Assembly (NCBI RefSeq): GCF_018141545.1
Contig: NZ_CP064356.1
Span: forward strand, 3,051,001 to 3,115,000
Direction of reading: 5' to 3'
Length of the DNA: 64,000 bases
DNA from: Miltoncostaea oceani
GTDB lineage: Bacteria; Actinomycetota; Thermoleophilia; Miltoncostaeales; Miltoncostaeaceae
The position numbers were made by a program, and so were the translations under genes. Below the pieces are notes generated by a model. It was given only the letters and a program-made list of their open reading frames with translations. It was not told the origin of the DNA and ran no database searches. Shown in pieces: positions 1-64,000 of the stretch (position 1 is the first letter of the stretch; each line of letters starts with the position of its first letter).

Positions 1-55
1 CCGGTGGGCCGAGCGCGCCGCCCGACCCGTAGTGGATCGGCTCCCGCCGCCGGGT

Positions 56-904
56 CTAAAGCCAGCCGTACCGCCGCAGCACCGCGAGCAGCCCGACCAC
101 CGCCAGCACGGGCAGGAGGAGGCCCAGCACGACGAACCACGCCCCTCCCCCGATGTGGGCGACGAGCCACGGGAAGTTCTGCCCGAAGAACCCCGTCAGG
201 AACGTCAGCGGCAGGAAGATCACGGCGACGGCGGTGAGCCGTTTAACGACGTCGTTCTGGCGGTCGGTCATCGCGTCGTGGAGCGCCTCGCGGAGCACCT
301 CGACCTCCCCGCCGATCTGCGCCATCCGCTCCGAGCCGTTGCGCAGGGCCCGGGTGACGGCCTCCCCGGCGTCGTCGAGCCCCTCCCCCTGGCTGAGGCG
401 CAGCAGCACGTCGCGCTGCGGCAGGACGGCCCGGCGGAGCCCGGCGAGGCGGCGGCGGACGGCGGCGAGGTCGCCCGGCCGGCCGTCCTCGATGGCCTCC
501 ACGTCGCCGTCGAGGCCGCGCACCAGGTCGACGAGCGAGGTGACGAGGGCCCGGGCGACGGCCTCCAGCGCCCCCGCGGGCCCGCGCTCCGCCCGGGGCG
601 TCGTGGCCAGCGCGGCGCAGGGCTGGTCGTGCACCGTCACGAGCCAGCCCGGCCCGATGATGCAGCGCACCTCCCCGAGGCCGTCGTCGAGGTCCGACTC
701 GACGGCGCCGACGAGGGTCACGACGGTGTAGTCGCCCTCGTCGAGGATCCCCGGGCGCGGCGCGCGCCCGCCGGCGGGCATGCGGTCGACGGCGATCCCG
801 TACCGGGCGTGCAGGTCCTCCAGCTCCCGCGCCGAGGGCGCGTGGAGGTCGACCCACTCGAAGCCGGGGTCCTCGGGCCCTCCGACGATCACCTTCTCGT
901 GCAC
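56..904 (-). CDS. CorA-like divalent cation channel
   Basis: This 282-residue protein has the layout of a CorA/MIT-family magnesium or cobalt channel: a long soluble, largely helical N-terminal region and two C-terminal membrane helices. The loop after the first helix reads TFLTGFFGQNFPW, matching the family signature except that GMN is replaced by GQN. I chose the GTG at 904 because GGAGGG lies seven bases upstream; the open frame extends to 1060 without further family similarity. It should sit in the cytoplasmic membrane and conduct Mg2+ or a related ion. The family call is firm, but the ion is uncertain because the selectivity motif is altered. Confidence 0.85.
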   Translation of the reverse strand: MHEKVIVGGPEDPGFEWVDLHAPSARELEDLHARYGIAVDRMPAGGRAPRPGILDEGDYTVVTLVGAVESDLDDGLGEVRCIIGPGWLVTVHDQPCAALATTPRAERGPAGALEAVARALVTSLVDLVRGLDGDVEAIEDGRPGDLAAVRRRLAGLRRAVLPQRDVLLRLSQGEGLDDAGEAVTRALRNGSERMAQIGGEVEVLREALHDAMTDRQNDVVKRLTAVAVIFLPLTFLTGFFGQNFPWLVAHIGGGAWFVVLGLLLPVLAVVGLLAVLRRYGWL

Positions 905-1047
905 CGCGTGCCCTCCGTCGCCGCCGGCGGCCGCTCTCCCCCCGTCCCGCGGGGCGGCCCCGGCGCAGCGGCGAGGATACCCCCGGGGTGGTCGCGCGCG
1001 GACGGCGGGGGGTTCGGGCCGGCACGGCCCGGGGGATGCTCCGGGGC

Positions 1048-1527
1048 ATGCCGATCCCACGGAAGGTCCTCATCCCGCTCGCCCTGCTCGCCCTCTGCGG
1101 GGCCCCGGTCGCCGCCACGGCGGCCGGCAACCCGTACACCGCCGCCGGCGTCTGCGGTCCCGGATACGCGCCGATCGACCGCCACAAGCTCTTCGCGACG
1201 GCGCCGTACGACGGCGCCCGGGTGCACCTCGCCACCATCGTCCTCACCTACAACTCCTCCACCGGCAGGAACTGCGTGGTGACGTTGAAGGAGCGCCGCC
1301 TCGGAAAGCCCGACCACGTGTACGCCCAGGTGCAGACGCGGCCGGCGTCCCCGACGAGCGCCGACGGGGACGCGGGGCGGTTCAGGTACTTCGCGGGCCC
1401 GACGTACGTGTACGCGCCCGGCAGGAAGGTCCGGTGGGGCGGCGGCACCATCCAGAGGCTCCCGGGCTACGAGGTCCCGACGTTCGTGAACTCGGCGTAC
1501 CTCAGCCCGTGGGAGCACGGGGGCTGA
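1048..1527 (+). CDS. secreted protein of unknown function
   Basis: I do not recognise this 159-residue protein. The N-terminus (basic residues, then LIPLALLALCGAPVAATAA) is a clear Sec signal peptide with likely cleavage after ATAA near residue 22. The mature part is rich in Tyr, Gly and Arg and has two cysteines, which could form one disulphide outside the cell. The ATG at 1048 was chosen because it places the signal peptide at the N-terminus; the frame is open further upstream. It converges on recR with a strong hairpin between them. No catalytic motif is visible. Confidence 0.7.
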   Translation: MPIPRKVLIPLALLALCGAPVAATAAGNPYTAAGVCGPGYAPIDRHKLFATAPYDGARVHLATIVLTYNSSTGRNCVVTLKERRLGKPDHVYAQVQTRPASPTSADGDAGRFRYFAGPTYVYAPGRKVRWGGGTIQRLPGYEVPTFVNSAYLSPWEHGG

Positions 1528-1535
1528 CGGATCGT

Positions 1536-1570
1536 CCGCGGGGGCGGGCCACGGCGGCCCGCCCCCGCGG
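1536..1570. terminator. GC hairpin between convergent genes
   Basis: A perfect 15-base-pair inverted repeat (CCGCGGGGGCGGGCC and its complement) with a five-base loop lies in the 46 bases between two convergent genes. There is no clear T-tract, as is common for high-GC actinobacterial terminators, so it may work in both directions. Confidence 0.6.
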
Positions 1571-1573
1571 CGG

Positions 1574-2164
1574 CTAGAGCTCGCGACGCCCCAGCAGGGC
1601 GCGCCCCAGGGTGAGCTCGTCGGCGTGCTCCAGGTCGGCGCCGACCGGCAGCCCGCTCGCCAGGCGCGTGACCCGCACCCGTCCGCGCACCAGGTCGGCG
1701 AGGTGGAGGGCGGTCGCCTCCCCCGACATCGTCGGGTTGGTCGCGATCACCAGCTCGACGACGTCGTCGGCCTCGATCCGCGCGACCAGTTCCGCGATCC
1801 GCAGGTCGCCGGGGTCGACCCCGTCGATCGGCGAGAGCGCGCCGCCGAGCACGTGGTACCGGCCGCGGTACTCGTGGGTCCTCTCGATCGGGAGGATCGC
1901 CGACGGCTCCTCGACGGCGCAGAGCAGGCTGGGGTCGCGCCGGGGGTCCGCGCAGATCGGGCACAGCTCCGCCTCGGCGAAGCTGAAGCACACGGCGCAC
2001 GGCCGCAGGCGGTCCGCCATCTCGACGAGGGCCTCCGCGAGGCCGCGTGAGCGCTCCTTCGGCGCCTTCATCATGTGGAACGCCAGCCGCTGCGCGCTGC
2101 GCGGGCCGATGCCCGGCAGGCGCGCCAGCTCGGTGACGAGCCGCTCGATGGAGGGGGTGAGCAC
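1574..2164 (-). CDS. recR: recombination mediator RecR
   Basis: RecR of normal length (196 residues). It acts with RecO/RecF to load RecA at gapped DNA. In order it shows an N-terminal helix-hairpin-helix (LPGIGPRSAQRLAF), a four-cysteine zinc motif (CAVC ... CPIC, residues ~56-71), and a Toprim region with AILPIERTHEYRGRYHVL and GALSPIDG. It follows the ybaB/ebfC and dnaX genes on the same strand, the classic dnaX-ybaB-recR operon order. Key residues appear intact and the start ATG gives the expected N-terminus. Confidence 0.97.
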   Translation of the reverse strand: MLTPSIERLVTELARLPGIGPRSAQRLAFHMMKAPKERSRGLAEALVEMADRLRPCAVCFSFAEAELCPICADPRRDPSLLCAVEEPSAILPIERTHEYRGRYHVLGGALSPIDGVDPGDLRIAELVARIEADDVVELVIATNPTMSGEATALHLADLVRGRVRVTRLASGLPVGADLEHADELTLGRALLGRREL

Positions 2165-2185
2165 GGCCGTGCGGGGTCGGCCGGC

Positions 2186-2512
2186 CTAGAGGCCGGGCAG
2201 CCCCAGACCCGAGAGGCCGCCGGTGATCGAGCCGAGGCGGTTCTGGGCGTGCTCCTGCGCGGCCCGCATGGCCTCGTTGACGGCGGCGACGATGACGTCC
2301 TGCAGCAGCTCGACGTCGTCGGGGTCGACCGCGGCCGGGTCGATCGTGATCTCGAGCAGCTCCAGGCCGCCGCTGACGCGCGCGGTGACGGCGCCGCCGC
2401 CCGCGGTGCCCGTGACGGACTCCTGCTGGAGCTCGGCCTGCACGCGGGCCATGTCCTCCTGCATCTTCTGCATCTGCTTCATCATCTTCTGCGGGTTCAT
2501 GCCGTGGGTCAT
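2186..2512 (-). CDS. ebfC: YbaB/EbfC nucleoid-associated protein
   Basis: A 108-residue YbaB/EbfC-family protein, a small dimeric DNA-binding nucleoid protein. The N-terminal helix is rich in Met, Gln and Lys (MMKQMQKMQEDMARVQAEL), and the central strand region with SGGLELLEITIDP matches the family. It lies between dnaX and recR, 21 bases from recR and 19 from dnaX, so the three are very probably co-transcribed. The exact role in repair or chromosome organisation is not settled for this family. Confidence 0.93.
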   Translation of the reverse strand: MTHGMNPQKMMKQMQKMQEDMARVQAELQQESVTGTAGGGAVTARVSGGLELLEITIDPAAVDPDDVELLQDVIVAAVNEAMRAAQEHAQNRLGSITGGLSGLGLPGL

Positions 2513-2531
2513 CGTGGTCTCCCTGGGGGGG

Positions 2532-4328
2532 TCAGGTGCGGTCGCCGCCCTCCTCGACGGCCCCGAACATCGTCTTCAGCTCGTCGAGCAGCGACTCGTG
2601 GTCCTTCGGCTCCGCGGGGCGCTCGGAGATCGTCTGCACCGGCGCCTCGCCCGGCACGAAGTCGATCGCGAGCGTGTGGCCCGACACGGTCCGCACGGCG
2701 CCGCGGACGCGCTCGCGGTGCTCGGGGCGCCCGAGCATGCTGGCCCGCATCGTGCTCGTGACGGCGACCTCCATGGCGCCGTCGCCGACCACGGCGGGCC
2801 GCGACCCGTCGAGGAAGCCCCGCGTCGGCGGCGCCTCCCGCTCGAGCAGCTCGAGGACCTGCGTCCACAGGCGGGTCATGTGCTCGAGGTCGGCGGGGGC
2901 GGACGGATCGTGCGGCGGCGGCGCGGCCGGGGCCGGGGCCGGGGCGGCGGCGAGGGGCGCCTCGTCCTCGCGTCCCGGGTCGCCGTCGAGCACGTCGTCG
3001 ACGTCGTCGAGGTCGGGCAGGCCCGCGGGGGCCGGCGGCGGCGGGGTGGCCGCGGCGGGCGGCGGCGCGGGCGCGGACGCGGCCGCGGGCTCCGCCGCGG
3101 CGACCGGCGCCGGGGCGACGGGGGGCGGCGCGGCGGGGGGCGCGGGACGGGCCGGGGCCGCGGCGGGGCGGCCCGCCTCGAGCGCCTCGATGCGGGCGGC
3201 GAGGGCGGCGGTGGACGGGTCGAGCGAGGGGCGGCTCAGCCGGGCGGCGACCAGCTCGAGCTGCAGGCGCGGGTCGGCGCCGCCGTGGCGGATCCGCACC
3301 TGGGCGTCGGCGAGCAGGTCGAGCCCGCGGACCACCTGGGCGTCGGCGAGCTGGTTCGCCTGCGCCTGCAGGCGGGCGATCTCCTCGGGTGCGAACGCCC
3401 ACTCGTCGCGGGGGCGCGCCCCCTGCTGCAGGAGGCAGACGAACCGCAGGTGGGTCACGAGGCCGCGCATCGCCTGCTCGGGGTCGACCGGCCCGTCGAG
3501 GGTCTCCTGCAGCAGCTCGAACGCGCCGGCGGCCTCACCGGCGGCCATCAGGTCGACGAGCTCGAAGATCGTCTCCCGGGCGACGGCGCCGAGCAGCTCG
3601 AGGGCGTCGCCCGGCTCGACGCGCCCGCCGGCGTACGTCGAGATCTGGTCGAGCAGGCCGAGGGCGTCGCGGTACGACCCGTCGGCGGCGCGGGCGAGGA
3701 TGTCGAGGGCGGACTCGGTGGTCTCGATGCCCTCGGCGCGGGCGACCCGCTCGAGCACCCGGACCAGCGCCGGCAGGCCCGGCTTGCGGAGCACGTAGTG
3801 CTGCAACCGCGACCGGATCGTCCCGAGGATCTCCCACGGGTGGGTGGTGCAGAGGATGACGACGAGGTGCGGCGGCGGCTCCTCGAGCGTCTTCAGGAGG
3901 GCGCTCGCCGCGTCGGGGGTGATCTGGTGCGCCTCGTCCATGATCGTCACCCGGTACCGGCAGGCGACGGGCGCGTACCGGACCGTCTCGAGCCACTCGC
4001 GCATCTCGTCGATGCGGCGGGCGCTCGAGGCGGCGTCGACCTCGATGACGTCCATCCAGTCCTGGTGGCCGGTCCGCAGGCACGAGTCGCAGTGGCCGCA
4101 GGGCTCCGAGGTGGGGCCGGGGCTCGTCTGGCAGTTGAGGCACCGCGCGAGGATGCGGGCGGTCGTGGTCTTGCCCGTCCCGCGCGGCCCCGAGAACAGG
4201 AAGCCCTGGGCGGGGTGCCCCGAGCGCAGCGCGTTCCCGAGCGCCCGGGCGACGTGGTCCTGCCCCACCATGTCGGCGAAGGTCGCCGGCCGGTGGCGGT
4301 TGTACAGGCTCGTGCCCGCCTCGCTCAC
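2532..4328 (-). CDS. dnaX: DNA polymerase III gamma/tau subunit
   Basis: DnaX, 598 residues, the clamp-loader ATPase of the replisome. Visible parts are Walker A GPRGTGKTTTARILA (~residues 45-59), a zinc module CLNC...CGHCDSC, the Walker B/DEAH-like segment IMDEAHQITPDAASALLK, and the sensor-1 area. A long Ala/Pro linker (~380-480) leads to a C-terminal tau-like domain. The Ala/Pro linker is typical of high-GC bacteria. It is first in the dnaX-ebfC-recR operon, with the SRP RNA gene just upstream on the same strand. I saw no obvious programmed-frameshift slippery A-run. Confidence 0.96.
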   Translation of the reverse strand: MSEAGTSLYNRHRPATFADMVGQDHVARALGNALRSGHPAQGFLFSGPRGTGKTTTARILARCLNCQTSPGPTSEPCGHCDSCLRTGHQDWMDVIEVDAASSARRIDEMREWLETVRYAPVACRYRVTIMDEAHQITPDAASALLKTLEEPPPHLVVILCTTHPWEILGTIRSRLQHYVLRKPGLPALVRVLERVARAEGIETTESALDILARAADGSYRDALGLLDQISTYAGGRVEPGDALELLGAVARETIFELVDLMAAGEAAGAFELLQETLDGPVDPEQAMRGLVTHLRFVCLLQQGARPRDEWAFAPEEIARLQAQANQLADAQVVRGLDLLADAQVRIRHGGADPRLQLELVAARLSRPSLDPSTAALAARIEALEAGRPAAAPARPAPPAAPPPVAPAPVAAAEPAAASAPAPPPAAATPPPPAPAGLPDLDDVDDVLDGDPGREDEAPLAAAPAPAPAAPPPHDPSAPADLEHMTRLWTQVLELLEREAPPTRGFLDGSRPAVVGDGAMEVAVTSTMRASMLGRPEHRERVRGAVRTVSGHTLAIDFVPGEAPVQTISERPAEPKDHESLLDELKTMFGAVEEGGDRT

Positions 4329-4455
4329 TCGCTCGCCCTCCCGGTGCGCGCCTCGCCGTGGGCGAGGGCCCGCCCCGGTGGGCCGTTCAAAGAGATGTGG
4401 CCGTGCACCCGCCGTCGAAGCGCGAATCCAGGGTGAGCCCCGTGCCGCCTGCTCC

Positions 4456-4552
4456 GGCGAGGTTGCCCCACTGCGCGTGAACGGATCCGCTTAAGGCTGC
4501 TTCCTTCCGGACCTGACCTGGTTCGCGGTCGCCCACCGAATGGGACCTCGCC
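4456..4552 (-). ncRNA. ffs: small signal recognition particle RNA (4.5S-like)
   Basis: Read on the minus strand, this stretch contains the nearly universal SRP domain IV core GGTCAGGTCCGGAAGGAAGC. Its ends, GGCGAGGT and ACCTCGCC, are exactly complementary, closing a hairpin of about 97 nucleotides, the usual size of the small bacterial SRP RNA. It binds Ffh and directs membrane proteins to the translocon. It lies upstream of dnaX, a placement seen in many bacteria. The ends are set by the closing helix and could be a few bases longer. Confidence 0.95.
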
Positions 4553-4725
4553 ATCAACGCTGCTCTGCACGGAGCCGAGACCTGGGACCGGCCCCTCGGA
4601 CGGGAATTCTGCCCCGCTGTAGCGGATTGCGGGTACAGGGCACCGCTAGCTCCCCGCCTAGCACGGCCACCGGTCGAGGATAGTCCACCGGAGGGGCCGG
4701 CGCGAGGGCCGGCACCCGCGGACCG

Positions 4726-5007
4726 TCAGCGATCGCGCTTGCGGCCGAACGGCAGCTTCGGGCCGATCTGCTCGCCGCGCCGCGCCGCGCCGGTCGCGCC
4801 GAAGAACGCGGCGACCCCGCCGCCGAGCATCGCGACGGTGAACGCGAGGTACGCCCATCCGCGGACGCCGCTGTCGCGGCCGAGCAGCTCGAACAGCCCC
4901 CACATGAGGGTGCCCCACACCGCCCCGAGCACGACGCCCGTGAGCACGATCGCGATCCGCGACCTCTGCGGGGCCTCGGCCCCCTCCTGCTTCGTCGCCT
5001 TCGCCAC
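4726..5007 (-). CDS. small two-helix membrane protein
   Basis: I do not recognise this 93-residue protein. Two hydrophobic segments are evident: IAIVLTGVVLGAVWGTLMW (~19-37) and a second around WAYLAFTVAMLGGGVAAFF (~53-72). The tail is strongly basic (FGRKRDR), suggesting cytoplasmic ends. The GTG at 5007 begins a sensible N-terminus, but the ribosome binding site is weak. It lies between the SRP RNA and the bicarbonate transporter gene. A size and topology like this also occur in small AtpI-like proteins, but I see no specific signature. Confidence 0.65.
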   Translation of the reverse strand: MAKATKQEGAEAPQRSRIAIVLTGVVLGAVWGTLMWGLFELLGRDSGVRGWAYLAFTVAMLGGGVAAFFGATGAARRGEQIGPKLPFGRKRDR

Positions 5008-5075
5008 GGCCGGGAGCCTACTGGACGCGGGGCCGCGCCTCGGCGGGGCGCGCGGACCGCCACGCCGGGGGGCGG

Positions 5076-6032
5076 TCATGCGACGGCGTGGGCGAGCGCC
5101 GTGAACAGGGGGATCCCGAACACGAGGTTGAGGGGGAACGTGATCCCGAGGCTGGCGGTGAGGTAGAGCGCGGGGTTGGCCGCCGGGAGGGCGATCCGCA
5201 CGGCGGCGGGGGCGGCGATGTACGACGCGCTCGCCCCCATCACCCCGAGCAGCGCCGCGCCGCCGACCGACAGGCCGGCCGCGGTCCCGAGCAGCACCCC
5301 GGCGGTCCCGTTCACGAGCGGGACCGCGGTCCCGAAAGCGAGGAGCCCGAACCCCGCGGAGCGGAGTCCGGCCGCGCGCCGCGCGGCGGTGACTCCGAGG
5401 TCCAGCAGGAAGAGGGTGAGGGCCCCGAGGAACAGGTCGCGGAACAGGGGGTCGACGGGCGCCGCGCCGTCGGCGCCGGCGACGGCGCCGATGACCAGTC
5501 CCCCGGCGAGCAGCAGGACGCTGCGCCCGAGGAGCGCCTCCTTCACGGCGGCACGGCGGGCGGAGCCCACGGCGCCGGCGGCGAGCGCCAGGCCGACGAC
5601 GATGCCCGGCACCTCGAGCAGGGCGAGGAGCGCGGGGGCGTACGCCTCCACGGGGATGCCGCCCTGCTCGAGCACGCTGACGGCGGCGGCGAAGGTGACC
5701 GCGGACACGGACCCGTAGTGCGCCGCGAGCGCCCCGGCGTCCACCGGCCCGAGCGAGAGCAGTCGCCGCGCCACCAGGAAGGCGACGCACGGCGTGAGCA
5801 CGCCCAGCCCGAGCGTCGCCGCGGCCGGCGCCACCAGCTCACCGGGGTCGGCCGCGGAGAGCGCGACGCCCCCCTTCAGCCCGATCGCGAGCAGCAGGTA
5901 GGACGAGAGCGCGGACGTGACGACCTCGGGGAGGCGGAGGTCGCTGCCGGCCGCGGTGGCGACGACCCCGAGGACGAAGGCGAGGACCATCGGGGAGGTG
6001 AGCGTCTCCCGCAGCAGATCGACGGTGCCCAA
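5076..6032 (-). CDS. SbtA-like sodium-dependent bicarbonate transporter
   Basis: A 318-residue polytopic protein of the Sbt_1/SbtA family, which imports bicarbonate with sodium. Diagnostic stretches are HYGSVSAVTFAAA in the first half and ASASYIAAPAAVRIALP plus LGITFPLNLVFGIPL near the C-terminus. About ten hydrophobic helices arranged as two similar halves can be traced. I chose the TTG at 6032 because GGGAGGG precedes it by three to four bases; the frame continues to 6092. No PII-like sbtB gene is adjacent. It is divergent from the nitroreductase-like gene. Confidence 0.85.
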   Translation of the reverse strand: MGTVDLLRETLTSPMVLAFVLGVVATAAGSDLRLPEVVTSALSSYLLLAIGLKGGVALSAADPGELVAPAAATLGLGVLTPCVAFLVARRLLSLGPVDAGALAAHYGSVSAVTFAAAVSVLEQGGIPVEAYAPALLALLEVPGIVVGLALAAGAVGSARRAAVKEALLGRSVLLLAGGLVIGAVAGADGAAPVDPLFRDLFLGALTLFLLDLGVTAARRAAGLRSAGFGLLAFGTAVPLVNGTAGVLLGTAAGLSVGGAALLGVMGASASYIAAPAAVRIALPAANPALYLTASLGITFPLNLVFGIPLFTALAHAVA

Positions 6033-6063
6033 GCGCCCTCCCTGCCCGCGTGCGACGCCGGCT

Positions 6064-6091
6064 TGACGCGATTTGCATTTCAGGTTATGCA
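6064..6091 (+). promoter_or_regulatory. candidate promoter for the nitroreductase-like gene
   Basis: TTGACG (6064-6069) and TATGCA (6086-6091) are spaced 16 bases apart in the divergent intergenic region. The same region carries the inverted pair CAGGTT ... AACCTG (6081-6112), which could be an operator. This is read from sequence alone. Confidence 0.4.
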
Positions 6092-6158
6092 TACCACGCT
6101 ATATGAAACCTGCAATTCCGGGCGTACGCGGCCGGCGCCGACCCCTCGAGGAGATCCG

Positions 6159-7196
6159 ATGTCCCGTCCCGCGCCCACCGCGAGCATCCCGGCGTCCGCC
6201 GACGACATCCCGGACGTGCCCGTGCTCCAGGCGATCGGCGATCGCCGGACGATCCGCTACTACGACCCGGACAGGAAGGTCGAGGAGTGGAAGATCCAGG
6301 CGGTGCTGCAGGCGGGGCGGCTCGCCTCCTGCCAGGGGAACATCAACGCCACCGAGGCGATCGTCGTCGACCGTGAGACCTGTGATCTCTGGGACGACAT
6401 CGAGGAGTGCGTGTCGGGCTTCAACGTCCAGATGATCAACCAGAGCTCGCACATCATCTTCTGGCTGACGAACCTGAACGCCTGGTACGGCCGCGCCAAC
6501 GACGGCCTGTCGACCCTCGCCCTGTCCGGCGCGCTCACCAAGTACCACGGCTGGAACTACGACTTCTCGATGACGCAGACGATCCCGCGTCTGATGAGCT
6601 TCCCCACCGAGCGCACCGACCTCCTGCTGCGGTTCGAGACGGGCCTCGCCGTCTCCCAGGCGATGATGTGCGGGAACGCGCTCGGCCTCGGGCAGAGCCT
6701 GATCGCGTTCGGCCGCAAGCCCGGCGGCATCGAGGGCGTCTTCGGGTTGCCGCCCCACTACCGGTTCACCTGGGCCCACGTCCTCGGCTACCCGCTGGAG
6801 GACCGCACGGCCGGGGGGCAGCGTCCGCGCCTGAAGTTCGAGAAGCTCTTCCACAAGGACGCCTTCGGCACCCCCTACATGCCGGATCCCGAGGTGAACG
6901 AGCTCCTGCGGGCCAAGGGGATGCTCCAGGAGCAGGCGCCGCTCCCCGGCCGGATGGAGGAGCTCGACGCCCTCGCCGAGCGGTTCGGCCGGGATCCCGG
7001 GTGCGTGTCGTGGCCCGCTCGCGAGATCCAGCGCCTGATGGACGACGAGGACTGGGACTTCGGGCCGCGCATCCGCGAGCACGCCCAGAGCCTCCTGGAC
7101 CGGGGCGGGCTGCCCGAGTACCCCGAGGCGATGCGCGAGACCTTCGTCCGGCTGATGGAGGAGCACGGGCTCGACACCTCCAAGTACCTCAGCTGA
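6159..7196 (+). CDS. nitroreductase-family flavoprotein
   Basis: A 345-residue protein whose N-terminal two thirds look like a nitroreductase-fold FMN enzyme. It begins with the typical AIGDRRTIRYYDPD segment, has an AGRLASCQGN region where the FMN phosphate usually binds, and contains GLAVSQAMMCGNALGLGQ in the middle, resembling the family's dimer-core helix. It is longer than ordinary nitroreductases (about 200 residues), with a C-terminal helical extension of unknown role. GAGGAG precedes the ATG by five bases. The substrate cannot be inferred. It is followed eight bases later by the pyruvate-kinase-like gene. Confidence 0.75.
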   Translation: MSRPAPTASIPASADDIPDVPVLQAIGDRRTIRYYDPDRKVEEWKIQAVLQAGRLASCQGNINATEAIVVDRETCDLWDDIEECVSGFNVQMINQSSHIIFWLTNLNAWYGRANDGLSTLALSGALTKYHGWNYDFSMTQTIPRLMSFPTERTDLLLRFETGLAVSQAMMCGNALGLGQSLIAFGRKPGGIEGVFGLPPHYRFTWAHVLGYPLEDRTAGGQRPRLKFEKLFHKDAFGTPYMPDPEVNELLRAKGMLQEQAPLPGRMEELDALAERFGRDPGCVSWPAREIQRLMDDEDWDFGPRIREHAQSLLDRGGLPEYPEAMRETFVRLMEEHGLDTSKYLS

Positions 7197-7204
7197 TCCC
7201 CGGC

Positions 7205-8816
7205 ATGCACCCATCCGGTGCCCCGCATCGTGCAGGCGGAAGCACCGGGGACGACGTCGGGTCCCCGGCGGGACCCGGCGTCCCGGGCGTCCGCGACGCG
7301 CGGGCGCCCCTCGTGGGCGGTGCGGGGCCACCCTCGCTGCGGGAGCAGGTGGAGGACCTGCGCGGCCGATTGGTCGCCGCGGAGGGGCGGCACCACGCCG
7401 CGATCGCCGCGGCCGCGCCGGCCCACCGTGCCAGCGCCCGCAACCTCGTCCACTACGCCGCGCTGCGGAGCGCCGACCTCACCGATCTGCAGCAACGCCT
7501 GACGGAGGCCGGCCTCTCGTCGCTCGGTCGCTGCGAGGCGGCGGTGCTCGGCAGCGTCGAAGCCGTCCTCGACGTGCTCCTGCGCCTCGACGGGGACGGG
7601 TGGCGGGCCGGCGACCCCCGCACGGAGCTGACGCCGGGGGGTGGCGCGTGCGCTGCAGGCCGCACGCACGCGGACGATCCTCGCGGCGCCTCCGGAGCGG
7701 CGCCGGGCGGAGATCATGGTGACGATGCCGGCGAACGCGGCGACCGACGCCGGACTGGTCGGGGCCATGGTCGCGGCCGGCATGGACTGCGCCCGCATCA
7801 ACTGCGCCCACGACGGGCCGGAGGCGTGGGCGGCGATGATCGGGAAGGTGAGGGACGCGGCGCGGGCGGCGGACCGGAACGTCCGGATCCACATGGACCT
7901 CGGCGGGCCGAAGATCCGGACCGGGGCCGTGCCGCTGGGCGGGGTCCGCCTCCGGCGCGGGGACATGATGCTGCTCACGGCCGGCCTCGGGCCGGACCGG
8001 CCCGTGGCACGCGGGGCCGACGGCCGCCTGCGGCACCCGCCGCGCATCGGTTGCACGATCCCGGCGGCGCTGGCGCGCGTCGAGACGGGCCAGTCGATCT
8101 GGCTCGACGACGGGCGGGTCGCGGGCGTGGTGACCGACACGGGGCCCGACGGGCTCGAGGTCGTCGTCACGCGGGTGCCTCCGGGTGGCCACCGGCTCCG
8201 CGCGAACAAGGGCGTCAACCTGCCGGACACCGACCTCGGTGTACCGATGATGACCCCCGCGGACCGCCGAGCGCTGCCCTTCATCGCGCGGAACGCCGAC
8301 ATGGTGGGGCTGTCGTTCGTTCAGCGGCCGGAGGACGTCCTCGAGCTCCGCGCCGACCTCGACCGCCTCGGCGGACACGATGTCGCGACGGTGCTGAAGG
8401 TCGAGACCCGACGCGCGGTCCAGAGCCTCCCGGAGATCCTGCTGGCGGCGATGCGAGGTCCGGCGCTCGGGGTGATGATCGCGAGGGGGGACCTGGCGGT
8501 GGAGTGCGGATGGGAGCGCCTCGCGGAGGTGCAGGAGGACATCCTGTCCCTCAGCGCCGCCGTCCACGCACCGGTCATCTGGGCGACGCAGGTGCTCGAG
8601 GGACTCGCGCGGACCGGCGTGCCCTCGCGCGCCGAGATCAGCGACGTCGCGCTCGCCGAGAGGGCCGAGTGCGTCATGCTGAACAAGGGCTCCAACGTCA
8701 TCGAGGCCATGCGGCTGCTCGACGGCATCCTCGAGCGGATGCAGCACCGCCAGTCCCAGCGGCGGGCGCTGCTCCCACGGAGCGCCCCCCTCGCGCGGTT
8801 CGCCGAGGGGGGCTGA
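7205..8816 (+). CDS. pyruvate-kinase-family protein, interrupted by an apparent frameshift
   Basis: Two frames together encode one recognisable protein. The first (from ATG 7205) gives an N-terminal helical region with APAHRASARNLVHYAALRS and GLSSLGRCEAAVL, typical of the extended bacterial pyruvate kinase-like family. The second (from about 7641, where a GTG could also start) gives the kinase barrel: IMVTMPANA, MDLGGPKIRTG, GLSFVQRPEDV, VLKVETRRAV with the catalytic lysine, IARGDLAVE and WATQVLEGLA. The switch lies at a run of six G (7633-7638); removing one G joins the frames. The usual C-terminal allosteric domain is absent. It could be a sequencing error, a real pseudogene, or two ORFs. 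Confidence 0.75.
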
Positions 8817-8833
8817 GTCCGCGGGCCGGCTCG

Positions 8834-10519
8834 CTAGCGCTTGATCGTGATGCCGGCGGCCTCACGGTCGAACGTGTCGGCGGTGATGCCCTCATCGCGC
8901 AGCTTCACCTTCTGCACCCGCTCGGTCGGCGTCTTGGGGAGCTCGGGGACGAACCGGATGTAGCGGGGCACCATGAAGTACGGCATCCGCTCCGCCATCC
9001 AGTGGGTGTACTCGATCGGGTCGGGGGCCTCCCCCTCGGGGATGCAGACGATCATGATCTCGTCCTCGCTGGAGGCACCCTCACCGGCCTTCACGCCGAT
9101 CGCCGCGGCCTCCTTGATGTTCGGGTGATCCGACGCCTGACGCTCGACCTCCATCGAGGAGACGTTCTCGCCACGGCGCCGGATGTAGTCCTTCACCCGG
9201 TCCATGAAGTAGAAGTACCCCTCCTCGTCCATGCGGCCGAGGTCGCCGGTGTGGAGCTTCAGGTTCCGGAAGTCCTCGGCGGTCTTCTCCGGCATCCCGT
9301 AGTAGGCGCGCATCACGATGTTCGGGATCTTCATGTCGACGACGATCTCCCCCGGCGTGTCCGGCGGGAGCGGCCGGTCGGTGCCCGGCTCCACGATCGT
9401 CACCTCATACCCGGGGTTCGCCTTGCCCATCGACCCCGCGACAGCCGGCTTGGTCGGGTCCATGTAGGTCGCCATGCCGGTCTCGGTGAGGCCGTAGCCC
9501 TCGATGAACTTGACGCCGAACCGCTCCTGGAACTCGTTGTAGATGTCCTTCGGGGCGGGCGCCGCAAAGCACGTGTGGACCTTGTGGGCGCGGTCCAGGT
9601 CCGACGGCGGGATGTTCCAGATGAAGTACGACACCGCCCCGATCGAGTTGAAGACCGTCGCCTCGGCGTCCTTGATCTGCTGCCAGAACTTGCTGGAGGA
9701 AAAGCGCTCCACATAGGCGACCCGGCCGCCGGCGACAAGCGCCGGGTACCCCGACAGGACCTGGGCGTTGGAGTGGAACAACGGCAGACAACTGAAGAAC
9801 GTGTCCTCCGCCAGGGACTCCACCGTCTTGCCGGCCGTCGCCGACACCACCTCCAACAGGCCACGCGCCGAGAAGTAGTCGGCGGCGTTCTGCTTGATGA
9901 CACCCTTCGAGCGGCCCGTCGTGCCGGAGGTGAACATGATCCGGGCGTCATCGGTCCAGCTGTAGGTGATCCCATCCGGCTCACCGTCAGAGCCCTCCAT
10001 CAACGCCTCGAGGGGCTCCCACTTCAGCGACGGGTCCGGGCCCTCCTGGTTGCCCGTCCTCATCACGATCACGTGCTCCAGGAGGGGGAGCTCGCCCTTG
10101 ATGAGGTCGAGGCGGTCCAGGTACAGGTCCGAGATCACCAGCTTCTTGGCCTCGACGAGGTTGATCGTCCAGGACAGGAAATCACCCTTGTAGGCGGTGT
10201 TGATCGAGCTCATCACCGCACCCGCCTTGAGGATCCCGAACCACACCGGGATGAACTCCTCACAGTTCGGGAGCATCACGCTCACCGACTCACCCGGCTG
10301 CACGCCACGGGCGACCAACGAGTTGGCGATCCGGTTGGCGCGGGCGTTCACCTCGCCGTAGCTCACCCACGGGTTGTCGGCGAACTTGAGGTAGTCCCGG
10401 TCCGGCGTCTCGCTCGCCCGCGCCTTCAGGACCTCGGCCAGGACCCACTTGGTGGGATCCTCCCGCGCATACCAGTCACTCCACTCGCCCACCGCATCCC
10501 CCAATCGCCGGATAGTCAA
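8834..10519 (-). CDS. acyl-CoA synthetase (AMP-forming, CaiC/FadD-like)
   Basis: A 561-residue ANL-superfamily ligase that would activate a carboxylic acid to its CoA thioester through an acyl-adenylate. Motifs in order are MFTSGTTGRSKGV (phosphate loop), FIEGYGLTETG, HTGDLGRMDEEGYFYFMDR and VKDYIRRRGENVSS (hinge and C-terminal domain). The segment at the usual catalytic C-terminal lysine reads PTERVQKVKLR, with Arg where PxGK is normal, as I recall for some carnitine/crotonobetaine ligase-like members. The start is a TTG directly behind a promoter; a GTG at 10492 preceded by GGGGG is an alternative. The substrate is unknown. Confidence 0.88.
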   Translation of the reverse strand: MTIRRLGDAVGEWSDWYAREDPTKWVLAEVLKARASETPDRDYLKFADNPWVSYGEVNARANRIANSLVARGVQPGESVSVMLPNCEEFIPVWFGILKAGAVMSSINTAYKGDFLSWTINLVEAKKLVISDLYLDRLDLIKGELPLLEHVIVMRTGNQEGPDPSLKWEPLEALMEGSDGEPDGITYSWTDDARIMFTSGTTGRSKGVIKQNAADYFSARGLLEVVSATAGKTVESLAEDTFFSCLPLFHSNAQVLSGYPALVAGGRVAYVERFSSSKFWQQIKDAEATVFNSIGAVSYFIWNIPPSDLDRAHKVHTCFAAPAPKDIYNEFQERFGVKFIEGYGLTETGMATYMDPTKPAVAGSMGKANPGYEVTIVEPGTDRPLPPDTPGEIVVDMKIPNIVMRAYYGMPEKTAEDFRNLKLHTGDLGRMDEEGYFYFMDRVKDYIRRRGENVSSMEVERQASDHPNIKEAAAIGVKAGEGASSEDEIMIVCIPEGEAPDPIEYTHWMAERMPYFMVPRYIRFVPELPKTPTERVQKVKLRDEGITADTFDREAAGITIKR

Positions 10520-10528
10520 AACGCGACA

Positions 10529-10557
10529 TGCTAATCATGTAAGAACTGTTGCGTCAA
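10529..10557 (-). promoter_or_regulatory. promoter of the acyl-CoA ligase gene
   Basis: On the minus strand TTGACG (10557-10552) and TTAGCA (10534-10529) are separated by 17 bases. The predicted transcript start falls only a few bases before the TTG codon at 10519, so the mRNA would be leaderless or nearly so. Confidence 0.55.
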
Positions 10558-10564
10558 CGGTGAC

Positions 10565-10594
10565 TTGAACCACGGTGCGGTCGATGGATAGCCT
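10565..10594 (+). promoter_or_regulatory. leaderless promoter of the winged-helix regulator
   Basis: TTGAAC (10565-10570), 18 bases, TAGCCT (10589-10594), then six bases to the ATG at 10601. A transcript starting at the expected distance would begin on the start codon. No ribosome binding site is present, which fits. Confidence 0.5.
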
Positions 10595-10600
10595 CGCGGA

Positions 10601-10900
10601 ATGGCCGACTGGACGTTCCTGACGAATCACGCCCACGTGATGGTGTGCCTGCGCCGGGACCCGTCGGCGCGCATCCGCGACGTGGCCGACGCCATCGGGA
10701 TCACCGAGCGCGCCGCGCAGAGGATCGTCGCCGAGCTCGAGGCGGACGGCTACCTGACGCGGGCCCGCGAGGGACGCCGCAACCGGTACACGCTCCACGA
10801 GCGGCTGCCGCTCCGCCACCGCCTCGAGGGGGGCAGCCGCATCGGCAGCCTGCTGGACCTGCTCGCCGACGGCGGACCGCCCCCCGGCCGCCCCTCATGA
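10601..10900 (+). CDS. small winged-helix transcriptional regulator
   Basis: A 99-residue DNA-binding protein. The segment RIRDVADAIGITERAAQRIVAELEADGYLTRAREGRRNRY is a helix-turn-helix followed by a wing, like MarR/ArsR-type single-domain regulators. No metal-binding cysteines are present. It is preceded by what looks like a leaderless promoter and divergent from the acyl-CoA ligase gene, which is its most obvious candidate target. Its end overlaps the end of terC by six bases. The ligand and target are inferred, not shown. Confidence 0.75.
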   Translation: MADWTFLTNHAHVMVCLRRDPSARIRDVADAIGITERAAQRIVAELEADGYLTRAREGRRNRYTLHERLPLRHRLEGGSRIGSLLDLLADGGPPPGRPS

Positions 10901-11836
10901 CCCCGTGCGCCCGGCGGGCGGCGGGGTGCGCCGGGCGTGGAGCAGCGACGCGGCGACGCTCGTGCCGATGATCGCGGCGATCACCCCCAGCGAGATCCAG
11001 ACCGGCAGCTTCCCGACGTCGGTGAGGAACATCTTGGCGCCGACGAACACCAGGACCAGCGCCAGGCCGGTCTGCAGGTAGGCGAAGCGGGGGATGGTGC
11101 CGGCCAGCAGGAAGTACATGGCCCGCAGCCCGAGGATCGCGAACACGTTCGCCGTGAAGACGATGAAGACGTCGTCCGTGATGGCGAAGATCGCCGGCAC
11201 CGAGTCGATGGCGAACACGACATCCATCGTCTCCACCGCCACGAGGGCGGCGAGCAGGGGCGTCGCCACCCACCGGCCCGCGTCGCGCACCAGGAACCGT
11301 GGGCCGCGCAGCTCGTCGCTGACGGGGATGACGCGGCGCATCAGCCGGATCACCGGGTTGCGGTCGGGGTGGACCTCGACGCTGTGCCCACGGGCCATCT
11401 TGACGCCGGTGTAGACGAGGAACGCGCCGAAGACGTAGACGATCCAGTCGACGTTGTCGAGCAGCACCGCGCCGAGCGCGATGAAGAGGGCACGGAACGC
11501 GATCGCCCCGATGACGCCCCAGAAGAGCACCCGGTGCTGGTACTCCGCCGGGATCGCGAAGTAGCTGAAGATCAGGGCGAAGACGAAGATGTTGTCGATC
11601 GAGAGGCTCTTCTCGATCAGGTAGCCGGCGAGGTACTCGCCACCGGACTCCGGGCCGCGCCACACCCAGATCAGCGCACCGAAGCCGAGGCCGATGGCGG
11701 CGTAGAACGCGCTCATCCATGCGGCCTCGCGCAGGGAGACCTCGTGGGCCTCGCGGTGCAGGACGAAGAGGTCGAGCGCGAGCAGCGCCAGGGTGAACGC
11801 GATGACCGCGACCCAGGCCCACCAGGGAACCGCCAT
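10895..11836 (-). CDS. TerC-family membrane protein (manganese exporter-like)
   Basis: A 313-residue TerC/Alx-type integral membrane protein with about eight or nine helices. Family marks are IEKSLSIDNIFVFALIFSYF, VAVETMDVVFAIDSVPA and LGLRAMYFLLAGTIPRFAYL, including the acidic residues placed within membrane helices. Some TerC/Alx proteins export Mn2+. The ATG at 11836 follows GGAGGTGC, a strong ribosome binding site. The gene is preceded by a yybP-ykoY-like manganese riboswitch, which supports a manganese role better than tellurite resistance. Confidence 0.92.
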   Translation of the reverse strand: MAVPWWAWVAVIAFTLALLALDLFVLHREAHEVSLREAAWMSAFYAAIGLGFGALIWVWRGPESGGEYLAGYLIEKSLSIDNIFVFALIFSYFAIPAEYQHRVLFWGVIGAIAFRALFIALGAVLLDNVDWIVYVFGAFLVYTGVKMARGHSVEVHPDRNPVIRLMRRVIPVSDELRGPRFLVRDAGRWVATPLLAALVAVETMDVVFAIDSVPAIFAITDDVFIVFTANVFAILGLRAMYFLLAGTIPRFAYLQTGLALVLVFVGAKMFLTDVGKLPVWISLGVIAAIIGTSVAASLLHARRTPPPAGRTGS

Positions 11837-11865
11837 GGAGCACCTCCGGCTGGACGTCGTGTGTC

Positions 11866-11966
11866 CGCCAGAGGTCTCGCCCGCGCCGGACACGTGCCGG
11901 CCCCGCGACGCCGGGCCACGGGGGCCGCGCTGTCGACGTCGCGCTCGGGGCTACTCCCCTCTCGCT
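11866..11966 (-). ncRNA. yybP-ykoY type manganese riboswitch
   Basis: Reading the minus strand upstream of terC, GAGGGGAGTAGCC is followed about 70 bases later by GCGAGACCTCTGG. These are the two conserved internal-loop segments of the yybP-ykoY Mn2+ aptamer. AGAGG (11962-11958) pairs with CCTCT (11874-11870) to close the basal stem, and GC-rich sequence between can form the two arms that dock. About 30 bases separate it from the terC start, where the ribosome binding site could be masked. It is recognised by eye; a covariance-model search would settle the borders. Confidence 0.75.
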
Positions 11967-12033
11967 GATGCGCCATTCATAACATGAAACTCATAGCGCC
12001 TCAAGGGGCAGCGCGGCCTGCCACACTCGCGCC

Positions 12034-12681
12034 ATGGGAGCCGACGGCGGGCGGTGGCGGGTACGGCGGGTCGGCGACCTGCCGGTGGACGCGCGGCGGG
12101 CCGCGGAGGAGATCTACCTCGACGCCTTCCCGCCGGCGGAGCGGGTCCCCTTCGCCGACCTCGTGGCGCGCGACGCGTCCGGCGCGGCGCGGGTCGACGT
12201 GGTCGGTGGCGACGACGGGGAGGTCGTCGGGATCGTCGCGTCGCGCCCCCTCGCCACCCCCGGATGGAGCCACCTGGAGTACATCGCGGTGTCGCGGGCC
12301 CGCCGCGGCGGCGGCATCGGCGCGGCGATCTGGGCCGTGGTGCTGGGGCGCGTCGGCGAGGACGGCGGCGCCGTCCTGCTGGAGATCGAGAACCCGTACG
12401 CGGCGGGCCTCGACCCGGCGGAGCGGGTCGTCCGGCTGCGGCGGCAGCGGTTCTACACCCGCCTCGGGGCGCGGCTGCTGCGCGTCCCCGCGTTCGCCGT
12501 CCCCGACGCGTCCGGCCCGGGACGGCCGCCGATCCCGATGCTGCTGATGGCGGCGCCGGGCGGCCGGGCGGCGCTGCCCGCCGACGGGGCGCGCCGGCTG
12601 GTCGCGGACCTCTACCTGACGGCGTACGACCGGGACGCGACGGATCCGCTGGTGGCGAGGGCGCTGGCCTCCGTGCGCTGA
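12034..12681 (+). CDS. GNAT-family N-acetyltransferase
   Basis: A 215-residue GNAT-fold protein. Motif A, the acetyl-CoA pyrophosphate loop, is readable as LEYIAVSRARRGGGIGAAIW, followed by a strand with ILLEIENP-like sequence and an R-R-FYTRLGARLL segment typical of the C-terminal half. It probably acetylates a small molecule or protein amine; the acceptor is unknown. It stands alone between terC and the metallo-beta-lactamase gene and converges with the latter (15 bases apart). Confidence 0.8.
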   Translation: MGADGGRWRVRRVGDLPVDARRAAEEIYLDAFPPAERVPFADLVARDASGAARVDVVGGDDGEVVGIVASRPLATPGWSHLEYIAVSRARRGGGIGAAIWAVVLGRVGEDGGAVLLEIENPYAAGLDPAERVVRLRRQRFYTRLGARLLRVPAFAVPDASGPGRPPIPMLLMAAPGGRAALPADGARRLVADLYLTAYDRDATDPLVARALASVR

Positions 12682-12696
12682 CGGCCCCGGGGGTGC

Positions 12697-14079
12697 TCAG
12701 CCGCGCTCGACGGGGTGCCCGGCGCGCTCCCAGTCGCCGACGCCGCCGCCGGTGACGTGCTCGACCCCCGCGACGCCGAGGCGGGCCAGCAGGCTCGCGG
12801 CGATGCCGGCGCGCTGCCCCGACGCGCAGACCACCGCGACGGGCGCCGCGGGGTCGATGCCCTCCGGCACCTCCCGCAGGTGGTGGTAGGGGCGGTGGAC
12901 GGCCCCGGGGATCCGCAGCGTCCGCCACTCGGACCCCTCGCGCACGTCGAGGAGCTGCAGGGCGGGGTCGGCCGCGACCCGGGCCGCGAGCTCCCCGACC
13001 GGGAGGCGCGGGATGCGGGCGACGGGCCGCCCCTCCTCGCGCCAGCTCGTCATGCCGCCGGCGAGGTACCCCGCGATGTCGCCGATCCCGACGGCGGCGC
13101 AGAGGCGGGCGGCGGCGCGGCCGTCGGCGTCGTCGCGGCCGATGAGCACGATGCCGTCCCCCATGTCGGCGAGCCACCCGAGCCGCGTCCCGAACCCGGC
13201 GCGGATGGACGTGACGGAGACGGCCCCGGGGACGTGGGCCTCGTCGAACGGGAGGTCGGCGCGGACGTCGACGAGCAGCGCCCCCATCGCGCGGCGGCGC
13301 TCCACCTGCCGGGACGTCAGGGGGCGGGCCGTGACGGCGTGGGCGCCGAGGGGTCCGCGGTTGAGGGCCACCACCGTCGCCACGTTGGGCGGCTGCGGGC
13401 CGAGCGCGGCGAGCGAGCGCCGCACGAACTCGTCCTCGTCGTCGACGGCCAGCAGGGGGTTATGCGCCCGCTCGTAGCCGATGGTGGAGCTGATCTTCAT
13501 GCTCATCCCGGGGCCGCCGCACATGGAGCCGCCGAGGTGGCCGGGCCAGACCTCGGTCTCGGGGGCCATCCGCAGCAGGCCGTCGGTGAGGCTGCGGAAC
13601 AGGTCGCGGGCGCCGTCCTCGGCCTCGACCGCCAGGTCGGGTCGCGCGACGTCGCCGACGAAGAGCGAGTCCCCGGTGAGGACCGCCCACGGCTCGGGTC
13701 CGCGGGACGCGTCGACGAGGGCGAACGCGGTGTGCTCCGGCCGGTGGCCGGGGGTGTGCAGCGCCCGCACGCGGACGTCGCCGAGCTCCAGCTCCCAGCC
13801 GTCGTCGAAGGGCTCGTGGTCGTACTCGGCGCCGGCGGCGCGGTGCACGTGGATGACCGCCCCCGTCGCCTCCTGCAGCCGCCCGTGCCCGGAGACGTGG
13901 TCGGCGTGGGTGTGGGTCTCGAGGACGTGGTCGATGCGGACGCCGAGGTAGCGCGCGATCCGCACGTACTCGTCGATCTCGAGGGCCGGGTCGACGACGG
14001 CGGCGACGCCCGCCCGCTCGTCGCCCACGAGGTACGAGGCACAACCCAGGTCGTCGTGGACGAACTGCCGGAAGACCAT
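12697..14079 (-). CDS. metallo-beta-lactamase fold hydrolase with two rhodanese domains (persulfide dioxygenase-like)
   Basis: A 460-residue fusion. Residues ~1-240 are an MBL-fold hydrolase with the metal motif ETHTHADHVSGH, HTPGHRPEH, LTGDSLFVGD and a late His in PGHLGGSMC, as in ETHE1/glyoxalase II-like persulfide dioxygenases. Two rhodanese-like domains follow. The first (~265-355, LLVDVRADLPFDEAHVPGA) lacks the active-site cysteine. The second (~365-455) keeps it in VVCASGQRAG. Such proteins oxidise glutathione- or thiol-persulfides in sulfide detoxification. AGGAGCGGG precedes the ATG at 14079. Confidence 0.88.
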   Translation of the reverse strand: MVFRQFVHDDLGCASYLVGDERAGVAAVVDPALEIDEYVRIARYLGVRIDHVLETHTHADHVSGHGRLQEATGAVIHVHRAAGAEYDHEPFDDGWELELGDVRVRALHTPGHRPEHTAFALVDASRGPEPWAVLTGDSLFVGDVARPDLAVEAEDGARDLFRSLTDGLLRMAPETEVWPGHLGGSMCGGPGMSMKISSTIGYERAHNPLLAVDDEDEFVRRSLAALGPQPPNVATVVALNRGPLGAHAVTARPLTSRQVERRRAMGALLVDVRADLPFDEAHVPGAVSVTSIRAGFGTRLGWLADMGDGIVLIGRDDADGRAAARLCAAVGIGDIAGYLAGGMTSWREEGRPVARIPRLPVGELAARVAADPALQLLDVREGSEWRTLRIPGAVHRPYHHLREVPEGIDPAAPVAVVCASGQRAGIAASLLARLGVAGVEHVTGGGVGDWERAGHPVERG

Positions 14080-14147
14080 CCCGCTCCTCTGCGTGGCGCC
14101 CCGCCCGGGCGATCCTCTCGCACCGGGCGGGGTCGGGGGAAGCCCCG

Positions 14148-16262
14148 TCAGTGCCCGAAGCGGACCTCGGGGAGCGTGCGCGCGATCCACCGGGGCCGCC
14201 ACCACGCGAGCGGGCCGACGAGCCGCATCGCGACCGGCATCAGCAGCAGCCGGACGAGGAGCGCGTCGAGGAGGACGGCGACGCCGAGGATGATCCCCAT
14301 CTCCTTCGGGGGCAGGGGCCCCGAGAGCGCGAACGTGAAGAACACGGCGACCATCACCCCGCCGGCGGCGAGGATCACCCGTCCCGAGTGGGCGATCCCC
14401 CCGATCGCGGCCTCCCGGGCGTCGCCGGAGTGGTCCCAGTGCTCCTTCGCCGAGGAGAGCAGGAACACGGTGTAGTCCATCGAGATCGCGAAGATCATCG
14501 CGAAGAAGAACACCGGGCCCCACGCGTCGAGGAAGCCCTGCGACTCGAAGCCGAGGGCGCCGGCGAGCCAGCCCTCCTGGAAGACGAGCCGCGCGACCCC
14601 GAATGCCGCGGCCGTCGACAGCAGGCTCGTGAGGACGCCGATCGCGGCGATCACGGGCGCCTGGAACGCGAACAGCAGGAGCAGGAAGCCGAGCGCCATG
14701 ACCACCGCGATGACGATCGGCGTGTAGCGCGCGAGCGCCGCCTCGAGGTCGTGGTTCTCGGCGGCGGCCCCGCCGACGAGCACCCCGGCGGGGAGCGCGT
14801 CACGGAGGCGGTCGACGGTGTCGCCGAGCGCCGGGTCGGAGGGGTCCACCGCGGGGACGGCGGCGACGAGCGCGAGCCCGTCGGCGCCCGGCGCGGGAGG
14901 GGCGGCCTGGGCGATGCCGGGGTCGGCCGCGGCGATCCGCTGCGCCTCGGCCATGTCCGCGGCGGGGCCGACGATCTGCAGCTGGCCGGGCGCCCCGGGG
15001 CCGAAGCCCTCGACGACCTGGCCGTACCCGACGCGCGAGCCGTCGTCGGCCGGGACCACCGCGATGGAGGGCATGCCGGTCCGCAGGCCGAGCACGGGTG
15101 CGGCGAGGACGAGCAGCACGATCAGGGCGGGCAGGCCGTAGAGGGCGGGCTTCGACCAGAGGCGCTCGCCCCAGCGGGCGAACCGGGCGGACCGGTGCTC
15201 CCCCTGGTGGGCCCAGGGGAGCGCGAAGCGGTCGATCCGCTCGCCGAGCCGCGCCAGGACGGCGGGCAGCAACGTGAGGGTCGCGCCGAGGACGAAGACG
15301 ACGGAGAGCATGATCCCGAGCGCCATCGAGCGGAACGCCGGGCTCGGGACGAGCATCACCGCCGAGAGGGCGATGAGGACGGTGACGCCGGAGAACACGA
15401 CGGCCTTGCCGGCGGTGTCCATGGTGACGGCGGTGGCCTCGACCCGCGACAGCTTCGACCCGAACAGCGCCGCCCGGAACCGGACGACGATGAACAGCGC
15501 GTAGTCGATGCCGAGGGCGAGCGCGAACATGAGGGCGAAGTTCATCGCCCAGATCGAGACGTCGAAGAGCTGGGCCATCACCACGAGCGACCCCGCGGAG
15601 GCGGCGAGGCTGAGGATCGTCAGCAGCAGCGGCAGCCCCGCGGCGACGAGGGCGCCGAAGGCGAGGACGAGGATCGCCAGCGTCACCGGCCAGGAGATCA
15701 GCTCGGACGTCAGCATCGCGTCCTTGTTGGCCTGGTTGAAGTCGGACCACATCCCGGAGGCGCCAGTCAGGCTGACGGTGGTGCCGGGCGCGGCGGCGTC
15801 GGCGAGCGCGCCCTTCAGGTCGTCGGCGGCGCGCACCATGCCGGTCGGGTCGTCGGCGGCGCCGCCGATGACGATGGCGGTGCGCCCGTCGGCGCTGAGG
15901 GTGCCGGCGGCGGCGCTCGGGGGGACCACCGTCGAGACGGCGGGGTCGCCCTCGAGGATGCGCCGGACGTCGGCGACGGTTCCCTGGAAGGCGGGGTCGG
16001 CGGCGGTGAGGGTGTCGGATGCGACGACGACCTGGAGGGCGCTGCTGGCGGTGCCGCCGAAGGCGCCCTGCACCGTCTCGCGCACCTGGACGGACTCGGA
16101 GCCGGAGTCCTCCCATCCCGCGCCCGACAGCGCGGTCTCGACCCGCGGCGCGAGCGCGCCGAGGCCGACGACGAGCACGATCCAGACGACGGCGACGATC
16201 CGCCCGTGGGTGGCGGACCAGCGCCCGAGTCGCCCGATGGGGCCGACCTGCGCGGCGCTCAT
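14148..16262 (-). CDS. MMPL-family (RND) membrane exporter
   Basis: A 704-residue MMPL transporter with the typical duplicated plan: an N-terminal helix, a large extracytoplasmic loop, a block of about five helices, then the same again. Characteristic stretches are NFALMFALALGIDYALFIVVRFR and FFFAMIFAISMDYTVFLLSS, which carry the intramembrane acidic residues used in proton coupling. Relatives export lipids or drugs in actinobacteria. Its start overlaps the 82-residue gene by four bases, and an ArsR regulator precedes both, so the three form one operon. Confidence 0.9.
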   Translation of the reverse strand: MSAAQVGPIGRLGRWSATHGRIVAVVWIVLVVGLGALAPRVETALSGAGWEDSGSESVQVRETVQGAFGGTASSALQVVVASDTLTAADPAFQGTVADVRRILEGDPAVSTVVPPSAAAGTLSADGRTAIVIGGAADDPTGMVRAADDLKGALADAAAPGTTVSLTGASGMWSDFNQANKDAMLTSELISWPVTLAILVLAFGALVAAGLPLLLTILSLAASAGSLVVMAQLFDVSIWAMNFALMFALALGIDYALFIVVRFRAALFGSKLSRVEATAVTMDTAGKAVVFSGVTVLIALSAVMLVPSPAFRSMALGIMLSVVFVLGATLTLLPAVLARLGERIDRFALPWAHQGEHRSARFARWGERLWSKPALYGLPALIVLLVLAAPVLGLRTGMPSIAVVPADDGSRVGYGQVVEGFGPGAPGQLQIVGPAADMAEAQRIAAADPGIAQAAPPAPGADGLALVAAVPAVDPSDPALGDTVDRLRDALPAGVLVGGAAAENHDLEAALARYTPIVIAVVMALGFLLLLFAFQAPVIAAIGVLTSLLSTAAAFGVARLVFQEGWLAGALGFESQGFLDAWGPVFFFAMIFAISMDYTVFLLSSAKEHWDHSGDAREAAIGGIAHSGRVILAAGGVMVAVFFTFALSGPLPPKEMGIILGVAVLLDALLVRLLLMPVAMRLVGPLAWWRPRWIARTLPEVRFGH

Positions 16263-16507
16263 CGGGGGGCCGCCGTGACGCCGCAGGCGCGGCGCAGGAC
16301 GATCGACGCGGGGCAGTCGCCGACGGTGACGTAGAGGAGCTGGTTGACGCCGACGAACGCCGTGAGCAGCAGGAACCAGGGGCTGACGAGCACGGCGAGC
16401 GCGACGCTGGCGAGGGTCATGGTGCCGGCGAGGGCGAAGAGGACCCGCTCGAGGGGCCAGCGGCGGCGCCCGGCGGGTCGGGGTGCGCGGGCGACGGGGT
16501 CGCTCAC
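16259..16507 (-). CDS. DUF2892/YgaP-like small membrane protein
   Basis: An 82-residue protein with two predicted membrane helices (FALAGTMTLASVALAVL and LLLTAFVGVNQLLYV) and the ending VGDCPASIVLRRACG. This resembles the DUF2892 membrane module found beside rhodanese or sulfur-metabolism proteins. The two cysteines near the C-terminus fit a thiol or redox role. GTG at 16507 overlaps the ArsR stop by four bases (GTGA), and its own stop overlaps the MMPL start, so translation is coupled along the operon. Confidence 0.75.
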   Translation of the reverse strand: MSDPVARAPRPAGRRRWPLERVLFALAGTMTLASVALAVLVSPWFLLLTAFVGVNQLLYVTVGDCPASIVLRRACGVTAAPR

Positions 16508-16851
16508 GACGTCACCTCCGATGACTCGAGGATGGACTGCAGGCGCTCGAGGTCGCGGCCGATGCCGCCGCACACGAGCTCGCAGAGGGCGAAGACGGAG
16601 TCGTCGGCGATCCGCAGCCGTACGGCGGTCCCCTGCTTCTCGCGCCCGACGATGCCGGCCCGCACGAGCACGCCGACGTGCTTGGAGACGTTCTGCTGGC
16701 TGGCGCCGAGGTCGTCGGCGAGCTCGCCGATGCCGGCCTCGCCGGCGCGCAGGCGGTCGAGGATGCGGATCCGCATCGGCTCGCCCAGCACGCGGAAGCG
16801 CTCGGCGATCAGCTCGACGAGGGGCTCGGGGATGGGTGAGACGAGCGCCAC
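16504..16851 (-). CDS. ArsR-family transcriptional repressor
   Basis: A 115-residue ArsR/SmtB-type winged-helix protein. RFRVLGEPMRIRILDRL and LADDLGASQQNVSKHVGVLVRAGIV form the DNA-binding fold; the recognition helix is QQNVSKHVGVL. Two cysteines in ALCELVCGG near the C-terminus could sense metal, sulfide or redox state, as in BigR/SqrR-like members, but this is inference. I chose the GTG at 16851 because GGAGGA lies just upstream; an ATG at 16869 is possible. It probably represses its own operon. Confidence 0.85.
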   Translation of the reverse strand: MALVSPIPEPLVELIAERFRVLGEPMRIRILDRLRAGEAGIGELADDLGASQQNVSKHVGVLVRAGIVGREKQGTAVRLRIADDSVFALCELVCGGIGRDLERLQSILESSEVTS

Positions 16852-16881
16852 GGTTCCTCCGATCGACAACGTTCAACATCC

Positions 16882-16897
16882 ACAACTGTAGAGTTGT
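16882..16897. promoter_or_regulatory. palindromic operator of the ArsR operon
   Basis: ACAACT-GTAG-AGTTGT is a perfect six-base-pair inverted repeat about 30 bases upstream of the ArsR start. Its position and symmetry suit binding of a dimeric ArsR regulator. Confidence 0.55.
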
Positions 16898-16960
16898 CTA
16901 TAGGAGAAAGCAAGACGTCACCCGCGGATGCGGCGCGGCCGTGACCGACCCCCGGAACGA

Positions 16961-16988
16961 CGAGAGCCCCGCGGCGGCGGGGCTCTCG
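16961..16988 (-). terminator. terminator downstream of tRNA-Val
   Basis: CGAGAGCCCC and GGGGCTCTCG form a perfect ten-base-pair stem with an eight-base loop, three bases beyond the 3' end of the tRNA-Val gene. There is no long T-run. Confidence 0.55.
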
Positions 16989-16991
16989 TAG

Positions 16992-17063
16992 TGGGCAGTA
17001 CTGGGATCGAACCAGTGACCCCTCGCGTGTGAGGCGAGTGCTCTCCCGCTGAGCTAACTGCCC
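16992..17063 (-). tRNA. tRNA-Val (CAC)
   Basis: The minus strand folds into a complete cloverleaf: acceptor GGGCAGT/ACTGCCC, D-arm with AGCTCAGC GGGAGAGC, anticodon stem CTCGC/GCGAG around CTCACAC (anticodon CAC), and T-arm with GGTTCGATCC. CCA is not encoded. Confidence 0.97.
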
Positions 17064-17167
17064 GGGGCCGGCGGAGGATACCACCGGCCGGCCGGCCCTC
17101 CGGGGACCTCCGCGCCGGGCGGCCCCCCGCGGCGCGGACGGCCGTGAGGGGGCGCCGCGGCGCTCAG

Positions 17168-17256
17168 CGGAGAGGGAGGGATTTGAACCCTCGAGACGAG
17201 AGATCCCGTCTACGCGATTTCCAGTCGCGCTCCTTCGGCCGCTCGGACACCTCTCC
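17168..17256 (-). tRNA. tRNA-Ser (GGA)
   Basis: A class II tRNA with a long variable arm. The acceptor is GGAGAGG/CCTCTCC, the anticodon loop is CTGGAAA (anticodon GGA), and the T-arm contains GGTTCAAATCC. The discriminator base is G, as expected for serine. CCA is not encoded. Confidence 0.97.
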
Positions 17257-19186
17257 CGGTCGGCGATCGTAGCGCACGGCCCCGGCGCGCCGCGGGCCGG
17301 GATCGGGGCCTCCCGCGCTTGGTAGCCTCCGCCGCGGAGGGGTGGCAGAGCGGTCGAATGCGGCGGTCTCGAAAACCGTTTCGGGGGTTCTCCTCCGACG
17401 GGGGTTCAAATCCCCCCCCCTCCGCCAAAAGTGCGACGTTCGAACCCTGGCCCAGCAAAGAGGGGCCAGGGTTTTCGCTTTTCCCGGGGTCGTCCGCAAG
17501 GACGGCCCTTTCTTCGTTCTCGGCCAGGATTCGCCTGATCGCGGCCTCGACGTCCCTGGTGCTCGTGCGTTCCACAGGAGCCGTTCGCAGGTAGCGCTTC
17601 AGCTGCTCCTCCGAGCCCCACTCCTTTGCGTCGGTCCGCTCCGCCAGCTCCAGCAGTTCCCCGAAGGGCGATGCCAGCTGTCCGGTCGGCACGTCTCCGT
17701 CCTCGACGAAGATCCTCTCGAAGACGGCCTGGTTGAGCTGCCGGCGAATGTGCGGCGGTGCTGCCTGGTAGAGCCGGTGGCAGTCCGCCACGAGCGTCAG
17801 AGCTTGGTCAAGGCCCCGTTCGACGGACCCTAGTTCGGTGTTCAGCCGTCCCAGCGCCGCCTGCGTCGCCGCCATCTCGTTGCCGATCCTGGCTTGCTCT
17901 CGCTTCAGCAGGTCGAGCGGGACAGCCTCGGCGTAGTGAGCCTTCAGCAGCTTCTCCCGCTCGGCGTCGAGACGGGCCAGCCGGGCGCTCTGGCGTCCGA
18001 TCTCGGCCGTCTGCTCGCTCTGGGTGCGCTCGGCCAGATCGAGTACTGCTCGCCTGAGGGCCTCGCGCACATCAGCCGGCAAGACGACCGACTTCCACAG
18101 CTCGGCCACCCGGTCCTCGACCACGTCCATGGGCACGTAGGTCTGCGTGCAGCCTGAGCGGTGCTTCTGACGACCCAGGCAGTAGAAGTAGTCGTATTTT
18201 TGTCCGTGCCGGTTGGTGGTCTTGGTGACCCCCAGTCGCTCGCCGCACTGGCCGCAGGCCACCGTCCCTTTCAGATAGTGGGGGTGCTGGTAGGGCTTTT
18301 CCTTGGATAGGCGACGCGAGGTCTTCAGCGCCTGCACCTCCGCGAACAGCTCCTTGGAGATCAGCGGCTCATGGCGGCCCGGGTATTCGACTCCCTCGAA
18401 GACGACCACCCCGGCGTAGTACGGGTTGGCCAGCATCCGCTCGACCATCGAGGTCGTCACCGCCGTGCCTTTTGGCCGCTTCGCCGTCGGTCGAGTGGTC
18501 AGCCCCCGCTCGGTTAGAGCCTCGGTCAGCTCCCGGATCAGGTAGTCGCCCGAGACATAGGCGTCGAACATCCAGATGATGCGCGGTGCCCGGTGTGCAT
18601 CGATCCGCACCGTCCGAATGTCCCGACCCTCGACCCGCTCGATGACGTTCAGGTAGCCGAGCGGTGCCCGGGTCGGCGTTCCGCCGAGCCGCACCTTCTG
18701 GAGCAGCCCCTTCCTGACCTCGGCCGCCAGGTTCTGTGAGTAGAACTCGGCGATCGTGGCCATGATCCCGTGCAGCAACGTGCCGGAGGGTGTCTGGTCG
18801 ATGTTCTCGCTGGCAGAGACGAGTCGAGCGCCGCTGGCCCGGATGGCCAGGGCTATCTCGATGTCGTCGGCTCGATTACGGGCCAGCCGATCGACCTTGT
18901 GGACGATCACGAAGTCGATGTCGCGGTCTTTGATCCGCTCCAGCATGGCCAGCAGCGCTGGCCGGTCGGCGGAGCGGGCGCTCTCGCCGCGGTCGAGGTA
19001 CTCCTCGACCACCTTGGCGCCGAGCCCTTCGGCCGCGCGCTTGCAGGCCTCGCGCTGGGCCGGGATGGAGTAGCCCTCGGTCCCGTAATCCTTGTCGGCC
19101 TGAGCCGAGGTCGAGACGCGCAGATAGATGACCGCCCGCTTCGACAGCTCGCTCGTCTGGATCGCCTCGGTGTCCACCCCGGTCAT
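17210..19186 (-). CDS. large serine recombinase (element integrase), 3' end running through a tRNA gene
   Basis: A large serine recombinase. The resolvase domain starts AVIYLRVSTSAQ (catalytic Ser in VST), followed by IDFVIVHKVDRLARN and a DNA-binding recombinase domain. A zinc ribbon (CGQCGERLG ... FYCLGR ... SGC) and a coiled coil (~residues 395-470) come next. It should cut and religate att sites for integration and excision. The start ATG at 19186 gives a normal N-terminus. Oddly, no stop appears before the gene meets tRNA-Ser(CGA): the frame continues antisense through that tRNA and into tRNA-Ser(GGA), so the last ~75-80 residues are probably not native. Confidence 0.88.
   Translation of the reverse strand: MTGVDTEAIQTSELSKRAVIYLRVSTSAQADKDYGTEGYSIPAQREACKRAAEGLGAKVVEEYLDRGESARSADRPALLAMLERIKDRDIDFVIVHKVDRLARNRADDIEIALAIRASGARLVSASENIDQTPSGTLLHGIMATIAEFYSQNLAAEVRKGLLQKVRLGGTPTRAPLGYLNVIERVEGRDIRTVRIDAHRAPRIIWMFDAYVSGDYLIRELTEALTERGLTTRPTAKRPKGTAVTTSMVERMLANPYYAGVVVFEGVEYPGRHEPLISKELFAEVQALKTSRRLSKEKPYQHPHYLKGTVACGQCGERLGVTKTTNRHGQKYDYFYCLGRQKHRSGCTQTYVPMDVVEDRVAELWKSVVLPADVREALRRAVLDLAERTQSEQTAEIGRQSARLARLDAEREKLLKAHYAEAVPLDLLKREQARIGNEMAATQAALGRLNTELGSVERGLDQALTLVADCHRLYQAAPPHIRRQLNQAVFERIFVEDGDVPTGQLASPFGELLELAERTDAKEWGSEEQLKRYLRTAPVERTSTRDVEAAIRRILAENEERAVLADDPGKSENPGPSLLGQGSNVALLAEGGGFEPPSEENPRNGFRDRRIRPLCHPSAAEATKRGRPRSRPAARRGRALRSPTGRGVRAAEGARLEIA
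17336..17427 (+). tRNA. tRNA-Ser (CGA), probable integration site
   Basis: A class II tRNA: acceptor GGAGGGG/CCCCTCC, anticodon loop CTCGAAA (anticodon CGA), a long variable arm, T-arm GGTTCAAATCC, and an encoded CCA. Foreign genes start right after its 3' end, with the serine recombinase reading towards it, so the 3' end or the following terminator is a likely attachment site. The gene remains complete. Confidence 0.96.
17443..17480 (+). terminator. rho-independent terminator after tRNA-Ser(CGA)
   Basis: AACCCTGGCCC and GGGCCAGGGTT form a perfect 11-base-pair stem with a nine-base loop, followed by TTCGCTTTT. It can end tRNA-Ser transcription and also lies inside the 3' end of the recombinase reading frame on the other strand. 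Confidence 0.75.
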
Positions 19187-19190
19187 CCTC

Positions 19191-19874
19191 CTAGCTCCGG
19201 CTCCCGGCGAGGACCGGACCGCCGACCATAACCGCGCTCGACGGAGCCGTCAGCACCCCACGGCGGAAGTAGCGGCCAACGCCGCGGTCTTCCCGTCGAT
19301 CAAGGGCCGTCCAGCGCCGGCGCTCGGTCGTAATGCCGAGTTGGCGCAGTCGCAGCGCCATGGCAGCTTCGGAGACGCCGAAGAGCTGGGCCAGCGCCCG
19401 CTGCTCTTGAATCCCGCCAACCCAGGCCTGTTTGACCCAAGGCCGCGGCATCAGCAGACAGGCGGCGAAGTAGTCGCAGATCGCTTCCGCCCGCGCCTCG
19501 GACGGTCGCCCGCGGCGATCGACGTAGGCCCGATCAATGAACGGGTGGTCGAGCACGTGCTTGAACTCGTGCGCCAGGGTGAAGCGCCGCCGCACCGGTG
19601 CGTCGTCCTCGTTGATGCCGATCAGCCAGCGGCCGCGGCTCCACTGAGAGAAGCCGGAGATCGGTAGCTTGGGTTCGACCCGTACCTCGATGCGCGGCAG
19701 CTCGGCGATGGCCGCCACGTTGACGGCCGGCTGGTGCTGATCGAGCAGCCCCAGCAGCTTCAGGGCTTGGCGCTCGGCAATGCCGGCAGCCTCATGCGGC
19801 TCCAGGGCGCGCGGCGGCATCAGGGCTCGAAGCGAGCCGAGGAGTCCGGTTGGTGAGTTGGCTTGTGTGGTCAT
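19191..19874 (-). CDS. ImmA/IrrE-family metallo-endopeptidase
   Basis: A 227-residue zinc protease of the ImmA/IrrE type, with the motif FTLAHEFKHVLDHP (HEXXH) and a downstream acidic/Asp region EARAEAICDYFAACLLMPR typical of the family. In ICEBs1 and related elements ImmA cleaves the neighbouring HTH repressor to release element genes after DNA damage or quorum signals. GAAAGGAGG stands just before the ATG at 19874. It lies 19 bases downstream of the XRE gene, so the pair probably forms the element's repressor/antirepressor switch. Confidence 0.9.
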   Translation of the reverse strand: MTTQANSPTGLLGSLRALMPPRALEPHEAAGIAERQALKLLGLLDQHQPAVNVAAIAELPRIEVRVEPKLPISGFSQWSRGRWLIGINEDDAPVRRRFTLAHEFKHVLDHPFIDRAYVDRRGRPSEARAEAICDYFAACLLMPRPWVKQAWVGGIQEQRALAQLFGVSEAAMALRLRQLGITTERRRWTALDRREDRGVGRYFRRGVLTAPSSAVMVGGPVLAGSRS

Positions 19875-19893
19875 GATTGACCTCCTTTCAAGG

Positions 19894-20334
19894 TTACGAA
19901 CTGATCGGGGGGTTCTTCCGCTGGTCGCGGACGTCGGTCGAGTCGGCATCGAGATCCCCCTTGTTCTCGATCCCGTACTTGGTCTTCAGAAAGCCGAAGT
20001 ACTCGTTGAGTTGCGTGGCCGCCTCGTCGGGCATTCGATACTTGGCCCGTAGGTAGGCCGGGAAAGACGGCAGGCGGTCTGGAAGCCGGTAGCCGGCTAG
20101 GGCGAAAAGGTCGGCTTCGTCGAGCTCGAGGGCCTGAGCCAGCGCCAGCAGGGTGTCCGGGGTGGGACGTTGCTCCCCCAGCTCGATGCGAGCCAGACCG
20201 GCGTGGTGGAGTCCGGTGCGCTCGGCCAGGCGACGGATCGACAACCCGCTGGTCTCGCGGGCGCTTCGCAGAACGTCCTCCAGCCGCACCGGATCGGTGC
20301 CGTTCCCCTGCTTCGTTTGTCCTGCTCCTGCCAT
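19894..20334 (-). CDS. XRE-family repressor
   Basis: A 146-residue protein with a Cro/C1-type helix-turn-helix (VLRSARETSGLSIRRLAERTGLHHAGLARIE, residues ~15-50). A C-terminal half of about 80 residues is probably the part recognised by the adjacent ImmA protease. AGGAAG precedes the ATG at 20334. It is likely the master repressor of this element. Its own promoter region contains the motif TGTGGAATCGACAAC also found at 24.5 kb. Confidence 0.85.
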   Translation of the reverse strand: MAGAGQTKQGNGTDPVRLEDVLRSARETSGLSIRRLAERTGLHHAGLARIELGEQRPTPDTLLALAQALELDEADLFALAGYRLPDRLPSFPAYLRAKYRMPDEAATQLNEYFGFLKTKYGIENKGDLDADSTDVRDQRKNPPISS

Positions 20335-20390
20335 ACTTTGCTTCCTCGCCTTACGTTGTACGTCCATTTTCCCATGCCTATTAGTTGCGT

Positions 20391-20422
20391 GGTCAAGCAC
20401 TTCGTCGTGTGGAATCGACAAC
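20391..20422 (-). promoter_or_regulatory. shared regulatory motif upstream of the XRE-ImmA operon
   Basis: TGTGGAATCGACAAC (20408-20422) followed towards the gene by GGTCAA (TTGACC on the minus strand, 20396-20391). The same arrangement, with one to two base changes, recurs at 24493-24525. TTGACC could be a -35 box; I could not identify a convincing -10. Confidence 0.5.
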
Positions 20423-20451
20423 GCTGAGACCTCTTGCGGCGATCTTCCGAA

Positions 20452-21381
20452 CTACGGTGGCTCGCGGACTTCGTCGAGCAGCTCGGCGGCCAGGACCGCC
20501 GCGATCTCCGGTTCCTGACAGACGACGAACAGCTCTGACGCCAAGGGCGGCATGCGGCGAATGAGCCCCCGAACCGCCCGCGCTCGCTCCTCACTGGTGA
20601 CGCTGATGAGCACCCGCGGAACGACGCCGCCCGGTCCCGGAACCCCGGACTCGGCAAACGCCAGATAGCGGCGCAGCATCGCCTGAAGGCGTGGCTGGCT
20701 TTCGGTGCCGCGGTCAATCTCCAGCCACCAGACGTCCTCGACGTCGGGGGACGCCAGCACGGCCAGGCCATCCGGCCGCAGGACCACATCCGAACCGGGT
20801 GGCTCGAAGCGCGCCGCAGCTTCGACGGCGAACCGGGCTAGCCGGATCAGGTCGGAAGCCCGCCCCAGCTCAACCAGCGAGACGTAGACCTCGCTGATCG
20901 CCAGAGCGTGCGCCAGGAAGAGCGGCCCCGGTGTGTAGGCCGAACGTCTACGCGGACTCTCCCGGGGATCGTCCAGGTCGAGTAGTCGGTGGCCGCCCCC
21001 ACTGAGGGCGTAGATCAATCCGCCGGAGCCGGCCCGTACACCGCCGACCCGCCTTTCCAGCGTCTCGACCAGACCAAGCGCGATCAGTCGCCCGAGCACC
21101 CGGCGGCGGATCCTTGCGCGCGCCGACTCGGCGATCTCGTCGAACAGCAGTCGCTCGGCCTGGATGCCGGACAAGACCAGCACCGTGCGCAGTGCCGCCA
21201 GCACGGCCCGATCGCGCCCGGAGAGCTCGTCCGCCAGTTCCCGGAGCCGACGCTGACTGAGACGGCTCCCGCTTGCGGTGTAGCGGGAGTAGTCGTTGGC
21301 GTTACCGCGCTCAGATCGCGCTCGACCCGGGAAGCTGGACGGTCCCGACTCGACTCGACCGGACCGGCGACCGGACCTCAC
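20452..21381 (-). CDS. replication-relaxation family protein
   Basis: A 309-residue protein resembling the replication-relaxation family found on actinobacterial plasmids and integrative elements. A winged-helix-like N-terminal half (LRELADELSGRDRAVLAALRTVLVLSG; RRRVLGRLIALGLVETLERRVGG) is followed by a half with LFLAHALAISEVYVSL and RPDGLAVLASPDVEDVWWLEIDRGTE, which is the family's conserved nuclease-like core with acidic residues and E-x-D. It overlaps the coupling ATPase gene by four bases. It probably starts transfer or replication by acting at an origin, but biochemical proof for the family is thin. Confidence 0.75.
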   Translation of the reverse strand: MRSGRRSGRVESGPSSFPGRARSERGNANDYSRYTASGSRLSQRRLRELADELSGRDRAVLAALRTVLVLSGIQAERLLFDEIAESARARIRRRVLGRLIALGLVETLERRVGGVRAGSGGLIYALSGGGHRLLDLDDPRESPRRRSAYTPGPLFLAHALAISEVYVSLVELGRASDLIRLARFAVEAAARFEPPGSDVVLRPDGLAVLASPDVEDVWWLEIDRGTESQPRLQAMLRRYLAFAESGVPGPGGVVPRVLISVTSEERARAVRGLIRRMPPLASELFVVCQEPEIAAVLAAELLDEVREPP

Positions 21382-23633
21382 GGGTGACCACCCTTCTTGC
21401 GGCGTCCGAGCGGTACTTGGGGCGCTGGCCCGCCTTGCAGCCGAGCCCGTAGGGCGGCCTCGACCTCGGCGCGCGGGGCGCCGAAGCGCTCGCGGCTGAT
21501 CGTTCGATCGCTGTCGCCGTTGGGCACGGTTCCGAGCGGCAGGCTACGTCCGGTAACGGCCCGCACGACCTGGCTGCGCCACACCGGCCGGAGGGCGAAG
21601 TGAAAGCCGTCGAGCCCCATCAGGTCGGCCGCTTCGAGGACCGGACTGAATCCCCGGGCCAACACTTGTGCGTCATCCGCCGACACCTGGAAGACCGCCT
21701 GCGACCTCGCCGTGGCTAGGACCGCCGAGCGGACGTCCTTCGGTAGCTGCCCGAGGTGCTGATGGGCCAAGGTCAGCCCGGCGCCCAAGCCCCGGGCTTG
21801 AGCCAGCAGATCGGCCAGATCGAGCGGCAGGCGCAGCACGTCCTGGAACTCGTCGAGGTAGATGAAGACCGGCCGTCGCTCTTCCGGCGGGACGGCGGTC
21901 CGCGTGCGGATCGTCTGCCAGACGGCTGCCACGATCAGCGAGCCGAGCAGCTCGGCCGCCGGCTTACCCAGCTCGCCGGCCGAGAGTGGCACCAGCACCA
22001 CCGCCTGGTCGTCGAGCACCCGCTGCAAGTCGATACCGGCCGGTTGTCCGAGCAGCAGCCGGACCGGCGTCCGCATGGTGAAGGCGCGAACCTTGTTGAG
22101 GACCGGCGCCAGCGCCTGCGAGCGCTCGAAGGCGCTCGAGCCATCGAACCACTGCCAAAAACCGCGGACGTGCTCCGGAATCGACTCCTGCCCGAGGACG
22201 TACTTCCGAAAGCGCGTCGAGGTCAGCAGCTCCGGCAACTCGACCAGCGTGAAGGCCGACCCGTCGGCCGCCCGCGCCGAGCACAGGGTCAGCAGCGAGG
22301 CTCGCAGGATGTCGTCCGAGCGCGGTCCCCAGGAGTCCTTCCAGAGGTTCTGGAAGACGCCGAGCAGATTCTCAGCCACCAACTCGCGCTCGGCTTCGCG
22401 GTCTCCTTCACGGGCCAGCACGTTCAACCCGACCGGTCGTGCGGTGTCCACCGGATCAAGGACGATGACGTCGCGAGCCCGGTGCCTTGGCAGCCGATCG
22501 AGAATCGCCTCCACCAGGTCCCGCTTGGGATCGACGACCACCAGGCCGCGCCCGGCTTGAAGGTCGTCGAGGACCATCCGAGCCATCAGCGTGGACTTGC
22601 CGGCACCGGTCGGTCCGATGAGGTGGAGATGACGCAGCCGGTCGTCGGTATCCAGCCGCAGCTCGCGGCCCAACGTTCCCGGGTGGTCGCTGACGCCGAG
22701 CAGCGCGCCGCGGTCGAGCGTTCGGGGACTGACCGGTAGTTGCCGCGCCGCTCCGACCTCCAGCCCCGGGAGCGCCAGATCGCCGAGAGGCACACCGAGC
22801 AGCCCGGCGGCCTCCCGCCCGTTGATGACCGCTCCCCAGCCGAGCAGCGGCAGCATCCGCCGCCGGAGCCGTTCAACAACCAAACCCGACGGCAGCCACG
22901 AGGCCGTTAGGCGCATGCCGGGGGCATCCATGACCGACAGTGCCGCCCGGACTCGCCCGAGTAGGTGGACGCGTCGAGCACCGGATGGCGCGTTGACGCC
23001 GATCCGCCCAACGACGTGCAGTAGCGGTTCGCCCTGCTTACGGCGTAATCCCCGGAGGTCTTCGCCGTCGCGGGCCTGGACTTCGGCCAAAAGCCTCGGT
23101 GTGGCACTCCGGCGAGGCACCGCCGGTACTGGGGCGGCTCGCACCAGCCATTGGACGTGAACCAGCTCGCCAGCTCCCAGCGGTTGCAGGCTGGCCAGCA
23201 GCGCCGTCGCTCCAGCGTCAGCCCGATCGACGGCCATCGGGAAGATTCGACTAGTCGCCCGCAGCTCGACCGCCTGGACGGTGATCGACACGGCCTGATC
23301 CTTAAGGGCCTCCAGCCGGATACCGGGCAGAGCGGCCTGGAGTTGCGCGGCCAGCGCCTCGGCGTTGGACCCCGGGATCGCCAGCCGGTGCTCGATACCG
23401 CCATCGGTCGCGATGATGTCGAGCACCAGCGGCGGCCGGCCCAACGGTCCGCGGCCGGGCGGCGGCAGAGTCGCCAGCCAGGACACGACTTGGTCGGCCT
23501 TCAGCCCGCGCGGAAACCGCAGCCGGTACACGGTCAGCTCTCGGCGCCAGGCCTTAGCGTCATTGATCCGAGCCAGGACCACCAAGCCGGTGATGAACCC
23601 GGCGCAGAGCACAAACGCCAGCAGCGCGATCAC
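21378..23633 (-). CDS. type IV coupling protein-like DNA-transfer ATPase
   Basis: A 751-residue membrane-anchored ATPase of the TraD/VirD4/TraM-recognition group. It has one N-terminal helix (MIALLAFVLCAGFITGLVVL), a ~300-residue region of unknown fold, Walker A LIGPTGAGKSTLMARM, a DPKRD segment, and Walker B VFIYLDEFQDVL followed by the TraM-recognition type LAQARGLGAGLTLAHQHL. It would couple a relaxase-DNA complex to a secretion channel. It is coupled by four-base overlaps to the 53-residue gene upstream and the replication-relaxation gene downstream. Confidence 0.87.
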   Translation of the reverse strand: MIALLAFVLCAGFITGLVVLARINDAKAWRRELTVYRLRFPRGLKADQVVSWLATLPPPGRGPLGRPPLVLDIIATDGGIEHRLAIPGSNAEALAAQLQAALPGIRLEALKDQAVSITVQAVELRATSRIFPMAVDRADAGATALLASLQPLGAGELVHVQWLVRAAPVPAVPRRSATPRLLAEVQARDGEDLRGLRRKQGEPLLHVVGRIGVNAPSGARRVHLLGRVRAALSVMDAPGMRLTASWLPSGLVVERLRRRMLPLLGWGAVINGREAAGLLGVPLGDLALPGLEVGAARQLPVSPRTLDRGALLGVSDHPGTLGRELRLDTDDRLRHLHLIGPTGAGKSTLMARMVLDDLQAGRGLVVVDPKRDLVEAILDRLPRHRARDVIVLDPVDTARPVGLNVLAREGDREAERELVAENLLGVFQNLWKDSWGPRSDDILRASLLTLCSARAADGSAFTLVELPELLTSTRFRKYVLGQESIPEHVRGFWQWFDGSSAFERSQALAPVLNKVRAFTMRTPVRLLLGQPAGIDLQRVLDDQAVVLVPLSAGELGKPAAELLGSLIVAAVWQTIRTRTAVPPEERRPVFIYLDEFQDVLRLPLDLADLLAQARGLGAGLTLAHQHLGQLPKDVRSAVLATARSQAVFQVSADDAQVLARGFSPVLEAADLMGLDGFHFALRPVWRSQVVRAVTGRSLPLGTVPNGDSDRTISRERFGAPRAEVEAALRARLQGGPAPQVPLGRRKKGGHP

Positions 23634-23791
23634 GCCGCCCTCCGAGGAGTGTCCGCAGACCCGTCACGCGTCTCCGCCGTCTTCTGCTGGCGAGCGTTCT
23701 CCGCGGCCATGGCGGTGATGGCTGCCGCCAGCCGGCGTAGGTCGATCTGCTCCCGGCGTACCGGCCGCAGGCGTATCTGCCGTCTACTCAT
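23630..23791 (-). CDS. small basic protein between regulator and coupling ATPase
   Basis: A 53-residue protein, basic and helical (ARG-rich N-terminus, LRRLAAAITAMAAENARQQ). It starts on an ATGA overlapping the stop of the winged-helix regulator and ends overlapping the start of the coupling ATPase, so the three are translationally coupled. It has no recognisable domain. The position suggests an accessory factor for DNA transfer, but that is inference from context alone. Confidence 0.6.
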   Translation of the reverse strand: MSRRQIRLRPVRREQIDLRRLAAAITAMAAENARQQKTAETRDGSADTPRRAA

Positions 23792-24372
23792 TGACGCCCG
23801 CCTCCAGCCGGTCCAACGCCCGGTCGTAGCAGGGCGTAGCCGACGCCCCACTCGTTGACCACCCACTCCTGCGGGGTGGCGCCGGCCTCCATCAGCTTGC
23901 GCCTGAGCCGTGAGGCGTGGCTGTCAACCGTCCGGGTCCGTGGAGCAGACCGATACCCCCAGACGTTCCTGAGCAGCTCCGCCTTGCTGTGCACCCGCAT
24001 CGGTTCGAGCGCCAAGGCGCCCAGCAGGCTGAACTCCTTGGTCGCCAGCTCCAGCTCCTGCTCGCCGAACCAGGCCCGGTGACCCGACCTGTCCACCCGC
24101 AGATCGCGGACCACCAAAGCTCGGTCCTGGCGCTCGTGCTCCGGCGCGGCGTCCGGCACTGAGGCCGCGGCCAGACTCACCGCCTCGAGAGCAGCGAGAC
24201 ATTGCCCCTGCATGAGCGACCACGGTGGACCGGTCTCCTCCATGCAGACCGCGCCGATCAGCCGCTCCACCCGCCGCAGCCGGCGCGTTACCAGCTGCAG
24301 CTCCACGAATACCTGGTCGGCCGCATGGGCCAACCCTTCCGGGGCGTCCTGCCCCAACTCAAACTGCTTCAT
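23788..24372 (-). CDS. OmpR/PhoB-type winged-helix DNA-binding protein without receiver
   Basis: A 194-residue protein. The C-terminal ~100 residues form a response-regulator winged helix: ELELATKEFSLLGALALEP, SKAELLRNVWGY, RTRTVDSHASRLRRKL and NEWGVGYALL. The N-terminal ~90 residues are helical and not a phosphoacceptor receiver. ATG at 24372 has GGAGGG about ten bases upstream; earlier in-frame starts exist. It heads the operon of the 53-residue protein, coupling ATPase and replication-relaxation protein and probably controls it. In Streptomyces-like antibiotic regulators a similar domain plan occurs. Confidence 0.78.
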   Translation of the reverse strand: MKQFELGQDAPEGLAHAADQVFVELQLVTRRLRRVERLIGAVCMEETGPPWSLMQGQCLAALEAVSLAAASVPDAAPEHERQDRALVVRDLRVDRSGHRAWFGEQELELATKEFSLLGALALEPMRVHSKAELLRNVWGYRSAPRTRTVDSHASRLRRKLMEAGATPQEWVVNEWGVGYALLRPGVGPAGGGRQ

Positions 24373-24470
24373 CCCTGAATCCCTCCGCATTACATAGGCA
24401 GGGGCGACGCTCGCACCGTCCGCCGGCGCTGCCCGGTTCGGCGCAAAGAGCGTCATGCCCCTACTCATCG

Positions 24471-24525
24471 TTATGCGTCGATTCCGCGCGACGGTCAAGC
24501 CTTTTCCGCATGTGGAATCCACAAC
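24471..24525 (-). promoter_or_regulatory. promoter and shared motif of the transfer operon
   Basis: On the minus strand TGTGGAATCCACAAC (a near-perfect palindrome, 24511-24525) stands upstream of TTGACC (24498-24493), 16 bases, CATAAC (24476-24471). It matches the arrangement in front of the XRE-ImmA operon at 20.4 kb. Confidence 0.55.
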
Positions 24526-24551
24526 AGCCACTCGCTCCAGAGACGGCATGG

Positions 24552-24713
24552 CTAGCGGCGTCGGTAGGCGACGACCAGGACCGTCAGGACCAACGCGATG
24601 ACGCTCACGGGCAGGAGCGCCGGTGCCAGCAGCTCCCACGCCAGCCGGATGGCCAGGGCCACCAGCACCATGCCGGCGAGGAGCTGCACGACGGGGGCGT
24701 AGAGCGACTTCAC
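24552..24713 (-). CDS. 53-residue membrane protein
   Basis: A very small protein with two hydrophobic stretches (VVQLLAGMVLVALAIRLAW and LLPVSVIALVLTVLVVAY), ending YRRR. GTG at 24713 overlaps the stop of the upstream 87-residue gene (GTGA). It is the last gene of a run of six small genes with overlaps or short gaps (24.55-25.68 kb). It resembles the small hydrophobic proteins often seen in conjugation modules, but I cannot name it. Confidence 0.6.
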   Translation of the reverse strand: MKSLYAPVVQLLAGMVLVALAIRLAWELLAPALLPVSVIALVLTVLVVAYRRR

Positions 24714-24973
24714 GGCTCCTTCTCCCCCTCATCGAGGAAGCGCCCTCGGGAACGCCGGGGAGGGACGAATCCGTCCCGGCCGTTGGCGATGTCGAAGAGC
24801 TGGCGCACTGTCCGGCGACGGATGGCGTTGATCTCCATCCGCGCCTGGTGGGTGCTGATGCCCCTGTCGCGTCGGCGCTCGCTCAGCCGGGTGCCGACGA
24901 GAACGAACAGCCAAAGGAAGGCGCCGCCGAGCACCAGCCCGGCGGCGACCTGGAGGACGAGGGTCAGCGACAC
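24710..24973 (-). CDS. small membrane-anchored protein
   Basis: An 87-residue protein with one N-terminal helix (LVLQVAAGLVLGGAFLWLFVLV) followed by a basic, soluble tail (RLSERRRDRG, RRRTVRQLFDIANGRDG). It overlaps the next gene upstream by ten bases and the 53-residue gene downstream by four, consistent with coupled translation. The function is unknown; the topology would place the tail in the cytoplasm. Confidence 0.65.
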   Translation of the reverse strand: MSLTLVLQVAAGLVLGGAFLWLFVLVGTRLSERRRDRGISTHQARMEINAIRRRTVRQLFDIANGRDGFVPPRRSRGRFLDEGEKEP

Positions 24974-25275
24974 TTGCAGCTCCGTCCGCTGCGGACGACG
25001 ACGTCGGCCATGGCGGTGATACCGGCCGAGGCGATGTGGTGCAGCGCCGTCTCAGCCTGCGGCGTGCGCTGGACCAGGAGGCCGGTGATCGAGGCGACTT
25101 CCGATGCCCGGAAGAGGGCCTCCTCGGTGATCTCGGTGATGGCCTCGATGCGAGCCACGCCGCGGGCGGCCATGAGTGAGCCGCCAGCGTGGGTGCGGGC
25201 GATCTCCTGGTCGAGCTGCCGCTGTTCGCGAGTCGAGAGGCCGGTGGACGAGCCGAACGGGATGAGCGAGGACAT
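24964..25275 (-). CDS. small helical protein of the mobile element
   Basis: A 103-residue protein. MSSLIPFGSSTGLSTREQRQLD begins after GAAGGGAG. The body is helical (ARGVARIEAITEITEEALFRASEVASITGLL) and the C-terminus ends in basic and cysteine residues (RSGRSCKCR). The central pattern resembles small proteins repeatedly found on actinobacterial plasmids and phages next to transfer genes. I do not recognise a family. It overlaps the next gene by ten bases. Confidence 0.65.
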   Translation of the reverse strand: MSSLIPFGSSTGLSTREQRQLDQEIARTHAGGSLMAARGVARIEAITEITEEALFRASEVASITGLLVQRTPQAETALHHIASAGITAMADVVVRSGRSCKCR

Positions 25276-25360
25276 GGGGGTCTCCCTTCGGAACAAAAAA
25301 GCCGCCCGATCCAAGAAAGGAACGAGTGGCGTGGAATCGATCATCTGGACTGAACCGCGG

Positions 25361-25525
25361 TTACCAGCGCTGGAGCCGGCGGAGGCGGGCCTCGCGGACC
25401 GCCTCGTTGTAGGTGTAGTTGTTGAGTCGCTGACCGGTCGAGGGGCCCGGCGGGTCGTCTCGGCCCACTGCGGCGAGAAAGGCGGCGATGGCCAGGAGGA
25501 CGAGGACCACGATGAGGAGGATCAC
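25361..25525 (-). CDS. 54-residue single-span membrane protein
   Basis: GTG at 25525 starts a protein with an N-terminal helix (MILLIVVLVLLAIAAFLAAVG) and a short tail rich in Arg and Tyr (RLNNYTYNEAVREARLRR). Its start overlaps the stop of the 53-residue gene upstream (GTGA), which supports translation although it is short. The function is unknown. Confidence 0.55.
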   Translation of the reverse strand: MILLIVVLVLLAIAAFLAAVGRDDPPGPSTGQRLNNYTYNEAVREARLRRLQRW

Positions 25526-25683
25526 GGGGACTTTTCCACTTCAGGGACGAGAGCCGGGCACGCCATGAAGTGCACCCAGATGGGGCGCCCGCCACGCTTT
25601 CGAGCGAGACACCACGGGCATCGCCACTCGTCTGTTCCCGGGCGGCCAGAGTCGATCTCCGTGAGGTTTTCGCGATCGGGCAT
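25522..25683 (-). CDS. 53-residue possible zinc-binding protein
   Basis: ATG at 25683 is preceded by AGGAGGT, a strong ribosome binding site. The protein contains EWRCPWCLARKRGGR, a CxxC knuckle, with a later Cys in HFMACPA, so it may bind zinc. It begins the run of small minus-strand genes and is coupled to the next by a four-base overlap. The function is unknown. Confidence 0.55.
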   Translation of the reverse strand: MPDRENLTEIDSGRPGTDEWRCPWCLARKRGGRPIWVHFMACPALVPEVEKSP

Positions 25684-25734
25684 CTTGCGGACCTCCTGCT
25701 CGTGGTCTGCTCAGATGCCAGCAGAACGCCGCAC

Positions 25735-25788
25735 CTCAGGTCTTCCTGAGTGCTGGCCACATTTGCCAAGAGCGCGACACATTTGCCA
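25735..25788. promoter_or_regulatory. divergent regulatory region with tandem ACATTTGCCA repeats
   Basis: ACATTTGCCA occurs twice in the same orientation (25759-25768 and 25779-25788), exactly 20 bases apart, two turns of the helix. The inverted repeat CTCAGG-tctt-CCTGAG lies at 25735-25750. The second repeat ends 11 bases before the ATG at 25800. The layout suits a regulator controlling the gene pair at 25.8-27.5 kb, the small genes on the other side, or both. Confidence 0.5.
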
Positions 25789-25799
25789 GCCTTGAGGAC

Positions 25800-26852
25800 A
25801 TGACGGACGACTCACTCCGCCTCGCGGCTGCCCTCCGTCAGATTCGGCGCGGTCATGGCGCCCAAGACTGGCGCGTTTGGTCGGCCATCCCAAGGGACCT
25901 GCGCCTCCGCCTCGGTGTCAGCAGTGACGCCAGCGAGCAGACGCAGTGCGAGGAGCTCCAGCGCCGCGTTTCCGCCGTCGTTCAGGAGTCTCCTGACAAA
26001 GTATTCCTCACGGCGATACTAAATCTGGATGGCGAAGACTCTCTCTGGCTAGACCGTCTCCGCCGGTATACAGGCCCTTCGCAGGGCAAGTTTCGAACGC
26101 TGCAGCGCCACGCCGACAGCGCACTTCTGACGTTAGCGTCCAGCTTAGTGGGCCCCACGCAGCTGGCCCGCGATAGCAAGCCGCCCTTCACCCGAGTGAG
26201 TGTCGCGATCGCCCTCCGAGACGGCGATGCCGGTCAATTCATCGCTACCGTTGACTCACGCTTCACCGTCGAAGGCGTTTCGGAGTATCTAGTGGCCATT
26301 GTCGCGGGACCTCAACGCGCCGACGCGCTTTTAGCAGACGGCGTCGCCCTCGACGAAGTGTGGAGCCTTCGAGACGACGAGCAGTTCACCATGCGCGCCC
26401 GCGATGCGCTCGACAGCTTCTCATTGGGCTACTACCGAGCCTCAGCCCAATCCCTGCGACTCGTCCCGCTCCATCCTCAGGTTCTTGAAGACCCGATCTC
26501 GAAGAGGTACCTCCCGGTCCCGGATTGGGACCTGCTCCCCGGCAGAGTCGTAATTGGGCGCTTCGACCTGCCGACCGATATTCGGCCCCTTTCGCTCAGA
26601 TGCTCCCATACCACCCGGCGTGCGACGACCATCCCGAACTTCTATTGGCAGTCGGATCGTAGAATGACCTTAGAATCCCTCACTATCGATATCGGCGGAC
26701 TGACCACGAACGCCTTCGGACCTGCAGTCGTGCCCTTTCTTCCTTCGGTCAGCCACGACGGACGCTTCACATCGCTTCCGCCGGACGGGCGCTACGTGTT
26801 ACGCTGTGAGCAATGGATAAGCCAAGGTCACGGCGTGATGATAGCGTGGTAG
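25800..26852 (+). CDS. unknown protein paired with a C39-like protease gene
   Basis: I do not recognise this 350-residue protein. There is no signal peptide or membrane helix. The N-terminal ~115 residues are helical (LRLAAALRQIRRGHGAQDWRVW; TLQRHADSALLTLASSL). The rest is a mixed alpha/beta region with several strands and a cluster ending YVLRCEQWISQG. Its last 40 bases overlap the start of the C39-like protease gene, so the two are surely co-expressed and probably work together. A diverged 60-base fragment of this gene lies at 29431-29490. Codon use is less GC-biased than in the backbone, so transfer is likely. Confidence 0.7.
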   Translation: MTDDSLRLAAALRQIRRGHGAQDWRVWSAIPRDLRLRLGVSSDASEQTQCEELQRRVSAVVQESPDKVFLTAILNLDGEDSLWLDRLRRYTGPSQGKFRTLQRHADSALLTLASSLVGPTQLARDSKPPFTRVSVAIALRDGDAGQFIATVDSRFTVEGVSEYLVAIVAGPQRADALLADGVALDEVWSLRDDEQFTMRARDALDSFSLGYYRASAQSLRLVPLHPQVLEDPISKRYLPVPDWDLLPGRVVIGRFDLPTDIRPLSLRCSHTTRRATTIPNFYWQSDRRMTLESLTIDIGGLTTNAFGPAVVPFLPSVSHDGRFTSLPPDGRYVLRCEQWISQGHGVMIAW

Positions 26853-27496
26853 CGCCGAATCCCGTTAGGCGCTTATGGAGCAACACGCCTGATGACAACC
26901 ACTGTTTGCAGAGCGCGGTGGGGATGATTGTGGAGACGCTCCAAGAGCGTACGGAGCCACTACAAACGATCGACAAACAGACGGGCTACGTGCCCGAGCG
27001 ACTCACCTGGTCGTTCCGCGCCATGCTCTATATGGCCAATCTAGGGCTACGCATACAGTGGATCGAAGACTTCGACCGCACCCTTTTCCTTCGTGACGCG
27101 CGCGCAGCTATTGCACCCATGTTCGACAACGACGATGACCTAATCGCACGCATCCTGGAGGGGACCGACGTGCGTCTAGAGCAGGACGTCGTCGCCAATC
27201 TCTTGAACCATCCTCGAGTGCAGAACGAGATTCGCGTGCCCACCGTAAGCGACATCAAGAGCGCGATTAAGGGGCAATCGCTGGCACTCTGTCCCATCAA
27301 TGTCCGAGTGCTGCAACAGCGTGAGGGCTGGTACGGGCACTTCGTTGTGGTCGATGGGTATTCATCGACTGAAGTTCGCACACAAGACCCAGGGCTGCCG
27401 CCGGTCGCGAACCAATGGCTGGACGACGAGCGCTTCGCGAAGGCCTGGGCGTGGCCAGAGCCGGCTCTCGCGAGCGCGACTCTGATCAGCCGTTGA
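26813..27496 (+). CDS. C39-like cysteine peptidase domain protein
   Basis: A 227-residue protein with the residues of the papain-like C39 fold: Cys31 in DDNHCLQSAVGM, His176 in GWYGHFVVVDGY, and Asp192 in RTQDPG. It lacks a signal peptide and membrane spans, so it should act in the cytoplasm. It is not beside an ABC exporter or double-glycine leader peptide, unlike bacteriocin-processing C39 domains. It starts inside the upstream unknown gene, which may be its substrate, inhibitor or sensor. The catalytic triad is visible; the biological role is inference. Confidence 0.7.
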   Translation: MDKPRSRRDDSVVAPNPVRRLWSNTPDDNHCLQSAVGMIVETLQERTEPLQTIDKQTGYVPERLTWSFRAMLYMANLGLRIQWIEDFDRTLFLRDARAAIAPMFDNDDDLIARILEGTDVRLEQDVVANLLNHPRVQNEIRVPTVSDIKSAIKGQSLALCPINVRVLQQREGWYGHFVVVDGYSSTEVRTQDPGLPPVANQWLDDERFAKAWAWPEPALASATLISR

Positions 27497-27752
27497 ACTT
27501 AGTTTCCGCCCCCGCCGCCGCCGCCTCCCGGATGCGGCGGTCTTGGATCGAGCCTGGCGTTTCGAAGCATGTTCAGCCTCCTAGCCTGTTGATCGGCTCT
27601 TCGCGTGCAGTCTAACCCGGTAGATGGCGATGAAGGAAGGCTCAGGGCGCCCTACCCACCAATCGTTGCGTCGTCGCTTCGTGGCAAGGCAGGAGCAACC
27701 CATCCAGCGCCGTAAATCGCCACGTACACCAGCCAGCACTCGAGGAGACGCC

Positions 27753-28172
27753 GTGGCCAACGAGGCACCAAACGACGCATCGCCGCCCGAGGTCCCCGAG
27801 ATGGCCGCGTCCGGCCGCGGGAGCGTCGGACGAGAGATCTTCGAGCAGACCGAGCGCCTGGTCGCCACAGGCATGGGAAAGACCGACGCCTTCAAGCAGA
27901 TCGCACAGGAATCCGGTCGTCGCGAAGGTGCCGTGTCCGCCAACTACTACCGCGTCGCTCGGCAGCAAGGCGGCGGCTCGACGCGCGCGCGGCGAGGCCG
28001 GCCGCGAGGTTCGGGCGCTACGTCTCCCCGCCGCACTTCAGGTGGTAGCCGCGACGTCATGACCATTCTCGACGCCTTGGAAGCAGACCTCCGGAAGCTT
28101 CGTGAAGTTGTCGCCGCCCAAGAAGAGCGGCGGCTGACCCTCGAACGATCGGTTCGCGAGATCCTGCGGTAG
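27753..28172 (+). CDS. putative DNA-binding protein with helix-turn-helix and coiled coil
   Basis: A 139-residue protein. Residues ~25-65 (GREIFEQTERLVATGMGKTD; IAQESGRREGAVSANYYRVA) look like a helix-turn-helix in which SANYYRVA would be the recognition helix. A basic, Gly/Arg/Ser-rich linker follows, and then a C-terminal coiled coil (LEADLRKLREVVAAQEERR). I chose the GTG at 27753 after GAGGAG; an ATG at 27624 is in frame but the intervening sequence looks non-coding. TTGATC (27591) with TCTAAC 16 bases on may be its promoter. It is probably a regulator or nucleoid-type protein. Confidence 0.6.
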   Translation: MANEAPNDASPPEVPEMAASGRGSVGREIFEQTERLVATGMGKTDAFKQIAQESGRREGAVSANYYRVARQQGGGSTRARRGRPRGSGATSPRRTSGGSRDVMTILDALEADLRKLREVVAAQEERRLTLERSVREILR

Positions 28173-28200
28173 GCATTGTCGGAAGGGACCGCGTCAGCCG

Positions 28201-28824
28201 AAAAGCAAACGCCCCGGGTCAGTCTTCGCGCTGTCGCCCTCGCCCTCGCAGCTGTGTGCCCGCTGCAGCCTCACGGCAGCCGGACTCCAGTCGTTCCCGG
28301 AGGCGTCGGAGCTGTGGCGCATCAGAGGTACCGTCGCTTGGTACCAGCGTAACTATACCGCGGCTTACGCTTCGCTCACGACTTCACTACACTTCGGATC
28401 GCTACGACGGGTTGTTCTAAATGCCCAGGGACAAGTCCTTGCCGAACGGGGCAGCCTCACCACCGCTCTCAACGGCTTGCACGAGGCCCTGTCTGATAAC
28501 GCTCCTCCTGAGTTCGGCGCCGACGTTGGTGTGGCAGAGGCCTCCCTGCCTCACGGAAAAGCCTATGCTTTGAGCGCGCTTGCTTACTGCCACTGGCTTC
28601 TGGGCCAAGAGTCTCTCGGGCTGAAGGAGTTTGAGGCGGCTGCGGCCGTGACACCCGATAACGCCTGGCTATACTATCGCTGGGCACGGTGTTATGATAA
28701 GAGCGGTAATACGCTCGAAGCTACGATTCTCTTCCAGCGCGCGCTTAATTGTCGTACGCCACCGTTGAATCCGCTGAAGGCAGAGATGGCAACAGAGTGG
28801 CTGAGAGAAAACAACGCAGCATAG
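28201..28824 (+). pseudogene. TPR-like protein lacking a start codon
   Basis: One frame is open from 28138 to 28824 and encodes TPR-like helices (LWRIRGTVAWYQRNYTAAYASL; AYALSALAYCHWLLGQ; NAWLYYRWARCYDKSGNTLEATILFQRAL) after a CxxC-type start (LCARC). No ATG, GTG or TTG occurs in frame before a TTG at 28477, which would remove half the domain. The 5' end is therefore probably lost or frameshifted. The 3' end overlaps the pyroglutamyl peptidase start by 28 bases. A CTG start would be the alternative. Confidence 0.5.
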
Positions 28825-29411
28825 AAACGACGGTACTGGTGACGGGCTTCGGCCCGTTTCCAGGGATCGCGAACAACCCCTCGGGCGCACTCGTGGAGAC
28901 ACTGCAATCTAGTAACGCGGGCTTCTATCGCACCGCCGCCTTGCTGCTGCCCACGAGTTATCAGCGGGCGTTTGAGGAGCTCGTCGCAACGGATCTCGAG
29001 GTAACAGCCATAGTGATCGTCGGTTATGCGGCGGGCACGACCGGGATGAGGCTCGAGCAGGTCGCCTTCAACGAAGCGGCCGCGCCGATCCCTGATATAG
29101 ATGGCCACTCGGTCGTGGGCGCTCTTGACGAGGCTGGCCCCTTCTCTCTTCGCACGTCCGCGGATGTCGTGCAGCTTGCAGCGGCCGCGGAGTCGGTGGG
29201 CTGCCCAGCTGTGCTTTCTACGGATCCCGGACGGTACGTCTGCAACGCGACGTACTACAAGGCGCTTAGGCGGTACCAGGAGCTAGGCGTCCCAGTTGTC
29301 ATGGCCCACATCGGTGACTGGACGCCGCACGTTTTCCATGGCGACCTAGTGGCGGCCGGCCTGGAAGCGGTAGTCACCTCGGTTGCTGGCAGTATCGCGT
29401 CCGCTACATAG
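28797..29411 (+). CDS. pcp: pyroglutamyl-peptidase I (C15 family)
   Basis: A 204-residue cytosolic cysteine peptidase that removes N-terminal pyroglutamate. LVTGFGPFPGIANNPS is the family N-terminus. The triad is visible as Glu87 in MRLEQVAFN, Cys149 in DPGRYVCNATYYKAL, and His171 in VVMAHIGD. The GTG at 28797 was chosen; the frame is open a little further upstream. It overlaps the TPR-like frame before it. Its presence amid mobile cargo is unusual. An enzymatic house-keeping role or a role in a defence/toxin context are both possible. Confidence 0.85.
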   Translation: MAERKQRSIETTVLVTGFGPFPGIANNPSGALVETLQSSNAGFYRTAALLLPTSYQRAFEELVATDLEVTAIVIVGYAAGTTGMRLEQVAFNEAAAPIPDIDGHSVVGALDEAGPFSLRTSADVVQLAAAAESVGCPAVLSTDPGRYVCNATYYKALRRYQELGVPVVMAHIGDWTPHVFHGDLVAAGLEAVVTSVAGSIASAT

Positions 29412-29430
29412 CACGCGCGTTCCCCTGACT

Positions 29431-29490
29431 GTCCCGGGGCCTCAACGCACCGACGCGCTGTTAAGAGACGGCGTCGCCCTCGACGAGGTG
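29431..29490 (+). pseudogene. short diverged copy of the 25.8-kb gene
   Basis: These 60 bases align without gaps to 26301-26360 inside the unknown gene, with seven mismatches (about 88 per cent identity). The encoded peptide PGPQRTDALLRDGVALDEV matches AGPQRADALLADGVALDEV. Nothing else of that gene is present here, so this is a remnant of a related copy. Confidence 0.75.
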
Positions 29491-29515
29491 GCGCCGGCGG
29501 TGACGAGCGCCTCGG

Positions 29516-29560
29516 TCTGACCCATCGTCCCGGTGTGGTATCATCGTTAGATGACGATGA
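29516..29560 (+). promoter_or_regulatory. leaderless promoter and operator of the CmtR-like gene
   Basis: TCTGAC (29516-29521), 17 bases, TATCAT (29539-29544), then six bases to the ATG at 29551. The palindrome TCATCGT-N6-ACGATGA (29541-29560) overlaps the -10 box and start codon, a position where a CmtR-type repressor would block transcription. Confidence 0.6.
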
Positions 29561-29955
29561 ATGAAACAGGATCGGCCAGCCATGAGGAGCCCGGGGTAGA
29601 TCTCGACGAGACTTCAGGCCTACCGCCGGCTGCCTCGTTGTTCAATAGCCTCTCGGATACCACTCGGCTGGCTATCGTGCGCTACTTGCTCCTCGGTGAG
29701 CACCGCGTCGTTGACCTGACGGCCCACCTCGGCCTGGCTCAGTCTACGGTTTCAGCCCACCTGGCCTGCCTGCGCGACTGCGGCCTAGTGACCTCGCGTC
29801 CGCAAGGCCGCGCCTCGCTGTTCAGGATCAGTCCGGACGCCGAGCCAGCCCTGCGCTCGGTGCTGACCGCCGCCGAACAGCTCCTGGCCGTCACCGGCGA
29901 CGCGGTTGACCTGTGCCCGACGTACGGTTCCCAGAGCCGCGGGGACGCACGGTGA
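29551..29955 (+). CDS. CmtR-like cadmium/lead-sensing ArsR-family repressor
   Basis: A 134-residue ArsR/SmtB regulator. The winged helix is SLFNSLSDTTRLAIVRYLLLGEH ... LGLAQSTVSAHLACLRDCGLV. Two cysteines in HLACLRDCGLV and one in the C-terminal DLCPTYG match the Cys ligand set of mycobacterial CmtR, which senses Cd2+ and Pb2+. It precedes cadD by 40 bases, so it most likely represses the pair and releases DNA on binding metal. A second, similar repressor lies at 57.8 kb. Confidence 0.88.
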   Translation: MTMNETGSASHEEPGVDLDETSGLPPAASLFNSLSDTTRLAIVRYLLLGEHRVVDLTAHLGLAQSTVSAHLACLRDCGLVTSRPQGRASLFRISPDAEPALRSVLTAAEQLLAVTGDAVDLCPTYGSQSRGDAR

Positions 29956-29995
29956 GCGCGCCGGAGACGCTCATGGGGACGGCGAGAAGGCCAGC

Positions 29996-30598
29996 GTGTT
30001 AGAGGCCTTCATCCTGCAAGCCATTGGCTTGTTCATTGCGACCAATATCGACGACATAATCGTCTTATCGTTGTTCTTTGCCCGTGGCGCCGGTCGCTCC
30101 GACACGACAGCTAAGATCGTTGTCGGCCAGTATCTCGGCTTTGGCGCCATTCTGGTCGCCTCGGTGGTTGTGGCACTGGGCGCCCGCAGCTTTTTGCCTG
30201 AAAGCGTCATCCCGTACTTTGGACTTATCCCGTTGGCCCTCGGCCTGCACGCCGGCTGGCAGGTCTGGCGGGGCGAGGGTGACGACGATGACGACGACGC
30301 ACGCGCTGCCGGCAAGCCGCTCAGCGCGGCAACTGTCGCCGCAGTCACCTTCGCAAACGGCGGCGACAACATCGGCGTCTACGTGCCCGTCTTCGTAACC
30401 GTTGGCACCGCCGGCATTATCGCCTACTCCAGCGTCTTCCTGCTGCTGGTCGGTGGGCTCGTCCTGGCTGCCCGCTTCGTCGCTACCCGCAAACCCATCG
30501 CGGCCAGACTGGAGCGCTGGGAGCACGTCCTTTTCCCGCTCGTCCTGATCGGCCTCGGCCTAGTCATCCTCCTTGAGGGCGGCGCCTTCGGCATATAG
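29996..30598 (+). CDS. cadD: CadD-family cadmium resistance transporter
   Basis: A 200-residue integral membrane protein of the CadD family. Signature segments are FIATNIDDIIVLSLFFA (helix 1, with acidic pair) and FANGGDNIGVYVPVF in the second half, and about five or six helices can be traced. A loop contains a run of Asp (DDDDDD). It is thought to pump or bind Cd2+. GTG at 29996 is preceded by GAGAAGG. With the CmtR-like repressor it forms a compact cadmium-response unit within the mobile cargo. Confidence 0.88.
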   Translation: MLEAFILQAIGLFIATNIDDIIVLSLFFARGAGRSDTTAKIVVGQYLGFGAILVASVVVALGARSFLPESVIPYFGLIPLALGLHAGWQVWRGEGDDDDDDARAAGKPLSAATVAAVTFANGGDNIGVYVPVFVTVGTAGIIAYSSVFLLLVGGLVLAARFVATRKPIAARLERWEHVLFPLVLIGLGLVILLEGGAFGI

Positions 30599-30701
30599 CG
30601 ACGGAAGCGGAAACGCCTTGCTCCTTTCGACGTTCGACCACCTGACGCGACCCGCGCGACTGTGAATTACAGTCGTAATAACCTGTTGAGCACGCGCGGC
30701 G

Positions 30702-30738
30702 TTTTCAGCATGACGGCATCACGCGTATAATGCCAGCA
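30702..30738 (+). promoter_or_regulatory. consensus promoter of the CBASS operon, leaderless
   Basis: TTTTCA (30702-30707), 18 bases, a perfect TATAAT (30726-30731), six bases, then ATG at 30738. A consensus -10 like this is rare in such GC-rich sequence. The transcript should begin on or next to the ATG of a 39-codon ORF. Confidence 0.65.
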
Positions 30739-30857
30739 TGTATGCAGGTTCAGAAGGATCAGAGCGCGACGTCCGAGCGCCCGGTCAGCATGTAGCCGTG
30801 ATATCCGACTCGGAAGCCGCCATCCGCCGCATTGGAGCACGGTGGGCTCGCCGATGA
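30738..30857 (+). CDS. 39-residue leaderless upstream ORF coupled to the Cap15-like gene
   Basis: ATG at 30738 lies where transcription should start. The frame runs 39 codons (start MYAGSEGSERDV) and its TGA overlaps the ATG of the Cap15-like gene in an ATGA. The Cap15-like gene has only a weak ribosome binding site, so it may depend on ribosomes finishing this ORF. The peptide has no recognised domain. It is either a coupling leader or a small functional protein. Too short to be sure it is made. Confidence 0.45.
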   Translation: MYAGSEGSERDVRAPGQHVAVISDSEAAIRRIGARWARR

Positions 30858-31492
30858 CGCCCCTGACGACTCGTACGCGCCTCGTTGCCTATTGCGCAGT
30901 TGGCATCTACTCAGTAGGCCTGCTCGTTTATGGAGTGACGGTCCCGTCAGGCCTCGCCAGAGCGATCTCGTTCCTGCCGGCTGTCCTCGCCGTCAGCTTC
31001 GCCTTCTTCGAGGCCGACTTGTGGCGCCGCCGGCCCTTTGCGTGGATCATAAAGCGCCCCTACCTCGAGGGAACATGGCGGGGCACCCTGACGTCCTACC
31101 GGCGAGACGCACAGGACACCCCTTCCTCCTCCGACCACCCCATAGTGCTTGTCGTGCGCCAAAGCTTCTCGACAACCGTGGTGACGCTCCTCACTTCGGA
31201 AAGCCGGTCACAATCACGCATATCTGAGTTGTCGGAGGAACCCAACGGTCAGTGGCTTCTGCAATACCAATATCTCAACCATCCCGCGATGAGCGCACGC
31301 GACCGTGGCAGCACCATTCACGCGGGCAGCGCAATCGCCCAGGTGGCGCACGGTAGACCAACGCGTCTTGAAGGTGAGTACTGGACCGCTCGGGATACTC
31401 GCGGCACGTACGACGCCGTCCTTCTGAGCAGGCGTCGTGTGAGCACATTCGAGGAGGGTGAGACGCTCATGTCTGAGATTGGAGCACACTGA
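30854..31492 (+). CDS. cap15: Cap15-like CBASS effector (two membrane helices plus beta-barrel domain)
   Basis: A 212-residue protein. Two N-terminal membrane helices (LVAYCAVGIYSVGLLVYGV ~10-28; ISFLPAVLAVSFAFF ~37-51) are followed by a beta-rich domain starting PYLEGTWRGTLTS and ending near LEGEYWTARDTRGTYDAVLL. This is the plan of the SMODS-associated 2TM-beta (S-2TMbeta/Cap15) effectors. In CBASS, Cap15 binds a cyclic dinucleotide, oligomerises and disrupts the inner membrane, killing infected cells. The next gene is a CD-NTase overlapping it by one base (TGATG), which strongly supports the call. Confidence 0.8.
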   Translation: MTPLTTRTRLVAYCAVGIYSVGLLVYGVTVPSGLARAISFLPAVLAVSFAFFEADLWRRRPFAWIIKRPYLEGTWRGTLTSYRRDAQDTPSSSDHPIVLVVRQSFSTTVVTLLTSESRSQSRISELSEEPNGQWLLQYQYLNHPAMSARDRGSTIHAGSAIAQVAHGRPTRLEGEYWTARDTRGTYDAVLLSRRRVSTFEEGETLMSEIGAH

Positions 31493-32400
31493 TGGACTGG
31501 GAGGACTGGCTCCGGACCGCCGCCAAACGCCCAAGCGACCACGAGGACGACAAGCGGGATCGGACGGAGCGGGAGATAAGTGACGCCCTCGCGGCCTCTG
31601 ATGCCCTCAGCGGCCGTCCCTATCGGGTCTACGCAAAGGGCTCCTACGCCAACAACACGAATGTTCGGTTGAACTACGACGTAGACATCGCCGTGGAATA
31701 CTACGGGTACTTTTACTCGGACCTCGTCCTCGACCTCGCTGGGCATGACAAGAGCGAAGTCGGCGTAGTCACGTCCGACGATCCGTACTCACGCGCTGAG
31801 TTTAAGGCCGATGTGCGTGCAGCGCTGGAGTCGGCCTTTGGGGCCTCTGCGGTTGAGCCTGGCCGCATCGCCCTCCGAATCCGTGAGCGTAAGACCACGC
31901 TGCCCGCCGACGTCGTACCGAGCTGGGAATATCGTCGCTACGATGGCTTTCGCCAGAACGGCGACCCGATAGTTCACATTGGCTCACGGGTGTACCCGTC
32001 GTCGGGCGGCTTTATCAATAACTTCCCCGCACAACAGCTCGCCAACGGACGACTCAAGACCGATGCCACAGCGCGCCGATATAAGCGGATGGTGCGATGC
32101 CTCAAGAAGCTTCAAACTAAGCTCGTCTCAGATGGCGTGCTGGACAGTGAACTGCCCTCATACTTGATCGAGTGCCTCGTGTATAACGTTCCAGCAGGCA
32201 CCTTCGGGGACGATTCGTATCTCGAGGATTTCCGAGGCGTCGTGGGATATATTTGGTCGGAAACGAGGGATGACGGCGGCTGGAACGACTGGCATGAAGT
32301 TCACGAGCTTAGGTACTTGTTCCGAGGGGCCAAGGACTGGAGCAGACAGGATGCGCACCGTCTGGCTGACAAAGCCTGGGATGCCGTCGGGTTAGGCTAA
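31492..32400 (+). CDS. CBASS CD-NTase (cGAS/DncV-like nucleotidyltransferase)
   Basis: A 302-residue nucleotidyltransferase. The active site shows Gly50-Ser51 in YAKGSYANNT, Asp63 and Asp65 in LNYDVDIAVEY, and a third carboxylate Asp140 in LPADVVPSW. The C-terminal helical half includes INNFPAQQLANG and RRYKRMVRCLKKL, typical of the family. On phage infection such enzymes make cyclic di- or trinucleotides that activate the effector. It sits between the Cap15-like effector and an unfamiliar third gene, with one-base overlap and zero-base spacing. No Cap2/Cap3 ubiquitin-like genes are present, so it would be type I except for the extra gene. Confidence 0.88.
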   Translation: MDWEDWLRTAAKRPSDHEDDKRDRTEREISDALAASDALSGRPYRVYAKGSYANNTNVRLNYDVDIAVEYYGYFYSDLVLDLAGHDKSEVGVVTSDDPYSRAEFKADVRAALESAFGASAVEPGRIALRIRERKTTLPADVVPSWEYRRYDGFRQNGDPIVHIGSRVYPSSGGFINNFPAQQLANGRLKTDATARRYKRMVRCLKKLQTKLVSDGVLDSELPSYLIECLVYNVPAGTFGDDSYLEDFRGVVGYIWSETRDDGGWNDWHEVHELRYLFRGAKDWSRQDAHRLADKAWDAVGLG

Positions 32401-33657
32401 ATGCCACAGGATGCCGGCAAGACGGCGCCGCGATTCCTTAGTCGCGTAGTCTCGTACTACTACGGGTCTGGCGATTACAACGGCCTCCGCATCGATCGCG
32501 AGGACAGCCCGTGGTCACGCGCGGCAGGGACCTTGCTACGTAAGGGGCTCATTGAAGTTATCGCGGAAGTCGATTTCCCGAACCCACATGTGAGACCGTG
32601 GGCGTGTCGGAGAAGTACCGACGAGCAACTCGAGAGCGTCCGTTCAGCGATGTCTGGAACAGGCCCCGCAGTGTGCCTGTACCCAACGGCCGTAGCGCTG
32701 AGGGGACGGCCCGAGGTCGAAGCGCTCAGGGACGAACCATTTGAGCAACGGCTCGCGAGCGGATCGGGCGGCCTAGAACTTGCATTCTTCCGCATCGACG
32801 TATTGGAGTCGTATCGCAACGATCCGACCTTTCGCTTCGACTTCAGTGATTTCGGCGCGAAGACGGCAATCTCCGACGACGCGTACACGAGCGATGAGAC
32901 GCCGGAGCACGAGAAGGTGCTCTTGCACTACCTTGGCTTTGCTTACGCTCAGCCGGTTCGGCGACAAGGGCCGATAGAACGGAGCGTCGCGGGGTTCGTC
33001 CGGGACCTTGCCAAGCTCTCTGCGGTGCATCAGCGAAGGTGGGCTACGTACGAGCTCACCGGGGGCGGCTGGCAGGCGCACCCGATGTGGTGGCGCCAGA
33101 TGATGGGAGAGTGGCCCGACGGCCGGGGGCCGTTCGAGGCCTTACTATATGAGCTCACGGTGTGGAACGAACTCCACGAGAGGGCATTCGGCACGCCCCT
33201 AGTGCGGAGCACGGAGCGGCCTCGGGAGTTTGGCTGGGTCCTGCGCCCGTCCCAAAGAGAGTACGACGACTTCGTGCAGCTGCTAGACAAGCTGTTGTCG
33301 GAGAATCTGCGGCACGAGGCGTTCGACGCAGCAGGCGTTCCCCGCAAGAGCTCAAAGGGCATGGACCACGCGACGCTCACCAGGTTGAACCTCTTGCTGG
33401 AGAAGACCGGCATCCCCAAGGACAGCCGGTCGGAGATCCTGAAGCCCCTAAGGCACGTTCGGAGTGCTCGTTCGAAGCCGGCCCACGCCATACGTCGAAA
33501 CATCACCAATGCGAGCTTCGTACACCGGCAGGCCGAGCTAATGAGCGAAGTGACGGGCTCCTTGCGAGATCTACGGCTGTTCTGGCAGAGGCACCCAGCG
33601 AACCAAGATTGGTGTGCGTCCGACCACCTAGCCGATCTGAAGGCTTACTGGCTTTGA
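32401..33657 (+). CDS. unknown third gene of the CBASS operon with HEPN-like C-terminal motif
   Basis: A 418-residue soluble protein that I cannot assign. Its ATG directly follows the CD-NTase stop, so it is translated by re-initiation from the same mRNA. The N-terminal ~300 residues contain no known motif. The C-terminal ~120 are helical with LRHVRSARSKPAHAIRRN; Arg357-x4-His362 matches the RxxxxH catalytic signature of HEPN ribonucleases (compare RNKxAH in abortive-infection proteins). It may be a second effector or regulator. The HEPN reading rests on one motif plus predicted helices; the gene order is certain. Confidence 0.7.
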   Translation: MPQDAGKTAPRFLSRVVSYYYGSGDYNGLRIDREDSPWSRAAGTLLRKGLIEVIAEVDFPNPHVRPWACRRSTDEQLESVRSAMSGTGPAVCLYPTAVALRGRPEVEALRDEPFEQRLASGSGGLELAFFRIDVLESYRNDPTFRFDFSDFGAKTAISDDAYTSDETPEHEKVLLHYLGFAYAQPVRRQGPIERSVAGFVRDLAKLSAVHQRRWATYELTGGGWQAHPMWWRQMMGEWPDGRGPFEALLYELTVWNELHERAFGTPLVRSTERPREFGWVLRPSQREYDDFVQLLDKLLSENLRHEAFDAAGVPRKSSKGMDHATLTRLNLLLEKTGIPKDSRSEILKPLRHVRSARSKPAHAIRRNITNASFVHRQAELMSEVTGSLRDLRLFWQRHPANQDWCASDHLADLKAYWL

Positions 33658-33775
33658 CCTTCAGCCGAGGCATCGCCAGTCCCAGGCATCGTCTGCCGGC
33701 TGGCACCCCTTCCCGGACACCGAAGGTTTGGGTTCAACTTCAATCCCTTTAGGCCCGCTTGTTCACTGAGATGCG

Positions 33776-33801
33776 GTATCGCCACTGACATCTGGCGATA
33801 C
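33776..33801. repeat. inverted repeat between the CBASS operon and the integrase
   Basis: GTATCGCCA-ctgacatc-TGGCGATAC is a perfect nine-base-pair inverted repeat in the 235-base gap between two convergent genes. No T-run follows on either side. It could be a terminator or a recombinase/excisionase binding site near an attachment point. Confidence 0.45.
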
Positions 33802-33892
33802 GGCTCGAGTGCCGTTGCTTCCGCCTGGGACCGCTCTCGACCGCTCCACGGGGTGTGGGACTCCCCCATTTTTCCCCCACGACTCAGGGCGT

Positions 33893-35050
33893 TCACTTCT
33901 CCTCCGACGCGCCGGTACGACACGAGCGGCGGAGGTAGTCGTTTAGGAGCTCGGCCGCCTCGTCCTCATTGCCGGGCATGAGGTGGCCGTAACGGTCGAA
34001 GGTCATCTGGATCGAAGCGTGGCCGAGGTACGCCATCAGGCCCCGTGCGTTGACCCCCGCGGCAATGCACATCGAGGCGAAGGTGTGGCGGCACTCGTGA
34101 AATCCAATCGGCTGCAGCTCAGCCACGGCCCAGGCGCGGAGGGCACGCTCCCGAAGGCTGACATGGGCGAACGGGCGCGTTTCCGAGCGTCCGAAGATGA
34201 GTCCACGGCGACGTCCCGACCGTAGAAGGTGCTTGGCCAGGTGGGCGCGCAGCTCTTCTGCGATGGGCACTCGCCGGCGCCCGCTCCGGCTCTTCGGCTC
34301 GATCGCGCCTTCCCTGGCATCCCATGACCGATCGACGCTGATCCGACCCGCGTCAAGGTCGACGTCCGAGACCCGGAGCGCCTTCAACTCGCCGAGCCGC
34401 AGGCCTGCATAGAGGGCGGTCGCCCAGATGGCCCGGTCGCCCACAGGGAGAGCCGCCAGGAGCTGCGCCGCCTCAGAGGGAGAGGCGACCCTGTCCCGAA
34501 CCCCACGCACCGCTGGCAGCTCCAAGTGCTCGAGTGGCGAGACAGTCACCTGACCAGCCCGCAAGGCGCGCCTGTAGAGCACGCGCAGAGGCATGATCGC
34601 GTTCCGGACAGTCGACGGGGACGCGCCATCCGCGACGAGGCGATCGCAGAGAGCCTGAACGTCCCTGCGCCTGACCGCGTCGAGCTTCATACCTCCGAGC
34701 GCCGGCAGAACGTGCCGCTCGAGGTGAGCCCCGTAGCCGCGCAGGACACTCGGCTTGTAGACGTCTCCCGAGCGGTTGCGGACCGATCCGTCGGCCATCC
34801 CATCGAGCAGGCTGTCGGCCGCCTGGCGGACAGTGGGCTGCCGCTCTGCCGTCAACGTCCCGCGGCGCACGGCGGTGACCGCCTCCGCTCGCCAGGATCG
34901 CGCGGCGGCCAGGCTCGAGAAGGTCCTGCGGATTTCGCGGCCGTCGCGCGGGCTCCATACCGCGGCGCGATAGCTCGGCTGGCATCCGCACCGCCGACCG
35001 TCGTGGGCGGCGCAGCCCCGCCGGTGGCGCACCTCTATTCCCGCAGGCAA
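33893..35050 (-). CDS. int: tyrosine recombinase (integrase)
   Basis: A 385-residue phage-type integrase. The N-terminal part has CxxC-like Arm-binding sequence (RGCAAHDGRRCGC), followed by a core-binding SAM-like domain and the catalytic domain: first Arg in ALYAGLRLGELKAL, HECRHTFAS box, YLGHASIQMTFDRYGH with the catalytic Tyr. It integrates and, with the excisionase-like protein upstream, excises the element. I chose the TTG at 35050 (GAGGG upstream); a GTG at 35032 is possible. It is downstream of and close to the excisionase-like gene. Confidence 0.92.
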   Translation of the reverse strand: MPAGIEVRHRRGCAAHDGRRCGCQPSYRAAVWSPRDGREIRRTFSSLAAARSWRAEAVTAVRRGTLTAERQPTVRQAADSLLDGMADGSVRNRSGDVYKPSVLRGYGAHLERHVLPALGGMKLDAVRRRDVQALCDRLVADGASPSTVRNAIMPLRVLYRRALRAGQVTVSPLEHLELPAVRGVRDRVASPSEAAQLLAALPVGDRAIWATALYAGLRLGELKALRVSDVDLDAGRISVDRSWDAREGAIEPKSRSGRRRVPIAEELRAHLAKHLLRSGRRRGLIFGRSETRPFAHVSLRERALRAWAVAELQPIGFHECRHTFASMCIAAGVNARGLMAYLGHASIQMTFDRYGHLMPGNEDEAAELLNDYLRRSCRTGASEEK

Positions 35051-35072
35051 CGGGCCGCCCTCGATGTCTCGC

Positions 35073-35297
35073 TTAGCTCGCCCATCGTGCGGCCTCTCTC
35101 TCCAACCAGCGCTCAAGTTCTCGGATGGGCACGATGAGACATCGACCGCGCCGAACGATGCGCAACTCGTGCCGAATGTGTCGGTCGAATGTGTCGCGCG
35201 AGACGCCGATTGCAGCGGCGGCTTCATCCAGCGAGAGGCCGAGGCGTGGCGGGGTCGGTCCGTCCGAGGAACGCAGTGGAGAGGGTGTCGAGCTCAT
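35073..35297 (-). CDS. excisionase-like helix-turn-helix protein
   Basis: A 74-residue protein with a MerR/AlpA-type helix-turn-helix (LSLDEAAAAIGVSRDTFDRHI) and wing-like RGRCLIVPIRELERWLERE. These are typical recombination directionality factors lying just before integrases. It starts on an ATGA overlapping the end of the lysozyme-like gene, so it is co-translated with it, an odd partner. Integrase follows 22 bases later. Confidence 0.85.
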   Translation of the reverse strand: MSSTPSPLRSSDGPTPPRLGLSLDEAAAAIGVSRDTFDRHIRHELRIVRRGRCLIVPIRELERWLEREAARWAS

Positions 35298-36265
35298 GGC
35301 ACGTACCCGACACGCCGAGCGCCGATGTGGATGTGGTCCCAGTGGTTGCCGCCGACGTACGTGCGCCACAGGACCTGGAAGCGGATGCCGCAGCGCTCGA
35401 CGTTGAGGACGCCTCCGGTCGAGCCCCACTCCGTGTAGCCCGGCCCGCCGGTCGCCGCCGCGATCCGCGACGCGGCGGCATCGCCGGCGGGGGCGCTCGT
35501 GCCGAGGTCGTTGGCGAAGCACTCCGAGCACCCCACCCAGTGGTCCGAGACGCCGCCGCTCGCGGTCGTCTGCCGTTCGCGCTTGACGCTCGTGATCGGC
35601 AGACCGCCGATGCGGGCCAGCGCCTCGATAGGGCGTTGCGTCCCGCCCCAGGGGCCGGCCGGGCAGAGCGCCGCCTGGACGTCTGTGGGGGCGTCGGGGA
35701 CGTATGCGATCGAGCCGTTGGGGTCGCCGCCGAGGTCGGCGTAGTAGCGGCCGACGGCGTCGGTCCACGCCGAGTTCAGTCCCGTCGGGTCGTTGGCGGC
35801 GCCAAGCGGCGCCCAGACTGGCTGGATCGCGGTGAGGGTGTCGCGGCCGCGAGCGACGTACCCCCGGGCGAGGCCCCGGGCGACGGTGGCGATGTTCGCC
35901 TCCCAGCTCGGGAACGGGATCGCGGGACCCCAGCCGAAGGCGTTGTGGATCCCGGCTCCCGATCCGGCCGTGCCGAGCACCGATTCGTGCATCGCGATCG
36001 CGACGAGTGCCCGCGGGTCAATGCCGTTGCGCTCCCCCTCACCGACGAAGACCACGCCGAGCCCAATGAGGGGCGAGTCGGGTACCTGCTTGGCCATCCA
36101 GCGATCGAGTGACCCAGCGTCGGCACGAGAGGCACCGGGAGCGCCGCCCGGGCTCGCGACACCGAGGAGGGCGATCACCGGCAGCCCGACCGCCAACGCG
36201 ACCAGCGCCGCGAGGCCCGCGCCGGCGAGGGCGATCGGCCGCGAGAGGCTGTGACCGGCGGTCAC
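35294..36265 (-). CDS. secreted lysozyme-like peptidoglycan hydrolase
   Basis: A 323-residue protein with an N-terminal membrane/signal segment (LAGAGLAALVALAVGLPVIALLG). The lysozyme-like domain follows (~60-200; VAIAMHESVLGTAGSGAGIHNAFGW, with the catalytic-type Glu in MHES, and WEANIATVARGLARGY), resembling glucosaminidase/transglycosylase folds used to open the wall for conjugation. The C-terminal part ends in GGNHWDHIHIG, reminiscent of metal-site segments in peptidoglycan peptidases. GTG at 36265 overlaps the IclR stop (GTGA) and its own stop overlaps the excisionase-like gene. The DNA-transfer role is inference. Confidence 0.7.
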   Translation of the reverse strand: MTAGHSLSRPIALAGAGLAALVALAVGLPVIALLGVASPGGAPGASRADAGSLDRWMAKQVPDSPLIGLGVVFVGEGERNGIDPRALVAIAMHESVLGTAGSGAGIHNAFGWGPAIPFPSWEANIATVARGLARGYVARGRDTLTAIQPVWAPLGAANDPTGLNSAWTDAVGRYYADLGGDPNGSIAYVPDAPTDVQAALCPAGPWGGTQRPIEALARIGGLPITSVKRERQTTASGGVSDHWVGCSECFANDLGTSAPAGDAAASRIAAATGGPGYTEWGSTGGVLNVERCGIRFQVLWRTYVGGNHWDHIHIGARRVGYVP

Positions 36266-37179
36266 GTGGCTCGGGAGCCCTTCGGCCGCGGCCGGCGGCG
36301 GGTCGGCTTGGCCGCAGGATCTGCGGTGGCGCCTGCGGGCCGGATCTCGAGCGGCGGCTCCATGACGAACTTGACTTCGACGACGGGGCGCCAGGGGGGT
36401 AGCGCGGGGAGTGTTCCGGCGCCGAGGCGGCGGGAGATCTCGGCGGCGGCTTCGACGACGGCCACCGCGATGTCGTCGAGTGCCGCGTCGGGGAGGCGGC
36501 TGGGGGTGGTGCCGACGCCGACGGCGGCGACGACGGCGCCGGTGTGGTCGCGGACGGCGGCGCCGATCGAGCGGCGGGCCTCGTGGAACTCCGCGTCCTC
36601 GAGGGCGTAGCCGCGCTCCTTCGCCGCGGTCAGATCCTCGATGAGAGCCTCTTTGGTGACGATCGTGCGTGTGGTCCAAGGAGTGAGGACGATCTCGCCG
36701 AGGGCCGCGTCGCGGTCGTCCGCCGGGAGTTCGGCGAGGATGGCTTTGCCGAGGGAGGTGGCGTGGGCGGGGAACGCCCGTCCGAGGGGCCGCTCCGGGC
36801 CTCGGAACTCGTCCACGTGGACGGCCCGGCCGCCTGAGAGCACGGCGATCAACCCGCCGAGCCCCGTCGCCTCCTGCAGCGCGGCGAGCGGGGGGCGGAA
36901 CTCATCCCAGGGCCGGAGGGTGGCGATCGCGTAGCCCCCGAGCTCCGCGAGGCGGATGCCGAGGCGCCACCCACCCGACACCGGACCGCGGACGACGACT
37001 CCCGCGGCCTCGAGGTGACGCAGGAGCTTGTTGGCGTACTCCTCCGAGAGCCCGAGCTCCTCGGCGATCGCGGAGAGGGTGAGCTCCCCTCGATCGGGGG
37101 GGCGGAAGAGGTCGAGGACCGACAAGGCGTGCTCGAGCTGACGGACGCGGTTCGCCCGGGGGAACCGAGGCTCAGCCAC
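36262..37179 (-). CDS. IclR-family transcriptional regulator
   Basis: A 305-residue IclR regulator. The N-terminal winged helix is RQLEHALSVLDLF ... LTLSAIAEELGLSEEYANKLLRHLEAAGVVV. The effector-binding GAF-like domain includes ATGLGGLIAVLSGGRAVHVDE, AHATSLGKAILAELP and FHEARRSIGAAVRDHTG. The C-terminal 40 residues are a basic, Pro-rich tail not usual for the family. It lies in the integration operon of the element (overlapping the lysozyme-like gene by four bases). IclR proteins normally control catabolism, so a role in element control is unusual and inferred from position. Confidence 0.88.
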   Translation of the reverse strand: MAEPRFPRANRVRQLEHALSVLDLFRPPDRGELTLSAIAEELGLSEEYANKLLRHLEAAGVVVRGPVSGGWRLGIRLAELGGYAIATLRPWDEFRPPLAALQEATGLGGLIAVLSGGRAVHVDEFRGPERPLGRAFPAHATSLGKAILAELPADDRDAALGEIVLTPWTTRTIVTKEALIEDLTAAKERGYALEDAEFHEARRSIGAAVRDHTGAVVAAVGVGTTPSRLPDAALDDIAVAVVEAAAEISRRLGAGTLPALPPWRPVVEVKFVMEPPLEIRPAGATADPAAKPTRRRPRPKGSRAT

Positions 37180-37209
37180 GCGCCCGCCCCCCGCTACCCG
37201 GGAGGATCC

Positions 37210-37656
37210 CTACCGGGCGCTCCGCCTGTCGTAGCGGATCCGGTCCTCCGGCTCGTCGCGGCGCATGTGCTCGATCAGCTCGTCGCGTGAGAACCGCCAG
37301 CGTTGTCCCTCCCGCCAGCCGGGGAGCCGTCCCTGGTTCGCCTCGCTGCGGATCGTCCACTCCTTGACCCGTAGGAGCTCCGCTGCCTCGTCGGCGTCCA
37401 TCCCCGCCGACGCCGTCCCCTCGCGGGTGTCGAAGGGCGAGCGCGGGAAGGGGTCGTCCTCGGCGACGGCACCCGGGCTGAGCTTCACTCCCCGGGCGTC
37501 GGCGACCAGGTCGCGCAGGAAGCGCCACTCCTTGCCGATCCGCCGCGCCGGTAGGCGCCCCGACTTGGCGGCGCGCTGGACCGTCTCCAGGTTCTGGCCG
37601 AGCCACTGGGCCACCTCGCTGGCGGTCAGCACCTCGTTCGCCGGTGTGCGAGTCAT
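37210..37656 (-). CDS. protein with two excisionase/MerR-like helix-turn-helix domains
   Basis: A 148-residue protein with two similar DNA-binding domains. One is VLTASEVAQWLGQNLETVQRA ... RIGKEWRFLRD; the other is MDADEAAELLRVKEWTIRSEA ... REGQRWRFSRDELIEHM. Each resembles the HTH_17/AlpA type. It begins the minus-strand integration operon and is divergent from the transfer genes at 37795. It is therefore a good candidate to control both directions by binding the palindromes in the 139-base gap. The start codon is uncertain (ATG 37656, ATG 37665 or TTG 37674). Confidence 0.8.
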   Translation of the reverse strand: MTRTPANEVLTASEVAQWLGQNLETVQRAAKSGRLPARRIGKEWRFLRDLVADARGVKLSPGAVAEDDPFPRSPFDTREGTASAGMDADEAAELLRVKEWTIRSEANQGRLPGWREGQRWRFSRDELIEHMRRDEPEDRIRYDRRSAR

Positions 37657-37746
37657 GAGACGCATTCTGAACAACCGACCGAGGTCGCGGGGGAAGCGGA
37701 CTGTAGGATTTCATAGCTTGTGTTCTTCTTCCTCGGATCAGCTATT

Positions 37747-37780
37747 CTCGGTTTGCCGCAAACAGTCAACCGAGCATAAG
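37747..37780 (+). promoter_or_regulatory. promoter and operator of the transfer operon
   Basis: TTGCCG (37753-37758), 16 bases, CATAAG (37775-37780). Over it lie CTCGGTT ... AACCGAG (37747-37774) and GTTTG-CCG-CAAAC (37751-37763). AGTCAACCGA (37764-37773) recurs exactly at 41828-41837 before the second transfer gene block. Confidence 0.55.
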
Positions 37781-37794
37781 GGGATAGCGGGGTG

Positions 37795-38556
37795 ATGGCA
37801 AACGACGATGGCGCGATGGACTGGGACGAGGTCGGTGGAGACCTGCCTCACCCTCCCATGCATGAGCCGCCGGCCGTCACTGAGCCGAGGGTCCTCGACA
37901 AGGACGTCCCCTGGCCCGCGCGGTGGGAGCCTGTGCTTGGACCCGGCGGTGAGGACCTCGGTGACGGCCTCGTACCGGTCGGAGGCGAGGACTCGCCACC
38001 CGTCCACACCGCCCGCGGCCGCGGGAGCAGCGGCCGGCGTCGCCCTCGGGCTTCCACTGCTACTCGCGGCCCCCGCTCGACCTCTCCTCCTCGCGGCCGG
38101 CCCTCGATCCGGCGTCCCGATGCAGGAGCGCTCCTGGGGGCGGGAGTCGCCGCCGGGCTGCTTGGGCTTGCGACGCTGCTGGTCGTCGTGCTCTTCTCCT
38201 TCGATGGAAGCCCACCGGCCGATCGAGACTCCGGGAACGTGGCGGCAGTGAACGCGCCCGCCGTGGTCGGCTCGAGCGTCGCCGAGTGGCCCGCAGCGTC
38301 CGCCCGCCTCGAGGCCCGCATCCGGGAGTCGGCGGAGCGCCGGCGCGAGGTGGCCCGCGAGAAGCAGGAGCAAGCGCGCCGCAGGGAGCGCGAACGCGAG
38401 GCGGCGCCAACACCCAGCAGCCCCGAGGCGACGCAGGTCGCGGCGCCATCACGCCCCGCCGCCCCCGCCGTACCGGCGGCACCGGCAGCAGATCCGTGGC
38501 CGGGTGTCTCGGCAGCTGAGCGCGAGTTCACCCCGGGCCCCTGGAACCTCAACTGA
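37795..38556 (+). CDS. membrane protein with basic, disordered flanks
   Basis: A 253-residue protein with one membrane helix (~110-135, AGVAAGLLGLATLLVVVLF). The ~110 preceding residues are acidic then Pro/Arg-rich, and after the helix comes a charged helical stretch (ARLEARIRESAERRREVAREKQ) and a Pro/Ala-rich end. No enzyme motif is seen. It is the first gene of the plus-strand transfer operon and its stop overlaps the next start. It may anchor or position transfer machinery. Function unknown. Confidence 0.65.
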   Translation: MANDDGAMDWDEVGGDLPHPPMHEPPAVTEPRVLDKDVPWPARWEPVLGPGGEDLGDGLVPVGGEDSPPVHTARGRGSSGRRRPRASTATRGPRSTSPPRGRPSIRRPDAGALLGAGVAAGLLGLATLLVVVLFSFDGSPPADRDSGNVAAVNAPAVVGSSVAEWPAASARLEARIRESAERRREVAREKQEQARRREREREAAPTPSSPEATQVAAPSRPAAPAVPAAPAADPWPGVSAAEREFTPGPWNLN

Positions 38557-40376
38557 TGCGGCGCCCCGGACTCCAGCGCCGCACCGTTGGCTTGGCCGTC
38601 CTCGCCGCGGGGGGCTCCCTGGCAGTAGCGGCCCCCGGACAGGCGACCGAGGGCAGCCTCTACGGCTATGGGGTCGAGGCGCTCGTTGCCCAAGCCGTCC
38701 CCGACGACCAGTGCTCGGTGGCCCAGACCGGAGCGAGTCTTGGTGTCACTTGCCCACCGATCGGAACGTCTCTCACCGGGACCAAGTGGCAGATCGACCT
38801 GCGCACCCCCGTCCCCGGGTCGGTGATCGAAGCTCTCAGCTGGCGGGCCGTCCGCTTTCACCAGACACCAACCTCGATCGCCCAACAGGTCCTCGCCGAC
38901 GGCGCGCTCGCCTGGCAGGTCGCCGAAGCCGACATTCCGCGGAGCCCGTCGCAGCCGAAGGCCTACCAGATCGGTGTGCGGGCGCAGACGGCGTCGCTTC
39001 GGCTGCTGCAGACCGAGGCCCGCCAGCAGCCCAACCGCGTCTGGACGTTCCTCGATCCGGCGATCGCTGTCCGCGACGTGCAGGCGCCGTCGGCGCGCTG
39101 GATCGCAGTCCCGGGTGGATGGATCACCGGCGACCAGGCGCGCGTGCAGTGGGAGACGTCGGACAACTTCGGCTCCGACGGCATCGGCCAGCAACGCATC
39201 TCGGCGATGGGACGCGGGCTCTACGCCGGCACGCCCGGCCAAGGGCCCCACATGACGGGGCTCAATGTCGCCCCACTTCCGGATGGGGTCATGACCCTGC
39301 GGCTCGAGGTCGATGGCGACGGCACCGGTGGTGCCGGGTTCCAGGACGCGACGCTACGGATCGATCGCACTCCGCCCTTGGCGAGCGTCTCCCTCGTGGG
39401 TCTACCCGCGGACGCTGTGCGCGTGACGGTCAACGTCGCCGACGCCACAAGCGGCGTGAGTGACTGGACCCTCCGGGCCCACGCCCCCGACGGACCGACG
39501 GTGGCATCGTCGTCGGCCGGCGTCATCACCAGCGACGTCGACCTCGCCACTTACGCCGCCCCGGGAGAAACGATCCGCTTCTTCCTCACGGCAACCGACA
39601 ACGCAGGCCTATCGCGACAGGTCATCTCAGCCCTCGTCACACGACCCTCGCCGACCGCCGCCGGCGGGCCGACCACGACGATCATCGGGGGCGACGGACC
39701 CCTCGGCGAACCGGGGCGCATAGAGGCCAGCGGGGCACCCCTGCCGAACTTCTCGCGCATCGAGACGCGCGGTATCCGCGCCCACCAAGCCCGCAGCTAC
39801 AGTCGCACCGGACGGCTCCTAATCCCGCTGGTCGCATCGACGTACGCCCGCTCGGTAGCGGTCTCGGGCCGCTTCCTGCACGCAAGCGGGCGTGGCCTTC
39901 GTGGTGCCTCCGTCTACCTCGTGGACCCGAAGGGCTTCACCGCGGCGACGACGCTGACCGACGGGCGCGGGCGCTTCACCTTCAAGATCCGACCGCGTCG
40001 GAGCGGGACCTGGCGGGCAATCGCCCTCGGGCGGCCCCTCGTCGTCGCTCCCGCCGTCGTCCAGCTTCGCCCGCGAGTGCGGACGAAGGTCAGCACGCGG
40101 TCGATCCGTCCCGGCGACACACTCCGAGTGAGCGGAGTGATCACGCCCCGTGGAGCCGGGAGGGGCAAGCTGGTCAAGCTCGAATGGCGCCTGCGAGGGA
40201 AGTGGCTGCCGCTGCAGTTGGCCACCGCCGACCGCCGTGGCGTTTTCTCGCTGCGCTACCGGTTCAGCCCGGGCACGGCGCCGTTCACGATCCCGATGCG
40301 CGTAGTCGTACCTCGCGAGCGGGGCTGGGCGTTTCTTCCGGTCGTTGCGAGGCGCTTCGACGTCGCCGTGGGGTGA
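38556..40376 (+). CDS. large secreted protein with Ig-like domains
   Basis: A 606-residue protein with a signal peptide (VGLAVLAAGGSLAVAAPGQA). The middle part is beta-rich (DATLRIDRTPPLASVSLVG is typical of bacterial Ig-like domains around metal- or surface-binding repeats), and the C-terminal third resembles CNA-B/carboxypeptidase-regulatory-like beta sandwiches (SGRGLRGASVYLVDPKGF; TLTDGRGRFTFKI). It is probably extracellular or surface-attached and may act in cell-cell contact during conjugation. No sortase motif is visible. It shares a one-base TGATG overlap with the preceding gene. Confidence 0.7.
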   Translation: MRRPGLQRRTVGLAVLAAGGSLAVAAPGQATEGSLYGYGVEALVAQAVPDDQCSVAQTGASLGVTCPPIGTSLTGTKWQIDLRTPVPGSVIEALSWRAVRFHQTPTSIAQQVLADGALAWQVAEADIPRSPSQPKAYQIGVRAQTASLRLLQTEARQQPNRVWTFLDPAIAVRDVQAPSARWIAVPGGWITGDQARVQWETSDNFGSDGIGQQRISAMGRGLYAGTPGQGPHMTGLNVAPLPDGVMTLRLEVDGDGTGGAGFQDATLRIDRTPPLASVSLVGLPADAVRVTVNVADATSGVSDWTLRAHAPDGPTVASSSAGVITSDVDLATYAAPGETIRFFLTATDNAGLSRQVISALVTRPSPTAAGGPTTTIIGGDGPLGEPGRIEASGAPLPNFSRIETRGIRAHQARSYSRTGRLLIPLVASTYARSVAVSGRFLHASGRGLRGASVYLVDPKGFTAATTLTDGRGRFTFKIRPRRSGTWRAIALGRPLVVAPAVVQLRPRVRTKVSTRSIRPGDTLRVSGVITPRGAGRGKLVKLEWRLRGKWLPLQLATADRRGVFSLRYRFSPGTAPFTIPMRVVVPRERGWAFLPVVARRFDVAVG

Positions 40377-40640
40377 GCTACTCCGGGGCACTTACTGATC
40401 GGCAACGGCAGGGTCAGCGAGATGCGCCTGCCCTATGCGTCAACACGCCAGGCTTCCTAGTTAGGGGCCTCGAAAGGGTCCGGGCCACTCGGGTCCGGTT
40501 GCGGCCCCGGCTGCCGTCGTTGCTTCGCCCAATCCTTCGATCAGTCCGCACGAGGTGACGGACTGAGGACCGTTGCACGGCTGAAGCGGGGGCCGCTCCT
40601 CGGGTGAACGTGAGGCTGGCGACGGTGCTGCCGGTTGTCG

Positions 40641-40898
40641 ATGGCGGTTATCGAACGTCGGGAGATGACGGGGCCGCGGCGTCCATCGATCGCGGCCACG
40701 CGGATGTCCCCTGCCGGCCCGTCGGCCATCGCCCCCCCTTGGCGGTCGCCGGGTCGCTTGGATGCGCCCTTCGACCGACTGCTCGAGGAACGCGACGACA
40801 GGACGCAAGATCTGGACACGGGCCGGCGGTTAGACCCTTTCCCCCAGTTGCCGTCGGCTGGTCCGTGGGATTCTCCCCCGCATTCAACCAAGGAATGA
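40641..40898 (+). CDS. possible 85-residue protein
   Basis: ATG at 40641 opens a frame whose second half (LDAPFDRLLEERDDRTQDLD) looks more coding than its first. It ends just before the ribosome binding site of the next gene. It has no signal, membrane helix or known motif. The rest of the 525-base gap (40377-40902) holds nothing I can name. Low confidence. Confidence 0.3.
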   Translation: MAVIERREMTGPRRPSIAATRMSPAGPSAIAPPWRSPGRLDAPFDRLLEERDDRTQDLDTGRRLDPFPQLPSAGPWDSPPHSTKE

Positions 40899-40902
40899 AT
40901 GC

Positions 40903-41043
40903 ATGGACGACGCCGTCTTTGAAGCCCTGCTTAAGGAAGTCGAGAACCAGTGCCACTTCGCGCTCTACTCCGTGAAGGTGGCAGAGGGCCACATCGCCTA
41001 CATGCGGCACGTTATGGCGGGCCAGAACCCCCGCCGGGGCTAG
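40903..41043 (+). CDS. 46-residue protein
   Basis: ATG at 40903 follows AAGGA at nine bases. The short protein (start MDDAVFEALLKEVENQ) is predicted to form one amphipathic helix followed by KVAEGHIAYMRHVMAG and a basic end. No family is recognised. Its clear ribosome binding site and helix-like composition favour translation. Confidence 0.5.
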   Translation: MDDAVFEALLKEVENQCHFALYSVKVAEGHIAYMRHVMAGQNPRRG

Positions 41044-41852
41044 TCATTCACCCCCCGGACGGTGTCCCACCCCTCACAACCCAGTTTTGGGCAGGATCTC
41101 AAGGGCTCCTTGCAAGCGCTGGCTGCCTCTCCAAGATCTTCTGGCCAGTCCGCGGCAACAAGAACAGGCGAGGCCGGCTCCGTGACCACCTTGGTGTCCC
41201 GCAAGACCCCACGGCGTCGCCGCTCGGAAGCACGGCCGTCCGTGATGCTTTCGAGCACATCGACGAGAGAGTCGAGAAAATCGCGGCACACCCAAGGGGC
41301 TCGACCGTTGACCTATCTCTGGACATGTCGGGCAACGGGTTCCCACCCGAGGGCAACCTGATGCGCCACTTCGACGGCAGTCGCGGAGTCCTGATCTTCG
41401 GCAACGATGAACTCCACGTGCCGTCCGTTCATGCCGAGGTCCGAAGGCTCCACGCCCTCGTCGGGTAAGCGCTGCTCATTGCCCTCCACCCGGAGGGCAC
41501 CCGAGAACGAGCCATCGGTGGCCTCGACGCTCGCGGCGCCACGAATGGCCGGCTGACCCGCATCTGATTCACAGCCTAGGTCGGCCCGGCAGGGACGCTG
41601 CTCCCCCACCGCAGACGGCCCGCGTGGCCGCGGACGGGGCGCTGCTCTGTGCGTGCCGAGTGGCGAGTCCCTGACTGATCCGTAGCCGGGCCACCGGCAC
41701 CCCTCACGACCCGCCGCGCCGCGAACAGCCCGACAACGTGGGGTGAAGCCACGACTCGGCGCGGGTTCCGGGTCGAAGCGAAACACGGAGCCTTGACGCT
41801 CCTACCCCAATACGGTTCACTTAATATAGTCAACCGACTATGCGGAGGCCGG
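41044..41852. other. 809-base stretch with no secure gene
   Basis: Two overlapping frames in exact antisense register look partly coding. On the plus strand (to 41468) AVRDAFEHIDERVEKIAAHP and GVLIFGNDELHVPSVHAEVRRL appear protein-like but have no good start. On the minus strand (41786 to 41313) SFSGALRVEGNEQRLPDEG also looks possible. I favour a decayed plus-strand gene. The last ~90 bases contain an AT-rich promoter-like stretch for the following block. Confidence 0.3.
41827..41840 (+). promoter_or_regulatory. operator-like palindrome before the secretion genes
   Basis: TAGTC-AACC-GACTA, directly after the AT-rich TTAATATAG and just before GGAGG and the ATG at 41853. It contains AGTCAACCGA, identical to ten bases at 37764-37773 in the other transfer promoter. 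Confidence 0.5.
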
Positions 41853-42149
41853 ATGCAGGCGTGGGGATGGCAAATCGTGTCTCAGGTCAACGCCACGCCG
41901 GACCCTTCCGGGCTTCCCGGTCAAGCCAAGCTCCAGAAGCTCGTCGACGGCCTCTACTCGTGGTCGCTGATCCTGATCCTGGCGGCGCTGGTGGTCGCGG
42001 CAATCGCCTGGGCGTGGGGCGCGCAGTCGAACCACCACGGCGCAACCTCCAGTGGCCGGCGGGGGGTTTTGATCGCCGCCGGTGCCGGCCTGCTCGTTGG
42101 GATGGCGCCCCAGATCGTCAACTTCTTCTACGGCGTCGGACGCCAGTAG
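41853..42149 (+). CDS. small two-helix membrane protein (pilin-like/VirB2-like position)
   Basis: A 98-residue protein with two membrane helices (LYSWSLILILAALVVAAIAWAWG ~34-56; VLIAAGAGLLVGMAPQIVNFFYGVG ~70-94) separated by a short basic loop. GGAGG precedes the ATG. Size, topology and its place before VirB8- and VirB6-like genes resemble VirB2/TrbC pilins or the DUF6112-type proteins of actinobacterial conjugative elements. There is no cleavable signal peptide, so the pilin role is only a suggestion. Confidence 0.65.
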   Translation: MQAWGWQIVSQVNATPDPSGLPGQAKLQKLVDGLYSWSLILILAALVVAAIAWAWGAQSNHHGATSSGRRGVLIAAGAGLLVGMAPQIVNFFYGVGRQ

Positions 42150-42215
42150 GCCATCGCGCCCCGCTCCGGCACCGACCTGCTCATCCAGGGACGCGAGCGC
42201 CCCCTGCGCCATCGC

Positions 42216-42872
42216 ATGCCGGTCCTCGGTGCCGCGCTGCTGGTGTTCGCACTCGGCTTGGCGGTCGGTCGCCTGACCGCCCCCAGCGCGGTCTCTGAAC
42301 CGACCACGATTGCTCCTCGTCCGGACGCCTCTGCCGACCCCGCGCCCCCGCCCGTCGAGACCGCCGGCCCCAGCGCCTCGCGCACCAAAGCCGGAGCGGC
42401 ACGCACGGCAGCCCAGGCGCTGTCGTCGCTCGCCGATCCACGTCTACTCTCGAGCCCGCAGGCACGGCGTACTGCGGTCGCCCGGATCGCACCACCGAAC
42501 TACCGCGCCGAGCTTGCTCCCCTCTTCGAGCGCACCTACGGCTACCTCGGCGATCTGCTCGGCGCGTCGGCGGGTCGCGGGCAGGTGGTCCTTCGGATGA
42601 CCCCGGTCGGTTACCGGGTCGAAGCTTTCTCGGCGACGAGGGCGAGCGTCGCGGTCTGGCAGGTGACGCTCCTCGCGACGCCCGAGCGCGCTCCGATCGC
42701 CGCCTGGTCCACCAGCCGCGCCGAACTCGTCTGGACGGGTGGGCGCTGGCGGGTCGAGCGCTTCGGCGTCGACACACCGGGCCCGGTGCCCTCGGTCACC
42801 GCGCCCGAGGCGCCCGTCGCTGCCGGCGACTTCGTCGCCTCGGCGCAGGGCTTCTCCCCCTTCCCGCCGTGA
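42216..42872 (+). CDS. VirB8/TcpC-like secretion-system protein
   Basis: A 218-residue protein with one N-terminal membrane helix (VLGAALLVFALGLAVGRL). A Pro/Ala-rich linker and a C-terminal globular domain follow (~75-185, including ARIAPPNYRAELAPLFER, ASVAVWQVTLLATP and ELVWTGGRWRVERFG) that has the look of an NTF2-like fold. VirB8 and TcpC proteins have this plan and form the inner-membrane scaffold of conjugation channels. It overlaps the VirB6-like gene by four bases. The fold call is inference from pattern, so moderate certainty. Confidence 0.65.
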   Translation: MPVLGAALLVFALGLAVGRLTAPSAVSEPTTIAPRPDASADPAPPPVETAGPSASRTKAGAARTAAQALSSLADPRLLSSPQARRTAVARIAPPNYRAELAPLFERTYGYLGDLLGASAGRGQVVLRMTPVGYRVEAFSATRASVAVWQVTLLATPERAPIAAWSTSRAELVWTGGRWRVERFGVDTPGPVPSVTAPEAPVAAGDFVASAQGFSPFPP

Positions 42873-44272
42873 ACGGCCGACGATCAGCCTCGAGCGGCGC
42901 CTGCCTCGTCGCGCTGATTGTCGCCATCGCCCTCGCGCTAGTCGCGCCGGCCCGGGCGGGGGCGGTCGGCGTGCCGGGGCCCTGCGACGTACCGGGGGTC
43001 AGCGTCGTCTGCGATGCCGCCGGCGACGCGGCGAACGCGGCGGCGGGGGCGGCGGGTGATGCGGTCCTCGGCGAGCTGACCGGCTGGGTCGGTGACGGGG
43101 CGGCCTGGCTCCTCGGCCAAGTCGCCGAGGCGATCGACTCCACCACCACCGTCGATCTCTCGGCCCCCTGGTTCGAGCGCCACTACGCCTTCATGTTCCA
43201 GTCGGGGGCGATCCTGCTGCTGCCGCTGCTCCTGCTCACCGTCCTACAGGCACTCGTCCGACAAGACGCCGGGCTGCTGGTGCGCGCGACCTTCCTGCAG
43301 CTGCCGGCGGCGATGCTCCTCACGGGGCTCGCGTTGTCCGTCACCCAGACGGCGCTGGCGGTCACGGACGCATTGTCGGCCGAGCTCACCCGTGGTGTCG
43401 CGGCCGACACCGACACCCTCGCCACGACGCTCACCACCGCGAGCGCGGTTGGCGGACCGATCCCGCTGTTCGCGTCCTTCCTCCTGGCCCTGGTGATGGC
43501 GCTGGCGGCCCTGTTCGTCTGGTTCGAGCTGATCCTGCGCGCCGGAGTGGTCTACGTGGCGGTGATGTTCCTGCCGTTGTTCCTGGCGACGATGATCTGG
43601 CCGGTGCTCTCGGGCTGGGTGCGGCGTCTCGTCCAGCTGATCGTGGCGGCGATCCTCTCGAAGCTCGTGATCGTCGCGACGCTGTCGCTCGGCCTGTCGG
43701 CCTTCACCTCCGGCAACGGACCTTCGGCGCTTCTGGCGGGGGCGGGGATGTTCCTGCTCGCGGCTTTCTCTCCCTTCGTCCTCTTCTCGTTGATCCCGCT
43801 GGCGGCGGAGGTCGCCCAACCCCAACGCGAAGGCCGACACGCCCTCGCCGGCGCGACGGGGGCGTCGCTCGCCTGGAACGTCGCCCGCACTCGTATGACC
43901 TTCGGCGCCGCCGGAGCGGCTGGCAGGAGGATGGGACTCGCCGGCGGCGCCATGGGCGCCGCCGGCGCGGGCGGCGTCGGGCGAGGTGGCCCGCAGGGCC
44001 CGAGCGGCCCCTCAAGCGGTGGTCAGGGTGGCGGCAGGGGCGGTATGAGCCCTAGCGCTGGCGGCGCCCCCGCCGCCGCCGGGCTGGTCGCCGCGGTGCC
44101 GCAGCTCGCGGCGGCGTCAGCGACCCAGGCCATGACCGCGGCGGCATCGCCGCAGCCCGATCCCGCCTCCCCTGAGCGTCGCTCGACCCCACCCCCATCG
44201 TCCGCGCCGCGCCGGGCACCGTCCGGTCCGCCGCCCGGCCAGCTTCCGTTGCGGGGCACCGATGGCGCCTGA
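42869..44272 (+). CDS. VirB6/TrbL-like polytopic secretion protein
   Basis: A 467-residue protein with an N-terminal signal-like helix and then six or more membrane helices (~105-320), for example FQSGAILLLPLLLLTVLQAL, LPAAMLLTGLALSV and VVYVAVMFLPLFLATMIWPVL. A long Gly/Ala/Pro-rich C-terminal tail of about 130 residues follows. VirB6/TrbL proteins form the inner-membrane channel core of type IV secretion systems. Neighbouring VirB8-, VirB4- and VirD4-like genes support the call. It overlaps the next gene by 11 bases. Confidence 0.82.
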   Translation: MNGRRSASSGACLVALIVAIALALVAPARAGAVGVPGPCDVPGVSVVCDAAGDAANAAAGAAGDAVLGELTGWVGDGAAWLLGQVAEAIDSTTTVDLSAPWFERHYAFMFQSGAILLLPLLLLTVLQALVRQDAGLLVRATFLQLPAAMLLTGLALSVTQTALAVTDALSAELTRGVAADTDTLATTLTTASAVGGPIPLFASFLLALVMALAALFVWFELILRAGVVYVAVMFLPLFLATMIWPVLSGWVRRLVQLIVAAILSKLVIVATLSLGLSAFTSGNGPSALLAGAGMFLLAAFSPFVLFSLIPLAAEVAQPQREGRHALAGATGASLAWNVARTRMTFGAAGAAGRRMGLAGGAMGAAGAGGVGRGGPQGPSGPSSGGQGGGRGGMSPSAGGAPAAAGLVAAVPQLAAASATQAMTAAASPQPDPASPERRSTPPPSSAPRRAPSGPPPGQLPLRGTDGA

Positions 44273-45740
44273 GCCGTCGCGCTACCGCTTCGGTCCGCTA
44301 GAGCCGGGGGGCGCCGTCGGGGGTCTCGGCTGGAGCCAGGTCGCCTGCGTCGGCCTCGGCCTGGTCGGCCTCGTCACCTGCCTGAACCTCGCCCCCGGCA
44401 CCAGCGGAGCGCTGTCGGGCCTCGCCGTCGCTGGCGCGGGACTCGGCGGCGCCTTCCTGCACCTTGGCGGTCGCCCGCCGGTCGCCTGGGCGGCGATCGC
44501 GACGGGCTTCGCCAGCCGCCGGGCCCGCGGCCGACACCACTACCTGACGAAGGCCCCCCTCCGCGGCTACGGGTTCGGGGAGATCGAGGGCCTCGACCTC
44601 CCCGACAACCTGTCCGGCCTCCGCATCGTCGGCGCCCGCTCGGGACGCGGCGACGTCGGCATCGCCCACGATGGATCCACGTGGACGGCGGTGTTGGCAG
44701 TCCAGGGCGGGGCGTTCGCGCTACTGGAACTCGCGGACAAGGAGCGGCGCCTTGCGCGTTGGGGCGCGGTGCTCTCGGGGTTCGCCCGGCCCGGCAGCCC
44801 GGTGAGCCGCCTCGCCTGGATCGACCGCACCGTCACCCAAGGCGCGGACGAACTCGGCCGCTACCTCGCGGAGGGGCTCACCCTCCCCCCCACCCACTCG
44901 GGCGTCGCCTCCTACCTCGAGCTACTCGATGAGGCCGCCCCGGCGGCCCGTCAGCACGAGACCTTCCTCGCCCTCCAGATCGACGCCCGCCGAGCCGCGG
45001 GGGTGATCCGCCGCGCCGGCGGCGGCGAGGCGGGTGCAGCGGCGGTCCTCCTCCGTGAGCTGACCGCCCTCTCCGAGCACCTGGTGCGCGCCGAGGTCGT
45101 CGTGGCGGGGGCGCTCAGCCCGCGCCTACTCGCCCGTGCCATCCGCCTCGGCTTCTCCCCCGGCGACCGGTCGCGCCTCGATCGCCTCGGCGCCGGTGAC
45201 CGGGAGCGGGCGGGTACCGACCCGGCGAACGCCGGGCCGATGGCCGCCGCCGAGTCGTGGCGGACCTACCAGAGCGACGACGCCCTCCATTGCAGCTACT
45301 GGATCGCCGAGTGGCCGCGGGTCGAGGTCGGTGCCGACTTCCTTTTGCCGTTCCTGCTCGGCGGCACGACCCGCCGCAGCGTCGCGGTCGTGATGGAACC
45401 CCTCGACCCCGCCCGAGCGCTGCGAGCCGCCGAGAACGCCCGCACCAACGAGATCAGCGACGACGAACTCCGCGCCAGGATGGGCTTCCTCGCCACTGCC
45501 CGCCGACGCCGCCAACAGCAGGCGTTGGTCGAACGTGAGCAGGAGCTGGCGGAGGGCCACTCGGGTGTCCGCTTCTCGGGCTACGTCACCGTCTCCGCCG
45601 ATGGAGCGGACGAGCTGTCGGCAGCGATGGCTGAGCTCGAGCAGTCGGCCCAGATGGCGCGCCTCGAGCTTAGGCCGCTCTACGGCGAGCAGGCCGTCGG
45701 GTTCACGTACACCCTCCCCCTCTGTCGGGGGCTTCGGTGA
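44262..45740 (+). CDS. SCO6880-family conjugation protein
   Basis: A 492-residue protein matching the plan of the SCO6880 family found beside VirB4-like ATPases in actinobacterial conjugative elements. Two membrane helices sit near the N-terminus (VACVGLGLVGLVTCL; LSGLAVAGAGLGGAFL), as in VirB3/PrgI. A long cytoplasmic region with ALLELADKERRLARWGAVLSGF and GTTRRSVAVVMEPLDP resembles the N-terminal part of VirB4. Since the next gene encodes only the ATPase half, the pair probably rebuilds a split VirB3-VirB4. They share a four-base overlap. Confidence 0.78.
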   Translation: MAPEPSRYRFGPLEPGGAVGGLGWSQVACVGLGLVGLVTCLNLAPGTSGALSGLAVAGAGLGGAFLHLGGRPPVAWAAIATGFASRRARGRHHYLTKAPLRGYGFGEIEGLDLPDNLSGLRIVGARSGRGDVGIAHDGSTWTAVLAVQGGAFALLELADKERRLARWGAVLSGFARPGSPVSRLAWIDRTVTQGADELGRYLAEGLTLPPTHSGVASYLELLDEAAPAARQHETFLALQIDARRAAGVIRRAGGGEAGAAAVLLRELTALSEHLVRAEVVVAGALSPRLLARAIRLGFSPGDRSRLDRLGAGDRERAGTDPANAGPMAAAESWRTYQSDDALHCSYWIAEWPRVEVGADFLLPFLLGGTTRRSVAVVMEPLDPARALRAAENARTNEISDDELRARMGFLATARRRRQQQALVEREQELAEGHSGVRFSGYVTVSADGADELSAAMAELEQSAQMARLELRPLYGEQAVGFTYTLPLCRGLR

Positions 45741-46975
45741 GGGGCCGTCCCCGGCACCCCGCCCACCAGCTGACGAGTGCTCACCTCCAGGCCGCCTACC
45801 CGTTCATGGGAGAAGGGGGCCTCGGGGGGCGGGGGGTCTACATCGGCCGCGACGTCTACTCGGGGGCGAGCTTCTGCTTCGACCCCTGGGTCCTCTACGA
45901 ACAGGGGGCCCTCACCGGGCCGTCGGCGCTCGTCGCCGGGCAGGTCGGCCGCGGCAAGTCGGCGCTCATCAAGACCTACCTCGCCCGCCAAGCCCTCTTT
46001 GGCCGCCGCGCCGTCGTCATCGACCCCAAAGGCGAATACGGCCCGTTGGCCGAGTGGTTCGGCAGCCGGCCGATCCGGTTGGTGCCGGGGGGTCAGGTGC
46101 GACTCAACCCGCTCGACGCCGCCGGTGGACGCGAGGAGCGCGTCGCCCTGCTCGGGGCGTTGGTCGCCGGGTCGCTGCGGCGGGCCTTGGAGCCCCAGGA
46201 GCACACCGCCCTCGACCTCGCCTACCGGGCCGCCGCCGCAGACGGGGCGCCGACGCTCCCCGCGGTCCAGCACCACCTCCTGCACCCCACCCACGAGGCG
46301 GCGGCCTCGATCGCCGTCCGCGCGGAGGACCTCGCCCGCTACGGACGCGGCTGCGCCCTCGAACTCCGGCGGCTCTGCGAGGGCGACCTCCATGGCATGT
46401 TCGACGGCCCGACCAGCGAGGGCGTCGAACTCGACGCACCGATCGTCGTGTTGGACCTGTCGGCCCTCCACGGCTCCCCGGCGCTCGGGGTGCTGATGGT
46501 CTGCGTCAGCGCCTGGCTCTCGGGGCGTCTCGCTCGCGACGACGGAATCAAGCGGCTGGTGGTCCTCGACGAAGGGTGGGCGGTCCTCGCCGACCCGGCG
46601 GCCGCGACCTTCCTCCAGCGTTCCTGGAAGCTCGCCCGCTCCTACGGGGTCGCCAACATGTTGGTGATCCACCGCCTCTCGGACCTCACGGCTGCAGGGG
46701 ATGCCGGGTCACGCGAGGCGAAGATCGCCCAGGGACTCCTCTCTGATTCGGAGACCCGGATCATCCTCGCCCAGAGCCCCGCCGACCTCGCAGCCACCCG
46801 TGAACTCGTCGGCCTCACGGGCACCGAGGTCGACCACGTCGCGACCCTCCCCCGCGGAGTCGCCCTCTGGAAGGTCGGCGAGCGGTCCTTCGTGGTCGAG
46901 CATCGGCTCTCACGGGCCGAGCGTGCCCTGGTCGACACCGACGCCCGGATGCGAAGCGCAGTCGCCAGCCCCTGA
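45737..46975 (+). CDS. VirB4-like ATPase
   Basis: A 412-residue ATPase with Walker A VAGQVGRGKSALIKT (~67-81), IDPKGEYGPLAEWFG, Walker B RLVVLDEGWAVLADP and the downstream ANMLVIHRLSDLTA and ILAQSPADLAAT segments typical of VirB4/TraC. It powers assembly of the conjugation channel. It lacks the usual VirB4 N-terminal half, which appears in the preceding SCO6880-like gene. GTG at 45737 overlaps that gene's stop. Confidence 0.88.
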   Translation: MRGRPRHPAHQLTSAHLQAAYPFMGEGGLGGRGVYIGRDVYSGASFCFDPWVLYEQGALTGPSALVAGQVGRGKSALIKTYLARQALFGRRAVVIDPKGEYGPLAEWFGSRPIRLVPGGQVRLNPLDAAGGREERVALLGALVAGSLRRALEPQEHTALDLAYRAAAADGAPTLPAVQHHLLHPTHEAAASIAVRAEDLARYGRGCALELRRLCEGDLHGMFDGPTSEGVELDAPIVVLDLSALHGSPALGVLMVCVSAWLSGRLARDDGIKRLVVLDEGWAVLADPAAATFLQRSWKLARSYGVANMLVIHRLSDLTAAGDAGSREAKIAQGLLSDSETRIILAQSPADLAATRELVGLTGTEVDHVATLPRGVALWKVGERSFVVEHRLSRAERALVDTDARMRSAVASP

Positions 46976-46996
46976 CCACTATCGAAGGAGGCACTG

Positions 46997-47410
46997 ATGG
47001 AGAGGGAACTGCAGCTGGGCGAGGGCCCGTTCAGAGCGGAGGCGAACAGGGATCCGCAGATCCCGAAGGCCCTCCTGCCGCGGGCCGCCGACTCCGAACT
47101 TGCCCAGCGGGCGACCGCCCTCGCGGACCGGGTCGCCGGCTACGGCGCCTCGGCACGACTTGACGGGCGCTTCCGCCTCGCCGTCGGCGATCTCGGGCGG
47201 GTAGTGGTCGGCCTCGAGGGGATGCGGGCCTGTGGCCTTGCGCCCGCTGTCGCCGATCAGGCACTGCCGCAGCTCGCGGAGGTGCTCGACGCCGTCGAGC
47301 AGGCACTCGATGAGGCGGCGCCCGAGCTACAGGCCGAGTTGCGCGATGCCGAGGCCGCGCGGGAGCCGGTGCGCCGGCCCCGTCGGCCGCGGGCCGCGGC
47401 CGCCAAGTAG
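46997..47410 (+). CDS. small helical protein of the transfer operon
   Basis: A 137-residue soluble protein, mostly helical and acidic in the second half (LAEVLDAVEQALDEAAPELQAEL) with a basic Pro/Arg/Ala tail. GAAGGAGG precedes the ATG, a strong ribosome binding site. It lies between the VirB4-like and VirD4-like genes, seven bases before the latter. I do not recognise a family. It may be an adaptor for one of the ATPases. Confidence 0.7.
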   Translation: MERELQLGEGPFRAEANRDPQIPKALLPRAADSELAQRATALADRVAGYGASARLDGRFRLAVGDLGRVVVGLEGMRACGLAPAVADQALPQLAEVLDAVEQALDEAAPELQAELRDAEAAREPVRRPRRPRAAAAK

Positions 47411-47416
47411 GCGCCG

Positions 47417-49114
47417 GTGCCCCCGCGCCCCGGGACGACCGGTGCACCCGAGGATCCGTGGGTGAACGCGGGCCTCGTGATCCTCGCCGGCGTCCTCGGC
47501 GTCGCGTTCCTCGCCTGGGGGATCGGGCAGCTCGCGGCGCTGGCCTTCGGGGACGGGCTGCTCTCAAGCGGCCTCGGGCAGATGCCGGGGGTCCTTGGGC
47601 GGCTGCCCGGTGCCTGGTCGGACCCTGCGGCCGCCTGGCCGGCGCCCGACCGGGGTCGCCTGCCCGGACCCGTCAGCTTCTACGCCGTCGCGGGCCTAGT
47701 GCTCGGAGCCGTCCTATCGGTCGGCCTCGGAGCCGCGACACTGGCCCGACGACGGCTCGGGGCTGGGACGCCGAAGGGCTCAGGCGCCCGTTGGGCGCGG
47801 GCCGGGGACCTGCGGGCGCTCGTCGTGCGAGAGCCCCAACCGGGGCGCCTCACGCTCGGGCGGCTCGGGCGGCGCCTCGTCGCCACCGAGCCGCGGGCGA
47901 GCACGATCGTCGTCGGTCCGAGCCAGTCGGGCAAGACGGCGGGGCTCGCGATCCCGGCGATCCTCGAAGCCGCCGGGCCAGTGGTGGCCGTGTCGGTCAA
48001 ACGCGACCTGCTCGACCACACCCTGCACGCCCGCGCAGCCGTCGGGCAGGTCTGGATCTACGACCCGACCGGCGCCGCCCAGCTCGATGACGCCCGCGTC
48101 GTCGGCTGGGACCCGGTGCGCTCCTGCGAGACGTGGGCCGAGGCGCGGCGGATGGCCCACAACCTCACGAGCGCCCAAGGTGCCGCCGGTGGCCGCGACG
48201 CCGAGTTCTGGCTCCAGATGGCCCAGAAGCTGTTGGCGCCGCTGCTGCTCGGCGCCGCCGGCAAGATCGACGGCTCGATGCGCGACGTCGTCGCCTGGGT
48301 CGACTCCGGTGAGCAGACCGCCGTCGCAGAGCTCCTGCTCGACCTCGGCGAACCCGACGCCCACGCCGCCTTCCAGGCCACCTGCCGACGCGAGGAACGC
48401 ACCCTCTCATCGGTCTACGCCACCGCCGAGGCGGTCCTCGCACCTTTCGCCGACCCGGCGGTGCTCGCGAGCACCGACGCACACGGCATCGACCCGATCG
48501 AGCTACTCACCGGCCGCAACACGCTCTATGTGATCGCGCCCGCCAAGGATCAGGAGCGCCTCGCGCCCCTGTTCGCCGGGTTGGTCGAGCACGTCGTCGA
48601 CGCGGCCTACACTCGCGCCGCGTCAGGGCGCCCCTGTGATCCGTCGCTGCTGCTCGTGCTTGATGAGGCCGCCAACACCGCCCCGATCCGGAACCTCCCC
48701 CAGATCGCGGCGACCGCCGCCGGACAGGGGATCCAGGTGGTGAGCGTCTTCCAGGACCTCGCCCAAACCCGCTCACGCTACGGCGAGGCCGCTGACACGA
48801 TCCTCGCCAACCATCGCGCCAAGCTCTTCCTCTCAGGGATCTCCGACGCGCGGACCCTCGACTACCTCAGCCGCGCGCTCGGCGAGGAAGAAGTCGAGTA
48901 CGAGAGCCGCACCCTCGGCGAGCGCGGCAGTGCCAGCCGCACCCGCGGCACGCGGACCCGGCGCCTCGCCCCCGCCGACGCCGTCCGCGGCGTGCCGCCA
49001 GGAGAGGCGATCCTCGTCTACGGCCACCTACCGCCGGCGCGCCTGTCGCTACGGCCTTGGTATCGCGAGCGTGGACTGCGCCGGCGGGCCACAGGCCAGG
49101 AGGAAGCTCAGTGA
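47417..49114 (+). CDS. VirD4/TraG-type coupling protein
   Basis: A 565-residue T4CP with two N-terminal membrane helices (GLVILAGVLGVAFLAWGIGQLAAL; FYAVAGLVLGAVLSVGLGA). Walker A is VGPSQSGKTAGLAIPA, then VSVKRDLLDHT, Walker B LLLVLDEAANTAPI, and the TraG-type QGIQVVSVFQDLAQ and ANHRAKLFLSGISDA. It delivers the relaxase-DNA complex to the secretion channel. It is distinct from the coupling ATPase at 21.4 kb, so the window has two coupling proteins from two elements. Confidence 0.92.
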   Translation: MPPRPGTTGAPEDPWVNAGLVILAGVLGVAFLAWGIGQLAALAFGDGLLSSGLGQMPGVLGRLPGAWSDPAAAWPAPDRGRLPGPVSFYAVAGLVLGAVLSVGLGAATLARRRLGAGTPKGSGARWARAGDLRALVVREPQPGRLTLGRLGRRLVATEPRASTIVVGPSQSGKTAGLAIPAILEAAGPVVAVSVKRDLLDHTLHARAAVGQVWIYDPTGAAQLDDARVVGWDPVRSCETWAEARRMAHNLTSAQGAAGGRDAEFWLQMAQKLLAPLLLGAAGKIDGSMRDVVAWVDSGEQTAVAELLLDLGEPDAHAAFQATCRREERTLSSVYATAEAVLAPFADPAVLASTDAHGIDPIELLTGRNTLYVIAPAKDQERLAPLFAGLVEHVVDAAYTRAASGRPCDPSLLLVLDEAANTAPIRNLPQIAATAAGQGIQVVSVFQDLAQTRSRYGEAADTILANHRAKLFLSGISDARTLDYLSRALGEEEVEYESRTLGERGSASRTRGTRTRRLAPADAVRGVPPGEAILVYGHLPPARLSLRPWYRERGLRRRATGQEEAQ

Positions 49115-50052
49115 CGCCCGCTGGCCGACGGAACCAGCCGAGCACCGAGGCCGCCCACCACGCCGAGGCCCGCCGCGAGCAGGCACGGGCGCAGCTCGAG
49201 AAGGCATGCGACGAGCTCCGCAGCTCCGAAGGCTGGCAACGCTTCGCCAAGGCCCGGGCGCTGCTGCGCGGCTACTCCCTCAACAACACCCTCCTGATCC
49301 TCACCCAGCGGCCCGAGGCGACCACCGTCGCGAGCTTCCGCCACTGGACAGAACTCGGCCGGCAGGTCCGTCGCGGCGAGCGGGCCCTCCGGATCTGGGC
49401 GCCGTCGGTCCGACGGGAGCGCGACGAGGCAACAGGCGAGGAGACCGCCGCGGTGCGGGCCTTCGTGCTGCTTCCGGTGTTCGACATCTCCCAGACCGAC
49501 GGCCCCCCGCTCCCCGAACCGCCGCCAATGCGACCCCTCTCGGGCGACTCGCACACCCACCTGCTTGCCGGGCTCGAGCGGCAGGCGGCAGACGCCGGAT
49601 ACGCCGTCGAGCGCCACGACGCCATGCCCGGCGACGCCGAAGGCTTCGTCGATCACCGCCGCAAAGTGATCGCGCTGTCGGCCGCGCTCGCACCGAACGG
49701 GCAGGTCGCCGTGCTAGTCCATGAGCTCGCCCACGTCCACGGCGCCCGCTACGCCGAGTTCGGCCGGCCCGGCGCCGAGGTGGTGGCTGAGACCGCTGCC
49801 TTCGTCGCGCTATCGGCGGCGCGACTCGACATCAGCGGGCAGGCAATCCCCTACGTGTCCGGGTGGGCCGACGCAGCGCCGAAGGAGATCGCCGGCTACG
49901 CAGAAGCCGTCCACCGGATCGCCATAGTGCTCGAACGGGGGTTGGGGTTTGACGCCCGCCTCGAGCGAACGGCGGTCGTCGACCGGCGACGAGAGGATCC
50001 GGCACCGCGGGGCCGGCCGAGGCGCGCTCGCGGTGTCGATCGAGTGGGGTAG
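49111..50052 (+). CDS. ArdC-like ssDNA-binding protein with metalloprotease domain
   Basis: A 313-residue protein. The N-terminal ~130 residues (SEGWQRFAKARALLRGYSLNNTLLIL, then a ...FRHWTELGRQVRRGERAL segment) match the ArdC/LtrC single-strand DNA-binding domain. The C-terminal half has a zinc-protease site VLVHELAHVHG. ArdC-type proteins travel with conjugating DNA and protect it from restriction. GTG at 49111 overlaps the coupling protein stop and follows AGGAGG. It is the last transfer gene. Confidence 0.85.
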   Translation: MTPAGRRNQPSTEAAHHAEARREQARAQLEKACDELRSSEGWQRFAKARALLRGYSLNNTLLILTQRPEATTVASFRHWTELGRQVRRGERALRIWAPSVRRERDEATGEETAAVRAFVLLPVFDISQTDGPPLPEPPPMRPLSGDSHTHLLAGLERQAADAGYAVERHDAMPGDAEGFVDHRRKVIALSAALAPNGQVAVLVHELAHVHGARYAEFGRPGAEVVAETAAFVALSAARLDISGQAIPYVSGWADAAPKEIAGYAEAVHRIAIVLERGLGFDARLERTAVVDRRREDPAPRGRPRRARGVDRVG

Positions 50053-50194
50053 CGTCACGACCACCCCGCGATCCGAGAGGGGCTGGGGTGTTAGAGCTAA
50101 ACCCGCCCCTTCCGCGTGGGGTGCCCGTTCGGTCCGACGCGCGCAACCTCGCCGCGGCTCCGGGCTTGGTCCAGCGACAGGTACTCGTCGCCCA

Positions 50195-50995
50195 TCACGG
50201 CTTCAGTCGCCAGCCACGCCCGAGAAGCGCGACCGCAACCGCGCCGAGGGCGATCGCGACGGCGACGGCGACGGGGAGCGAGGCAGCGAGGCTGGTCTCC
50301 TGAACGCCGGTCAACCCGAAGCGGGTCGCGTCCACGAGGTAGTAGATGGGGTCGAGGTGCGTCAGCGTCGCCCACGGCTCGGAGAGCCGCTCGACCGAGT
50401 AGAAGACCCCTCCTACGAGCGCGAGCGGTGCGATCACGAGATTCGCGACGAAGGCGTGCTGGTCGAAGCTGTCGGCGTAGAGGCCGGTGATCACCCCGAG
50501 GGCGCTGAAGATGATCCCTGTGAGCGCCAGGGCGATCGCGGCGACGGCCGGCCGGTGCAGCCCATCGGCGAAGGGAAGCGCGATGGCGGCGACCGCCGCG
50601 GCCGCGAGCCACCCCCGCACGAGGCCGCCCGCCATGTAGCTCACGGCGATCTCGGCCGACCGCAGGGGGCTGGTCAGGATGTCCTCGATGTAGCCCTCGT
50701 TCTTGGCCTGGAAGAGGCTCGTCGAGGTGTTCGCGAACGCCTGGCCGGCGACGGTCATCACGAGGAGGCCCGGCAGGATGAACGACAGGTACGAGACACC
50801 GTCCACCTGCTGGAGACGATCGCCGAGCGCAACACCGAAGATCGCCAGGAAGAGCAGGGCCGTCGCGACCGCGGGCAGGATCGTCTGGGTCCAGAGCCGG
50901 AGCACCCGACGCACCTCACGTCCGGCGAGGGCGGCGGTGCCGCGCAGCGAGGCGCTCCTGAGGGATTGGGAATCGTGGGAACTCTCGTCCATCAC
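50195..50995 (-). CDS. ABC-2 type transporter permease
   Basis: A 266-residue ABC-2 permease with about six membrane helices. VSYLSFILPGLLVMTVAGQAF, KNEGYIEDILTSPLRSAEI and LDPIYYLVDATRFGLTG are typical of the drug/lipid-exporting DrrB/NodJ-type family. It overlaps the ATPase gene by four bases, and the two make a complete exporter. The substrate is unknown. A 142-base gap without a gene separates it from the end of the transfer genes. Confidence 0.88.
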   Translation of the reverse strand: MMDESSHDSQSLRSASLRGTAALAGREVRRVLRLWTQTILPAVATALLFLAIFGVALGDRLQQVDGVSYLSFILPGLLVMTVAGQAFANTSTSLFQAKNEGYIEDILTSPLRSAEIAVSYMAGGLVRGWLAAAAVAAIALPFADGLHRPAVAAIALALTGIIFSALGVITGLYADSFDQHAFVANLVIAPLALVGGVFYSVERLSEPWATLTHLDPIYYLVDATRFGLTGVQETSLAASLPVAVAVAIALGAVAVALLGRGWRLKP

Positions 50996-51747
50996 CGCAT
51001 CGCCGCCAGGTAGGCGTCCTCGAGGCGGGCCCCGCCGAAGCGCTCGCCGAGCTGCGCGGCCGTGCCCTCGGCGAGGATGCGGCCATCGCGGATGAAGGCG
51101 ATCCGCTCGCAGAGCTCCTCAGCCTCCTCGAGGTAGTGGGTGGTGAGGAGCACCGTCGTCCGCTCGTCGCGGTGGAGGCGGCCGAGATAGGCCCAAAGCT
51201 CGTGGCGCAGGGCGAGGTCGACGCCGGCAGTGGGCTCATCGAGGATCACCAGACGGGGGCGATGGACGAGCGCGCGCGCGATCAGAAGGCGCCGGCGCAT
51301 ACCGCCCGAGAGGCGATTGGGCCCCGAGCCGGCCTTCGAGGCGAGGTCGAAAGCACCGAGCAGCTCCTCCGCGCGCTCCTCAGCTTCGGCGGTGGCCATC
51401 CCGAAGTAGCGGCCGTGGTAGGAGAGCACCTGGCGCACCGACAGGAAGCGGTCGAGGTGGATCTCCTGCGGGGCGAGCCCCACCAGCAGCCTGGCGCGGC
51501 GCTGATCGGCTACGGCATCGTGGCCGAAGATGCGGATATGTCCGCGGGGCGCCCGCACGAGGCCCGTGATCATCCCGATCAGCGTCGTCTTGCCGGAGCC
51601 GTTGGGACCGAGAAGGCCGTAGAAGGCGCCCGCCGGGACGCGCAGGTCGAGCCCCCGTAACGCCACAGTGCCGTCGTCGTAGACCTTCGCGAGGCCCTCG
51701 ACGGTCAGCGCGGCTGCCGCAGTCGGGGTGTCGCGGTCGCTGATCAC
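50992..51747 (-). CDS. ABC transporter ATP-binding protein
   Basis: A 251-residue ABC ATPase: Walker A LLGPNGSGKTTLIGM, signature NRLSGGMRRRLLIARAL, Walker B RLVILDEPTAGVD, and the H-loop LLTTHYLEE. These are all intact and of the DrrA/CcmA-like ABC-2 class. GTG at 51747 is taken as start; no strong ribosome binding site is seen. It is divergent from the thioredoxin gene and forms an exporter with the downstream permease. Confidence 0.92.
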   Translation of the reverse strand: MISDRDTPTAAAALTVEGLAKVYDDGTVALRGLDLRVPAGAFYGLLGPNGSGKTTLIGMITGLVRAPRGHIRIFGHDAVADQRRARLLVGLAPQEIHLDRFLSVRQVLSYHGRYFGMATAEAEERAEELLGAFDLASKAGSGPNRLSGGMRRRLLIARALVHRPRLVILDEPTAGVDLALRHELWAYLGRLHRDERTTVLLTTHYLEEAEELCERIAFIRDGRILAEGTAAQLGERFGGARLEDAYLAAMR

Positions 51748-51848
51748 GGGGGATCCATTCAAGATTTTCCTTGACTGTCTGGCAGACCGACGAAGGCGAC
51801 GTTGCACCCCCGAAAGGCGGACAGTCGGCCCGGTAGAGGTTACCGTCT

Positions 51849-51865
51849 ACTACGGGCGACGTAAT
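51849..51865 (+). promoter_or_regulatory. BlaI-type operator before the thioredoxin-ccdA operon
   Basis: ACTACG-GGCGA-CGTAAT, 17 bases, one mismatch from the symmetric pattern ACTACG-N5-CGTAGT seen at 56109 and with changes at 54861. It ends 12 bases before the thioredoxin ATG, so a bound repressor would block transcription or translation start. Confidence 0.55.
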
Positions 51866-51877
51866 AAGGTTGGTTGG

Positions 51878-52507
51878 ATGCCCCCCGACACGCCATCCGG
51901 CGAGCTCGAGCCCGCCGAGAGGGAGGGGCCCGCCCGCCGGATACTTTTTGCCGTCCTGGCAGCGCTGCTGGTGGGCGGCTTCGTCACCCTCCTCGTCGTC
52001 GGCCTCACGGCCGGCAAGGTCGACACCAGCATCGACGATGCGATCGCCCGAGGGGAACTCGAGGAGGCGCCGGGATTCACCCTCCCGGTGCTCGCCAACG
52101 GCGACGCCCTCGGGAAGCGCAACGGCGAGCCCTTTTCGCTCTCGGAGCTTCGCGGACGCCCGGTCGTCCTGAACTTCTGGGCCTCCTGGTGCGACCCCTG
52201 CAAGCGCGAAGCGCCGATCCTCGAAGGCGCCTGGAGGGCAGGCAGGGGGCGGGGCCTGGTCGTGCTCGGACTGGACATCCAGGACCTGAAGGGCAACGCG
52301 CTCGACTTCATCGTCGAGTACCGCCAGACCTACCCGCACGTCCGCGACACGAGTGACAAGAGCTATCGCGACTATGGGCTCACCGGAGTGCCGGAGACGT
52401 TCTTCATCGACCGCGCAGGCCGCGTCCGAGTCCACTGGGTGGGTGAGATCGACGCCCAGCAGATCGCGCAAGGGATGGAGTTGATCCTGGGCAGCTCGGG
52501 GCCGTGA
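51878..52507 (+). CDS. membrane-anchored thioredoxin-like protein (TlpA/ResA/CcmG type)
   Basis: A 209-residue protein with one N-terminal helix (ILFAVLAALLVGGFVTLLVVGL, ~24-45). An extracytoplasmic thioredoxin domain follows with NFWASWCDPCKREAP (CxxC), a central GLDIQDLKGNAL insertion, and cis-Pro GVPETFFID. It should reduce disulphides outside the membrane, in cytochrome c maturation or copper-protein assembly, taking electrons from the CcdA protein encoded next with a four-base overlap. Confidence 0.9.
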   Translation: MPPDTPSGELEPAEREGPARRILFAVLAALLVGGFVTLLVVGLTAGKVDTSIDDAIARGELEEAPGFTLPVLANGDALGKRNGEPFSLSELRGRPVVLNFWASWCDPCKREAPILEGAWRAGRGRGLVVLGLDIQDLKGNALDFIVEYRQTYPHVRDTSDKSYRDYGLTGVPETFFIDRAGRVRVHWVGEIDAQQIAQGMELILGSSGP

Positions 52508-53223
52508 GCGAGCTCGGGGTGACGGCGTTCGCCGTCGCCTTCACCGGTGGGGTCCTCTCGTTCCTGTCTCCCTGCGTCCTCGCCCTGGTGCCCGGCTATC
52601 TCGCCTTCATCTCCGGGGTCTCGGTCGAGAGGCTCGCTCACCAGCGCCGGGCCGTCGTCGTCCCGACCCTCGCGTTCATCGGCGGCTTCGCGATCGTGTT
52701 CACCCTCCTCGGCGCGGGCATCGGAGGCACGAGCGCGCTCCTGAAGGGCGAGCGACGCGGCCTCGAACTGGTCGGAGGGGCGCTCCTTGTCATCCTCGGG
52801 CTGGTCGTCGTCCTTGGTCCACGCCTCGGGGTCGGTCAGCGCGAGTGGAGCCCTCTGGCATGGGCGCGCGGACGCGGCGGACGCATAGGGGGAGGCCTTC
52901 TCACCGGAGTCGTCTTCGCGATCGGCTGGACCCCCTGCATCGGACCGATCCTCGGGGGGATCCTGACATTCGCCGCCACCGGGCAGAGCCCGAGCGGTGG
53001 GGCGGCGCTACTGCTCACCTACTCCGCAGGACTCGGCGTGCCGTTCCTCGTGACGAGCCTCGCCTTCGACCGGGCGGTCGGCGTGTTCGGACGCGTCCGC
53101 CGAGCCGGTGCAGCCCTGTCCCTCGTCTCGGGTGCCGGGCTCGTCGCAATGGGGCTGCTCGTGGCCTCCGGCCAGCTGGCGGTCATCACGCGCGAGCTGT
53201 CGCGTTTCAACCAGTTCGGCTGA
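52504..53223 (+). CDS. ccdA: CcdA/DsbD-like thiol-disulphide electron transporter
   Basis: A 239-residue, six-helix membrane protein. The two redox cysteines are visible in LSFLSPCVLALVPGYLAF and AIGWTPCIGPILGGIL, in the usual two-fold repeat. It moves electrons from cytoplasmic thioredoxin to extracytoplasmic partners such as the thioredoxin-like protein encoded upstream. It is convergent with the BNR lipoprotein gene (12 bases between stops). Confidence 0.93.
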   Translation: MSELGVTAFAVAFTGGVLSFLSPCVLALVPGYLAFISGVSVERLAHQRRAVVVPTLAFIGGFAIVFTLLGAGIGGTSALLKGERRGLELVGGALLVILGLVVVLGPRLGVGQREWSPLAWARGRGGRIGGGLLTGVVFAIGWTPCIGPILGGILTFAATGQSPSGGAALLLTYSAGLGVPFLVTSLAFDRAVGVFGRVRRAGAALSLVSGAGLVAMGLLVASGQLAVITRELSRFNQFG

Positions 53224-53235
53224 GCGCGGGCACTC

Positions 53236-54147
53236 CTACGCACCCTCATCGACAGCCGACCAGGTACGGGCGGCATCGCCCGTGGTATAGACACGCCCGT
53301 CATCGCCCACGGCATAGGCACGGCGCGGATCGCTGGGGTCGATCGCCACTGCAGCCACGCCGGCGTCTGTGAACGCCGACTCCCAGTTGTCGCCACCGTC
53401 GCGGGAGACGATCACTCCCGGCTGACCGCCCGCCAGCACGAGACGCGACTGACGAGGCACCGCGGCCACCGACACGATCCCCTGACCCTCGATACCGACG
53501 CGGAACCCGCTCCCGCCGTCGGCGCTCACGAGTAGTCCCTGGCTGGGGTCCGCGACGAAGAGGGTGCCGTCAGAGGTCAGCGCCATCCCGAAGACGCTCG
53601 GCCCGACCTGCGTCGAGGCGAGCGCAAACGAGGCGCCGCCATCCCTGGATCGGTAGAGCCCCTGGCCGGCGACGGCGGCGACAATCTCCTTGGGCCGATC
53701 GGGCCTCACCGCGAAACCGTGCAGATCAAGGCCCGGAAGGCCCTCGGGGCGAACGGACTCCCATGTCGCGCCGTCGTCGTCGGATCGCTCGAGCACCTCG
53801 TGGCCAGCGACCCAGAGGGGGGCGCCCTCGGCAGCGCTGGCGAGATTCATCGCGTCATCGCCCTCGAGGTCGGCGAGGCCCCAGCTGCGCCCGGCGTCGG
53901 CAGACACGTAGAGACCCTTGTGGAGCCCCAGTAGAAGGCGGGCAGGATCATCTCGATCGACGATCAGGCTATGGACGTGGCTGTCTCCGAGGATCGAGGC
54001 CAGCGAGCCGGGCGAGGACGCCTCGGCGCCTGCGGTCGAGTCGGAGCCGCCGCACGCGGCGAGGCCGACGGCGCCAACGAGCGCAAGCGCACCTGAGGCG
54101 ACGATCCGACGAAGCCCCCGCCCGCGGGGTCCTCCAATCATGCGCAC
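53236..54147 (-). CDS. lipoprotein with BNR/sialidase-like beta-propeller (F510_1955-type)
   Basis: A 303-residue lipoprotein. The signal ends in the lipobox LAAC (~residue 32). The mature protein has repeated Asp-box-like elements (SADAGRSWG, SDDDGATWE, SRDGGASF, SRDGGDNWE, TGDAARTWS) that form a beta-propeller, as in F510_1955-type glycosylhydrolase-like proteins often found near copper and thiol genes. The enzymatic role is unproven. It follows the SCO1 gene on the same strand by 45 bases. Confidence 0.82.
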   Translation of the reverse strand: MRMIGGPRGRGLRRIVASGALALVGAVGLAACGGSDSTAGAEASSPGSLASILGDSHVHSLIVDRDDPARLLLGLHKGLYVSADAGRSWGLADLEGDDAMNLASAAEGAPLWVAGHEVLERSDDDGATWESVRPEGLPGLDLHGFAVRPDRPKEIVAAVAGQGLYRSRDGGASFALASTQVGPSVFGMALTSDGTLFVADPSQGLLVSADGGSGFRVGIEGQGIVSVAAVPRQSRLVLAGGQPGVIVSRDGGDNWESAFTDAGVAAVAIDPSDPRRAYAVGDDGRVYTTGDAARTWSAVDEGA

Positions 54148-54192
54148 ATCGAGCCTCCGTGTTCGGACGACCAGTCGGGCCGCACCCGCCGC

Positions 54193-54858
54193 TCACCGCT
54201 CATCGAGCAGCGCCAACGAGATGTCGTGGACGAGGTTGGCGGCGCTGAGGTCCACTCCGGCATGCTGGGTCGCCAGCCAGCGACCGCTGCGGCTGTAGAT
54301 CCGCACCGGCGCCGAGTGGGTGTCCGCGTCGCCGCTCTCGAGGGCGGAGAGCACCTGGTACTCCTTCCAGACCCGCCGCAGCTCGGCCTCGGGGCGATTG
54401 AGGTAGCGGATCTCGCCGACGGCGCGGTGGCGGTTGAGGAATGTCCTCACGCTCCCGCGCGAGTCATCGCGAGGGCTCGCGCTCACCGCCAGGGCGACGA
54501 CGTCCCTCCGATCCTCGGGGGTCAGTCTGCGAAGGGCCTCGCCGACCTGGGAGGCGATCAGGGGGCACGCCGCGGTGCACCGGCTCTCGAGGAGGGTCAG
54601 CACGACGACGCGCCCGCGTTGATCGGACATCCGCACAAGCTCGCCGCTGAGGGCGTCACGCAGCGCGAAGTCCGCGGCGTCGAAGTCCGCCGAGGGGGCA
54701 TTGCCGCGAAACCGCTCCGTGTTGACGTCCGCATCAGCGCTTCGACCTGCGCCCCCGCCCCCGCCGAGCACCGCGCCCGCCAAGGCGACGATGCCCAGCA
54801 TCAGGGCGGCGAGTGCGACGATCAACAGGGATGTAATTCCTGGTCGGCGTCGAAGCAT
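54193..54858 (-). CDS. SCO1/SenC-family copper chaperone
   Basis: A 221-residue membrane-anchored thioredoxin-fold protein with one N-terminal helix (ITSLLIVALAALMLGIVALAG). The copper site is CxxxC in LESRCTAACPLI and a distal His in DTHSAPVRIY, as in SCO1. It delivers copper to cytochrome oxidase or acts as a thiol reductant. Its ATG lies three bases from a BlaI-type operator, so it is probably under BlaI control together with the thioredoxin and small membrane genes. Confidence 0.88.
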   Translation of the reverse strand: MLRRRPGITSLLIVALAALMLGIVALAGAVLGGGGGAGRSADADVNTERFRGNAPSADFDAADFALRDALSGELVRMSDQRGRVVVLTLLESRCTAACPLIASQVGEALRRLTPEDRRDVVALAVSASPRDDSRGSVRTFLNRHRAVGEIRYLNRPEAELRRVWKEYQVLSALESGDADTHSAPVRIYSRSGRWLATQHAGVDLSAANLVHDISLALLDER

Positions 54859-54860
54859 CT

Positions 54861-54877
54861 ACTACGCAGCGTATAGT
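54861..54877 (-). promoter_or_regulatory. BlaI-type operator before the SCO1 gene
   Basis: ACTACG-CAGCG-TATAGT, 17 bases, sharing spacing and outer bases (ACTA ... TAGT) with the perfect palindrome at 56109-56125. It lies two bases upstream of the start codon and overlaps a TACTAT box that could be the -10. Confidence 0.5.
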
Positions 54878-54879
54878 AT

Positions 54880-55620
54880 TTATCGCTTTAGAGGGCGTGG
54901 ACAAGCGTCCCTGGCGCACGTACCCCTCGGGACACCGGCGGGCTTCGCCGGCGGGAACCGAGACCGGACCTCAGGTCCTCCCACACAGGAGCACCTGACT
55001 CCAGTACCCAGGCCGTTACGGCGTTCGGTGTGGAACGCGAACCCGACGCTCTCGAGAAGCGGCCGAGCATCTTCCAGGGGACCCGGCCCGACCAGCGGGA
55101 GAACCCGCTCGAGAACCCGCCACCCCCGCCGGTAGAGCCCACCGAACCGGGTGGCCGGGGCGCTGTGGACGACCACCACGAGCCGGCCGCCGGGACGTAG
55201 CACCCGCCGGACTTCCTCCAGCGCCGCCACAGCGTTCTCGCGCTCGAGGAGGTGGAGAAAGTACCCGCTCGCCACGAGGTCGAAGGTCCCGCCGGGGTAC
55301 GGCAGCCGGCGCGCGTCGGCGCGGCCACGCTGACCCGAGAGCGATCCTCGAAGGGCGCCAGGCACCTCCGCGCCCGGGCGAGCATCGCCGCGGAGCGTCG
55401 ACGGCCACGAGCTCGACCGGTGGATCGCCCCGGTCCAGCATCGCCGCTGCGAGGGCGCCGGTGCCGGACGCGAGGTCGAGAACCCGCAGGCCGCCGAGTG
55501 GCCCCGCGAGACAGGCGGCAGTCCTGAGGGCACGTCGCTCGAGCAGGAGCTGGAGGTCGTAGGCGGCGCGGTCCGCTCGAAGAGGCGGTCAAGGCGCAGC
55601 TGGTCGGACGCCGTCGTCAC
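54880..55620 (-). pseudogene. SAM-dependent methyltransferase with three frameshifts
   Basis: Pieces of one class I methyltransferase appear in different frames in the right order. First comes VTTASDQLRLDRLFERTA, then the motif I segment LRVLDLASGTGALAAAML, then AAMLARARRCLAPFEDRSRV, then YPGGTFDLVASGYFLHLLER and VRRVLRPGGRLVVVVHSAP. At least three frame changes are needed (near 55.56, 55.41 and 55.30 kb). It is in an operon behind the two small membrane genes (GTGA overlap at 55620). It is either a true pseudogene or poorly sequenced. Confidence 0.75.
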
Positions 55621-55865
55621 GGGCGTCGAGTGGAGGCAATCTGCGCGGCGCGGCCTCCGGTCGAGGCGTCCCGCTCGAGCGCGACGATCCGCTCCTGCAC
55701 CCGCGCACGATCGGCCCTGAGCTCTGCCAGGTTCTCGGCGGCCCCCGGTGTCCGCGAGCGGCTCGAAGAGCAGCCGTCGCGCCCGCGACGTCGCTGGATC
55801 ACGCTCATCAGAGGGCACGCCGCGACGCCGACAAGGACCGCGGCGACCAGCAGGGCGGTCGCCAT
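55617..55865 (-). CDS. small membrane protein with ACPL motif and coiled coil
   Basis: An 82-residue protein with an N-terminal helix ending in a Cys-Pro (TALLVAAVLVGVAACPLMSVIQ). A basic Cys/Ser-rich linker and a C-terminal coiled coil (LAELRADRARVQERIVALERD) follow. It resembles the preceding 73-residue protein in plan and ACPL sequence, so the two are probably paralogues. It is coupled to that gene by an ATGA overlap. A metal or thiol role is suggested by context only. Confidence 0.6.
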   Translation of the reverse strand: MATALLVAAVLVGVAACPLMSVIQRRRGRDGCSSSRSRTPGAAENLAELRADRARVQERIVALERDASTGGRAAQIASTRRP

Positions 55866-56086
55866 CAGCGCTCCACCGTCTCGGGTACGCCCCGCGCCTC
55901 GAGCTCCGCGATCCGCCCGTCGAGGCGGGCCGACTCGGCCCTGAGGGTGCCGACGTCGTCCCCGGAGTTTCGGTCGGCGTTCGCGCTCTTCTTGCCACCC
56001 ATCATCCCCCGGCCCATCAACATCATCATCAGCACCATCCCGAGGGGGCACGCCAGCACTGCGAGGCTCAGCAGGATTCCCTCCAT
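55865..56086 (-). CDS. methionine-rich small membrane protein
   Basis: A 73-residue protein. The helix ILLSLAVLACPLGMVLMMMLMG is followed by RGMMGGKKS and a short coiled coil (LRAESARLDGRIAELEA). Clusters of Met plus one Cys near a membrane helix recall copper-binding sequences. GGGAGG precedes the ATG at 56086. It heads an operon and lies 23 bases from a perfect BlaI-type palindrome. Relation to DUF2933-like proteins is possible. Confidence 0.62.
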   Translation of the reverse strand: MEGILLSLAVLACPLGMVLMMMLMGRGMMGGKKSANADRNSGDDVGTLRAESARLDGRIAELEARGVPETVER

Positions 56087-56108
56087 CGTCGACCTCCCGT
56101 TGATTTCA

Positions 56109-56125
56109 ACTACGCGACGCGTAGT
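56109..56125. promoter_or_regulatory. perfect BlaI-type operator in the divergent blaI promoter region
   Basis: ACTACGCG-A-CGCGTAGT is a perfect 17-base palindrome between the divergent small-membrane operon and the BlaI gene, where BlaI/MecI/CopY-type operators (ACTACA-like half-sites) normally lie. TACTAT at 56134-56139 may be the -10 for blaI. Confidence 0.7.
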
Positions 56126-56186
56126 CATCAGGGTACTATCCCGGCTGTCGTTGTCCAGCCAGCAGGCTCGGAGTACCGTCGACCCG

Positions 56187-56618
56187 ATGCGCGAGCAGTC
56201 ACAGGGCGGGACGCCTGCCCAGTCCCACGAGCCCGACGCAAGCCCATCCTCACCGCTCGGGAGCCTCCAGCGAGCAATCCTGGAGGAGCTGTGGACGGCG
56301 GGGGAGTCGTCGGTTCGCGAGGTCGTCGCCTTGCTCGAGGCCCGGGCGAACACGCGGGCCTACACCACCGTCCTCACGGTCATGATCCGTCTCCACGCTC
56401 GGGGGTTGTTGATACGCCGACGCGAGGGCCGGCGCGATCTGTACCTGGCAGCGGTCGACCCGACGGGCCTGTCGGCTGCCCTCTCACGTGAGGCGGTCGA
56501 CCGGCTGATCGATGCGCACGGCGACGAGGCGCTTGCCGCCTTCGCCGCCAGGATGCGCGACGGTGATCCGGCAGATCTGGTCCGACTACGTGAGCTGCTG
56601 AATCGCGAGGACCTATGA
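56187..56618 (+). CDS. blaI: BlaI/MecI/CopY-family repressor
   Basis: A 143-residue winged-helix repressor: GSLQRAILEELWTAGESSVREVV, then the recognition helix region RAYTTVLTVMIRLHARGLL with RREGRRDLYLAAV as wing, then a dimerisation tail. It overlaps the M56 protease gene by four bases. In beta-lactam systems the membrane protease causes cleavage of BlaI; in mycobacteria and CopY-like cases it responds to metal. The three ACTACG-type operators in this window are its likely targets. Confidence 0.92.
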   Translation: MREQSQGGTPAQSHEPDASPSSPLGSLQRAILEELWTAGESSVREVVALLEARANTRAYTTVLTVMIRLHARGLLIRRREGRRDLYLAAVDPTGLSAALSREAVDRLIDAHGDEALAAFAARMRDGDPADLVRLRELLNREDL

Positions 56619-57589
56619 GGCGTCGGCCGTCAGTTCCTGCGTGGACAGCCGTGGCCGTCGTGGCTCCGATCGGGATCCTCGGGGCGATCGGCTGGGGCGC
56701 GGGCGGCATGTCCGCGTGGATCATCCTGCACGCGTGCGCACGGGCGACCGCCACCGCGGCCTCCGTCCCGACGGTGCTGGCCATGGCGCTCGCGGCGTCG
56801 ATCTGGGGGATGGTGCTCTGGCACCTGTGCCGGCAGGCGCTTGTCGGTCACCGAACGATTCGGGTCGCACGCCAGTACGCCGTCGTCCCGCCGCCCGTCG
56901 TCGCGAGCGCTGCGCGAGACCTCGGTATCCGTCGCCTCGTCGTCACCGACCTCCCCGAGAGCCTGGCGTTCTCCGCGGGGCTCCTTCGACCAACGGTGGT
57001 GGTGAGCAGCACCCTGGTTGACTCCCTCGACCCCGCTCCGCTGGAGGCGGTACTGGCCCATGAAGCGGCCCACGCCCGAAACCGCGACCCTCTCCGCCAG
57101 GTCGCGGCTCACGCGGTGGGGCGCGGGCTGTGGATCGTGCCCGCTGCCCGTCGAACCGCTGAGCACCAGCGCCTTCGCTACGAGTTGGCCGCTGACGAGT
57201 GCGCACGTAGCTGGGCCGGCCGTCGCGCCCTGGCGGAGGCCTTGCTGGCCTTCCACTCGGCGCCTGAGTCGGCGGGTGCGCCGGCGATCGCAGGCGGTGG
57301 GACCGCGTTGGGCGCTCGTATCGACGCCCTCGTCCCTGGCGCAAGCCCGCCTCGCATGGCCGTCGAGTCATCGGTGCTAAGACGGTCGGCCGTCGGATCG
57401 ATGCTCGTGGCGCTACTCATCTTGATCGTCGTCGTTAGCCCCGGCACACACTCCGACGCGATCGCGCCGATGCCCATGAACGGGGCGGATCTCGCCGACA
57501 TGGCCATCGCGTGGGGCCTGAGGGGGGTTGTCGTCGCTGTCGGCTGGATCAGCGTCCGGCGCTGGCTCCGCGCACTGGACGCTGAGTGA
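56615..57589 (+). CDS. M56-family (BlaR1-like) membrane metalloprotease
   Basis: A 324-residue polytopic protein. Helices sit near the N-terminus (~9-30, ~50-65), and a cytoplasmic M56 domain has HEXXH in EAVLAHEAAHARNRDPL and an YELAADECA downstream ligand segment. Two more helices are at the C-terminus. It lacks an extracellular penicillin-binding sensor domain, so it is a BlaR1-like signal protease with another trigger. With BlaI it makes a two-gene sensing unit. The neighbours suggest copper or thiol stress. Confidence 0.88.
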   Translation: MRRRPSVPAWTAVAVVAPIGILGAIGWGAGGMSAWIILHACARATATAASVPTVLAMALAASIWGMVLWHLCRQALVGHRTIRVARQYAVVPPPVVASAARDLGIRRLVVTDLPESLAFSAGLLRPTVVVSSTLVDSLDPAPLEAVLAHEAAHARNRDPLRQVAAHAVGRGLWIVPAARRTAEHQRLRYELAADECARSWAGRRALAEALLAFHSAPESAGAPAIAGGGTALGARIDALVPGASPPRMAVESSVLRRSAVGSMLVALLILIVVVSPGTHSDAIAPMPMNGADLADMAIAWGLRGVVVAVGWISVRRWLRALDAE

Positions 57590-57740
57590 CGCTGTCCTCC
57601 TCGGGAGAGCGAAGGGTCCTCAAGCACACCTGAGAGCAGGACCGTGCCGTTCGGCGTCGGCCGCGCCGGTTGGACGACCCAATCCCCGACAGGCCCGGAG
57701 GCGCCTGGCGCGCCTCGCCGCCGAGATGAGGCGCTACCCG

Positions 57741-57764
57741 AAGCATAACCGTTGGTTTATGCTT
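57741..57764. promoter_or_regulatory. operator and leaderless promoter of the second CmtR-like gene
   Basis: AAGCATAA and TTATGCTT form a perfect eight-base-pair inverted repeat eight bases apart. TATGCT (57758-57763) followed by six bases to the ATG at 57770 suggests a leaderless transcript; the palindrome covers the -10, suiting repression. Confidence 0.6.
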
Positions 57765-57769
57765 TTCTG

Positions 57770-58102
57770 ATGCCAGCGAACCGGCTTGCCGCGCGCTCCG
57801 TCCTCTTCCACGGCTTCTCGGACGCCTCGCGCCTCGCGATCATGGAGGCGCTTCGGGCCGGTGAGCGCCGGGCGACTGACCTGGCGCGCGACGCCGGGCT
57901 GTCCCAGCCCAACGCCTCCGCCCACCTTGCTTGCCTGCGCGAATGCGGCCTCGTTACCCATGAGCGGCGGGGCCGCGAGGTCTACTACGGGTTGGGCGAG
58001 GGCGTGGACGAGCTACTGGCGCTGGCCGACGGCCTCGTGGAGCGTGCAGGGGGGACGATCGAAGCCTGCTCGCGCTACGGTCGCCGCGGCAGGGCGGCAT
58101 GA
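57770..58102 (+). CDS. CmtR-like ArsR-family metal sensor
   Basis: A 110-residue ArsR/SmtB repressor. FSDASRLAIMEALRAGE and LARDAGLSQPNASAHLACLRECGLV form the winged helix. Cys pair in CLRECG and a third Cys in the tail EACSRYG match the CmtR ligand set for Cd2+/Pb2+. It overlaps the P1B-ATPase gene by four bases (ATGA), so it regulates that pump. It is a paralogue of the repressor at 29.6 kb. Confidence 0.9.
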   Translation: MPANRLAARSVLFHGFSDASRLAIMEALRAGERRATDLARDAGLSQPNASAHLACLRECGLVTHERRGREVYYGLGEGVDELLALADGLVERAGGTIEACSRYGRRGRAA

Positions 58103-60027
58103 GCGAGGTCAAGGAGCTGCCGACGCGGCCGCTTGGTTGGCGGCAGGCCCTCTACCGCTTCCCGCCGCTTCGCAACGCCCTGGTCGCAGCCGGGCTCACC
58201 CTGGCCGGAGTGCTGGTCCAGTGGCAGGCCGACTCCGAGGCCGCCGCCCTTCCACTCTTCATCGCCGCGATCGTGATCGGCGGCTACTTCTTCGCACGCG
58301 AAGGCCTTGAGGAGTTCATCGAAGAGCGCGAGATCGGTATCGAGGCCCTGATGCTCCTGGCGGCCGCCGGGGCGATGGCGTTCGGCCTGTTCGAGGAGGC
58401 CGCGGCCCTGGTAGTGCTCTACGCCGCCGCGGAGGCGGTCGAGGAGCTGACCTTCGCCCGCACGCGCTCGGCGATCCGCGATCTGTTGGAGCTCGCCCCC
58501 AAGCAGGCCCGCCTCCTGCGCGACGGCCGCGAGCAGGAGATCCCGGCGGAGGACCTGCGCCCGGGCGACATCTTCGTGGTGCGCCCCGGCGAGTCCCTGG
58601 CCACCGACGGGGCGATCCGGGTGGGCCAGACGACGCTCAACGAGGCGGCGGTGACCGGCGAGGCGGTGCCGGTCGACAAGGGCCCCGGGCAGCCCGTCTT
58701 CGCCGGCACGGTGAACGGCCAGAGCGCGATCGAGGTCGAGGCGACCCGCGCCTTCGCCGACAACAGCCTCTCGCGGATCGTCCACCTGGTGGAGGAGGCT
58801 CAGGGTCAAAAGTCGCGTGCCCAGCGCTTCGTCGACCGCTTCAGCGATCGCTACAGCCCGGCCGTCCTCGGCGCGGCGGTCCTGGTCGCTGTCGTCCCAC
58901 CGCTGTTCGGCGGCGACTGGGACGAGTGGGCCCTTCGGGCCGTCACGCTCCTCGTCGCCGCCGCGCCCTGCGCCCTTGTCATGTCGATTCCCGTGGCTGT
59001 CGCCGCCGCCATCAGCCGCGCCGGACGCGAGGGGATCCTGATCAAGGGCGGCGCGCAGCTCGAGACCCTCGGCAAGGTGCAGGCGATCTGTCTCGACAAG
59101 ACCGGCACGCTCACCCGCGGCAAGCCGCAGGTGACCGACTTCCTGACGCAAGGGACCGTCCAGTTGAGCGAGGCGATGGCGGTGGCGGCGGCGGTCGAGG
59201 CGCGCTCGGAGCACCCCCTGGCCCGGGCGCTCCTCGACTACGTCCACGCCGAGGGCGTCGAGCCCCGCCCGGCCGAGGCATTTGAGGCGATCGTCGGGCA
59301 CGGCGCGCGGGCGACGCTCGATGGCCGAGAGGTCTGGGTCGGCAGCCCACGCCTTCTCGCCCAGCTCGCCCCCGAGGCGACACCGCCGGGCGCGGTTGAG
59401 CGGCTCGAGCAGGAAGGGAAGACCGTGGTCCTAATCGGCCTCGAGGACAAGGTGCTTGCGGTCGTGGCGATGCGCGATGAGCCGCGCCCTGAGGCGCGCG
59501 AGGCGCTTCTGGCGCTGCGGCACCTAGGAATCGAGCACCTGGTAATGCTCACCGGGGACAACCGGCGCACCGCTGAGGCCATCGCCCATGAACTCGGCAT
59601 CGACGAGGTGCGCGCCGAGCTCCTCCCAGAGCAGAAGGTCGAGGAAGTCGAGCGGCTGCGCGAGCGGTTCGGGACGATCGCGATGGTCGGCGACGGCATC
59701 AACGACGCGCCCGCCCTCGCCCGCGCGGACCTCGGCATCGCACTCGGGACAGGCGCCACCGACGCGGCCATCGAGGCCGCCGACGTCGCTCTCATGGCCG
59801 ACGATCTGCGCAAGCTGCCCGAGGCGCTCTCACTGGGGCGGCGAACACAGCGCATCTCCCGTCAGAACCTCACCTTCAGCATCGCGCTCCTGGCCCTCCT
59901 CATCCCGAGCGCCGTGATCGGGCTGCTGACGGTGGTGGTCGCGGTACTGGTGCACGAGGTGTCCGAGCTCTTGGCGGTCGCCAACGGACTGCGAGCTGCC
60001 CGTCCACCTGAGCCCGTTCCGGCGTAG
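58099..60027 (+). CDS. heavy-metal P1B-type ATPase
   Basis: A 642-residue metal-exporting ATPase without an N-terminal heavy-metal-associated domain. Visible are TGEAVP, the membrane metal motif A289-P290-C291 (AAPCALVMS), phosphorylation site Asp333 in [15 protein letters not shown], and [13 protein letters not shown]. Cd/Zn exporters of this class normally have CPC, so the APC version is atypical and may change specificity. Pairing with a CmtR-like sensor argues for Cd2+/Pb2+/Zn2+. It is followed at once by lspA. Confidence 0.93.
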
Positions 60028-60029
60028 CC

Positions 60030-60617
60030 GTGCTGTCCCGGCTCAGGAGAGCCCGCGACCTGGCGGGCCCAGACCCCCCGGGGCGCCCGGTCGCACAGCC
60101 GAGCCTTCGCGAGGTCGTCGGGCGGTCGCAGGTCCGCCGCCGCCGACACGCCGAGCGTGGCCGCTGGCGGCTGATGGCGGTGATCGCCGGACTTGCGCTC
60201 GTCGCCGATCAGATCGTCAAATGGTCGGTCAGAGCCACTATCCCGCGTGGTGATGACTGGCTTTCGGTCTGGCAACTGGCGCTCGGACACAACCAAAACG
60301 ATGGCATCGCCTTCGGGCTCTTCGCCGGAGCGGGACGCGCCGTCGGGGTAGTGACGGCGCTCGTACTGCCCCTTGTCGTTCTGGCACTCGGACTGTTCGC
60401 GCGTGCGCGCCTTCTTGCCGCGGTATCCGCAGGTCTGCTGCTCGGCGGCGGCGCGAGCAACCTGTCGGACCGCGTCCTCCGGGGCGAGGTGACCGACTAC
60501 ATCGAGGTTGGACTCTGGCCTTCTTTCAACCTCGCTGACGTGGCAATTGTCTGCGGGGCGTGCCTCCTTTTATGGATCATCGGCCAGGACGAGGACGAAC
60601 GAACCGCGCCTCGGTGA
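60030..60617 (+). CDS. lspA: lipoprotein signal peptidase LspA
   Basis: A 195-residue signal peptidase II with four membrane helices. Conserved boxes are [31 protein letters not shown] (catalytic Asp) and FNLADVAIV (second catalytic Asp). It has a ~45-residue basic N-terminal extension, so the true start may be later than the GTG at 60030. It cleaves prolipoproteins at the lipobox. Linkage of lspA copies to cadmium ATPases is known from mobile resistance loci; this may be an accessory copy. Confidence 0.92.
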
Positions 60618-60641
60618 AGCTCCTCTAAGCGCCGGGACGAC

Positions 60642-61110
60642 CGGATTCGTGAAGACCGCGCGCCACTCGGGGATCGCCGTGATCCCCGCCGGGCGCCTTC
60701 GCGTCGAAGCTGAGCACCTGCGCCCACTGCCCAGCTTCGCCCGCAGATCATGGGCCGGGGTCGCACGCGAGGTTGACCGCCTAGCCTGCGCGCGCTTCGG
60801 CGCGGCGCGCTACTCGGCTCCCAAGCCTTAGGCGCTGAGGTCCGGCTGGCGACCGAAGGTGGCCCGATCGTCATCCGCCACCACGGTGCCACGAGATAGC
60901 CCGCGATTCGTTGGCTGCCGGCGAGGTCGTTGTCTGCGACGAGCACTACGATGGCCCGGGGCCCGGCCCGCCCGCTGGGCCCGCGCACGAGCGCCGAGGC
61001 GGCTTTTGTGCGTTCGGCAGCCGTCCGAGCGCTTTAGATCGGCGCGGCAGCAGCCGGGACGGCGCCCCACCTTTCCTGGGAGGGGTGGGCCTGGAGGCCG
61101 GGCTAGCGCT
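60642..61110 (+). pseudogene. IS21-family transposase (IstA) C-terminal remnant
   Basis: The plus strand encodes, in broken frames, FVKTARHSGIAVIPAGRLRV, HLRPLPSFARRSW, REVDRLACARFGAARYS, VRLATEGGPIVIRHHGAT and then GEVVVCDEHYDGP with GGFCAFG. This order and wording match the C-terminal third of IS21-type transposases. A stop follows AARYSAPKP and frames change at least twice. The N-terminal catalytic domain and istB are absent, so it is a dead fragment. Confidence 0.7.
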
Positions 61111-61140
61111 GGAGAACGCGAGGACACCACGGCCCGGGGC

Positions 61141-61827
61141 TCAGGGCCCCTCGCGCGGCGGGGGACCCGAGCAAGCTACGGCGAGCAGCTTGTACCCCAC
61201 ACGCGGCGCGGTCTGGATGTAGCTGAAAGCGCTTTCTCGGGTGTGCAGGCGCCGACGCAAGTGGCGCACCAGCATGTCCACCGCTCGATCATGACACACC
61301 GAGTCCTCACCCCAGAGACGCCGGGAGATCTCGTCGCGCGACACCGCGCGACCCTCCGCCTCTAAGAGGATCTCCAATAGCTGGTACTCCCGCGGGGTGA
61401 GCAGTATCGGTCGGTCGTCGACCGAGACGTCGATGCGGCGCGGATCGACGCGTAGCCCGCCGGCCACGACGACGCCGTCCGGGGTCACCTTGGCGCGAAA
61501 GGATCCCGACTCAGCCGCAGCAGGCAACCGATACCCGGTCCCCGGCACTGTCTGCACGTAACTGAACGCCCCGTCCGAGGCGTGAAGGCGTTTGCGCAGA
61601 CGGCGTACGAGCACGTCGACCCGACGGTCGCTTCTTGTCAGGTCCTCGCCCCGCACGCGTCGGCAGATCTCGTCGCGCGACAAGGCCCGCCCTTTTTCCT
61701 CCAGAAGCACCACCAACAACTTGTACTCCCGGGGACTGAGCGCCACCGGGCGGTCGTCAAAGGAGACCTCGATGCGGCGGGGATCAACACGCAGCGCCCC
61801 GGCGACGACGATGCCTTCCGGGGTCAC
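61141..61827 (-). CDS. regulator with two tandem OmpR-type winged helices
   Basis: A 228-residue protein made of two copies of the PhoB/OmpR effector domain. Copy 1 (~1-100) has LSPREYKLLVVLLEEKGRALSR and DRRVDVLVRRLRKRLH. Copy 2 (~115-215) has LTPREYQLLEILLEAEGRAVSR and DRAVDMLVRHLRRRLH. Internal identity is high, so it is a recent duplication. There is no receiver domain; a degenerate one is encoded by the preceding gene, whose stop overlaps this start (GTGA). The two domains could bind a direct-repeat site without dimerisation. Confidence 0.85.
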   Translation of the reverse strand: MTPEGIVVAGALRVDPRRIEVSFDDRPVALSPREYKLLVVLLEEKGRALSRDEICRRVRGEDLTRSDRRVDVLVRRLRKRLHASDGAFSYVQTVPGTGYRLPAAAESGSFRAKVTPDGVVVAGGLRVDPRRIDVSVDDRPILLTPREYQLLEILLEAEGRAVSRDEISRRLWGEDSVCHDRAVDMLVRHLRRRLHTRESAFSYIQTAPRVGYKLLAVACSGPPPREGP

Positions 61828-62201
61828 TTCAGCGGAGGTTTAGGAGAGATCGTGGCGAGCGCCTGTGTGATCAACCGGCGGACCGACACCCGCCCGGTCA
61901 GGGTATCGGTAGCGCCCCTTCCCATCAGGTCCATGCGCTCAGCGGACGCCATCCTCTGGGCGAGGACAAGGACCTTGGTCGGCGGTTCTGTCGCCGAGGC
62001 GCGGTCGATGAGGCGAGCCTCTGTCCTCTCGATGTCGACCACGAGCAGAACGGGAACCCGCTCCTCGAAGGCTTCGGTCCCCTCGACTGCGTTGTCGGCG
62101 ACTTGGGACGCGAGACCGGAGATACGCATGTGGAACGCGATCTCCTCAGACAGTTCCCTCGAATGGTGGACGATCAGCACCTGGGGGCGGGGACCCATCA
62201 T
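61824..62201 (-). CDS. degenerate receiver-like domain protein
   Basis: A 125-residue stand-alone domain with the alpha/beta rhythm of a response-regulator receiver: PQVLIVHHSRELSEEIAFHMR, then VPVLLVVDIERTEARL where the phosphoacceptor Asp would lie, then PTKVLVLAQRMASAERM. The acidic N-terminal pair is replaced by His-His and the conserved Lys is not obvious, so it may not be phosphorylated. It is coupled to the tandem winged-helix gene, making a split response regulator. Start choice (ATG 62201) is tentative. Confidence 0.6.
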   Translation of the reverse strand: MMGPRPQVLIVHHSRELSEEIAFHMRISGLASQVADNAVEGTEAFEERVPVLLVVDIERTEARLIDRASATEPPTKVLVLAQRMASAERMDLMGRGATDTLTGRVSVRRLITQALATISPKPPLK

Positions 62202-62466
62202 CGCGGCGAGGATACCGGCGCCTGGCCCGCGCGGATGGCTCCCTAACGCAAGCCACCCGAGGCTTGGCATCAGGGCTTCGTGACCGTCGGCCTTCTGCTC
62301 GTGCCCAGGCTCGCCCGACCGAAGGAGGGGCGCCACGAGGGCGATGCTCCGACGCGGAGCGCGATGGGGGCGCTGGGTGAACGAGGCTGCTCGGGAACGA
62401 CACTCGCGACGGATTACCGCGAGGGGCGGGCGATGGGCTGCCCCGGACGACTGACTGGTAAGCCCG

Positions 62467-62993
62467 CTACTCGTTCGCGAGCTGCGGGATGGTGAGGATC
62501 GCCGAGGCCCCACGGGAGACCGGTACCGGCGAGCGGATTGCGAAGGACAGCGGGTCGTCGCCCGCGCCCGCGTGGGAATCCAGGAAGACCTGGAGCCCGG
62601 TCCCGATGAAGGTGCCGCGCGCGTCGTAGAAGTCGGCCTGCAGCTCGAGGACGATCAGCTCGCTGACGTCCACGCTGTTGCGTATCCGGCCCCGAACGAC
62701 GGGCCGCGCATCGTCGGAGATCGTGAGCGCCTCGATCTCGACCCGATCGGTGAAGGGGCCCTCCTCGACGCGGACCCGTCCGGGCGGAATTTTGTTTGTC
62801 CGCGGCGTCCGTCGTGCCCCGGTCGCGACCGGGAGGGTCGCGGCGGTCTCCAACGATCGTTCCGTCGGGCCGACAGAGGGGCTGTCCGAGCCCCTCCGCA
62901 GCCTGCGACCGCGACGGCGATGAAGCCCGTCGCAAGGCGTGCGTGGATGGGCCCCCAGCTAGGGGCCCATCCGGTAATGCGGTGACCGTTCAT
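62467..62993 (-). CDS. FxLYD-like lipoprotein with an apparent frameshift
   Basis: ATG at 62993 (overlapping the phosphatase stop, ATGA) begins a lipoprotein signal ending IAVAVAGCGG. The matching mature domain is in another frame (from about 62900 to 62467): EALTISDDARPVVRGRIRN, VLELQADFYDARGTFIGTG, and SRGASAILTIPQL, a small beta-sandwich like the FxLYD family. The frame change lies near GGAGGGG (62891-62897 region). Deleting or adding a G there would join them. It is either a pseudogene or a sequencing error. Confidence 0.6.
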
Positions 62994-64000
62994 TTGTTCG
63001 AGAACCCGCGGAGGGACGTCCTCATCTTGGAGTAGATGTCGGTGTTGTCAAACGAGCCCTGGAACCTGGCGCTGCCCTTGCCGTACGCGTACAGGTTGAC
63101 GTTCGCCCCGGTGTGGTTGCCGGAGAGGTACGTGAGCCAGAGGCTCGCCTCGGGGTCACCCTCGGCCACGGTCGTCGGGTCGTCCGCCGTGCGGAAGGTC
63201 GCCGGGGCGAGGTTCCGGGGGTCCCCGCGCCGGACCCGTTGACCGGGCCGGTGGAGCGAAGCGGGTCCAGCGCGCTGCGGTCCGGACGCGAGGGCGTGCT
63301 GTTGTTGGCGGTGTTGCCCGAGTCAACGTTGCCTGGCGGGTTCGCGGCCTCGGCGTCGGTGAAGCTGCCCTTGGAGACGATGTTGAAGCCGGCGCACTCG
63401 TGGTCCGCCGTCACGATGACGAGCGTGTTCTTGTCCTTCTTGGCAAACGCCACCGCTGCCGCCACCGCGTCGTCGAAGGCCTTCATCTCCTCGAGGGTCT
63501 GAGCGGCGTCGTTGGCGTGCGAGCGCTTGTCGATGAGGGCGCCCTCGACCTGGAGGAAGAAGCCCTGCCGGCGGCCCTGGGTCGAGTCGGCCAGGAGCGC
63601 GATCACCCGCTGGTCACGACCGGACACCGCCCGCGAGGTCCTCGGCGGTCGGCACTGACTGGGTCGTCGGCGTCTGGACCTCGAGGGCGGGGTCCCCGAA
63701 GCTGCCGAGCACCGTGTAGCCGTTGGAGGCCAGGACGGCCTGGTCGTCGGGCTCGAAGCGCGACAGACCGCCGCCGAGGATCACGTCGGCCACGTTGTTG
63801 CGGGCGATCTGCTCCGCGATCGGTGTATCCCCGGGCTCGCAGGCGCTGGCCGAGAAGTCGGGCCCCTGGCAGCCACGCAGGCTCGAGTGGCTGAGCTGCA
63901 CGGCGGCCGTCGCGTCGGTGATCTCCAGGTCGCCACGTTGCCGGTGCGGAGCCCGCGGGCCTTCGCCTGCTCCATGAACGTCGCGACGGTCCGCCCCGCC
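62990..64000 (-). pseudogene. alkaline phosphatase, multiply frameshifted, 5' end outside the window
   Basis: Pieces of a PhoA-type alkaline phosphatase appear in order in different frames: TVATFMEQAKARGLRTGNVAT, then QLSHSSLRGCQGPD and NNVADVILGGGLSRFEPDD, then QVEGALIDKRSHANDAAQTL and LVIVTADHECAGFN (metal ligands), then LTYLSGNHTGANVNLYAYG to the stop. Frame breaks lie near 63.93, 63.64 and 63.25 kb. The N-terminal part with the active serine is beyond the window. It would be a secreted phosphomonoesterase if intact. Confidence 0.78.

What the first reader, a model, noticed from the sequence alone, without database searches (positions are those of the whole stretch)
25759..27496. Uncharacterised two-gene unit: unknown protein overlapping a cytoplasmic C39-like protease
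The two genes overlap by 40 bases, lie in AT-richer cargo next to CBASS and metal resistance, and start beside tandem ACATTTGCCA repeats. The protease has a visible Cys31-His176-Asp192 triad but no exporter or leader peptide nearby, so it is not a bacteriocin processor. A protease with an obligate partner in a defence-bearing region is a reasonable candidate for a new defence or toxin-antitoxin-like system.
Basis: partly seen in the sequence, partly recalled or inferred. Interest (0 to 1): 0.66.

Follow-up and report, generated by a model that had tools for sequence, protein, structure and literature searches.

The report
Peptidase–partner gene pair on mobile element
A mobile DNA element carries two overlapping genes, an intracellular cysteine peptidase of the papain/C39 kind and a protein of unknown family; the same two kinds of gene sit together on a plasmid of a bacterium from another phylum, so the pair is probably a working unit, but its target and any role against viruses are unproven.

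Summary
P1 (25800-26852, 350 aa) overlaps a C39-like gene (26813-27496, 227 aa) by 40 bases in a 61% GC cargo block between conjugation/recombinase genes, beside Cap15 CBASS and a cadmium transporter. The peptidase is real: AlphaFold pLDDT 93.9, papain/C39 fold, no transporter or other domain. About 30 relatives were found, mostly CPR/Patescibacteria, with Cys31 invariant. Nearly all are lone genes in varied, often housekeeping, neighbourhoods, so the partner is not obligate for the family. P1 matches no family, yet its one recognisable relative lies directly beside another C39-like gene, on a Hymenobacter plasmid: ATP-grasp / C39-like / P1-like (with two membrane helices). A pair shared by two phyla in swapped order, both times in mobile DNA, argues for a functional link. 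The sister C39-like gene in Bryobacteraceae adjoins a LanC-like gene, so peptide processing cannot be ruled out. New here: a 61-nt, 89% relic of a second P1-like gene (29430-29490) follows a pyroglutamyl-peptidase-like gene. Best reading: a P1-guided or P1-regulated cytosolic cysteine peptidase, mobile cargo with a conflict or peptide-processing role; classical toxin-antitoxin is disfavoured. Defence is unproven.

The parts
25758..25788 (.). Pair of CACATTTGCCA direct repeats, 20 bp start to start, directly upstream of P1; possible operator or activator site
   Evidence: 2 matches in window; 1 of 100 shuffles has as many; only copy of the pair in the genome. Function not tested.
25800..26852 (+). 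P1, 350 aa, unknown family: mainly helical first third, strand-rich C-terminal part; residues 214-350 homologous to the C-terminal domain of the Hymenobacter P1-like protein
   Evidence: 37.4 bits, best of 1000 shuffles 27.7; no Pfam, NCBIfam, PADLOC, PHROG family. Structure prediction failed (pLDDT 33); secondary structure is only indicative.
26813..27496 (+). C39-like papain-fold cysteine peptidase, 227 aa, single domain; Cys31 codon 26903-26905, His176 27338-27340, Asp192 27386-27388; alternative GTG start 26846
   Evidence: PF03412 E 4e-4, 20.6 bits, under the 22-bit cut-off; 30 relatives; pLDDT 93.9; PeiR Z 16.2, PCAT1 15.1, 3erv 14.1.
26813..26852 (+). 40-nt overlap of P1 and peptidase reading frames (7 nt if GTG 26846 is the start): translational coupling likely
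28749..29411 (+). Pyroglutamyl-peptidase-like (C15) gene with the expected Glu, Cys and His motifs (LEQVAFN, YVCNATYY, AHIG)
   Evidence: PF01470 E 1.5e-20; motifs read from the sequence.
29430..29490 (+). 61-nt relic of a second P1-like gene (VPGPQRTDALLRDGVALDEV against VAGPQRADALLADGVALDEV in P1), just downstream of the C15 gene
   Evidence: 89% identity, E 2.5e-16; only these two places in the genome match over full length; no unusual fold.

Best explanation
A two-gene accessory module on an integrative, conjugation-related element. Shown: the second gene encodes a single-domain papain-fold (C39-like) cysteine peptidase (by sequence and predicted structure) with a conserved Cys-His-Asp triad and no transporter domain; the first encodes P1, whose C-terminal domain recurs beside another C39-like gene on a plasmid in another phylum. 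Inferred: P1 and the peptidase are translated together and form a complex or act in sequence. P1 supplies recognition or regulation through its strand-rich C-terminal domain, and in the Hymenobacter version two membrane helices tether it. The peptidase cuts, or transfers a peptide from, an intracellular protein or peptide. The likeliest biological role is a conflict or accessory function of the element, conditional proteolysis being somewhat likelier than peptide maturation. The substrate and the trigger are unknown.
For: Fold and catalytic residues. Tight overlap. Pairing in a second phylum: Hymenobacter volaticus plasmid NZ_CP095065.1 has ATP-grasp / C39-like / P1-like as overlapping genes. 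P1 against the P1-like protein: blastp 2e-7 over 144 residues, collinear to near both C-termini with a shared GHG..I.W ending; 37.4 bits against at most 27.7 in 1000 shuffles. No other P1-like gene was found in 346 Actinomycetota genomes, 138 genomes of the phylum of G608, or 72,556 plasmids, so meeting the pair twice by accident is unlikely. Mobile setting: serine recombinase, Replic_Relax, T4SS coupling protein, tyrosine integrase, low GC, CBASS neighbour. A relic of a second P1-like gene next to another cysteine peptidase gene hints that P1-like proteins go with peptidases.
Against: The pairing rests on two loci, and the P1 homology covers only the C-terminal ~140 residues at 24% identity. 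P1 against two unrelated long frames, picked as the best out of 396 genomes, gives similar raw scores (37.4 and 34.7 bits), so the score convinces only because the Hymenobacter protein was chosen by position and not by search. Most peptidase relatives are single genes. No usable structure for P1. The Hymenobacter unit has an ATP-grasp gene that the window lacks.
Confidence: 0.42

Rival explanations
1. Anti-phage abortive-infection system: P1 senses infection and releases or activates the peptidase, which cleaves an essential host or phage protein.
For: Cargo of a mobile element directly upstream of a Cap15 CBASS operon; two-gene overlapping architecture; strongly diverged peptidase (end branch 3.35 against a median of 0.85).
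Against: No match in PADLOC; proximity to one CBASS is a single observation; Hymenobacter and Bryobacteraceae relatives have biosynthesis-type neighbours.
Confidence: 0.25
2. Peptide maturation: the C39-like enzyme trims or cyclises a ribosomal peptide made by neighbouring modifying enzymes, and P1 binds the precursor.
For: C39 domains process leader peptides (PMC10885120); the Bryobacteraceae relative adjoins LanC (PF05147, 5e-30), with glycosyltransferases and a radical SAM gene further off; the Hymenobacter relative adjoins an ATP-grasp gene with weak matches to RimK and peptide-maturase models. ATP-grasp loci with varied peptidases and no visible precursor are described (PMC8939145).
Against: No modifying enzyme, precursor-like gene or exporter was recognised next to the window pair; no precursor was identified in the two relatives either.
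Confidence: 0.2
3. Toxin-antitoxin: the peptidase is toxic and P1 neutralises it.
For: Upstream unknown gene overlapping an enzyme gene; papain-like toxins with immunity partners exist (9l5u, 8ssk among fold matches).
Against: About 29 relatives of the peptidase occur without a detected P1, some with conserved neighbours (ispG in L002 and L023, prfB in L024 and L036), so the enzyme is tolerated alone; gene order is reversed in Hymenobacter.
Confidence: 0.1
4. Ordinary stray cytosolic peptidase picked up by the element; P1 an unrelated neighbour.
For: Most relatives are lone genes, some vertically kept, in small-genome lineages.
Against: 40-nt overlap; recurrence of the pair in a second phylum; window copy is in mobile DNA and strongly diverged.
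Confidence: 0.18

Closest known systems
Peptidase C39 domain of bacteriocin/RiPP exporters (PF03412; PCAT1, ComA, LahT)
   Same: Papain fold, Cys-His-Asp triad; VIA-align Z 14-15 over ~134 residues
   Different: No ABC transporter; a helical insertion of roughly 70 residues between the two halves; HC at the catalytic Cys; below Pfam's cut-off
Single-domain C39-like peptidases (PF13529, PDB 3erv) and DUF3335 (PF11814)
   Same: Transporter-free papain-like domain; A1 profile finds 3erv at 2e-5; DUF3335 weakly matches P0002
   Different: Weak scores under curated cut-offs for the window protein; the group here has its own NT.D.HC.Q, GY.GH and HDPGLP motifs
Hymenobacter volaticus plasmid locus MUN86_RS27755-27765 (NZ_CP095065.1)
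   Same: C39-like gene plus P1-like gene in one tight operon on a plasmid
   Different: Order reversed, extra ATP-grasp gene, P1-like protein carries two membrane helices in place of P1's N-terminal part
Pseudomurein endoisopeptidase PeiR (PDB 8z4h)
   Same: Best fold match, Z 16.2 over 145 residues, 15% identity
   Different: Targets archaeal cell wall; no shared context
CBASS with Cap15 (2TM effector) in the same cargo
   Same: Neighbour on the element
   Different: Separate genes about 3.3 kb away; no shared component

Membership tests
C39 bacteriocin-processing peptidase (PF03412, PCAT type) | Papain-like C39 fold | tested here: met
C39 bacteriocin-processing peptidase (PF03412, PCAT type) | Cys-His-Asp/Asn catalytic residues | tested here: met
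   geometry in the model not measured
C39 bacteriocin-processing peptidase (PF03412, PCAT type) | Fused to, or beside, an ABC exporter with a double-glycine precursor | tested here: not met
   227-aa single domain, no exporter gene around it
C39 bacteriocin-processing peptidase (PF03412, PCAT type) | Score above Pfam gathering cut-off | tested here: not met
   20.6 bits against 22
C39-like papain-superfamily peptidase, transporter-free | Single papain-like domain related to 3erv | tested here: met
C39-like papain-superfamily peptidase, transporter-free | Peptidase activity | not testable with these tools
   Needs purified protein
RiPP maturation locus | Precursor gene and modifying enzyme next to the peptidase | tested here: not met
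   None recognised by ORF listing and Pfam in the window; met in part only in relatives (LanC, ATP-grasp)
Known anti-phage defence system | Match to a PADLOC model | tested here: not met
   neither gene; PADLOC-DB 2.0.0 of 2023
Toxin-antitoxin | Enzyme occurs only with its partner | tested here: not met
   Relatives without P1-like neighbours
Toxin-antitoxin | Toxicity relieved by the partner | not testable with these tools
   Needs expression test

The most novel reading that the evidence does not exclude
P1-like proteins are exchangeable partners (sensor, adaptor or substrate carrier) of cysteine peptidases in an undescribed mobile conflict system: P1 with C39-like here, with C39-like and ATP-grasp in Hymenobacter, and a relic of another P1-like gene beside a C15 pyroglutamyl-peptidase-like gene.
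Probability: 0.15. Interest if true: 0.75.

Novelty: new variant of a known kind. Interest (0 to 1): 0.42.

Why it matters
If P1 controls the peptidase, this is a compact regulated-proteolysis module moved by mobile elements between phyla, and a new route to finding peptidase-based defence or peptide-processing systems. The work also outlines a widespread, transporter-free C39-like family in CPR bacteria that matched no NCBIfam model here and whose substrate is unknown.

Tried and rejected
Single-sequence scans of genome and viral collections with the peptidase found nothing, nor did the alignment in viral contigs; a hand-made DNA signature built on three diverged members worked (none in viral contigs). 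P1 search in 396 Actinomycetota gave only marginal matches (bits 15-18) inside long frames; six at E<=0.01 per genome is about the chance number, so they were dropped. Structure prediction of P1 from one sequence failed. The weak PADLOC match of the 418-aa gene 32401-33657 (E 0.07) was ignored. The 61-nt repeat was tested as a genome-wide repeat or hairpin element: only two full copies, no unusual fold. Kaur et al. 2020 (PMC7159879) has no C39 mention and one papain-like peptidoglycan peptidase domain among effectors, not this. The peptidase tree does not resolve where the window copy belongs. Surveys of Actinomycetota, Acidobacteriota-side and Bacteroidota-side genomes for further pairs found only lone peptidase genes or nothing.

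Full report
What is there. P1 (25800-26852, 350 aa) and a C39-like gene (26813-27496, 227 aa) lie head to tail on the + strand and overlap by 40 nt. Both show coding-type codon-position composition. They open an AT-richer cargo block (about 61% GC against 67-75%) flanked by a serine recombinase (17.2-19.2 kb), an IrrE-type peptidase gene, Replic_Relax, a type IV coupling protein and, on the right, a tyrosine integrase (33.9-35.2 kb). The cargo also holds a pyroglutamyl-peptidase-like gene, an ArsR regulator with a cadmium transporter, and a CBASS with Cap15 and CD-NTase. The CACATTTGCCA pair is unique in the genome.

The peptidase. Pfam's C39 model matches just under its cut-off. A profile of three diverged members finds the C39-like structure 3erv. 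An AlphaFold model from 29 aligned sequences has pLDDT 93.9 and matches papain-fold enzymes, best PeiR, the PCAT/ComA peptidase domains, phytochelatin synthase and 3erv. Cys31 stands at the start of the first long helix, His176 in a strand and Asp192 at the end of the next, the usual papain order; I did not measure distances in the model. A DNA signature taken from the three first members (window, Hymenobacter, G199) fetched 30 loci, every one encoding a relative. Cys31, outside the signature, is invariant in all 31 aligned sequences; the His and Asp/Asn positions were partly selected by the signature, but a relative found by profile alone (L048) keeps all three.

Is the partner obligate? No. 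In the fetched loci the peptidase gene is alone, beside unrelated genes (by sequence, ispG, prfB, pyrB, a YceG-like gene, dnaG and others), and no P1-like ORF was detected. Two actinobacterial copies both follow ispG, and two Roizmanbacteria copies both precede prfB, so these behave like settled chromosomal genes.

Is the pairing real? Probably. The Hymenobacter volaticus plasmid relative is flanked upstream by a RimK/R2K-like ATP-grasp gene and downstream by a gene whose full ORF is 373 aa, starts inside the peptidase gene (14-nt overlap) and begins with two hydrophobic segments. Its last 130 residues align with the last 137 of P1 (2e-7; 37.4 bits against 27.7 for the best of 1000 shuffles). 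This protein was examined only because of its position, so few comparisons were made. Similar raw scores for two long frames picked from 396 genomes show that this score would mean little in a blind search. Searches for P1-like genes elsewhere were empty, though sensitivity for a lone diverged sequence is low.

What the sister clade says. Hymenobacter and Bryobacteraceae peptidases form a fully supported clade (100/100). The Bryobacteraceae one lies directly downstream of a LanC-like gene, with glycosyltransferase genes beyond it on the other strand and a radical SAM gene further off. Peptide maturation is therefore a live alternative, as described for ATP-grasp loci with diverse peptidases and no visible precursor (PMC8939145) and for C39 enzymes in general (PMC10885120).

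A second trace of P1. A 61-nt segment of the P1 gene recurs at 29430-29490, 89% identical and in the coding sense (VPGPQRTDALLRDGVALDEV), immediately after the pyroglutamyl-peptidase-like gene; the genome has no other full copy. I read it as the remains of a second P1-like gene. It hints, no more, that P1-like proteins keep company with cysteine peptidases.

Mechanism. Shown: predicted fold, conserved catalytic residues, overlap, mobile setting, recurrence of the pair. Inferred: co-translation, complex formation, regulation or targeting by P1, cleavage of an intracellular substrate. Not shown: activity, toxicity, defence. A toxin that always needs its antitoxin is unlikely, because relatives stand alone. 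Defence is plausible from location only.

Verdict. A real, probably functional pair built from a known enzyme kind and an unfamiliar partner; interest moderate.

Noticed in passing
29430-29490 and 26300-26360: 61-nt, 89% identical direct repeat: relic of a second P1-like gene after the C15 gene.
   Followed up: yes
32401-33657 (+): 418-aa gene directly after the CD-NTase of the Cap15 CBASS, no Pfam family and no PADLOC match of weight; a possible unrecognised third CBASS gene.
   Followed up: partly
L046 637-3492: TIR - NB-ARC - TPR protein gene about 4 kb upstream of the LanC/C39-like genes in Bryobacteraceae, past transposase-like ORFs.
   Followed up: no
16991-19186 and 33893-35227: Element has both a large serine recombinase gene, whose 3' part overlaps two predicted tRNA-Ser genes, and a tyrosine integrase gene; possibly nested elements. 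No long flanking direct repeat found.
   Followed up: partly
L003 5971-6633 and 6620-7741: The annotated start of MUN86_RS27765 (6830) misses 70 N-terminal residues with two membrane helices; the longer ORF overlaps the peptidase gene by 14 nt.
   Followed up: yes
27624-28172: 182-aa protein gene downstream of the peptidase without any family match.
   Followed up: no
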